Below are positions 1-46,387 of a stretch of 46,387 bases of DNA, one piece after another. The position numbers and the translations under genes are program-made. The notes under the pieces are model-generated. The model did not search any database. It was not told the DNA's origin and saw only the letters and a program-made list of their open reading frames with translations. Every line of letters starts with the position of its first letter. Within the stretch, counting starts at the first letter, position 1. Source of the DNA: Spirogloea muscicola (lineage: Eukaryota; Streptophyta; Zygnematophyceae; Spirogloeales; Spirogloeaceae); NCBI GenBank assembly GCA_009602725.1, contig WELB01000060.1, positions 184,070 through 230,456 of the forward strand. The letters run 5' to 3'.

Positions 1-61
1 GCGTGTGAGTCATGTGGGCGCCCACGTAGCCCCCCCCCGGGCCTCACGCCCCACCCCCCAC

Positions 62-171
62 AGTATTTCTGGGCTGGCGAGCAGGCCGACTTCAACGCCG
101 CGCTGGCTCGTCAGCGCAAGTGTTTCGCATGCGCCTGTCCACCTCCCTCCAGCGTGCTGGTCGCGCATTAG
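62..171 (+). CDS. Possible 3'-terminal exon of an unidentified gene
   Basis: A C-rich tract ending in an acceptor-like CACAG at about 61 is followed by an open frame starting YFWAGEQADFNAALARQRK and stopping at TAG near 169. The tract and frame look like a last exon whose upstream part lies outside the window. I do not recognise the family, and the exon is too short to assign. It could also be chance coding in GC-rich sequence. Confidence 0.2.
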
Positions 172-810
172 CCCAGGCTAATGGCTTCCGTGGTGGTGGT
201 TTGACTCCTCAGCTTAGCTTGTCAGATATGCATGTGCTTCACTCGGGGATATCAATGTCCCCCTTAGCTAGCTCATTACCTCTTCACGAGACATTTGTGT
301 AAGGCTAGAGTTGGCCTCACTTTGAATGTCATGCGCACCGCGCCACTTCTCTCTCTCCAGCGGTCCATGGCCCACGCCTTGCATCTGCATGCTGGCCGTG
401 CTCTAGCTGCAGCCTCTGGCTTTTGTCAAGGGGACTGCTTTTCAGTTGTTTTCCAGCGCATAGTATCTTGCTTCTTGCGCCATCCGGCCCTTTTAGGCCT
501 TGTCCAATGCTTTGGGCTGGCCTCTCACAGCCACCGCTGTCAACTTGGAAGCGCCTTTCCTCTCCAGTGAAGTATTCGTGTATATATATATACGCGCCTC
601 CGGGTCTCGGCGGAGCGCCTCCTTCCCCGCATCGAGCTATTCTGACCTGCTGTTGCTCACTCGTGGGTATTGAGCTTCCCTAGTGTGATCTTTGTCTGGT
701 AGAGTAGTCCTTCTTTGGCATCTCTTTCTTTGGCTTTGGACATTGTCCATACTTTTTGGGCTGGCTTTGCCAGCCCCTCTTCTCTATGGGCGATCCCTTT
801 CTTCTTTCTA

Positions 811-848
811 TATATATATACATATATATCTATATATGTATATATAAC
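811..848. repeat. AT dinucleotide-rich microsatellite
   Basis: An almost uninterrupted TA alternation broken only by single C or G bases. It lies in non-coding sequence beside the retroelement-like fragment. A shorter run of the same kind is at about 583-593. Confidence 0.8.
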
Positions 849-1077
849 AAATGAAGGCCAAAATGGCCAAGTACAAAGGCACTCCTCTACGGGCGAGCAA
901 CTTCGTCCAAGGCAAGCACAACTCATGGCGTACATCACCTACTGCAGATTGACCCGCTCAGTAACCACGGTTCTATACGTAAAGTTCTCTAGTCGATGCC
1001 TGAATGCATTGATTGACTGCCCCCTTTGGGAGAGCCACTCTCTTTCCAGTGATTACCTTACAGATAAAGACAGAACG

Positions 1078-1431
1078 AAAGTGGCGCACGTCCTCCGTTG
1101 TGCATATGGCGGCGAGCGAACGGCTGTTCATGACCAACTCAGGGGAGCTATGTTCGGCATTTTCCCAGAGGCAGGATACACGTGGCCATTCAGAACACGT
1201 CCATCATGCCCATCTTGCAAAGGGCTGATGGACTCCACATGCGTCTAGATGACCTGGTGGCCACCACGCCGGACGGTGGCACGCGACTCGTTGTCGACGT
1301 GGGCACCACAGATGTGGTTGACCGACTCGACTTATCTGGTGGACATCAAGACAAAAAGAGAGGCAGGGAGCTGCAGGAGTTTGGCAGGACTTGGCAGGAC
1401 TACAGGATGATAAGATGGCCAGCACGATAGC
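1078..1431 (+). mobile_element. Degraded non-LTR (LINE-like) retrotransposon 3' fragment
   Basis: Two overlapping frames together read like the C-terminal part of a LINE reverse-transcriptase polyprotein. One carries HVLRCAYGGERTAVHDQLRG (about 1090-1150). The other, shifted by a frame, carries MRLDDLVATTPDGG and then TRLVVDVGTTDVVDRL (about 1238-1330). The pattern H-x-L-x-C, an R-x-x-x-HD-x-x-R segment, then D-D-L-V and a VVDV strand is typical of the region after the polymerase domain in many algal and protist elements. The frame change between the parts means the copy is broken. No target-site duplication or poly-A end was found. The assignment rests on remembered motif patterns only. Confidence 0.35.
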
Positions 1432-1886
1432 TCAGTGACTGCAGAGTCAACAGCCAACAGGTCCGACAGGCTAGCTCGCCCAGGAGTACCACCGTAATAA
1501 AGGCCTGCATCAAGAGCAAGTGCTAGCCATTGCCTTGCAGCTCCGGAAAATGACCAGGACGAGCAAAATGCAGCCAGCTGAGAAGCGATCTCGCCTCATT
1601 GCCTTTTCGTCCTCAGCCTCCTCAACTAAGCCAGACCTGCAAGATCACCCTCGAGACCCACTGGCTTGCCAGGCTGGCTACGTGCCAATTGGCAGCACTG
1701 ATGGACAGCCAGTCCAACTGCTAGAAGATCAGCAATTGCTGCTTGCCCTCAGCTGCAGAGGTAGGAAGAGGAGATAATGCATGCAAGCAGGAAGCGTGGG
1801 CACCTCACGCAAGTATCCAGAGCCACAGAGCCAGACCAATCAGCATTACAAAACAAAAAAAGAAATGAATGATAAACATTGCATTC

Positions 1887-4800
1887 TTAGACAGTTGGGT
1901 CGCCCTTGGCCATGGCTTCCAGCAGCCCCTGCATTGCGGCATTCTTTACATCCTCAGGCTCGCCAAGCCGCCAGGGGTACACAAAGTGGTCCAGTGGTGA
2001 GTATGAAATGGCAGGCATCGCTGCCTCATCCTTGGACAGGTATCGCGCCTGGCCTACCTGGAATGCATCGCGATCCCAGCTATCGAATGGGTCCAGGCAG
2101 AGCAGCAGGTTGGGAATAACCACCTGGCCAAAGCACAGGAGCGGACTCCATTTGTCAGTGAACGATACTATCACAGCCAAGAGGTCAACAGCCAGACTAC
2201 ATAGCAGCATGTGAGCTTTTTGGTGGGCGTTGGAGGAGACCCCCCGTCTGAGTGTACAGGAGTAAATGTCATTGCACGAACAAGCTGGCAACACCCATCT
2301 GCTTACTCTGGCGCATGGAATTTGGCAAGGCATGAGGGCCTTGAGGAGAGGGGAAAAAGAGGTGGAGATGCTGCTGCCTGCTGAAGGGCGAGAGTTGATT
2401 GCTCACTTCCTGCTCAATGTTGAGGGGCGCAACGGCACGGATGAGCTGCGCAAGTGCAGCGGCATGCCTGCCCGGGATGTGGAACACATCAGCCTTGGTG
2501 CGACCCAACACGCGGCTGGCGGACGCCAACTGCAAGTTGTTCAAGAGCTCAGCAAGAAAGTGCTTGGGGATGGCTGCCTGAAAATCGTCCATGTTCCATG
2601 GCGGGAGTTGTCCATCCTGCAGAACTGCCTCATCTCGTTGCGGTGCAAGTTGCCAGCCAGCGGCTGTTGCAGCCTTGGCCATGAGGTCTGAGAGCTTCCT
2701 ATCTGGGTCGTCAGGATGTGTCATCCAAATGCGCGAGCGGTTGCAAGCGAGCAGCGCCCAGTAATTGAGCACCGCCTCGCTGTGAAGGACCAGAAAGCCA
2801 CCGGCTAGCGGCCGTGCCGCCATTATATCGGGCAGTGCGCGGTACAGCGTGTGATTGGCGGTGGGGTGGTCGACCTGTACAGCGATTCCAGTCAAGCAGT
2901 GGGCTTTGAGGCCTGACGTGATATGACATTGGCTACTTCAGACTAGACTAGCCCTTTGTACCTCACCAGAATCTTAACAACGACCACTAACAAAGTGCTG
3001 TAGCTTTGGCAATCAATACTGGGTGTCAAACACAGCGCAGCTCCGGATTTAAACTATGACTCTCAGATGCTGAATGAGCGAGGTGAGTGGATACATTAGG
3101 CTTATCATGATAGGTTGAGAGAAGTCATGCACCATCTGGGCGCCGTATTTCGTTGCCACAGGGTCGAGCTCGCCTGCAACCACGAACACGACCTCCCCGA
3201 ACACGCGCCCGTAAAGAGCCCGCAGGAAGCGAATGGACTTCTTCCAAGCTGGCGTCGTGTACGTGATGACCAGGACCGTGTCGGCAAAGGCCATCCGCAC
3301 CCGTCGGAAATGCGCCACCGCCTCAGGGCCTGGCTCTCGCTTGGGGCGCGTCAGCCATTGCCGGGCCTGCGCCCAAGCACAGGCAGAGCGCCCGCGGCCC
3401 CTGGGACCTTAGAGGTCAACCTGTATGTACCCCTGAGCCTTGAAACTTCGAGAGCATAAAACCCCTCACCACCCTACGTACTCGAGCTACCCAGATTGCA
3501 AAGAGCTTCTTACTGTAAGCTCTTAAGTCTGTCCTAGTTGTTGTGAGTAATTGATTGAGAGAGCTTCATAAGTTTCACATAGATAGGCGCGCAGCAATTG
3601 CCTGGCAGATGCACACCTGCTGTAATGCATCGCATAGCCCCACGGTGGCCAAATTGGGCGGCTGCATGCTGCGGGCCGCAAAGACCACCACGCCCGGTGC
3701 GAGGGGGCCGTCAGGAGGCGGTGGGGCCAGCACCTCTTCCTCCTCCTCCTCCACCACACTGTCGCTCGCCGGGCTCGGCGGGCTCATATCGAGCTGTGCG
3801 GCCTTGGCGGCGTCCACAGCCCGTGTTGACACATCTGCAGGGTTGGCCATGGCACTACAGCAAAATGACTTGGAGCCCTTGTGGCAAGAGTAAAGTGGAG
3901 GTCATGCTCATGACCACGATGCTAGACCTCGTTGAGGATACAAGGTGTCCAGGGCCTCGGACAACAACAATCGTGCTTTTGGTGTTGTGAACTTCATTGT
4001 TCCTCAATAAGATAGCATCTTCTTACTCAGTCATCCTCCGCAACATTGGCCATTTTCATTAGTGGAGGTCTGAGGAGGCTAACCCTGAGAGCGGCGCCAG
4101 GTGAGGCAGAAGTCCCTTGCCACAAACGGCTCCAGGCGACTCTTGGTGAAGCACTTTTTCCAGTCGGTGGTCATGAGGAAGCCAACGCAGCGGCAATCCT
4201 CGAGGCATGCGCTCTCACAAGACTCAATTGTCACAGACTCCATGTACTTCAGGTCATTGCCCGGGTAGTCGGTTGCCACCTCCAAGACGAAGCCATCGGT
4301 CATGGAGCACAAGGGGCTATCTGCGACGTTGTGGAGATTGCCACATTTAAGGTCAGCAATTGCAAGGCCGGCACTGCCAGCATTGTTATCGGGGACACAG
4401 CATCGTGCTGAGGCAATGGTGAGTCTTGCCCGAAGTGTCGGTCTGCAGCAGCCGGCGGCTGGCGACTGGTGGGGAGGGCGACGCCGCAATCAACGGCAGC
4501 TGGTAACCAACTGCGGCGAGGTCCTGGAGCCACGCTGCGGTAAGGTGGGAGTCCGCAGGGCCAAGGAAGCGCTCCACGACCATGGCATTGCTGCATGCAC
4601 TTGCACCGCACAAGCTCTGAGAGATGCGCCATGAAAGCCGTGTCGCTCAATAGCAGACGCAGCAGACCCTCGTATCCAGATCCTAGACCTTCAACACCTG
4701 CATTGCCTTGCCAGGTGTCAGCTGCAAATCCAGCAGAAATGGTGGACGTACGTCAGCTCCAGCAGGCGGTCGGCCAGTGTGGCGCCATGGGCCTCCCATC

Positions 4801-7143
4801 CGTGCAGAAAATCAACAAGCCGCCGTGCGTCAAAGAGCGCGCCTGCAGACGCCTCAAAGGCTGCCTGCGCATCGAAGTCTCCCATGGCCCCCTCCCGCTG
4901 CAACAAATGGAGTGGCATTGTGGGCAGCCGTTAGCAGAAGTCTTGATGGAGCACGTCTTTGGAGTACATGGTGATGTTACCCGCAGCCATGACATCATGT
5001 GCACCTTCACAGAAGAGGGCGGAAAGAATGCCAGCTGGCCGCCAGTTTCTTGCAGCAGGCGCTGTGCCCAGTACGAACGCCAGGCAATGGCCACCGGCTG
5101 TGGCAGCGTGCAAGGCAACAGAATGGCCCACAGCGCATCTCTGCAGCAACAGGACGAGCAGGCATGCGTGAATAGCGTACTCAGCGCTTGCACATAATTA
5201 CGATGGGGGCCTGCGTCTGGCAGGCTGCACTGTCATGCTGCCAACATGGGCACACCAGGGGTGTGAAGCAGCGGCCAAAGGAGGGGTGTGCAACAGCAGG
5301 ACAGGTAGGAGTGCAAGAGGAAGGTCTGAGGAGGGAGGGAAGAGCGAGAGAAGGACGACCAGGGATTGGAGGCATTGGACTGAGTGGCATACGTGTGGTA
5401 GAGCGTGTTGTCTGCAGTGAAGGGGCTCATGAGGCCCCCCGGCAGCACCACAGGCGGCGCCGTGCGATCGAAATCCACGCGTAGCTCCCTGCGCCCTTCG
5501 CTGCCCACCACAGCTACACAGCACCTTCAGCTCGGCCTTGGATGATGCTTCATCGATGTTGCCGCCAGCAGGGCAGGAGCTGACAGGGCAGGCCCAGGCT
5601 CCATCAGCAGCCACCAAGCTTGCAGTGGAGCATGAGAGCCCCAGGATGGAGTGGTGCCGTACATCTCAGATACGCGTGTGAGGTGCAGTAGGGCGTCGAC
5701 GGTGGGCGCGCCAATTGTGAGGCCATGCTGGACAACTGGCTTCACTGCCTCGCCCCCTCGGAAGCTCTTCTCCGGCAGGTTCCGTGCTGGAAAAAGTGAC
5801 TGACCGAACGTCAGAGCTGGCCTTATGAGTCACCTTGACTACTCAGAGGCAGATTTGCGCTCTCCACTGAATCTGCTCTCTGCACTCCATGCTCTGCCAC
5901 TTCTGCTAGCTCATGCCACCTGCTCAACTTGCTTCCTCCATACTGAAAGCTTCTAACAACCATTTCGTTCATGCACTTCAACGAAGCCTCTGGTGACCTT
6001 GGAAATGCTAAGAGCACAAGGTGCATTGCAGCAGACCGATGGCGTCGAGCGGGTAGCCTAGCGGCCACATAGACGGCTGCCCAAAGTGGATGTACGGGTT
6101 CACAACACTGCCTCCAACGGTGCTGGCGCCGCCGGCAATGGGTGGCTCGTAGAGCAGCAGCGGTCGGTCTGGTGCCGCAGATATGTTGAGGTGGAAGGCC
6201 TCCTGGAGGTCACTGACCAGCAGCTCTCCCTGCTCGCTCGCCTCGTACACCAGGTCTGCACCGTGCTGCCCGCTCAGAGACACGCCATGACGTCAGAATG
6301 CATTGTTGGCATGAGATGCATCAGTCGGCCTACACTGAACTCGTTAAGTTTTACCAACAGCTTGCTTTGACAGCTCCCAACTATCTGACATTGACACAAA
6401 ACCTAAGACAGGCAGATCAGATCAGTTGACAGTGGACAATTGATTGATTGATAAGGCAAAACCTCATGCCAAAAATGTCACCAAAAGCTTGATCACTTCT
6501 TTGTGTTGGCGGCATTGAGGCGGTAGCCTTAAGACAGGAGGCGGCAGCCTCGAGACACCTGAATCGCGTAGAGGTAGCCGACGTTGGTGCGCGCAAAGGC
6601 ATGGCGGGGCAGCATCTCGGCAGTACGGAAGCCAAGGGCCTCCTGCGCAGCGGCATCGAGCAGCACGGCGCCGGCGGGGATGTCTGCTGCAACCGGCGGC
6701 GCGTCAACTGACAGCCAGACGAGGACCAGCTTCCAGCCCTGCAGCGGCGGAGCCCCGACATTGGGAAATAATCAATTGCCAATGCACTGCAGCTAACGGC
6801 TGACAGCAAACTTCAGTTAGATGCCGCCGTCAAGTTTTGGTGCGAGCGGCCGTACCGGCAAGGCTGCGAGCTTGCGGACGCCATCGCGCAGGGGCGTTCG
6901 GCAGCCGACGACGATCCAGCGGGGGTGCCGGCTGCCGCCGCTGCTGCGGAGGGGCTGGACCGCCGCCAGGTCCACGCTCGGGACGACATCCACGTATGCC
7001 TGCATCGCCGACGCCGCCGCCGTCGCGGTTGCCGCCGCCGCCGCCATTGGCCGCGTCGTCAGTGGCCGCGCTTGGAGGCGACAGGCCGGGACGCATCGTG
7101 CAAGGATCGTCACCAGCTGCAGGATGGAGGAACGCAGCCTCAC
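1887..7143 (-). CDS. STELLO/DUF288-family Golgi glycosyltransferase-like protein with PAN-like insert
   Basis: Plant STELLO proteins are Golgi type II membrane proteins that bind cellulose synthases and help their assembly and export. Exons inferred from GT-AG sites and frame (high to low coordinate): 7143-6856, 6738-6559, 6265-6037, 5786-5663, 5488-5393, 5140-5011, 4897-4752, 4590 to about 4440, about 4406-4084, 3834-3617, 3366-3133, 2874-2407 and 2123-1887. Family landmarks are GYLYAIQHGADLVYEA, VVNPYIHFGQPSMWP, NTLYHT, YWAQRLLQETGG, HLTAAWLQDLAAVGYQ, LRALYGRVFGEVVFV, AVLNYW and the C-terminal MAKGDPTV. Every junction except the one into the PAN-like exon closes in frame. Met 7143 opens the longest frame, but the expected N-terminal membrane anchor is weak, so a 5' exon may be missing. 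The usual acidic DDT before VLNYW reads SEA here. About 900 residues are predicted, against roughly 770 in Arabidopsis. The excess is the PAN-like and acidic linker exons. Confidence 0.8.
4084..4406 (-). other. PAN/Apple-like domain exon inside the STELLO-like gene
   Basis: The exon encodes a cysteine-rich module: CGNLHNVADSPLC, then DGFVLEVATDYPGNDLKYM, SCESACLEDCRCVGFLMT, KKCFTKS and DFCLTW. The order (YPGND, then a helix with paired Cys, then CRCVGF, then a late Cys) is the PAN/Apple pattern, a disulfide-bonded protein- or carbohydrate-binding fold of secreted proteins. Its 3' splice phase (phase 1, CAG G before GTTAGC) matches the acceptor of the next exon at 3834, which encodes an acidic linker. 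This ties it to the same transcript. The 5' junction with the AWLQDLAAVGYQ exon is not resolved: candidate donors lie between 4440 and 4510. Confidence 0.65.
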
Positions 7144-7883
7144 CGAGACGTCGAATACGCTGCGCGGTGAAGCACCGCCGCCGCCGCCGCCGCCGCCGTC
7201 GCCGCCGCCGCCGCCTCCGCCGACGCCGCCGCCGCGCCCTCGGCTTCACTTAACCGCCGCCGCCGCCGCCGCCGCAGGATGCGGAGAGCCCGACAGGTGG
7301 CAGGCGAGGGGGCAGGTGGGGACAAAACCGAGGGAGGCCCCCGCTTGAAGTAAACAACCCGCACCAGCGCGCCACGTGGCCCCTCCCGTTGGCCCCGGCG
7401 TGACGCCACCGCTGACGTCACGCTGGCTTAACCCCGCAGCCCGGTGACCACCATCAACCCAAACCCCCACGGGTTAACCTCGGTAACCAGGCCCCCCTCC
7501 CTCGCCGCCGCCGCCGCCGCCGCCGCCGCCTGTTGTGGCGCAGCCTTCGGCCTCGCCAGCCACGTCGGCATCGCCAGATCGCACGAGTCCGGTCACGAAG
7601 TGGAAGCCAGACTTCCCGATGCGCGGCACTGGACCTCGGCGGCGGTCGCAGAGCGGGGCGGCAAAGGCTCTGGACGTTTGACGGCCTGCGCTGCTGCGCC
7701 TCCTTGGCCCACAATCTCGGAGCAATATACATGGAAGAAGACTAGATCACAGCTACTGAGGAGCGTCTGCGTCTCTGCAACCGGGGGTGAGGGCTTAGCC
7801 CAGAATACAATACACAGCTCTGAGCCCCGGCAAGCCACCGGAGCCTTGCTACTTACTCCTGGTGGGCTATCCTCCACTGCCCA
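7144..7883. other. GC-rich spacer with CCG repeats between two minus-strand genes
   Basis: The spacer holds three (CCG/GCC)n tracts (about 7172-7235, 7254-7276 and 7501-7530), an AACCCAAACCCCC block at about 7455, and several long but low-complexity open frames caused by the triplet repeats. The left part should include the promoter of the STELLO-like gene, and the right part the 3' untranslated region of the Q-rich gene. A short plus-strand frame at about 7490-7690 looks codon-like but could not be tied to a gene. Confidence 0.5.
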
Positions 7884-10231
7884 TCAGTTGACAACGGGGC
7901 CGAGGGTCAGGGAAGCAGCCTCCTCTCCGTGCACGCCGCCCCCGGCAGCCTTGGGTGGGGACGGCGCCACGTCCATGGGCCTCGCGCCCATCGCATGGTC
8001 CTTGTCCGCGTTATTCTTGGCCACCTTCTGCGGAGGCGTGGGCGCCTGGACGGAGTGGGGAATGCTGCTACCACTGGCGGGCCCACTGCTTTCCAAGTGC
8101 GGCACGTAGGTTGCCGCTGAGGTTGACTGATGCTGAGTGCCAGGCTGAGGGGATGAGTGCGGGGTTTTGGCTGGGTTGGACGACAGCGACGATGGGCCTG
8201 CCTGCGCGTGGCTCGCCAAACCAACTGCTGATGGCGTCGATGGGGGCGCGACCGCCGAAGATGGTTCGGAGTCGCTGCGCGTAGAGGTGGACCGCTGCCC
8301 GAGGAAGCTTGCCTGATCGGCATCTGCTTCTGCATAGGAAGAATCGCCCTGTGAGCATGCTGACCAGAGCGCTTACGGGGCTCACAAGCACGGGGAAAAT
8401 TAGCACCAAAAACAAAGAGGAATCAACACAGAGTACGGCCACGAGTTTGGCGACCTCCTCCTTGACATAGATGAGATTTAGGATGGAGGGCTGCACCTTT
8501 CAAGCTCTTGACACCGGATGCTTCGGCAGCTGCAGGCTGCACCGCTTTTGCGCCGGACGCAGCACCCGCAGGTGATGGGGATGTGCCAACTGGGGGTGTT
8601 GTTGGGGACGCCGCCATCTGCCCAGGAGACCGGTACAGAGGATGCACCAGCGACCTCTGCGAGGTGGAGGCAGGCGCCGGAGAGGACGGAGCTCCCTTTG
8701 GCGGCGTGGCTGATGCCAACGACTGGGGCAGCGGCGTCGCTGATGAGATCTGGGCACTCAAGCTTCCCCTCCCCGGCTTCAGGTCTGGGAGCGCTGTGCT
8801 GCCGCCCACGCTGCCCCTCCCGAGAGCACCTGATGGCGGTGCTCCAGTGCCGTTCTGCACCGGCTGCATGCCCCTCATTGCTGAGCCTGTCGAGGCAGGG
8901 CCCGACACGAGCGCCTGTGGCGGCGCGGATACGTGCCCCTGCGGCTGGTGCGGGAGTGCATGGAGCCCCTTCTTGGCCGTGGCAGTGGGGGGCAGCTTGA
9001 GCGGCCCCTTGCTGGCCTTGCCGACGGCCGGTGCCGCGTGCGGGCCGTGGCCAGCAGTGGACTGCTTCAGGAACTCCGCCGGTGCGTTGCCGATGGGCAG
9101 GCTCCGGTGCTGCGCCTGCTTGCCGGCATTAGACATGGCTGCAGCAAGAATCGCCTGCGCCCCTGCCAGCGTTGGTGGCGTGGGGCCTGGCGTGAGCCGC
9201 AGGGGAGGCAGCTGGCCTAGCGGGGCGGGAGCCAGGGACCCCGGCCTGGCGGGCCCCTCGGATGGCGAAGCAGGGCCGCCTGGAGCTGTGCCGGCTGCGA
9301 CCACGGGCTTGGCTCCACGCGCAACGGACTGCTTCTGGTGCTGCGGCGTGCCAGGCGCTGTCACAGAAAGAGCAGCAGAGGAGTGCGACGTCGCTGGCAT
9401 GGACTTGGAGGAGGCCACCGTGGACTGCGGCAACACGGGCAGGGCGGCACCCCTGCCCGTTCCCTTGCCCGTCATCAGTGACCGCGTGGCCAGCGATGGC
9501 ACAGACCCTGGCGCCAACGTACTCGCCGCAGGGAGGCCTGCCATCCCCTTGGCGTCGGCGGCAGCTCCTCCGCCAACAGTATGGCCATCAGCCTCCGCCC
9601 GATCCCTCGTAGCCAGCGACCCCTGTGAACCGCGGGAGGCCGCCATGGACTGCGTGCCATTGCGCTCCTGCCGCGGCGGCTTAATCACTGCCATTCTGTG
9701 GTGGTTGCCATCAGCCTCGCGGTGACTCCGGTTGGAGCCTCCGCCCCCACCACTGCCACCGCTGCCACCGCCCTCCTCTGGGGGCCGCCGGTTGCCAGTG
9801 GATGGCCCCTCGCTCCTGCCATCCTTCTCTGGCTCCACGAGGGAGCTACCACGGCCGCCTCGTTGCTGCTGCTGCTGCTGCTGCAGGCCAGGCGCGACGG
9901 CGTCTGAGACTGACGTCGACGATGAGCCGGCGCCCTGAAGCATGGCGTGGCCCTGCGGTGCCATCATGGCCGCCACTGGGGGAAGGCCGAGCGGCCCCGG
10001 GCCGCGCCCCATACTCTTGCCGCTCGTGGAGGGCGGCATCGGAGTGGGGCCGGTGCCGCCGCCGCCGCCGCCGTCCTTGTGGAAGCCCTGGAGCTGCTGC
10101 GCCGCTTGCTGTTGCTGCTGCTGCTGCATCTGCTGCTGCTTCCCTGCTTGCTTCAGCACCTGCAGCATCATCTGCTGCTCTGCTCCTGCCGACGGTGGCG
10201 GCGGCACGGGCGCGCTGGGAGACTGGATGCC
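7884..10231 (-). CDS. Low-complexity Gln/Pro/Ser/Gly-rich protein, 5' end lost at the n
   Basis: Two exons are joined in frame: 10231-8497 (open, no start seen) and 8329-7884 (stop TGA), with a donor AAAG/GTGCAG and an acceptor ATGCAG. At least 725 residues are visible. The visible N-terminal part has a polyglutamine block (KQQQMQQQQQQQAAQQLQ), a second Q run and several glycine runs. The rest is rich in Pro, Ser and Ala, with scattered basic stretches such as VIKPPRQERNG. No folded domain, zinc finger or RRM is recognisable. This composition is common in transcription co-regulators and RNA-granule proteins, but I assign no function. The gene is divergent from PPD1 and its start falls at the single n (10232). 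The 405-codon plus-strand frame over the same region is a composition shadow. Confidence 0.6.
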
Positions 10232-10232
10232 N

Positions 10233-11629
10233 TGCCGCCTGCCATCGTCAGCGCCGCCGCGGCGCAAGCGGCCGAGGACGGAGCCACTGGCGCTGCCGCC
10301 GGGCTGGACGGGGTTCGACCCGAGGCGGGCGCAGCCTCGCCGGTTTTTCAGAAGTATGTCGACCGCCTGGACGGCTACGTCTTCGACTACCCCGGGACCT
10401 GGGTGCAGGTGCGCCGCGCCGCCCATGATCTTGGCATACACGTAGGAGAATCATGTCAATAACCATATTTGTGCCAATATGTAGATGGACAGTACATGGG
10501 TATCGCAACAAGTAGAAGAAAAGCTTCAGGCTTTGCTTATACCTGAAGACAACTTATCAGATGACAAATAGGTAATGATTGCTTCCGGGACAGTGTGCGT
10601 AGCCAATATCAATAGTTCCTCGATAACATGTATGCAAAGTCCCATATCCTGTGACTGCTGTTACTGTGAGACCATCTTTGAGCCGTGTTCGTTTCGTAAG
10701 TAGAGGTTCCACCGTCTCGCCTGTACATAACCCAGTAGCTATACCGTATGTAACTGCTACTGATGTGAGACCGTCTGTAAGTTGTCCGGGTTGTGTAAGC
10801 AAAGCTCCGCCTCCTTTTACATAACCCAGTAACGATAACCGGCCTGCCAGGCGCCACAACCGGCAATGCAGCCTTATCCGCTGCCGCCTGTGCCTGCTGC
10901 GAGTCGCGCAGGTCAAGGGCGCCGGTGCGGACGTGTTCTTCCGGGACCCAGTGAACCTGGACGAGAACCTGCTGGTGAACATAAGCTCGCCATCGTCGTC
11001 GCGCTTCCGCGCCGTCTCGGACCTGGGCTCGCCCGCCGAGGCCGGCGAGCGCGTCCTTCGCCAGTACCTCAACGAGTTCATGTCCACGCGCCTCGGCGTG
11101 CGCCGCGAGAGCCAGCTCCTCGCCGCGCACTCCCGCACTGCGGATGACGGCCGCGACTACTACGAGATCGAGGTCAGTCGCCCAAGCTTGACTTGACCAG
11201 CCCGCACCACCCTCATGCCAGCATGTGGCGAGCACTGTTACGAGCTGTCCTGATGTCCCAGATCTTTGTCTGAAGTGAGAATTTACGTTTGAACTTAACC
11301 TGAACTTGTGAACTAAAACTTTGCCCACCTGACTCGACATTTGGTAAGATAGCTCTAACCTTGCGCCACTGGCCGCCTCCTGGCAGGTGAATGTTCGGTC
11401 GTTCGCCAACAACAACCAGCTGGCTGTGATGCCGGGCGACCGTGTTGCCGCGCTTGAGTGGGACCGATACTACCTCTCCGTGCTCGGCGTCGAGAATAGC
11501 CGGCTGTACGAGTTGCGGCTGCAAGCGCCGCAAGCAATCGCTGCGCGAGACGAGCCCAGCCTGCGCCGCATTGTCGAGTCCTTTCGCGTGCGCCGCCTGG
11601 CGCCAGCCGACGACAGGGCCGCCGCATGA
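10233..11629 (+). CDS. PPD1: PsbP domain-containing protein 1 (PPD1), 5' exon missing
   Basis: PPD1 is a thylakoid-lumen PsbP-fold protein needed for photosystem I assembly in plants. Exons are 10233-10408, 10912-11172 and 11387-11629, all phase 0, with the stop at 11627-11629. The sequence opens with an alanine-rich segment (IVSAAAAQAAEDG) that resembles a lumenal-targeting cleavage region. PsbP-fold landmarks follow: DGYVFDYPGTWVQ, GADVFFRDPVNLDENL, VRQY-like VLRQYLNEFMSTRLGV, DGRDYYEIEVNVRSFANNN, LEWDRYYLSVLGVENSRLY and the terminal VESFRV. The match to plant PPD1 is near-continuous. The chloroplast transit exon is absent because the single n at 10232 falls immediately upstream. The gene is transcribed away from the Q-rich minus-strand gene. 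Confidence 0.85.
10648..10838. repeat. Two-copy imperfect tandem repeat in PPD1 intron 1
   Basis: Two units of about 95 bp, 10648-10743 and 10746-10838. Shared landmarks are a TGTGAGACC-TCT block near the start and an identical CATAACCCAGTA near the end. The middle has diverged. The whole repeat lies inside the 503-nt intron between the first two visible PPD1 exons. Confidence 0.7.
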
Positions 11630-12437
11630 CGAGCTCGAGCTGCGCAACTCAGTGCAAGCTCAGAATTTAAAATGCATGTCTGAACTCTAAGCTTCAAAGC
11701 TTACCACCCGAGTTACACAGACGCAAGGTGATGGCTGCCCATCCAACAACTTTTGACAGCTTCAAGAGTATCTCTGTGGAGAGTACCTCTGACCTCTTGG
11801 CCTGTCTAGAATTTCAAGACCAAGGTTGAATCGTGAGACGAGTGTCGCCTTGATTGGTCATTGGCGACGGGAGAGCTTGCGCTTTAGCACAACATGGCTA
11901 AACTGGACTGATCGATCAATATTTTTGCACTTGGTAAGTTGAACGTGGCAGACGAGGGCCTTGCTTGTCTTCTTGAGCCACAGGGCAGCATGTTGCTTTA
12001 GAAGGGGAGATGCTGGCAAGTCCCAGAACGCCCTGAGAACGCCCTGTTAAGTTCGCTGTAATCAAGACTTAAGGGATTCACCATGTTGTGTGCGGCAACC
12101 ACCTTTTGAAGCACATTGCCCTGGACACTTGTCTTAGTGGCTTGCAGGAAAGTCATGCTACATGGCCAATGTTCTTGTAACTCTGCCTTGAAGGATCGAC
12201 TCACACAGGAGGATGCAGAGGCGCATGCAGACAGGCCGAGACCAGTCGCTGCTTCTGTCACGAATAAGCAGAGACAACCAGCTACTCGAAAATGGGCACT
12301 GGAGGATACGATACATGGGTGTGCACATTACATGATCAAAAAAGAGAAGGTGATCATGCTCCTTTTCAAGACCCTTTGGCGGAGTGTCATCATGTGTCTA
12401 GATCAGGATGTAGTATACAAAGGCGTCTAAGTTGTGC
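11630..12437. other. Convergent 3' intergenic region
   Basis: PPD1 ends at 11629 and the minus-strand NRAMP gene ends at 12438, so this holds both 3' untranslated regions. I see no further gene, RNA gene or clear repeat in it. Confidence 0.6.
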
Positions 12438-15400
12438 TCAGGGAAGCGGCTTGGCGTCAAAGGCATCTGCATCGAGTGCCTGCCCTCGCCGCTCTGCCCG
12501 CATGCTCTCCAGCGGCAAAGGCGTCAGCTTTGGCGACTTCTCCTGGTCCACATCGTAATCTGCCCTTGAGAGCAGGTCAATAGAGAGCATGTCCTCGCTG
12601 CACGAACATGCCAAAACAAAGTCAGGCCAAGGCGACTTGCTTGACCAACATAGGCAGACACAGCCGGTGGCTGACGGGGTTCCAGATTCTATTCTGGAAA
12701 TAGTTACTATGCTTGAGCACGCCTTCTCTCTGAGGAGACCGGTGATGGGTTTTTTGCGTCCAGGCACAGTGCCATCCCCTTCTCTACACTTGACTTGTTG
12801 AGTAAACATGCAGCGGATTTGGCAATGGCTGATGCAGGGTCAAAGGTGTAGGGTAGGCTGAAGATTACATCTAATTGCAAGATAAAGTAGCTGATGAAGT
12901 GGGATATTGTAATCACCTGTCTTGCATCTCAATGAACGTCATGGCCTGGTCGGGTCGCAGTGACAGGTACGCGACGGCAGCCAGGTAGACCAGGATGCCA
13001 AGAAAACCCGCCAAGCCTATGACAATAACTATAAGGATGTGCAAATTGGTCGATCTCAGGAACTTCACAAAGAGATCAACGAGGAAGTAGATGTTGATGC
13101 CGATGACAAATACCCCTATGCTCCAGATCGATATGTCCACCTGCAGACAGGCAGAAGGGGCTTGTGATTAAGTAGCAAAGCGAGACCTGCCATTCAGGAG
13201 GAGTTGAGCACTCTACGTTCTTCTGTGCTTGCTGCCGCAACATGAGCTTCCCATGTGTAAATTGAAAGATCGCATGACTGTGAAGAGCCAGATGTTGCAT
13301 ACTATCCATGCTGACATGATTCAAGTCCAGAAGCACGCCATAGATGATGCGCAAGGACAGGGTGGCATTCTCGCCAAGCAAGAGAGCAGGGTGAGGAAGC
13401 TGACCAGCTTGTGATTTGTGAACAGCCCAACCTTGACTGGGCTGCTCGTGAACTTCAGCAGCGGAATGAGCGCAAATGGGAGCTGAAATGCCAGCACAAT
13501 CTGCACAGAGGTCGAGGACCGGTAAGCACTATACAGTCATTGAAATCTAAGCTCACACCTGCCTGCTCTGGACTGGGGCAGGGCTCTCACTGAGGAGAAG
13601 ATGATGAGCTCGCCAGCCCCCGAGGAGCCACCAAGCAGGGCGACTGCAAGGCTGGGCACGATGGCCACGGAGCGCGTGAGCAGGTTGCGGACCCACGCCT
13701 CCATCTTGAGGTCCAGGAAGCCCTGCATCACGTACTGGCCTGCGTACGTTCCCGTCACAGTGCTGCTCTGCCCTGACGCAAGCAGCGCGATGCCAAACAG
13801 CTGCGGGCTCCACGAGCCGAGAGTGTGCTGCCAAGTTCATGGACAACCATCCCGAGCATTGTCAGGTTCACCTCTGCTCACAAATTCTTCTAGCCTTTCT
13901 GATCATCTGAAGCACAGTGATCACAAGCTTGATGACTTGACTGCTTGGTAGCCGAGATAAGTGCTAGAATTTTACTCCAAAACTAATAAGTATATATCAC
14001 AAGGAGAACGTCTTATATGCTTAGTTTAATTTACTAAATATTTAACTTGAAGAGGATCACCTGTAGTAGGAATGGGACTTCGTTGAGATTCAGATCGCCA
14101 CAGCGCTTCAGATCACTGGGAGACAGTGCGTCCGAGCTGCACACAGCGCCACTGACGCTGATGACTGCCACATTGATGGCAAAGGCAATCAGGAGCCCAA
14201 TGGAGACCTCCGCAAAGTTGTATCTGCAGCCATCCTGAAACCCAACAGATGCATAGCCTGAGCACCTGACAATCAAACAAAGCATGTCGCTCGGCCAGTG
14301 CTACATCCCATTTACAGCAGCTCAAGAGCAAGTGTCCATTCCAACATTCTCGTCACGCATTACCAAGCAGTCTTGCACAAGAAGATGAGTAGCGACGTAC
14401 TCGGATGCCCTTGCTGGTCCTGGGGACCTTGCGCGTCAGCACCAGAGCCGAGTGCAAGTACAAATTATGCCTGTGGCAAACGAGGTGTCAGGTGTCAGGG
14501 TGACTCCTGATTCATGCTTGCGATGCACGTGAACCTTGGACACCGGCAGCACAACACCAGGTGAGCTGCATTGCTAAACTGGCCACCTAGGAGCATGTTA
14601 TGTCCCTCTACCAAAGTACCTGGCCTTAAGATTTGCACAGTATGGCATACTCACGGCATGACGTTGGAGCCAACGAGGGAGATGGCGATGGCCGTTGCCC
14701 GGCTGCCGCTGAGCCTTGGCACAGTGAGGCCCTCGAGGAGCTCGCGCACATTCGGGTGGGCGAAGCCCATTTCAACGAAGAAGCAGAGAGCCATGACCAA
14801 CACAAGCAGAGCTATGAGCACCTCCAACTTGCGGACCTGCAATGTGAGGTGTGAAGAATCAGCTCTGCAAAGCCATTGCGAAAATGGGTGGTCATCTACC
14901 AGTGCAACTTGCTGCTGATGAGAGCTCGATTGCTTGAGTGGAAAAAGAGTGACCATAAGTAGATGTGGTTAGGTTAAGTCAACAACACAAGCATTAGCCA
15001 TTATTAAAGTCGAGAGGAGAGGAGTAGCTTCACCCCATACTGCTGCACGGCAAGGAGCAATAACGTGCTGGCGCCAGTCACCAGCACGCCAATCCAAACG
15101 GGCAGCCCAATGAGGATGTTGAAAGCAAAGGCCGTGCCTATGACTGGATGAGGCAAGCTTGCACTGTCAGGTGGCTGGGCACTCAACCTCAAAGCCCCAT
15201 CTAATGAGAAATGGACCACTCCATCTCTACGCTCTGATCTTTATATCTTAGACCTCTGACAGCACTGGACTCAGTGCAAACGAGAAGTGCAATGTGAGGT
15301 ACTGCTGACTAAAAGTCACCGATGAGCTGAACAACAGTGGATGGTAGAGACACTGTTTCAAGCTCGCAGTCACCTTCAGGGATGTCGCTAGCGACAATGG

Positions 15401-15788
15401 CGAGCTCCGCGATCAGCCAGAGACCGATACGAACATTGGTGGGGTATTCCTCGCGGCAGTGCTCCGCCAAATGCCGGCCTGCAAAATCAGCGTGTCCTTG
15501 ACTCATTAAGCTTGAAACTCAGGGTTTAGCATCCAGGGGCCCAGAAATTAGTATTATTTGTCATATGCTACTTCAACCGAAGCACCAAACTCGGTCCAGA
15601 GTGTCAAGCGGACTGGTTCCTCGCGTCAAAACTGGCAGTCATCAGCGACTCAAGATGTGGGAGAGGGCAAGCAGCGCAGGAAAGGCGAGTGGAGGCCACA
15701 GCGCCACACCTGTTATTACGCCGAGGTTGGCAGACAGGGCCTGTATGAAGAGCCCGGAGACTGATGCCACGAGCATCACCCACAGCAG
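12438..15788 (-). CDS. NRAMP divalent metal transporter, N-terminal exon(s) missing
   Basis: NRAMP proteins import Fe, Mn and related divalent metals by proton symport. Exons (descending): 15788-15710, 15478-15374, 15143-15034, 14836-14655, 14470-14401, 14234-14061, 13827-13591, 13500-13405, 13140-12917 and 12597-12438. All splice in frame with GT-AG borders. Plant NRAMP landmarks are [53 protein letters not shown] (the transport-motif helix with its Met), [40 protein letters not shown] and [16 protein letters not shown] polar acidic C-terminal tail ends ...DAFDAKPLP. The first transmembrane helix with the metal-binding DPGN motif is not found upstream on either side of 15788. The visible part begins at [12 protein letters not shown]. 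Either the 5' exon was lost in assembly or the gene is truncated. Confidence 0.85.
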
Positions 15789-15960
15789 CTGCAGCGCTCG
15801 TAAGAAAGCTACTGAGCACCTGGAGCGGAACCTGATAAAGCCTGCTTGGCCCATGGTGGTCCTTTGCCTCAACAGCAACCTTGAAAGCTCAACTCGTACA
15901 TGGAGCTTGGGGCTCTTGTGGTTTTGTCGCTTCCAAGAGTAAGAGGTGGCTCGGTAGCTG

Positions 15961-16942
15961 ATGCCGCATGCTACTACGGTGACGGGCTGGGCGCTGCTGT
16001 ACGTCCACGCCGGCTTCGATTGGCGGGAGAACCACCCAGGAACGCTGTTCCTGCGGCGGCTCTGGGAGGCGCTGCCCCCAGAGGGCCGCCGCTCGCTGGG
16101 CGCCTCATACGTTCTACACCCTGGCATCGGCCTACACATTGCCCTGTGGGCAGCTTGCGCAGGACTCAGCGACAGGTCTGTGGATATATATATTGAGATA
16201 CTTTCAAATCTGTTCTATGTGTAGAGGTGTTCTGGGTCTGTCTATCCTACTGTCTAGATATGAGAGCTGAGAAGATAAGTATGTACCTCCCTCCTACTGA
16301 CCCTCCCCTCCTCCCTTCCTCTCTCTCTCTCCTCCCTCTCACCCTCCCTCCACTCCCTCGTTCACCCTCTCTCTCTCCTCCCTCTCACCCTCCCTCCACT
16401 CCCTCCTTCACCTTCTCTTGCGCACTCAAATGTGCGTGCTCGTTCACACTTGCTTACTTCCTCCCTCGCCCTCCCATTTGTCCCCATCTCCATCTTGCTA
16501 ATGCCTAAGATCAAAGCCCCGACCCTCCACCTATTACCCCCTGCTTATTGCTCAGGCTCGCCCCCCAAGACCTGTTCGCCACTCCTCTCCACGTCCTCCC
16601 TCCTCCGGCCCCTCTGGTTTTCTCCTCCCTCGTAGCACATCTCTCCTCCCTCGATTCATCTCACAGTCCCCAGTTCCTGACGCCATTGCTAACTTCGAGC
16701 GCAGGCCATATCAGAAGGTCGAGTATGTGCACCGTGTGGAGTTCCTGTGGGAGCATATCGAGCCGGACCAGGTGGAGCTCCCGGAGCATGCACTGGAGCA
16801 TGACGGCGAGCTCGAGGGCCGGCCACTCATGGACTACATGTTCGAGGTCGACCCCGTGCTCGCCATGCAGCACCTCTCCTTCCCCTCAGACACAGCGGCT
16901 GCGCAGCTGCCGACGGCGGCGGCTCACGACTTCAGGACCTGA
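15961..16942 (+). CDS. Small CRAL-TRIO/BCH-type (divergent CRAL-TRIO) protein
   Basis: Two exons, 15961-16175 and 16705-16942, join in frame at SDR/PYQK and give about 150 residues from Met 15961. The sequence follows the divergent CRAL-TRIO (BCH) fold: WALLYVHAGFDW, LFLRRLWEALP, SLGASYVLHPGIGLHIALW, YQKVEYVHRVEFLWEHI, DQVELPEHALEHD. In plants and animals this domain often follows a macro domain or stands in Rho/GTPase-linked proteins, and binds lipids or small GTPases. No macro domain is visible upstream. The 5' end sits only 172 bp from the truncated NRAMP 5' border, so N-terminal exons may be missing. The 529-nt intron carries a long pyrimidine tract. Confidence 0.65.
16281..16660 (+). repeat. 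Long C/T-rich (homopyrimidine-like) tract with a tandem duplication
   Basis: The tract lies in the single intron of the BCH gene and is rich in CCCTCC and CTCTCT blocks. A unit of about 46 bp occurs twice in a row (about 16322-16366 and 16368-16411), differing by a base near CCCTCGTTCACC versus CCCTCCTTCACC. Such strand-asymmetric tracts can form triplex DNA and also act as very strong polypyrimidine splice signals. Confidence 0.7.
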
Positions 16943-17306
16943 CGCGGATGAATGTTTGGGGCCTAGAACACATTGCCACAGGGAGATGGCGGTTCTCGTC
17001 ATAAGCTTATTGCGTAGGAATCAATCAATCTCTGCAGGCCTGAATGGGATGAAGTAGGCCTTAATGGAAGGCCTTAATGTAGGCCTTAGTGAGCTAATGC
17101 CTAATGCCTTATCCTGTGGTAGATGCTCTGATGATTCTCCATCTCGCCGGCTCCGCAGTCTGGGTTAGGGTTAAGGGTTTTGGGTTAGGGGTTGAGGCCG
17201 CGGCGGCGTTGAGCTGAGGGCGCTCAGGGCTGCGGCGGCGGCGCCAGGCAGGCGGGCAGGGGAAGCTGCCGGCGCCCTGGCAGGCGGCGCAGGGCCGGCG
17301 GCCAGC
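16943..17306. other. Intergenic region up to the assembly gap
   Basis: 3' flank of the BCH gene. It contains short near-repeats of an AGGCCTTA-type word (about 17035-17105) and, at 17161-17197, a degenerate telomere-like block of GGGTTAGGG and GGGTTTT words. The final 80 bp are very GC-rich. The minus strand there shows one CxxCxGxG-like motif (CAACQGAGSFPC), too little to call a gene. Confidence 0.4.
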
Positions 17307-17765
17307 NNNNNNNNNNNNNNNNNNNNNNNNNNNNNNNNNNNNNNNNNNNNNNNNNNNNNNNNNNNNNNNNNNNNNNNNNNNNNNNNNNNNNNNNNNNNNN
17401 NNNNNNNNNNNNNNNNNNNNNNNNNNNNNNNNNNNNNNNNNNNNNNNNNNNNNNNNNNNNNNNNNNNNNNNNNNNNNNNNNNNNNNNNNNNNNNNNNNNN
17501 NNNNNNNNNNNNNNNNNNNNNNNNNNNNNNNNNNNNNNNNNNNNNNNNNNNNNNNNNNNNNNNNNNNNNNNNNNNNNNNNNNNNNNNNNNNNNNNNNNNN
17601 NNNNNNNNNNNNNNNNNNNNNNNNNNNNNNNNNNNNNNNNNNNNNNNNNNNNNNNNNNNNNNNNNNNNNNNNNNNNNNNNNNNNNNNNNNNNNNNNNNNN
17701 NNNNNNNNNNNNNNNNNNNNNNNNNNNNNNNNNNNNNNNNNNNNNNNNNNNNNNNNNNNNNNNNN
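17307..17765. other. Assembly gap (459 N)
   Basis: A run of N flanked on both sides by very GC-rich sequence. Anything placed across it by an open-frame scan is an artefact. Confidence 0.99.
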
Positions 17766-18174
17766 CGCAGGCCGGGGCCGCGGCCGCGACGCCCGCCGCA
17801 AGCCGCGCCGCGAGTCGCGGCGGCTCTGCCGCGGCGCCGAGAGTATGCTCACAGCACTCTAAACATATCTGGTAATGACATCATGGTTTTGTGTTAATGG
17901 GCTGGCAATTGTCACCGGGCCGTGATCAGGCCATCGCCGTTCCGTCACAGCAAGTAGACGTTACCAGACGGGTTTAGAGTTTACGGGCCTGTGCGCGGGC
18001 GAGGCCGGTGCGGGTAATGGAAATCGATCGTGCCCGTAATGGGCTGATATCGCCTTCAGGGTGGCGCTGAAAGCCACGCCACTACTGGCCCCCCGCCTCC
18101 GGCGGCGGCGGCGGCGGCGTTGATGGCGGCGGCGGCGGCGGCGGCGGCGTGAGGGGCCTCACGATGTGACGTCC

Positions 18175-20403
18175 ATGCCCCCCATCAAGCGCGTCATCGA
18201 GTGCACGGCTTACTGCAGGTGGGCAAGCCGTTGCTGCCGCCGCCGCCGCCGCCGCTGCTGCCGCCGTCGCCGCCGCTGCCGCCATGGCTGAGCTGAGCCG
18301 GCCTGCCTGCGCCCGCGCGCGCCGCGCCGCGTATTCCGCCGCCAGCTGCGGGTACTGCTGCAACTGGGAGTGGGGCCTGAAGCTCCCCGGCGCGTACTAC
18401 GTCGGCTTGTCGCCCTCCTGGGTCCCGCTCCGCATCCGCCGCAAGTCCCGCCGCCGCATCGAGACCGGCCTCCCGCTACTCGCACGGTCTTTGCCTTGCC
18501 TCCACCTCCCTCCTCCTCCCGCTACCTTCCTACAACAATATAAGTAGAAGTACATGAGTGAAATTGGTAGAATCATAAGTAGAATTAAGTAGAAGTAAGT
18601 ATAAGTAAACACGATGAAGAAATGGAAAAACATGGGTACGACGTTTGTGCTGACCCTTCAGTTCAGTTAGTAAGCCCATGGAGGCTAGAATGGGCAGAGG
18701 GAAAGCACCCGCCTTTTTCAGTGTCTACGTTACTCGTAAGCTGGGGGCAGGCTGCTCCGGTGGTGTCGTCGGCCATCGCAGCAGAGACCTACAAAGGGCC
18801 CAAATTCACCGACGCTGCCATTGTCTCGTGCTGGAGACTGGCTTCCGAACGTAGATCACATTATGTTGTGAACGTAGATCCACATTATGTTGTGATGCGT
18901 CCCGTGAGGTCGGCAGCAGCCGAGGTGGGCAGCAGCGTGACCTGCGCCAGCCGGCCGTGCTTGCAGGTACTGGACTGCGACCAGCCAGCTGGGTGAGGGC
19001 TACCGAGGCCTCACCGCCAATGGCCGGATGCCGGGCCAGGTGCGTGCATATGCTGCTGACTGCTGGCCGCAGAGTACGTCGCTGCAACTCACAAGACAGA
19101 TAGAAGCAACTTGAGCTCAACAGTAAGACGAGTTTGGCTCTGACATGAGTGTAGCGGTTTTTGACAATGCATTGAAGTACTTGTTACTGGCTACGATTCG
19201 CAGGCGAGGCCGCCCATTTTCTCGCGGCCGAGCCTGCAGCAGGCGGCCAAGATTCCAGGCCGCATCCTGCTCTTTCCATGGCGATTTCTCCCGCGGCATG
19301 GCACCATCGCCGCTGACACAGTGCACTACCCATTTGGCACTCGCATGTACATTCCAGGCTACGGCTGGGGCGAGGTAGAAGCTTGAGCCTTACCTCACTG
19401 CACCTAGCATACACTTGGCATTGAGAGGACTCTGTGTTTCTCTGGATGGGAGGTTGTCAATGTGTCATCTTCAAGTGCAATTGAGACTGACCCAGTCAGC
19501 GTCAAATAGAAGTTGTCACCACTTGAAACTGCAAATGATTGATTGAGGAATGAATTGGCCGCAAATTGGCATTGACTTGTATTGATATTGCTTGAAGATA
19601 TCTATTAGTTTGGCTTATGATGAATGTTCCACTTAAGAATCAGTACCTAGTAATTATGAGTGGTGCATAGTACTCATATGTGCACTAGTTTCGCTTATGA
19701 TGAATGTTCCACTTAAGAATCAGTACCTATTAATTATTGAGTGGTGCATAGTACTCATATGTGCACTGGTATTTCCTTACTTGGGACGCATCGTGTCGGG
19801 CCCCAGGTAGAGGACCGGGGCGGCGCTATCAAGGGCGCCTTTCGCATTGACCTGTACCACCACTCGCACCGCGATGCGCTTCAGTGGGGACGCCGCAAAG
19901 TGCAGGTCAGTACAATTCTCTTTTCCAAGCGCTCGTGGCATAATGAGGATACTCTGCTGATGCTGACCAAACCAAGCCTTCATACTATCCCAATTGTTAA
20001 GCAAAGAATATGTAGGGTCAGCTTGTCTTGGGCTTTATGCAGCTTGATCACAGAGCGCCATCAATGCTGAACTGAGTATCCTGACCTGTTCTTGGATTAG
20101 ACTACGTGTCCCTATGCCTGACATGCTGTAAGAAGGCCACAGTTGATACCTCCAAGACGGTCAGGGGTGCGTCAGACTAGACTGCTAGTCTGCACAACCT
20201 GGCTGATCATTTGCGGGCTTCAACATGCCGTGCTAGAAGAACGCGGCCAACTTGCTGTGCATGCTGCTCATGCTTATGCTCTGCACGCTTTGCAGGTTGT
20301 GGTAGTCCTGCCAGGGCAGAGCCCCTTGGACCTCATGCGCGCCCCGAAGCCAGTCAAAGCTGTCCTCAAAGCCTTCAGCTGGTTCCGCGGCCTCCTATTC
20401 TGA
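18175..20403 (+). CDS. 3D-domain (double-psi beta-barrel) protein
   Basis: Six exons, 18175-18218, 18346-18486, 18967-19039, 19204-19374, 19807-19905 and 20296-20403, all close in frame and give about 211 residues. The protein opens with a cysteine-rich segment (VIECTAYC, CGYCCNWEWG). It then has YWTATSQLGEGYRGLTANG and the core: TIAADT, then YPFGTRMYIPGYGWGEVEDRGGAIKG, then FRIDLYHHSHRDALQWGRRKV. The three aspartates that name the 3D family (in AADT, EDRGG and RIDLY) are all present. The fold is best known from bacterial peptidoglycan-remodelling proteins, where it is a lytic-transglycosylase-like barrel. Start Met 18175 is the only in-frame ATG near the TAYC segment, and no signal peptide is visible from it, so a 5' exon near the N gap is possible. 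Substrate here is unknown. Confidence 0.75.
18846..18893. repeat. Short two-copy direct repeat in 3D-gene intron 2
   Basis: The word GAACGTAGATC-ACATTATGTTGTG occurs twice back to back, the second copy with one extra base. It lies inside the 480-nt intron between 18486 and 18967. Confidence 0.7.
19607..19767. repeat. Near-perfect tandem duplication in 3D-gene intron 4
   Basis: Two units of 80 and 81 bp (19607-19686 and 19687-19767). They differ by only a few bases, so the duplication is recent. Each starts at AGTTT-GCTTATGATGAATG and ends at CATATGTGCACT. The array lies in the 432-nt intron between exons 4 and 5 of the 3D-domain gene. Confidence 0.9.
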
Positions 20404-21275
20404 GCATGCCCACGCTTGCGCTCGCCCAGCAAGGGGCCGTCTCTAGCTGCTCTGCACACATACCCATAGACCTCCTGTGCTTGCACGCGCTTCCAGAAGC
20501 CAATTTGGCTCTCCGCGCAACCATTCTTTATTGCTATTGCAACTAACATGCATGGACTATAGGCGGCCCGTTTGCCAGCTCGAGACCCTCCTGCCCTTCC
20601 TCACTCCATCATGATTGTCCTCCCTCTTCCTATTGTATAGTGGAGCTCCCTCCCCTAGCGCTGGCTCTTTGGCTTGTTCCCTCTCCTTCCAGTATCACCG
20701 AGTCGAAGGAGGGGGTCTATCTGGTTGAACTCGAGGAGAACTACTGAGAGCTGGCCCTTGCGCAGAGCATGCACTTTGAGCCTTCGTAAGCCCACAGTGT
20801 AAGTCATAAGCTGTGCCTGAGGAGAAAGGAAGCTTCTCTCATTCTGTACACCAAGCCGGCTTGTCTACACAGACGCAGGACTGCATCAACGATGCAGCCC
20901 AGATTGTTGAGCCTGGAAGCATGGACAGACAACTTCAAAGTACTCAACAAGCAAGCTGTCCCTCTGTGTCTTGCAGCAAATCTGCAACTTGATATCCTTC
21001 CACCAACATCGGTGCCTTGAGATGTAACGAGACGGCAGGGATCTGCAGTGACACAGCTCTGCCAGCATGGAGATTGCTGGTGCAAAAAGCATCCTGGAGC
21101 GCGACGGCTCCGGATGGACGGCCCCCCGGCCTTGGGGTTCTCAAGGTGTGAGCTGAAGTCCTGAGGTGTCACAGAGGGGTTGGGCTTTGCGTAACCCGCT
21201 GCATGGGAAGGCCGCCCGCAACTTGCCCTGGATCAATCATGCAGTCAGTGTCCAATGCATGCTCCAGCGGCTTCC
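20404..21275. other. Convergent 3' intergenic region
   Basis: This is the 3' flank shared by the 3D-domain gene (+) and the MESD-like gene (-). A C/T-rich stretch at about 20580-20695 ends in an AG followed by a short open frame stopping near 20747 (ITESKEGVYLVELEENY). It looks like a terminal exon but has no partner I could find. Nothing else is recognised. Confidence 0.5.
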
Positions 21276-22599
21276 TCAGAGCTCGTCGGCAATGGGTCCG
21301 TCCACGCCCCCTCCACCGGCACTTGCCTTCTTGTCGTCCTCCGCTTGCCGCTGCCGTCGCTCCTCCTCCTCCTTCTTGGCGCGGCGCTCCAGTTTGCGCT
21401 TGGCCTCCAGGCTTTTGTGCCGCTCTTCCTCCTGCCCTTGGATGTCTGCAGCAATCTGCTCTAGCGGCGGGTCGCCAGGCCGCCTGTACGTCTTCTCGTT
21501 GGCTTTGAACTCGTATGCCTCGTCACGGCTGAGCACGAACTGCTTAACCTCGGGCACGTCGGCATATGAATCCATGTGGAGGAGGATGGTGTTGGCGTCA
21601 ACGGCGTAGATGCGGGAGATTACAGAGCCCGTCTTGAGCAGCTGTGTCCACCGTGCAGCGATCTTCGACGCCTCCTCCTGTCCAATCAGAGGCCGCCCAA
21701 TCCTCAGCCATGCAGCTGCATCGACCAACAGCGGCCAGGATGCAGCAGCGGCGACAGCGGCAGACACGCTGGTGTGGCGGGGCTCACGGCAGGGCGGTCA
21801 GGGTCGTATTGCAGCTTGGCGAAGCCCATGGCGGCGCCCTGGCGCGAACGCTGCGCCTCGCGCATGGCCTCCATGGGGTCCATCTTGTTGAGGTCCTTGA
21901 ACGGCGCCGCCTTGGGCCGCTTTTTGCCCCACTCCCTCCACTGCAGGCAGTGAGCGAGAGAAGGCGCGCGGCGCACTTAAATCGAAATGGTGGCCAATTC
22001 TAGCCAGTACACTATTAAGGCAAAGGGTAGTGCAATTGGGGCTTCCCGAATCGAATCACTATACTAAGGTGGCCAAGGTTACAGCGCGACGTTAGTACCA
22101 ACGGGCGGGCAGTGGCCGCACAGCCGTGGCGGCGGCACAGTCAGCGGCAGCAGTGTCCATGTCCACTCCCTGCGTTCCCAACCCTCAAGCACTATCCTAC
22201 CGCACTATCCTACCGCTGATCCCTCGCTATCAGAGGATAATGTGCGTCATCAGATGTGCTTGCCGTTGTACTTAGCCCCTTTGGCCTTCCATTATCTTAA
22301 AACAGGCAGATTATCCCGTTCCACGTCACCCGTCGCCACCGCCATTGCAGCCGACCCCTGTGCTCACGGAGCTCCACCTCGCCGTGTGGTGGAAGGACGG
22401 GCAGGCGCACAGGAGCAGAGCGCGCGCGGAGGTTTGGGGTTTAGGGTGGGGAGTGGCGCACCTCCTCGTCCTCCTCGTCGTCGACGACGTCGTCGAGCTC
22501 GTCGGGGATGTGCACGCGGCGGCGCTGGGCGCGGGCGCCCTGCGCCGCGAGCGCGCAGAGGAGCAGCGCGAGGAGCAGCAGTCTCGCCAGCGCCGCCAT
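21276..22599 (-). CDS. MESD/Boca-like ER chaperone
   Basis: Exons 22599-22462, 21940-21788 and 21677-21276 join in frame (GT-AG) to give about 230 residues. The N-terminus is a clear signal peptide (MAALARLLLLALLLCALAAQ), followed by an acidic stretch (DELDDVVDDEEDEE). The MESD core follows: WREWGKKRPK, then ASKIAARWTQLLKTGSV, IYAVDANTILLHMDSYADVPEVKQFVLSRDEAYEF and YRRPGDPPLEQI. A charged coiled tail (EEERHKSLEAKRKLERRAKK) ends in ADEL, an HDEL/KDEL-like ER retrieval signal. In animals MESD folds the beta-propeller/EGF modules of LDL-receptor-family proteins in the ER. A plant-lineage client is unknown. The gene lies directly downstream of the truncated LRR receptor kinase on the same strand. 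Confidence 0.75.
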
Positions 22600-22754
22600 G
22601 GTGGGCCGCGGGGCCTGCGCCCGAGCTCACGGCGGCGGCAGTGGCGGCGGCGCCCTCCCGGGCCCTGGCAGCGGCGCCCCGACCACCTCGCTCTTCCCAC
22701 TCCAGCGAGCGCCCGCTATCGACGCACGCGCCTCAGCGTGAGGCCTCGCAGCAA

Positions 22755-22818
22755 GATGCGGCGGCGGCGGCGGCGGCGGTGACGCCGGCGGGAGGGGCGG
22801 CAGCGGCGGCGGCGACGN
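22755..22818. repeat. CGG-rich triplet tract ending in a single undetermined base
   Basis: GGC/CGG triplets run up to an n at 22818. The receptor kinase reading frame to the right is cut off in this intergenic interval, so the n probably marks a contig join or unsized gap rather than one uncertain base. Confidence 0.7.
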
Positions 22819-22951
22819 AAGGACAAGTTGAGTCAGACTAGAAAATATCAGCTTAGGGTGGCAGCTAACTACTTTTCACTGAACGACAAGGAAGTAGCTT
22901 CATGTATAGGCGCACGCTCCATGATGATTGCAATAGGAGCCACTGACAGAC

Positions 22952-24915
22952 CTCCTCATGGAAATTGGTGTCGCTTAGCGTTCCGCCCTCAGCCAGCCGC
23001 TTGACCGTCACCACCATAGCATCGGGCAGATCCCCTTTGTACACTGCAGCAGATTCTCACCAAGTCAATGTAGCCGCAGAGGAACAACCTTGTCTACGAT
23101 AGCACGGAGCTACATGTTCCTTGGCAATCTGCTGCAAGCTCGTACTACATTGGCTGAAAGCTCCTCAAAGGCACTGGAACAAATGAAGCAGCTAGGCCTA
23201 AGGACCAAATGTACCTGTGCCAAAAGTGCCAGTTCCAATGATTCTTGCGTCGCTGAAGCTCTCAGTAGCGGCATCAAGCTCCACGGCCTGGATTATGACA
23301 CTCCAGCAGCGAGGGAGCTTGCATCGAGTGAGCTCCAGTACTAAAGAGGTTGCACCTCAGAGTTGCGAGGACCAAGCCAGGCACTAAGAACGTGCAAGAC
23401 ATGAGCGGGTCAGCTGGAGGCCGGTCGACCTTGAGCGGCTCGACGCGGTTGAACATGACGACCTCCTCGGCAGGGAGGGGCCTGCCCGCCCGGCCATCGA
23501 TGCAGCAAGTGGTGTAGCACGTGCAGAGAAGAACAAACATGCCCACGCCAGCGATGACCAATGCTGCAATGACGCCGGCCCCCAGCCCACTGGAGCCTGT
23601 CGACTTCGTGATGTCAGGGGTCCCGCTAGCGGGAGCAGGGGCTGGTGCAGGCCCTGTACTGCGTGCTGGTGGAGGAGGCCGGCGTTGCGGGGCTGGAGCG
23701 GCGGGGCTCCGTGGCGGTGAGTGCTGCCGAGATGGGGGCGGTGGTGAAGAGCAGGCATGGTAGCAGAGGCCCGAGTTGTTTGCAAAGGCGCTTGCTGGAA
23801 AGCCACCGAGCACGCCACTCGCAGGCACAGTGCCCACGAGCTCATTGCGGGAGAGGTCGAGCGTGCGCAAGTGTGCCAGACGGTCCAGCGTCAGAGGGAT
23901 GCGGCCCGACAGCTTGTTCGCTGCAAGGTTCAGCAGCGTGAGCTGCCCGAGGCTGCCAAGCGTGGCGGGGATGGGGCCCGACAGAAGATTGTAATCAAGC
24001 GCCAAGGCTTGCAAATAGGCGATGCGGCCAAACTCAAACGGGATGTCGCCGTGGAGGCGGTTGTGCGATGCCCTGAGCGTGCGCAGTACGCGCAAGCGAC
24101 TGAGTGGCGTCGGAAGGAAGCCCGTCAGATTGTTGCTGCTGAGGTTCAGGGCCTGCAGGCGCAGCAGATTGCCCAGTTCTGCAGGTATGCCGCCCGACAG
24201 CACATTGCCGCCGAGGTCCAGCAGCGTGAGATTCCTGCAGCGGCCCAACGAGCTGCACAGCAAGCAAGGAGCTCATCAGTGGGGAACTACGGTTGCTGTC
24301 CACCGCTGGCGACAGGTGTACAAGGGGTAGGGGCTGGCATCTGACAGCGGCAAGAGCGGAGCGGACCTGGGGATGGGGCTGTATAGGGCATTGCCATGGA
24401 GGTCGATCTGCTGCGCGGCAGTCAGATTGCCGAACTCTGGCGGGATGCGGCCGGTGAGGCGGTTCTGGCTCAGGTCCAGCACCCGCAGGCAGCGCAGCTG
24501 GCCCAGCCTGCAGCAGCATGGCGGCAGCGGCGCATGGGTCGGCCGTCCGAGCAGCACCGTCGCAGCGGCACTCTGCCACGAGTTGCAAGCCAAGCGAGCA
24601 CAGCGAGCAGGGCGCGGCCAGGAGTACCGCACCGGCGGGGGATGGAGCCTGAGAAGTTGTTGGCGGCAAGGTCGAGGACTTCGAGGAGCATGGCGTTGGC
24701 GAGCGTGGCAAACAGCGGGCCCGACAGCACGTTGCCCGCCAGGCGCAGCGTTCGCAGCTGCGACAGCCGCCCGAGCCTCCGCGAGAGGCCGCCGGCCAGG
24801 CGTTGGCCCGTCAGGTCCACCGCCACGACACGCGGCGGTGCCGGGAGCAGGCGGCACGAGACGCCCGTCCAGTTGCACGGCAGCGCGTCGCGCTCGCTCC
24901 AGCTTGACAGCACGC
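22952..24915 (-). CDS. LRR receptor-like protein kinase, truncated at both ends
   Basis: Exons (descending): about 24915-24633, 24507-24367, 24252 to about 23430, 23287-23215 and 23043-22952. The product starts with the plant LRR N-cap (VLSSWSERDALPCNWTGVSC). About ten leucine-rich repeats of the LxxLxLxxNxLxGxIP type follow, then the paired-Cys C-cap (NNSGLCYHAC), a Pro/Ser-rich linker and one transmembrane helix (VIAALVIAGVGMFVLLCTCY). A juxtamembrane segment (DAATESFSDARIIG) leads into a kinase N-lobe with glycine loop GTGTFGTVYKG, the VKRL lysine and a helix-C-like FHEE. No catalytic loop or activation segment exists before the next gene, so the C-lobe is missing, most likely into the gap marked at 22818. 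The signal-peptide exon is also absent: an in-frame stop lies at 24947-24949. The juncture near 23430 is uncertain. Confidence 0.8.
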
Positions 24916-25005
24916 CTGCGCTGACAATGGCCGCAGGAGGGCCGCCTCAGTGCCGCAACGCGCTGCCGGCATGCATGGCCCCGCATTTGCCTGCTGGATC
25001 CGCAG

Positions 25006-27607
25006 GCGGCGGAGGAGGCGGCGGCAGCGGCGGCGGGTACGGCGGCGGCCGGGGCGGTGGCGTGTCACGGCGGTCCGAGTACCGAGGTGTGCTGTGCATA
25101 TTGCAAGCTGCCGTATGCCCTGCTGCTACTACATGTGGTTGTGCATGGCAGTGCCTAGTGCTCCAAATCACCAAGTTGTTGGTATACAACTATCTATCTT
25201 TCACTGGATCATGTTGGTGTTCAACCGCTCCAAGCTGAAGAAGAAGCTATGTAATTCCTTAAGCTGATTATAGACCATGATACCAAGACTTGTAGAAGAG
25301 AGGCAGCAACTGCGTGAGTTGGTGCCCTTACACACAATAATAAGCTGCTCTATCCACTGAAGTGCACACCTCATCCATAAAGTAACCCGTTGTGATAGTG
25401 CTGCACTTGCAGTGATTGTAACTGGCCTTCCAGCATCAGCATCGTGGCAGGACCTCAAGGTGGGCCAGGTTTCGGTAGCCTCCAGAACTCACATTTTTCT
25501 CATGCCAGCCATTGCCAAGCAAGAAAATTAACCCATGGAATGATCCCAACTGGAGGCTGATGGTGCCTTTCTTACTCTTCTTGAAATTACCAGGACCACA
25601 TGCGGAAGGCTGGCGATGTGTGCTTCGCCCAGGTCTTTCGTGACGGCAATGGTGCGCTTGCGGTTGCCTCATCCATTCTCCAGGCGCATGCAATCTGACC
25701 CTCATCTTCTGCTGTTAGTCTGCACGTGCACAACATGTACATTTGTTGAGCTTTCTTGGTTGTATGACAAGAAGCGGCCAACAAATTTCGTGCTTTCTTG
25801 GTTGATTGATGAGAAGCGGCCACCGTGCACGTGCAGGCGCCATGGGGATTGTTGACTATGTCACAGGCGATGACATGAAGTACGCGGTACGTTGCACGAA
25901 TTGCTCGCAGTCAGTAGCACTCAGTGCTCCATTGCAGTGTCAGGTCTAATAGATCATGGCCGTTACAAGACACTGAAGCAACCTGTTGCAATGTCGCATT
26001 GAAATCTATACCTTTCATTAGACATAACCATCTGTTGCTGGAGACTGATCTGAGATGCGCCGTCTCCTGCCTCCTCTCTTCAGATCAAGAAACTGGACGA
26101 TTCAGAGTTTCGGAACCCCTTCGCCAGGGCGTACATCCGCGTGAGTCGCCTCAGCTACCTTCCCTCTGACCTCTTGTTCCATGTCCCTCGACAATGTTGA
26201 CGTTTTATACCAATCATACAGAAGATGCATGTTGCAAGTCACTGTTGGGCAGTCAGTTGATGATGTATCAGTAGGACAAGCAAGACAGCGCTGTTGGCAC
26301 ATGCATTTGCATGTGAAGCTCACTGGTTGTGTGGTCACTGTCCATACTGGCTACATCCTGGCCAGGTGAAGGAGGACAGGGGTAGCGATGCACGGCGCAG
26401 CCGCAGCCGCAGGTACGAGTTGCAGTGATACTTGGCACGTACATTTGAGTGTGATTCGTGGGCTCCTCACCACACAACCCTGGCATCCCTACGTTTGGAG
26501 CCATATCTTCCCATTAACCCAAATGCATCGCAGTCTACTGATCTTTAAGCATGTCTTCTCGCGGGTTAGTTGCTGATGGCCTGCTACTGTAATGTGGTGC
26601 AGCTACTCCCGCTCGCCGAGCCGGTCACGTTCGCGGTCGGACCGCTCTCGCTCGCGGTCGCGTTCTCGCTCGCGGTCACGCTCTCCATCTCGGTGAATCT
26701 TCCAGACCTACTTGCTGCTGGTGGGAGTGTCAGCAAATTTCATTGATGAAGTTGTGACCAGAAGCGTCCTTTGATGAAAAGGTCGTATGATTCTCACATA
26801 GGTGTTGGGACTAAGAGTCCTACTTTGTGATGCGTGCACCAATTATTGTGCGGTTGGCACGTGCACAACGACCTGATTTTTGAGAGCTGTATTGAGTCTT
26901 CGATTGGATGCCTTTGTCACTGTCTCTCAAAGCTGTCAGTCATGCACATAGTTGAAGGTCTGTGCAATATTGTTGATATTCAGGTCTTGTGGGATGCAGC
27001 AGTTTCTTATCGTCACTCATATCAATGCAGGTCTCCGTCTCGCTCGCGCTCGCGCTCAGTCTCTAAGAGCCGCAGCCCCGCTTCTAAGTCCCCGCCGCCT
27101 GAAGTCGCACCTGTATGTACCATCTTGTAGACTGTAGCATATGAATGCACCAGATCTTAGAAGTTTGGCATGAGCTGAATTGAAAAGGCTAGGCAAACCC
27201 TTCCCTTATTTCCACTTGTCAAGTACATGGGGACAGCCTGCAAAATATATCAAGACACCGCTGACTTGAAAGTTGTGCCGCTTGCAGAAGGGCGATGGGT
27301 ATATTGCACCGGATGCAAAGGAAGATGTCAAGGTTGACGGAGATGTGCCTGTTGACGAAGTTGACGAGGTAAGCGCCTGCGTTGCGAAAGATTACCTTTG
27401 TTGCACATATGTAGTTTGCAAGAGCTTTCTGTCTAGCTGTGCTTGAGTGTGTGGGATGAGGCTCACACTGTGGGGGTTGATGTTAGAGTGGAACTTGTCT
27501 TAATCACCTAAATGCATGCTTCGCAGCCGCAGGATGGTGCTCCAGCTGGCGAAGAGTTGAAGGATGACGAGCCTCCCACTGCGGCGCCGGCAGAGGACGA
27601 AGCTTAG
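25006..27607 (+). CDS. SR splicing factor (SRSF1/SR34-like), RRM1 missing
   Basis: Exons 25006-25086, 25413-25459, 25594-25651, 25837-25886, 26084-26140, 26366-26412, 26603-26692, 27031-27112, 27288-27368 and 27527-27607 all join in frame. The product begins with the glycine hinge (GGGGGYGGGRGG). The pseudo-RRM follows, with its diagnostic SWQDLKDHMRKAGDV, then [40 protein letters not shown], a long RS domain and an acidic tail ending PAEDEA. SWQDLKDHM is the invariant RRM2 signature of SR proteins that select exonic enhancers. The canonical first RRM should precede the hinge, but only about 90 bp separate the hinge exon from the divergent receptor-kinase exon. The 5' part is therefore lost or truncated. 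The RS domain is spread over three exons. Confidence 0.85.
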
Positions 27608-28513
27608 TGGTGACTGCAGAACAAAGTTTGCGGCCAACGTGCTTGCTGGCACTGGAGGCAAGTATCCCATCAAGAGCTGGGCTGTCTGATGGCCAGTTCC
27701 ATAACCTCATGTCTGACAGGAGGATGAGCTTACGCTCGAGCAACAGGGAGCAGCAGATGGAGGAGAAGGCTTTTGCAATGTGTGCTGACCGTTCGTGACG
27801 CAGGTGCCTGGCGCAGGTCGAGTCAATGAAGATCTAAGAGTGTGCATATGTGCGCCAGAGTTCTGTCAAGCAGAGACAGAGTATTGCTTTCTGAAGGTGC
27901 TCTCACAAGCCACTTGTGGGCAACCGAAATGTTGACATTCTTTCCGCATGTTATAGGTCTTGCTCTTTAGAAGCTGACTGAGTAGTGAAATACTCTCCTT
28001 GAAAGCTGCTGTCATTTCAATTGCATCTTAGACTCGAAATATTGCATGTTCCAAAGGCGTATTCTGCTTTGGCATAAGCACAAGTGCCATCGCTTCACCA
28101 ATGGGTGCGTAATGGGCTGCAATCAAGGTGAAGTGCTGGGAGGGCTGCCAAATATGCGACAGGACAAAGCTCGAGTTGTGCGGGCAAGGTTGTTGATGTG
28201 TGCTGCTTGACGAGGAACAAGAATCTGCATGCCCAGGGCACACCCTCAGCAAGGGGCAGGTGATAGCCCGAAAGTCAAACAATCAAATAAAAAAGTTGCT
28301 AGCGAGGACAAAAGGTGTGCAAGTGACTGCCTGACCTTACTGTGTCAGAATTTTCAAGCTAGCTTGTGTTGTCGCCTGCTGCTGCGCTGGCGACTTACTA
28401 TTGATTCAATTATAGGTCGCAGCATCTATACCTTAGTCAACAAACCGAAGTCAGCTACTGATCGAGCTATTGGGCTGAACAATTAGCGTATGGTCCAAAC
28501 ATCAACATGGACT
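27608..28513. other. Convergent 3' intergenic region
   Basis: 3' flanks of the SR-protein gene (+) and the PrmA gene (-). No further gene or repeat was recognised in either strand. Confidence 0.6.
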
Positions 28514-31284
28514 TCAAGCGCTGCGTGTCCCCTGTATGCTTGCCCAACCATCCTCCTCAGTGAAGGAGACATCGACCATGAATGGCCCGTAAGCTTCTGT
28601 AACTGCAGTCACCTGCTCAGCAACAGAGTGCACCCTCATCAGAAGCCTGTGAGGCACCTTGACTATAGAATCTCCGCTGTCACCGATGATGCTTAGCTCA
28701 CTGTCATGTCTTTGCCACTCCCTTGAGAACTCCCACATCCAGACACTCTGGGACTCACACGCAAACACATTCATAAAAGCAAGTCCCTTATCCTTGACCC
28801 ACGCTCACGAAGGAGCGGTGTAGCAGGCTCACCTGCGAGGTGAGGATGCCTGAGAGAGCGATCCTGCCTCCTGGCCTGGCATAGCTTGCGAGCCGCGGCG
28901 CCAGTAGCAGCAAGGGGCCCACTAATATGTTGGCCACAACGATGTCAAACAAGCCGTCTCCCTCTGATGCTGGCCACTTGCCGGCTTGCTGGAGCGGTCC
29001 AGGAGCTGCAGGGTCCCCGCCATCAGGAGCCCTCAGGACGGACTCGAACACAGGTGGCGCATACCCATTGAGGCGCGCATTATGCATAGCTGAGGAGACA
29101 GCGAGGGGGTCGATATCAACGCCAACGGCCCGTGAGCCTTGCAGCTGCTCGGCAGGCGGTGAAATCATCAGAAGTTGGAGTCAGCGATGTGATCTGCAGT
29201 CACAGGGCTGCTCTGCGCTAGAGAAATGGAGTTAGTGGTGCGTGTCTGTGAAGGCTGCAACGACAGCGTGAATTTCACAGAAGGACAGCAAGGCTCACCT
29301 TGAGCGCTGCCAGTGACAGGATGCCGGAGCCGCATCCATAGTCCAGCATCGTTTCGCCGCCCTTCACCTTCGCCGCCGACAAAGATCATGATGAGGGTCT
29401 TGAGATATGCTCTGCAAGCGCTCTTGGCCTTCGAAAACCCCTGGCAATGGAATATCACTAACAACGGACACAGATGAGCTCCCGTAGCAAGAGCAAGTGC
29501 AGAGACGGCGACGCACCACGCTCTTGAGCCACCGGAGGCACAGGCGTGTGGTTGGGTGGTCACCAGTGCCAAATGCCACGCCGGGCTCCAGCAGGATGCT
29601 CAGTGCTGCAGGGTCCTGTGGAATGCCAAGTCAAATACTGCCTGGCTACGTCTTCTTTAACAAGCAAAGACAATCATCCATTTTTTTCTTGTAGTCAATA
29701 TGATCGACCCACAGCAACAAAGCCCTGGACTCCACCCCTAAGGAACCTGAAGTGTAATGCCGACAAAGACGTTTTGACCCATCTTGCACTGAAGAAACTG
29801 CAGCTAACAGTCGATCTTGGAATCACTCATCAAGCTCATGCCAAGCTTGTGGAATGGGGCAAGCAGCTCCAAGGGTTGACGATTAGGCTCTGAAGTCTAC
29901 ACTCACGGGCTTGTGAAGCTACTTTTCACGTACAAATAGAGAATACCATGTGGACTGAAACAGTGGCAGAGGACCAGGCAGGGCCTAATGACCGGGATTT
30001 GAGTTCTGGCGGCTCTGGTATTGTGGATGGAAGGCACAGGAGAGCTGCAGTTGGGCTCAAAATTTGTGAGAGCTGGACAATTGAGTCTCACAGGGGGAAG
30101 CTCCGTCTCCCAGCTGGGCACAACCCAAAGGCCATCAGCGACTTCTGTGGAGCGATACAGTCTCTGCCGCAGACAACACAGCCAGCAGGCTCAGCGCAGC
30201 ATCGGACGGTCTGTTGGATTGCAGTGTGTCCGAGCAACACCAAGGGGCCACCATGGACTGCAGCAAATGCAGGGGGGGACTTCATTAATGTCCAAAGTGC
30301 CAAATTACGGCGCAGTAAGTGCGAGCTTAATGACAAAGAGTACCGCACCACTGATGCATTAGCTTGACCGTAAATGTCCTCTAAGTACAACAGTTTCCTC
30401 TAAGTCTCCTCTAACTTTATCTAAGCATAGATCTGAATATAACTCCCAAGTATAATTTTCTCAGATCCTGCACCTGTACATGGCCAATCCAGTCCTTGTT
30501 GGCAATGTACTCAAGTGAGAAGCTGGGCACCGCGTCGAGACCGGCGGCAGTGGCGGCAGCGGCCAGCGCCGCCGCTGCATCGCTGTTGCTTGGAAACAGG
30601 GCCACCAAGCGGCTCTGCGAGACCAGTACCGAAGGCGTGAGAAGGTCAGCAACGTCTGCCACTGCCGTATTGCACGAGCAGCGGCTACTGAAGCCCGCAT
30701 GGACGGCAGGCAAGCAAAACCAGCGCAACGAGCGGCGGATGCGACAAAGGAACCCATGATGGGTTAAAGGTTCGTGGTTTAGGCTTGAGGATTAGAGGCA
30801 CAAGACCTGCTGCCAGAGCGGCTGGCGCTGCTCCGGGGCCTGCCACGGCAGCGGCCCAGCGGCGTAGATCTGCGCCCATCCGGCGGGCGTAGCAGCTCGC
30901 CCGCGCAGGGTGAGCTCGGCGACGCCAGACCTGGTCGGCCAGGGAGTCAACGTAATTGGCAGCATCACAGTAACAACGGTGGTTATGGCAGCATAATGGT
31001 GTGCCCGTGACGGCACTATCGTGGCAGCTGGCACCTATGGTGGTTGTCAGCAGCGGAGATGGGATAATGCTTAGGCTTAACACTGACTTAATGTGATGAC
31101 CGGGGTTTAGGTTTTGTGTTTGAGGGGACAGGATCGAGTACCTCCTGCTCCGCGGCAGTCCCCAGGTGCGCGTCCTCCACGCTGCAGGCGGCCGCGCCGT
31201 GCTCCAGCAGCGCGTCCATCAGCGCGCCCTGGGGTTTGGGGTTTCGGGTTTCGGGTTTAACGTCACATGCGGGTCAGCTGTGCT

Positions 31285-31319
<35 letters not shown>

Positions 31320-31390
31320 TCACAGCGCGGTCGCCGTCGAGGACGGCCTGCAGCAACAGCATGCCGCCGCCGCTGCCGCCGCCGCCGCCN
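28514..31390 (-). CDS. Ribosomal protein L11 methyltransferase (PrmA-like), 5' end in gap
   Basis: PrmA trimethylates ribosomal protein L11. In plants the bacterial-type enzyme acts in organelles. Exons (descending): a partial one ending near 31340, then 31228-31142, 30869-30807, 30614-30474, 30163-30092, 29615-29517, 29367-29299, 29144-28833 and 28612-28514. All from 31228 on are phase 0. The order of motifs is as in bacterial Prm[74 protein letters not shown], the SAM-binding [41 protein letters not shown] (NxPP-like region reads NILV), LSGILTSQ and the tail [10 protein letters not shown]. The first exon and any transit peptide fall in the 31390-31936 gap, which it shares with the divergent DUF1350 gene. 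Confidence 0.88.
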
Positions 31391-31936
31391 NNNNNNNNNN
31401 NNNNNNNNNNNNNNNNNNNNNNNNNNNNNNNNNNNNNNNNNNNNNNNNNNNNNNNNNNNNNNNNNNNNNNNNNNNNNNNNNNNNNNNNNNNNNNNNNNNN
31501 NNNNNNNNNNNNNNNNNNNNNNNNNNNNNNNNNNNNNNNNNNNNNNNNNNNNNNNNNNNNNNNNNNNNNNNNNNNNNNNNNNNNNNNNNNNNNNNNNNNN
31601 NNNNNNNNNNNNNNNNNNNNNNNNNNNNNNNNNNNNNNNNNNNNNNNNNNNNNNNNNNNNNNNNNNNNNNNNNNNNNNNNNNNNNNNNNNNNNNNNNNNN
31701 NNNNNNNNNNNNNNNNNNNNNNNNNNNNNNNNNNNNNNNNNNNNNNNNNNNNNNNNNNNNNNNNNNNNNNNNNNNNNNNNNNNNNNNNNNNNNNNNNNNN
31801 NNNNNNNNNNNNNNNNNNNNNNNNNNNNNNNNNNNNNNNNNNNNNNNNNNNNNNNNNNNNNNNNNNNNNNNNNNNNNNNNNNNNNNNNNNNNNNNNNNNN
31901 NNNNNNNNNNNNNNNNNNNNNNNNNNNNNNNNNNNN
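31390..31936. other. Assembly gap (547 N)
   Basis: A run of N bordered by a GCC triplet tract on the left. It hides the start exons of both the PrmA gene (-) and the DUF1350 gene (+), and therefore their shared divergent promoter. Confidence 0.99.
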
Positions 31937-34900
31937 GGCGCCGCCGCGGCGCCGCAGTCGGCGTCGTGGCTGGGGTCGTACCCGGCCTTCCGCGCCGTCG
32001 GGCAGTGCCAGGTGTACGCGCCGCGGGGCCCGCCGCGGGCGCTCCTCAACTTCCTCGGCGGCGCCTTCATCGGCGCCAGCCCCGACGTCACCTACAGGTG
32101 CGCCAGGGCTTTAAATCTGTGGCTCCCGATCTTGAGGTCCAGGGTTCGGGCTCCGCCGAGGACGCTGGGCTCGACTTTTGTCAGGGTTTAGGCGCCTGAT
32201 CTTGGGGTCCAGGGTTCAGCATTTGTGCGCTCCGCCGCCGCCTCTAACACTTGGCTGGCGACGCGAGGCGTTATTCGTATACCAAATTGTAAACGAAAAA
32301 TATGTCATACCCGCCGCTCCGCATCTTGTACATGGGCTGCTGTACCTGTGTGAAGTAGAGGGATATTCCAAGTATTCATACAAATCTCTATAGTGGGGCA
32401 TGATGCCCAGCAAGAACTTGGATTGCATATTGCAACCTTCTCTATCTGCACTTCACACAGTATCTAGCATCAGACGTGATGGGCACTTTGATCGGCTGCA
32501 TCCACTGAGCGGCAAGGGGCCACCGGCAGCGCCGCCGCAGCCTGCTGATCGAGCTGCTGGTGAAGGAGGGCTACCTCGTCGTGGCGACGCCGTACGAGGT
32601 CACGTTCGACCACGCCGCCTCGTCCCGCCACATCCACGACAAGTTCAACGACGCCCTCGACCTCCTCCGGGCCTCCGGCCTCCCAGACGCTGGCATCTCT
32701 GCGGCTGCCGTCCAGGGCTTCCCAATCTACAGCATCGGCCACAGGTTGGCGCCAATGTTCCACAGTCCTTCAGCTTCATTAGTAAGAGCCCTCGTTATGG
32801 CCGAGCCCCGTTATGGCCGCCCTCATTAGACTTATGGCCGAGCACGCTTGCATGCTCAAGTCGCCTGTCACTTAGTCTGCGGGCACTGCCGCCATGGAGG
32901 CTGCAGCTGAGGGCCGTGTCCGCTTGCCAAGCTTCTCCCCGGGCTCATGCCAGACAATGATGGGTGGATGCAGCAACGGCGCCCTCATGCAGGTGCTGAT
33001 TGGCAGCCTGTGCACCGACCGGACCCTCCCCCAGGTTCGCATTCGCAATTACGGTGTTCTAGTGTCTTGTGGCGAAGAGTCTCGCTTTGCACGTGAAAGT
33101 ACAGGCAAATTCAGATATCGTGCAACCCCCGTTTACAGAGCCACAAATTCAGCTGAACAACGTCAGTACCAGGAGTTCAGCAAGTGTACATGCACGTCCT
33201 CGATTGATGTAGACTATTAGTCAGGGGTTCCTTCTCTGTGATTCAAATGTTTGGTGCTTCTTATCAGGCCAATGCAATTCTGTCCTTCAACAACAAGGGC
33301 GCGACAGGCGCTGTGCCTTTCTTTGAGCAGGTCTGGTACTTATGCTTCCTGGAAACGTCACTCATGTTGCAAGAGAGCAGTGCATGTGTCCTGCCAATAC
33401 ATGAGTTGAGTGAGAAGCATGACAATGCGTCAAGCAGAGAGTGGACGTACTTGGACGTGGATGACCTGATCAGCTAGTGCACTCGTCACACGTAGAAGGA
33501 CTAGAGGTCACTGGCAAGATATACCATAGCTGGTCACAGTATGCCCCAGAGTTGGTTACAATCCTTCCGCTAAAAGTGATATCTGCAGAATCATGGGCGA
33601 CTTGGCACTTCAAGTAGGGTGTGAATGAGCACTGAGAGCTAAAATACTGTCAATTATATGACATGGAACTTGCGTTGATGTGCCTGCAGCTTGGCCCAGG
33701 CTTGAAGCAACTCGCACCAGCCATTGAGAGCTCCCCACTGACGGGCCTGGCGCTCAGCCTTGTGGGTGCGATGCTGCAAAAGCCACTGTCAGAATTTATT
33801 GTACTGCATCTTCTTGGCACTTTCTGCAGACTAGATTGTGCATACTTAGCTGGTGGAGTACGCAACACACTCAAGCCAAAACGTAGTGACTTTCTACTTT
33901 GCACCATCTTCCTGTACCTTATGTCTTTGCTTGTCCTACAGGTCCTGTTAGCGAAGTTATCTGTTGAGCTACCACTCAAATTGGCCTGCACTGGAGCTGG
34001 CAGAAGGGCGACGCAGTCAGTCACACCCATCCGCCTTATTGATCTCATGTGACTCCAGCTGCTCTGTGCTGGGCAGATGAAGCGGTGAGGCTGGCAGAGA
34101 GTGGCCCCGTTGATCTTGACCCAGTTCTGAGGTTCCTCAACCAAATTGGGCCAGTCTTTGGCCAGGTATGCGCTACCCTGTGCCATTTGAGGCCTACCCG
34201 TGGTCTCCATTGTGGCCTTTTTCTTATGCTGCATATGAATATGAATTTTGACGAGAACGTAAGTCTGCTGTTACGAACACTGGCCTCCTCTCGCCTTGAC
34301 TGGTACCATCTCAGCAGTATCGCATCTTCAAGATTGTACGAAATTTGAGAAGAGAAGCCTAATCCATTGCAGGTGCGAGATGGAGTAGTGGAATTCACCC
34401 CTAGCCCCTCAGAAAACCGGGTGTCCATAGCCAACCACTACGCTGTGCTGCACAACCTGCTGGTATATATCCTCATGACACGCGTGCCTTGTGCCTTATG
34501 CTAATATATCGTGTGGGGAGCTTAATGTGTGACTGCAGTTCAGAGTCAGGGAAGTCTATGGTGAAGGCTTGACAGCTGCTTTTGATGCTCTACAGCTTTG
34601 CAGTTCGGAAGAAGGACTTATGAAGGATTTGGATGTGCAAGCATTGGGCGTGTACGCATGTGACCCCTAGACAGTCCAGTCGATATTGCATTTGGATGAT
34701 CTGCACAATCTCTGAGCAGGTGAAATTTGAGATTGACACGATTGACGAGACAGACATCTTGGAGAGCCTGCTGCGGCCGAGGGCCGCCGCGTGCGGCGGC
34801 ACCTTGGTCAAGCTGGAGCTGCCTGGCACGCATGCAACGCCGCTCGCGCCCGTGCGTCTCTATCTCCCCAACCAATCCCAACTCGCCCATTGGTAGATTG

Positions 34901-35113
34901 TAAGTGCAGCGTGTATCTAGATCTGGTGCTACGTCCTGACAAACTGTTAACAAAAGCCTTACACCTCCCCCTGATAACATCCAGGATTTCAAGTGGGAAG
35001 TTGGCAGCACCTTCTCGCCGCTGGATGCTGTTGCGCAGGGGCTCCGCTCGGCCGCGCTCGCCGACATGCGGAAGCTGGTCAGGGCCATGGCCAACTTCTT
35101 TGACAGCTTGTGA
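31937..35113 (+). CDS. DUF1350 alpha/beta-hydrolase-like protein, 5' end in gap
   Basis: DUF1350 proteins are found in cyanobacteria and chloroplasts and have an alpha/beta-hydrolase look, but no settled substrate. Exons: up to 32097, 32541-32744, 32974-33034, 33268-33330, 33690-33765, 34077-34165, 34373-34462, 34539-34634, 34720-34851 and 34985-35113. All close in frame. Landmarks are ALLNFLGGAFIGASPDVTY, LLVKEGYLVVATPY, TFDHAA, PIYSIGHSNGALMQVLIGSL, NAILSFNNKGATGAVPFFEQ and a C-terminal helix ending RAMANFFDSL. The splice at 32744/32974 builds GHSNG, a GxSxG nucleophile elbow, so a serine hydrolase activity is possible. Some family members lack a full triad, and I cannot assign the Asp/His here. 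A transit peptide would lie in the gap. Confidence 0.85.
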
Positions 35114-35870
35114 TATGGTTGCCCGCTCAAGTACGCTACCGTGCTGCATGTAGTGTACTTGGCAGGATCGAAGCGACCTCCAACGTTGTCGTGCTGCTGT
35201 GCTTGATAGTAAGTGTCAAACTGCACTTGATGTCAAGGTCAGGCCTGTTATCGTTCTCTTGCCGTTGGTGCGGCCCAGATGCACAGCAGCTGTAAAGACT
35301 GGAGTCAGACTGTCAAGAGATAAATGTTCCGAGTGATCTCCATGGACTGCTCCGCTGCGACATCTTATCACTGCATCAAGAGCAACTTCAGCTAGTTTGT
35401 GGAGAGGACCAGCACTCCGTGCATGTTGCCAAGGACTACGAGAGTGGTTATATGAATGGGCTGGTTGAGAGCCACAGGTTTTAAAGGCTACCTTACAAAA
35501 GACCGTCCACTGCTTGCAAATGCTGGACGCATATCGCTGGAAGCACGCACTTGCGTGCGGCTTGGCCAATGGCGGGACTGGTGAGCACATGCGCGGTGCG
35601 GCAGGAAGATGCAGCATTTGACAACCGTATTCGGCAACAACGACCGGAAGATGTTGGTGTTGTCACTGCACAACAAGCTAGACGAGCGAGCCAGCAGGGA
35701 GACGAGGTGCACGCAGAGGCCGCAGAGCCCGAGCTCATGCAGAGCCTGCGGCTAAGCTTGAGGTGTGGGCGCCGGCAAGTACCTTCGTCTGGGCTCGTTA
35801 AACCCCAAACCCCAACTCCCGACCACAAACCCTTCTCATCACATCCTGAACCCTGGACGCTGCGGCGAGA

Positions 35871-35905
<35 letters not shown>

Positions 35906-35943
35906 GTGTTGTGGCGACTGCAGAGGCGGGGAGCCTCGGAGCC
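35114..35943. other. Spacer between two tandem plus-strand genes
   Basis: 3' flank of the DUF1350 gene, then the presumed promoter of the diflavin reductase. Near its right end are a block of AAACCCC words (about 35800-35820) and a pure CCG triplet run (about 35873-35905). An open frame runs from 35551 into the reductase start, but its upstream part has no homology-like content. Confidence 0.5.
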
Positions 35944-38900
35944 ATGCCCGGCGTGCCGGCGTCCGGCGATGCCGCCGGCGGAGCGCCGCCGCCGCTGCTG
36001 GTCCTCTACGCGTCGCAGACGGGGAACGCGCTGGACGTGGCCGAGCGCGTCGCGCGGGAGGCCCGCTGGCTGGCGCTGGCGCCGGCGGTCGCCGCCATGG
36101 ACGCCGTCGACGTCGTGAGTGTGCCCCGAGCTCCGCGCTGCCGTCCGGCGGTCGTGCTTCGCTCGGCTTGCTGACGGCGGCCGTCACGTTGAGGGAGGCT
36201 TGACAGCGTCACCTGGAGGCGCTGCGCCTTGCGGTGTCAATAAAGCCATCTTTAATAACAATATGATAATACTTCATCGGAAATGCTTGCACAAATCGCA
36301 ATCGTACGTAATAGCTGTTTAATCCGCAGACCTCGCTGCCGGCCGCCTTGCACGTCGTCTTCGTGGCTGCAACCACCGGGCAGGGCGACCCGCCTGACAA
36401 CATGAAAGTATGCTTCTAAAGCCCAAACCCTTAATACCAGGGTTTAAGATTATGGTTTAGGATTAGGTTTTAGGCTTGTGATTCCACGGTTAGTTCCGGT
36501 CTGGTAACTTCTTCACGTCGCGAGCTGGCCTGCCTCGCACCGCGCCCGAGCTCTCCTCCTGCACCACGTCCTAGTGCCGGTCTGACCTCCGCCGGCTTCC
36601 AACGCCACAATTCGACTCTTGATGGCCTAGTCTTGGATGCAGGGATAAGGTCTAGGGCGTCCGGTTAGGTGGGGCCAGTTGCATGATGGATGAGGGATGG
36701 TTGGCAAGATTTTGTCACTTATGACTCGTAACGATCTTCAATTAATGTTTCACTTTGCGGATGTCAAGCCATCACTGAACCCCAACGGCCACAGTGAACC
36801 CTCACAATCCGTATACCCACAAGTCGCAACGGTTTTCTTGGCGGCAGAGATTTTGGCGACAGCTGCTGCGCAAGAGCCTGGGACCGGCCTTCCTTGGCAG
36901 CCTCAAATACGCTGTCTTCGGCCTTGGCGACTCTGGCTATGAGAAGTACAACGTGGGTGCCTCGGCAGAGGCCCAGCCCTGATTACTCCGGTCTCTTGCC
37001 TGGCCGCAGTTAGCACAGGTCTCCATGTATTATATTACCTTCGTGTATGGAAGCTTGATTCAAGTTAAAAAGTATAAATAGAAGCTCGTATAGCATTCCT
37101 GCCGATTGCCACTCATGTACTAGAGCTCTTTGTTGCAGGTCGTTGCCAAGAAGCTGGACCGCCGCCTGCAGGATCTGGGGGCCACGCCCATGGTCTCCAG
37201 GGGCCTGGGCGATGACCAGCACCCCTCTGGGTATACTCGAGTTACCTGTGTCACTAACCCTACCTCCTGGGTCATAAGTTGATACTGGCTGCGATGATGT
37301 GTCTTGAATCGTGATAGAAAGACTTGCTTAGTAGTCCTGTCACAAGCTCTTACCATTGTGCATATCTAAGACCAAGGCCGTCACTTGGGGCACTTATATT
37401 TCACATTTGTCTCCACAATGAAAGCCAGTCACTGAACCTGAGACTACCCTCAAATCTTACACCACCATGCGAGACCTTCTCAATTTCCCCCAAGCCGTCG
37501 AGCAAGGAGAGCTGCGGGCAGCTTACTTTCAGTAGTTGTCCAGCATTTGTTGTCCAGTGTTATTTAGCAACTTTATCCTGCATTGGAAACTGTGACCTAG
37601 GTACGAAGCGGCGCTCGACCCGTGGCTGGCAGCACTGTGGGCATCAGGCCAGCTCTTGAATGCCAGGCCCAATGGCCTCTTCCTTGCTCAGCAGGGCCCT
37701 CTTGAGCTCGATCGCGCCAGATATGAGGTTGTGCATCATCAACGTGCAGATACATCCAATGGCAGAGGTGTGTTTAGTGTCCTGCATTTGCTCATCACAT
37801 TGACATAATTGTGTCAAAGCTACTGACATCAGAAAGCATGATAAAATCTTCTGGTGCTGAAAGCCAGCACTGCGTTGAAGCTGAAATGCTCTTGGGCACC
37901 ATGCCAATCCCCTGCAGGCCTACCAGTCTCCATAGATGAGCGTCTGGAGGGCATGAGGATGTTCCACCAGGCTTCCTTGGCTGCAAGCAGGTTTCAAGTA
38001 GGGGGCGCTGTGCCGCCTCTTCTGACGCCGAGCGGTGATTCAGCATTGGGTTACGGGCCACTACGTCCGTACATTGCTGAATTGGTAGGCTCCCCTCCAT
38101 ATAAACCTCATCCTTGCATATGAGTCATTCCATATATGAAACCTGGACCCTGATTCATTGCTTGACGATCTACTTGCGACCTAGGTGTCATTGACAATGG
38201 GCTGCATGGGACGCTTGGTGTTTAATCTAGCAACTTTGGGAAGTCAATCAACTGAAGGACTGCTTGACATTAAGGATCCCTTTTGACTTGCTGCTAGGGT
38301 CAGAAGGAGTTTAAGGTTGAGCATCAGGGCTAATGGCTGGGGCACATGGGGCTCATGGCTCGCTGTTGCCTGTGACCTGCAGTTCTGAAGTATCTGAAGG
38401 TCCAGCAGGCCTGCTGGACTAATAGCATTTGTGTCTCTTTGGGCCGGTTGCTCATCTGACGTCCTTACACGTGTCTCAGCAATGCAAGCCAGGTTGCAAA
38501 CGAGCGGCTTACTGCAGAGGACTGGGAGCAGGACGTGCGGCACATCGAGTTTGATTTAGGATCTTCGGTACTGCGCGATCACCTCGCCCCTTCCTAGGGG
38601 TGGCACGCAGGATTTGCTGAAGGCTTTCACTCGCTTTAGAAAGTCTTGGAGCACCAAGTGTAATAAGAGGGCCTAAACCCAAAGAGATTTGCTGCTGCCG
38701 GCCTCAAGCCAGGGCTCATGCACCTGTCTCAGAGACTTCTGCTGCTGTTGGTACTCTTAGCCATCTCTCACTTGACAAGTCTAAGGCACGAATGCAGGGC
38801 GTAATCTACGAGCCAGGGGATGTCGTGAACATGTACCCAGAGCAGCCTCCAGAGGCAGTCCAGCGCCTCTTGGCGAGACTCTCTTACGATCCTGATGCTG

Positions 38901-41043
38901 CAGTTACTGTAATCAGTCCAACCCTGAACCCTGTTGCACTCATGAAGAGTCTTTGCAATTCTGATCTGGGTATCTTGAGCACTTTCAATGCAACACAGCA
39001 TCAGTAGGGTCCAACTTCTGATTGATTGTTCTTATCGTGATCCATACTTCGAGATAAGAACCTGACTTGATCCTGATTGAGAGACTTCATTGTTGAAGTT
39101 GTGTTTGAGTTGGCCTTCTACTTGACAGGTGCACGTTGTACCGGATGCTTCACCATCAGCAGGCGACGTGGAGACCGTAACACACACTTGTGCTGCCCAA
39201 CCCATCAGAGTGGCAGCCCTCATTGCTGGCGCTCTAGATATATCGTCAGCTTCTCCGCGCCGGTACTTTTTTGAGGTCTGCAGTCATAGCATCAACTTGA
39301 TATGCCTGCTTGAGCTTATGTGCTTTCTGTAAGGTTACTGTACTGGGTGGCAGAGATCCCAATTTAAGTTGACGTATCTCCACTTGTGCCACATGTGTGC
39401 TTGTGCACACACACAGAGGCACTGCAAGTGTCAGCTGAATGCTGCACTCTTTCACCGACATGTGGTGCAGATCATGCGACCTTCAGCTGACACGTCGGCA
39501 TGTTTGGCAGGTCCTCGGCCACTTCGCGGAGGAAGAGAGGGAGGCGGAGAGGTTGCATTACTTCAGCACTGCTGAAGGCAGGGAGGATTTGTTCGACTAC
39601 AACCAGAGGGAAAGGCGCAGCGTGCTGGAGGTGACACATGATGTCCTGAGCATCTGCAATGCATTTTGTCCCTGGATATGTCGGAATCTCTTTGTGAAAT
39701 GCAGCACTTAAGTCCACATGATTGAAGTCAATATTGTGTCTCTGCCGCAGATTTAATGGATGCCTCCACTGAGACCACTGCTCTTGCAACTTCTGCAGAT
39801 CCTGGAAGACTTCCCCTCGGTCCAGTTGCCTCTTCAGTGGCTGCTGGAGATTGCACCGCGGCTACAGCCACGCGCCTTCTCGATCGCGTCATCGCTCCGC
39901 GCCCATCCGCAGCACCTGGAAATCGTGGCCTCTGTTGTGAAGGTGGTCACGCCCTACAACAGAACGCGCTTTGGGCTCTGCTCCAACTGGCTGGCTCAGA
40001 TGGCCCCTTTCAAGGGTGAGCTAAGTCTCAGGCTGGCCAAGCATGAAAGATTGCAGCAAGCATGGTTTCCAGGTTTTAAAGGAGAATAGAGAATAAGTGT
40101 TATCAAGGGCTCCACAGCAGATGCGAAGTGGTTGTCAAGGACAAGCTCATAATGTTGTGCAGTTGCAGCACAACGAGCATGCACTGATTGTTACTGGCTC
40201 TTGTTGAGCTCATGGCCGTCCGCTCCATTCTGCTCGGAGACTCACAGCCTTGGTGCGTGCATGTCTGCATTGGATTGCTTAAGGAGGCCAAGTCCCATTG
40301 TGGGTCTCGCGTGGATTCCTCCACCTGCCGCCTGCTACTGGCACGCCGCTCATTCTCGTTGGGCCCGGCACTGGCTGCGCACCCTTCCGGTCCTTTCTGG
40401 AGGAGCGGGCTTGCCTCCTGCAAGAAGGCCAAGGTCCTTCGTGCAGTGAAAGCCATCGTATGCAGCTGCAAAGCGGGAGCCTTGGCCCCAACATCCTGCG
40501 GCCTGCACCATGTCTTTTCTTCTTCGGCTGCCGAAAAGAGCACGCGGACTTCTTGTACAAAGAGCAGTGGCACCTGTACCAAGCCGCGGGGGGGACCTTG
40601 TCAGAGGCTTGGGGGAGCGGTTTCTATGCGGCCTTCTCCAGAGACCAGGCGCATAAGGTCAGGCTCACTCAACAGCAACTCACATGCTGTGTCGCAAATG
40701 TCATCACACTCCTTGACTCCATTAGCAGAAGGCTGATGATCCCGATCCTCTGGGTCTGTTGCCATTTGACTTTGTGCCTACCATATCGTAAGCCGAGGTT
40801 GCATCATGGTCGCAGATTTATGTGCAACACAAAATCCAGGAGGCAGGGCAGCGCGTGTGGGAGCTCGTGCTGCGGGGTGCAAGCATCTACATTGCTGGGT
40901 CCGCTCAGAAGATGCCATCCGACGTGAAGAGGGCGCTGCAGAGAGTAGCAGAGCACGAGGGGGGGTTCACGCCGTCCGAGTCCACTGCGTGGTTGAGGCA
41001 TATGGAGCAGACTGGTAGACTATCAGTGGAGGCTTGGTCTTGA
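35944..41043 (+). CDS. TAH18: Diflavin oxidoreductase of the TAH18/ATR3/NDOR1 family
   Basis: This enzyme passes electrons from NADPH through FAD and FMN to the Dre2/CIAPIN1 protein in cytosolic iron-sulfur cluster assembly. Thirteen exons close in frame: 35944-36114, 36330-36407, 36848-36952, 37139-37230, 37601-37767, 37918-38084, 38493-38567, 38798-38908, 39129-39275, 39511-39630, 39799-40015, 40284-40657 and 40816-41043. About 683 residues result, somewhat longer than typical. FMN domain: LLVLYASQTGNALDVAE, VAATTGQGDPPDNMK, FGLGDSGYEKYN, GLGDDQHPSG. FAD domain: RAFSIASS (the R-x-[YF]-S flavin motif) and LCSNWLA. NADPH domain: LVGPGTGCAPFRSFLEER, FFFGCR, AFSRDQ, IYVQHKIQE, the C-terminal AWS. 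Met 35944 begins just before the FMN fold, so the protein is probably cytosolic. The linker between FMN and FAD domains is long. Confidence 0.9.
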
Positions 41044-42277
41044 AGCTGGCATCGGTCAATACCACCTTCTGGGTGATGGTGTTGTTCTCTGCCTCATTGA
41101 GTACATGCCGCTGCTAGCTGTTGCTGCCACCCTGGCTTCGAGCAGTCACAGGGCACACGTAGCATGGACATCGTGTGCTGCGACTTTAATTCTGGTTGAG
41201 AGTCTTTCCATAACCTCTGTTGATCTCTTGCAAGGCGTTGAGTCAGTTGCAGTTGCACGCAATTAGGCCTCAGTTGTGCAAAGTACTATTCATCTCTACA
41301 ATGGTGAGAGTGAGTGACCAAGCACCCAAGGAGAGGGGCCTAAGATGTCATGAAACGGTGGGAAAGCACAGAGGCTGTCTAGTATGGACGTCACCATCTG
41401 AGCTCAGAGCTCAGTTCAGGTCTGAGAAATTCGGGAACGTGCCACTTTGATTGTGTGGTTATAAGTGCATGCTCGCATGCACTCCCCATTGGAAGACTGG
41501 TCGATATTTAGGGGCATATACATTTAAGCTCTTCAAGAAACGGCATGCACTCCAAGAATGAGGACTTGTCGACTAGAAGAATGAGTAGCCCACGTGAAGC
41601 CATTCATTCGCAGTGCACAGAGACAAGTCACACAGTATCACGATTCGTCAAATCAAGTGTGGTAGGGAGTAGCCCATGTGAAGCCATCAACAGTCCATAG
41701 AGGCCAGTCACACAGTATCAACAGATTTTGCGATCCAATGTCGTGGTGAAGTGCAAGCTAGCATGCAGTCATACTGCAAGAATGGTCTAGGGCCTCATAC
41801 ATCCAAGCTCTTCTAGCGGCGGCATGCTCACTCAGAGCGGGACGTGTTGATCAGAAGTAAGTATGAGTAGCCCAGGTGAAGCCATTAGCAGTCCATAGAG
41901 TCCATAGCCAGTCCAACAGCATGTGCGCAAGTGATGCATACACAGATTGAGCAACACTAGAGAATGGTGGATACAGCTCAATATAATTGCATTATTAGTG
42001 AACAGCTTTGCTGGCGACAATTGCAACATGCCAAGGTTGACAGCCGTAGAGGGAGGGAGAAAAAGAAAGCAATGGCAAAAGGTGAAAGACACCTTGAAGG
42101 AGTCTAGCAGATCTTGCAGGGCACAAGGGAGTCAGGCTGTCCCAGCAAACCATGACTCAGAAGGTCGAGTGAATAGCCACATTTACGCATGTGCAGGACC
42201 AAAGGAGGATGAGCAAAACTATGAGGAAGACAATGAGGACATGGCACCCAACTATCATTTGCAAGTCCAGCTGGGGC
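41044..42277. other. Convergent 3' intergenic region containing a degenerate tandem repeat
   Basis: 3' flanks of the diflavin reductase (+) and CCC1 (-). I find no coding exon. The middle is occupied by the repeat annotated separately (41463-41930). Confidence 0.6.
41463..41930. repeat. Imperfect tandem repeat with three short core copies
   Basis: The core GAGTAGCCCA-GTGAAGCCAT followed by CAGTCCATAGAG (or a variant) and CAGTCACACAGTATCA occurs at about 41582, 41668 and 41868. A longer unit also repeats: a GTGCA-GCT-GCATGCA palindrome-like start, AAGCTCTTC, GGCATGC and then the core, at about 41463-41600 and 41751-41890. The first copy starts with a perfect 7-bp inverted repeat (GTGCATG-CTCG-CATGCAC). 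Confidence 0.75.
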
Positions 42278-45200
42278 TCAAGTGAAAATTGTGACAACGT
42301 CCCGCCGATAGCCGCGGACCATGAGCAAGCGTGGAATGCCGTCCACGAGAAGGTCCATGTATTCCATGTAGCAGTATGATGGGTGGTGGTGTGGGGGAGG
42401 GGGGAGGGAAACAAGCACCACCGCAGCCGCGCGTGAATACCGCATGATGATTGAGTTGAGCTTGATCGCCGTGTATATGAATTTGTTTACTTTCTCCTCG
42501 GACACGGACCGGTACTCAAGTGTCTCGTTGCTGGCACTGCCCTCAGACATGTTGCCCACATGTGCCATGATTCGCTTCCGTGCCTGCATGTGGCAACCTT
42601 TTATTGATCAATATTCCCTCCAAGTCTCAACCACCACAACTTCCAAAAACTTTTGATGACCTCTTGAATATAAGCACAAGATGCTATTGTCAGGTTGGGC
42701 TAAACTTCGAAACCAGGCCAACCTATGCGGCCGCGTATTTGTGACCCCAACAAAGACAGTGTAGGGCATGAAGACCTCTGCATGAGGGATCGGAACCTGC
42801 GGACCTTTGAGAAAGCCTCCAGAGTTCCAGCACGAGCTGGATCTGCTTCTTGGTCCTCCTTGTGCTCCTCCCACGACTTCATCGTCACCACGATGACCTC
42901 TGCTTGCATTCTCAGGTCGTACAGAAACTTCCGTACATCTCTGCAGCACCATCCTTGCAACCTCTATTAGGCATCAGGCGCGGGTAGGCACTAGCGAAGC
43001 TGATCACAAGTCAGCTGGTCTTCACAAACATCAGGGAACCTTGGTATCCTCATCTAGCTGGTGTGTCCAATACACGCCAACTTGACCACGAATTGAGATA
43101 CTGAAGCAATAAAGAAGTACAGCTACATGCTCATCGCGACAGTGTAGATGCCAGACAGAGAGAAGCAAAGGCCAGGCTTTCAAGGCAATAAAGCTTTGAC
43201 CCTTAGAGCTTGTGTACCTTGTGAATTCCTCTGCTTCTGAGTCCTCATCTGCTATGCAGAAGACCTGGATGCGGCAGCTCTCAAAGCTTTCCTTAGCTCT
43301 AAGAAGCTGGGAAAGGAGGAGCATGATGCCACCGTCTCTGACTATCCAATATAGATCAATCGTGCCATACTGCTTCTGAAATTCTCCTGGCCACTCATCC
43401 AGCCCTTTGACAATGACGCAGGCCTGCACAGCTCAAGGAATGCAGTATTAATACTCACAACCAAGACAGAGGCTGCTAGAAACATGTAACAAGCAACAAG
43501 ACAGAGACTGCTGATTATGTGTCAGCTATTGAACCAGCATTGCCAGCTTCAAAGTTAGCCAAGCAACCCACCTCAGCTCAGATGAGATAAGTGCTTCAGG
43601 AGACTGAGCAAAGATATCATGAGCTTGCAGATTCAGTCACAGCTTTGCAATTCTTACCTTGTTAGCAACCGAGCAGTCATTTATAATGGAGACAAAAGTG
43701 TCCGGAATGTGCTTATTGTGCCCCTCCCCTTCATTTCTCCAAATCTCAGGGTACCTCAGGCAAACGATATTGGGCTTGAGATTGGCTAACCCCATGCACT
43801 GGACGATGGCCCTAAAGCCATCTCGCATGTCAGGAGCAACAACAACCTCAGCAACCCCTTCGCAATTCTTATAGTCGATGTACGTAGCCAAAAGCCGGCT
43901 GGCATGACGGCTTTCCTCCACTTTGTCCCTGCATCACACAGAGTATGAAGAGTGTCATAAAAGTATCATGCTTATCTATCTTCTCCAAGCAATCCATAAC
44001 ATGCCAGGTTAGAACCACGACACTAACCAATTGCTATACATATGTGGCAGGGAGTATGCGGATACATGGATAACATGACTCCAGGGCAATGTAGCTAAAC
44101 TCCATAGTAGACTCCAGAGGGCAGGAAGGAGACAATGATATCTCTCAACAAAGGCTATAAGTAGCGGCGAGACATTAAGATTCTGCCAATTGCTTACTTG
44201 TAAGGCCCTTCTAGGATGCTCACGAAGAGGCTCATCCCACGACCCTTTTTCTTCATGCAGTTTGCAAAGTCAGCAAGCTTTGGGTGGCACGGCACATCCT
44301 GGGGAAGGATACCCCAAGGCTTGCAGAAGATGAGGGGTATTGGGTACCAATTCTTGGGGTGCACGGCAGTGGCTGTGCAACAGGTGACAGACAGATGATA
44401 CATCAGAATCATAACAACCCAAAAACTCTACATGCACATAGCAACTGCTCATGCCTTTTACACAAAGAAATCAGCTTCACCTCCAAGAGATCTCAATGAT
44501 CGTAGGGCCAGTTGGAAATAAGCAGACTTAAAACCATCCCCCCAATCACCCGCTTTCCCCTTCTTGCCAACGTAGTAGTAAATAAGAGCAGCAAGCGCCA
44601 ACGACACAATGGTGAAGCCCCAGGAAATCATGAACATGATGACTGCACACAGGAACATTTGGAGATAGAAGAGCTGGGTATGAGAATGTGAGAAGCTTGT
44701 AGAACATATCATCTAAGGCTTGCAGCCTCTTTGTGTACGTACCAATATGCACAAGGATACCCAAGGGTGAAAGCAAGGAAGGGACTGGCAGGATGTCAGA
44801 AATTTTAGCAGATTGTGAAAGGCAATCACAACTTCTCTGACCATCAGGATCAATTTCCTGTTTACGAGTCAGCATCGCAAGTAATGGAATCACAATGTTA
44901 CTGGTCTTCACAGAATGCTCACCTATACATAGAATGGCACCAGCAAGAGAAGCAGCCCAATGGTGCCATTTCCAGCGAGGGCGCCAGCTAGGAGCATCAA
45001 GGAGGTCCAAGAGAAAGCAGGACAAATTAACGCCGCAATAACAGAGAAGGAAAAACATGGTGATGACAGGAGTGATGTAGTCCAGGTTGCCAATTACAAC
45101 ACAACCACAGCAGATGAGCATGGTGAATAATGTAGCCACATTTGGCTCCGTGCCATCTGGAGCCTGCAAATACACCAAATCAAGAACATAAGATCTCTGA

Positions 45201-46387
45201 CGTTGTTAGACTCACAGAAGGCTAAACATCACAAGGAGCGTCACAAGCGTCACAAGGCCTCCTCGGTCAACGAAGCATTAAAGCCAAAGGACTCCTAAGG
45301 CGCAAGGGGCATAACCAGCTTGGAAGTACCTTGCACCAGTTCAATATTGGTAGAATGTCATCATTTGCAATTGCAGCAAGTAGACGAGGGGCACCAGTGA
45401 GGCTTTGCAATGCTGCACCTAGGGTTGACAGGATGATGCCAACATAAACGACAGCTGGAACTGGCCAAGCAAGGGTAGCGAGTAGAAGCCTGCAGGTATT
45501 CACAGAGGAAGCAACAACTGTCAGCCAAGATGCAAGAGGTCTTGGGCAAGGCAACACAAGCCTACTCCATAAACCACACAAGCAGTCAGCAATCTGAGGT
45601 CAATAACATTAACAACTATGGAAAACCTAGGTAGTGATGCAATCCCAAGTCCTGGTAAGAAGTGGTGGCTGTCATACTGCCGAGGAACTGTCTTCACAGC
45701 TACTTCTGAGACCAGTATGCATGCTAGTCACCTGTCTGTCAGAAGTACCTCACGGACAGCAACAGCCCCAATCAAAAAAGTAGAAACGACATAAAGGACA
45801 GTGGAGGCCCCAATTGCTGAAAGAGTGCCAGTTGGAATGGCCTTCTGAGTATCTCGCAGCGAGGCAGACCGATTTGAGCCAGCCATGATTCCCGTGACAG
45901 CAGGGAAGAAGAGGCCCATGAGCGCACTGCAGAAGTGACAAGGGGGAAACAGGTTCTTAGCATTGAAGGTCATACTCACCGATCTACCAGAAGAACCTCA
46001 CGTGTAGCGACAGCTCCAATGATGAAGACTGAGACGACGTAGAGCACAGTTGTGCAACCAATTGCTGACAAAGTCCCCACAGGAATAGATGTCTGGGTAT
46101 CACGAAGAGATGCGGAACGATTTGACCCAGCCATGATGTCTGTCACAGCTGGGATGAAGAGGCCCAGCAAGGCACTGCAGTGGTTTAACAGTTTACTATC
46201 AGACTCCTTGACCATGGCGCCTCGTTTAAAATGGGAGTTGGTCACATGACCAGTGTCTAGTAAGCTTAAAAGCAGTGTATGCTCACTTGAACCCCCAATA
46301 GAAGCTGCCATTTGGGGAAGGTATGCCAGCATGGTTGGTCTTCTGATAGGCAGAGCCCCAGTTGCTTTTCAAGGTCTTCCACCTCAC
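42278..46387 (-). CDS. CCC1: Plant-type cation-chloride cotransporter (CCC1/SLC12 family), 5' part outside window
   Basis: CCC proteins co-transport Cl- with K+ (and Na+). Plant CCC1 works in endomembranes and controls lumen pH and ion balance. Exons (descending): beyond 46387 to 46287, then alternative exons 46174-45980 and 45926-45732, then 45489-45330, 45163-44923, 44642-44481, 44372-44198, 43928-43658, 43423-43219, 42940-42805 and 42583-42278. Splice phases agree throughout. Landmarks are YQKTNHAGIPSPNGSFYWGFN, the TM6 block PAVTxIMAGSNRSASL, LSTLGAALQSLTGAPRLL, CFLLDLLDAPSWRPRW, GKAGDWGDGFKSAYFQLAL, HPKNWYPIPLIFC, ADFANCMKKKGRGMS, YGTIDLYWIVRDGG, VVLVSLPPPP and MEYMDLLVDGIPRLLMVRGY. The match to land-plant CCC1 is close over the whole visible length. 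One segment is present twice as adjacent exons. Confidence 0.92.
45732..46174 (-). other. Duplicated, probably mutually exclusive exon pair in CCC1
   Basis: Exon A is 46174-45980 and exon B is 45926-45732. Each is exactly 195 bp, starts with the third base of a codon, ends with two bases of an Arg codon and is flanked by CTGCAG acceptors and GT donors. They differ at 12 of 65 residues. Either one joins in frame to the upstream exon (FN/AL) and the downstream exon (DR/LLL). The intron between them is 53 nt, against 76 nt or more for every other intron I could define in this window. Confidence 0.85.

Follow-up and report, generated by a model that had tools for sequence, protein, structure and literature searches.

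Does a cation-chloride cotransporter (CCC) gene of Spirogloea muscicola carry two exons of which only one enters each transcript, and how would the choice between them alter the transporter? We addressed this in a window of 46,387 nucleotides, the whole stretch of contig WELB01000060.1 (C60) that was analysed, in which two tandem exons of equal length, here called A and B, lie near the high-numbered end. The reading that we favor, and consider likely, is that A and B are mutually exclusive exons derived from an old tandem duplication in a KCC-like gene, yielding either an ordinary (B) or an altered-chloride-site (A) isoform. The features on which the following account draws are, in the direction of transcription:

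46287..46387, minus strand: 3' part of exon 9 (C60 beyond the window is N; the whole 115-nt exon was taken from contig C5)
46175..46286, minus strand: 112-nt intron between exon 9 and exon A
45980..46174, minus strand: exon A, the variant copy, TM6-TM7, 195 nt
46153..46155, minus strand: Ile codon ATC of exon A, in place of the Phe that precedes the proline of the K+ site, in 3/3 gene copies
46138..46140, minus strand: GAC (Asp) at the position of the Cl2-site glycine in exon A, in 3/3 gene copies
45927..45979, minus strand: A-B intron, 53 nt, with 2 variable sites and no gaps among three copies
45956..45960, minus strand: CTAAG, putative branch site for exon B by motif score only
45930..45951, minus strand: pyrimidine-rich tract of acceptor B (0.82)
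45732..45926, minus strand: exon B, the canonical copy, TM6-TM7, 195 nt
45890..45892, minus strand: GGA of exon B, encoding the canonical glycine of the Cl2 site
45490..45731, minus strand: 242-nt intron between exon B and exon 11 (490 nt when measured from exon A)
45330..45489, minus strand: exon 11, the downstream exon common to both forms
42278..45163, minus strand: 3' exons of the CCC gene; the final exons are seen, their borders not set
45163-44923, 44642-44481, 44372-44198, 43928-43658 and 43423-43218, minus strand: exons 12-16
42280-42278, minus strand: TGA stop, immediately past the end of the family profile

The two exons share length and phase, are each preceded by CAG and followed by GT, and fit the same neighbors; the coordinates that the first-pass annotation gave for the pair are exact. 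The exon chain is open with either of them, 9(part)-A-11..16 and 9(part)-B-11..16 each having 503 codons and no stop. On contig C5, exons 1-9 followed by A also form an open reading frame, from a start ATG of our choice. Among direct repeats exceeding 15 nt within 44000-46387, exons A and B constitute the sole family (208 nt, 73%), a span that leaves only about 6 nt of similarity beyond each exon. The encoded peptides had been called near-identical, which overstates their likeness, as the exons differ at 55/195 nt and the proteins at 12 of 65 residues (53/65 identical, 82%).

The membrane part of the protein matched human KCC1 with an E value of 7e-109, compared with 1.5e-67 for NKCC1 and 2.4e-56 for NCC, and is thus nearer to KCC. 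Pfam matches were to AA_permease and SLC12, and the partial protein of 503 aa used as query scored 572 against TIGR00930, for which the cut-off is 953.4 bits. We infer that the gene product is a KCC-like cation-chloride cotransporter of the plant lineage, presumably resembling AtCCC1. In the portion of PMC5855714 consulted, plant CCCs are placed closer to animal KCCs than to NKCCs. Exons A and B of C60 aligned to TIGR00930 positions 282-345 and 283-349, respectively. The exon carries TM6 and TM7, because KCC2 residues G413 and Y446, located in these two segments according to passages of PMC10518353, correspond to residues 13 and 46 of the exon; the duplicated unit had previously been described as one transmembrane segment, which is one too few.

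The assembly (153 Mb, 471 contigs) holds the CCC gene at three genomic places, on C60, C41 and C5, with exons A and B in each. All 35 profile matches fall on these three contigs, and the profile search of the contigs, which weak matches can escape, revealed no further CCC gene having only one such exon. Genes for a flippase, LeuRS, AlaRS and a chaperonin occur in two to four copies on separate contigs and that for a V-ATPase subunit on one contig only. A recent whole-genome triplication in S. muscicola is attributed to Cheng et al. 2019 in a section of PMC9065682. The presence of the pair on three contigs, each with its own intron differences, together with the extent of divergence between the two exons, leaves a negligible probability that the pair is an assembly or sequencing artefact, a reading that could invoke nearby oddities, namely a tandem 5' half of the gene in C5 and N upstream in C60. 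The former lies in C5:1298000-1307500 (reverse strand, 1291-4117), where the 5' half, to the start of exon 9, is present twice with one N between the copies, and may be misplaced scaffold sequence from another copy; the latter lies upstream of the window. Elsewhere in the window, the plus strand at 35551-40924 encodes a flavodoxin domain (35551-36171) and an oxidoreductase NAD-binding domain (40298-40924), perhaps within one diflavin reductase gene that stands tail to tail with the CCC gene, and a leucine-rich-repeat protein with a possible membrane segment, recognized by eye, is encoded on the minus strand at 23277-24263.

Comparison of the three gene copies showed how differently the parts of the gene have changed. 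Exon A varied at 2/195 sites, both synonymous, and thus without any amino-acid change, and exon B at 5/195 sites in five codons, three of which alter the protein. The seven other exons varied at 56/1314 sites and the seven introns other than the A-B intron at 297/1341. Relative to these introns, both exon A (p 3e-17) and the A-B intron (2/53 variable, no gap; p 3e-4) were conserved (one-sided Fisher tests), and with C41 and C60 alone the contrast between exon A (2/195) and the adjoining intron 9 (14/112) persisted (p 2e-5). Synonymous changes were also fewer in A and B taken together (4 in about 111 sites) than in the seven other exons (49/294; p 2e-4). Regulated exons often show low synonymous change; the scarcity in A and B could reflect constraint by splicing signals or conversion between copies. 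C60 and C5 do not differ at all between exon 9 and the end of exon A, so that the low divergence may stem partly from such conversion or from mixing in the assembly, synonymous sites included.

Between A and B, dS was 1.24 and dN 0.16, so the duplication long preceded the split of the three copies. The 54 nucleotide differences in 65 codons cause 12 amino-acid changes, while 2000 random placements of 54 changes caused 32 on average and never fewer than 23, with a stop created in 1337/2000 cases. Both exons thus look old and maintained by selection in all three gene copies, with conversion perhaps contributing in part. These observations bear on the view that A is a useless duplicate, seldom or never spliced in, and that B alone matters, which we hold to be improbable: A has retained 53/65 identity at a dS of 1.24, it has no amino-acid change among the copies against three in B, and its TIGR00930 score is close to that of B (75.1 vs 78.6 bits in C60; 71.1 vs 79.9 in C5). 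On the other side, the Pfam AA_permease score of A is below that of B (25.9 vs 32.8 bits), the pyrimidine tract at its 3' splice site ranks last among 16, and it is without a glycine and a phenylalanine found in 80/80 prokaryotic relatives (the best 80 of at least 552, the glycine count being limited by the search pattern). KCC1 agrees with A alone at residues 30, 33, 42 and 50 and with B alone at residues 8, 13, 29 and 52; since A is the sole match at four residues, it is not simply a decayed B.

The first-pass annotation did not mention the change at the glycine in question. Exon residue 13 is Gly in B and Asp in A in 3/3 gene copies, so the Cl2-site glycine is not present in both isoforms. 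This residue corresponds to G433 in KCC1/KCC4 numbering and to G413 in KCC2, which is, in the parts of PMC11994965 and PMC10518353 that concern it, one of three TM6 residues holding the second chloride via the main chain. Residues P9 and T12 of TM6, belonging to the K+ site, are present in both A and B. Among the best 80 of at least 552 prokaryotic relatives, ranked by likeness to exon B, none had Asp at residue 13 and 80/80 had Gly; all 80 carry PAVT-x-IMA, and as the search pattern admits only Gly or Asp at this position, the count speaks for the absence of Asp and not for the invariance of Gly. The Phe at residue 8, which lies outside the search pattern, was likewise found in 80/80 of these best matches, and exon A has Ile.

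For transport by Gly-to-Ala mutants at this position, passages of PMC11994965 and PMC10518353 report 41% for KCC2 vs 34% for mock, indistinguishable from mock, and 78% for KCC4 vs 38% for mock. Extrapolating from these Gly-to-Ala substitutions, isoform A is predicted to have altered chloride coupling or to act as a non-transporting dimer partner.

The intron between the exons, first reported as 53 nt and confirmed as such at 45979-45927, is well below the other introns sampled from this genome. The shortest of 121 other introns, with lengths estimated from neighboring profile matches, was 93 nt. This small survey comprises 75 + 46 estimates from six families, the CCC gene itself among them, with homoeologs that are not independent; neighboring matches were counted only within 12 (75 estimates) or 18 (46 estimates) profile positions, and in-frame introns buried within one match escape it. 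It used 217/261 match rows (CCC 22/35, V-ATPase 11/11, other families 57/63, 8/11, 34/37 and 85/104), the rows of exons A and B being left out deliberately and the other dropped rows being judged, without individual checks, to have no adjoining neighbor. Estimated lengths had a sharp lower edge near 93-104 nt, seven introns read exactly measured 93, 93, 95, 102, 102, 103 and 104 nt, and the other introns of the CCC gene ranged from 108 to 396 nt. Apparent shorter introns did not hold up where read: chaperonin matches were separated by four raw gaps of 50-69 nt, three of which were read and proved to be introns of 102, 103 and 102 nt, and an apparent 84-nt insertion on contig C267 was a GC-AG intron of 93 nt.

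If the branch point keeps 18 nt or more from the 3' end of the 53-nt intron, no A serving as such can be farther than 35 nt from the donor. Exclusive choice between exons 4a and 4b of human OGDH is enforced by branch points 25-41 nt away from the donor, short of a threshold near 50 nt, as described in passages of PMC7969005, which cites alpha-tropomyosin as the classic steric case. Branch points were assigned here by motif and are guesses. The branch-like motif previously singled out as the best in the A-B intron is present, as CTAAG with its A at nt 23 of the intron and 30 nt short of the 3' end, and is equaled by ATGAC with its A at nt 10, both scoring 6/7. The acceptor of exon A has a full-score branch-like CTGAT (7/7) 24 nt from the intron end. 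Pyrimidine content, scored for 16 acceptors, was highest for B (0.82) and lowest for A (0.47), and by its tract exon B would perhaps be the default choice; the branch motif of acceptor A (7/7) beats those of B (6/7), which argues against a clear default.

Other ways of enforcing exclusion fared worse. Pairing of RNA docking and selector elements was no better than in shuffled sequences, 92 to 200 of 300 mononucleotide shuffles reaching the observed energy (three introns with exons, five duplexes, window copy only, one method). Incompatibility of U2 and U12 splice sites does not apply, the listed introns all being GT..AG, as judged against the U12 consensus. Nonsense-mediated decay (NMD) cannot enforce exclusion because every combination of the exons stays in frame: double inclusion, as already claimed for this locus, keeps the frame (568 codons, no stops), and skipping of both exons leaves 438 codons, also without stops.

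The same open frames allow the choice to be a loose one, with A as an optional cassette, some transcripts containing both exons or neither, and regulators choosing in place of a steric block; moreover, the threshold of about 50 nt comes from human OGDH and not from this alga. We nevertheless regard a loose choice as unlikely, given that the spacer of 53 nt has 57% of the length of the shortest other estimated intron and that double inclusion would repeat TM6-TM7, a unit for which each of 32 solved CCC sequences has a single match to exon A. Still further from expectation, and very improbable in our judgment, is the constant inclusion of both exons, through which the protein would gain an extra TM6-TM7 hairpin; it would be in frame, and an added pair of membrane segments would arguably preserve the overall orientation, but the spacer is far shorter than other introns and three KCC1 alignments contain no such insertion.

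Mutually exclusive use of A and B by steric hindrance, in turn, fits the 53-nt conserved spacer. The earlier proposal that the intron is too short for both exons to be joined is accordingly favored by the anatomy (53 nt vs 93 nt for the shortest other intron, and a conserved spacer), from which exclusion itself is inferred. The sequence of events would begin with the old tandem duplication of the TM6-TM7 exon in a KCC-like gene, from which A and B arose. Presumably the spliceosome could not occupy the branch point of B while it is bound at the donor of exon A, the A-B junction would not form, and splicing would yield either 9-A-11 or 9-B-11. Form B would be an ordinary K-Cl cotransporter, and form A, keeping the Pro and Thr of the K+ site with an Asp in the second chloride site, would have changed chloride coupling or serve as a non-transporting dimer partner.

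Exclusive exon pairs are already known from animals and Volvox, as are CCC variants produced from an alternative membrane stretch. In the account given in part of PMC4301019, variants A, B and F of NKCC2 (SLC12A1) differ in an alternative 23-aa stretch in TM2 and ICL1 that alters ion kinetics. The parallel with NKCC2 drawn in the first-pass annotation is apt in kind, both cases concerning a membrane-domain stretch of a CCC that comes in alternative versions, and inexact in location: the Spirogloea pair, as predicted from the gene, covers TM6-TM7 with residues of the K+ and chloride sites, has two copies, belongs to a gene of apparently plant lineage and includes a change in the Cl2 site. With OGDH 4a/4b it shares a duplicated exon pair and putative branch points too close to the donor of the first exon; the OGDH intron, according to the section of PMC7969005 concerned, measures 118-131 nt in birds and mammals and has distant branch points, whereas that of Spirogloea is 53 nt in all. 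Among green algae, passages of PMC4378016 describe exons 4/5 of Volvox carteri cyn23, of 106 nt each, as mutually exclusive, with isoforms differing in 13 residues, the gene being one of those checked experimentally; this equal-length pair resembles ours, but cyn23 encodes a cyclophilin-related protein. The Spirogloea gene falls in the same family as plant CCC1 and CCC2, treated in the consulted part of PMC5855714. We found no report of alternative splicing or of an exon pair in a plant-lineage CCC in the open-licence papers searched, and "splic", "exon" and "isoform" had no match in the available text of that plant CCC review. What appears to be new, judging from the gene, is the Asp that exon A has where the second chloride site normally has its glycine, within an exon pair of a plant-lineage CCC.

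Exclusive splicing of this pair would give two transporters to an alga for which the search recovered only a single kind of CCC gene, and would do so through a very compact steric switch, with a 53-nt spacer where the other sampled introns start at about 93 nt. A more tentative possibility, which we put forward with low confidence, is that splicing sets binding at the Cl2 site, normal in B, while in A the charge of its own Asp would cause K+ to be moved with different or no chloride coupling. If true, one gene would have two coupling modes and would hold a natural, selection-kept Gly-to-Asp swap in the Cl2 site. It is debated, as a passage of PMC10518353 sets out, whether KCCs use their second chloride site for transport or as an allosteric one, and a naturally kept isoform with Asp at this site would offer a ready test of its role.
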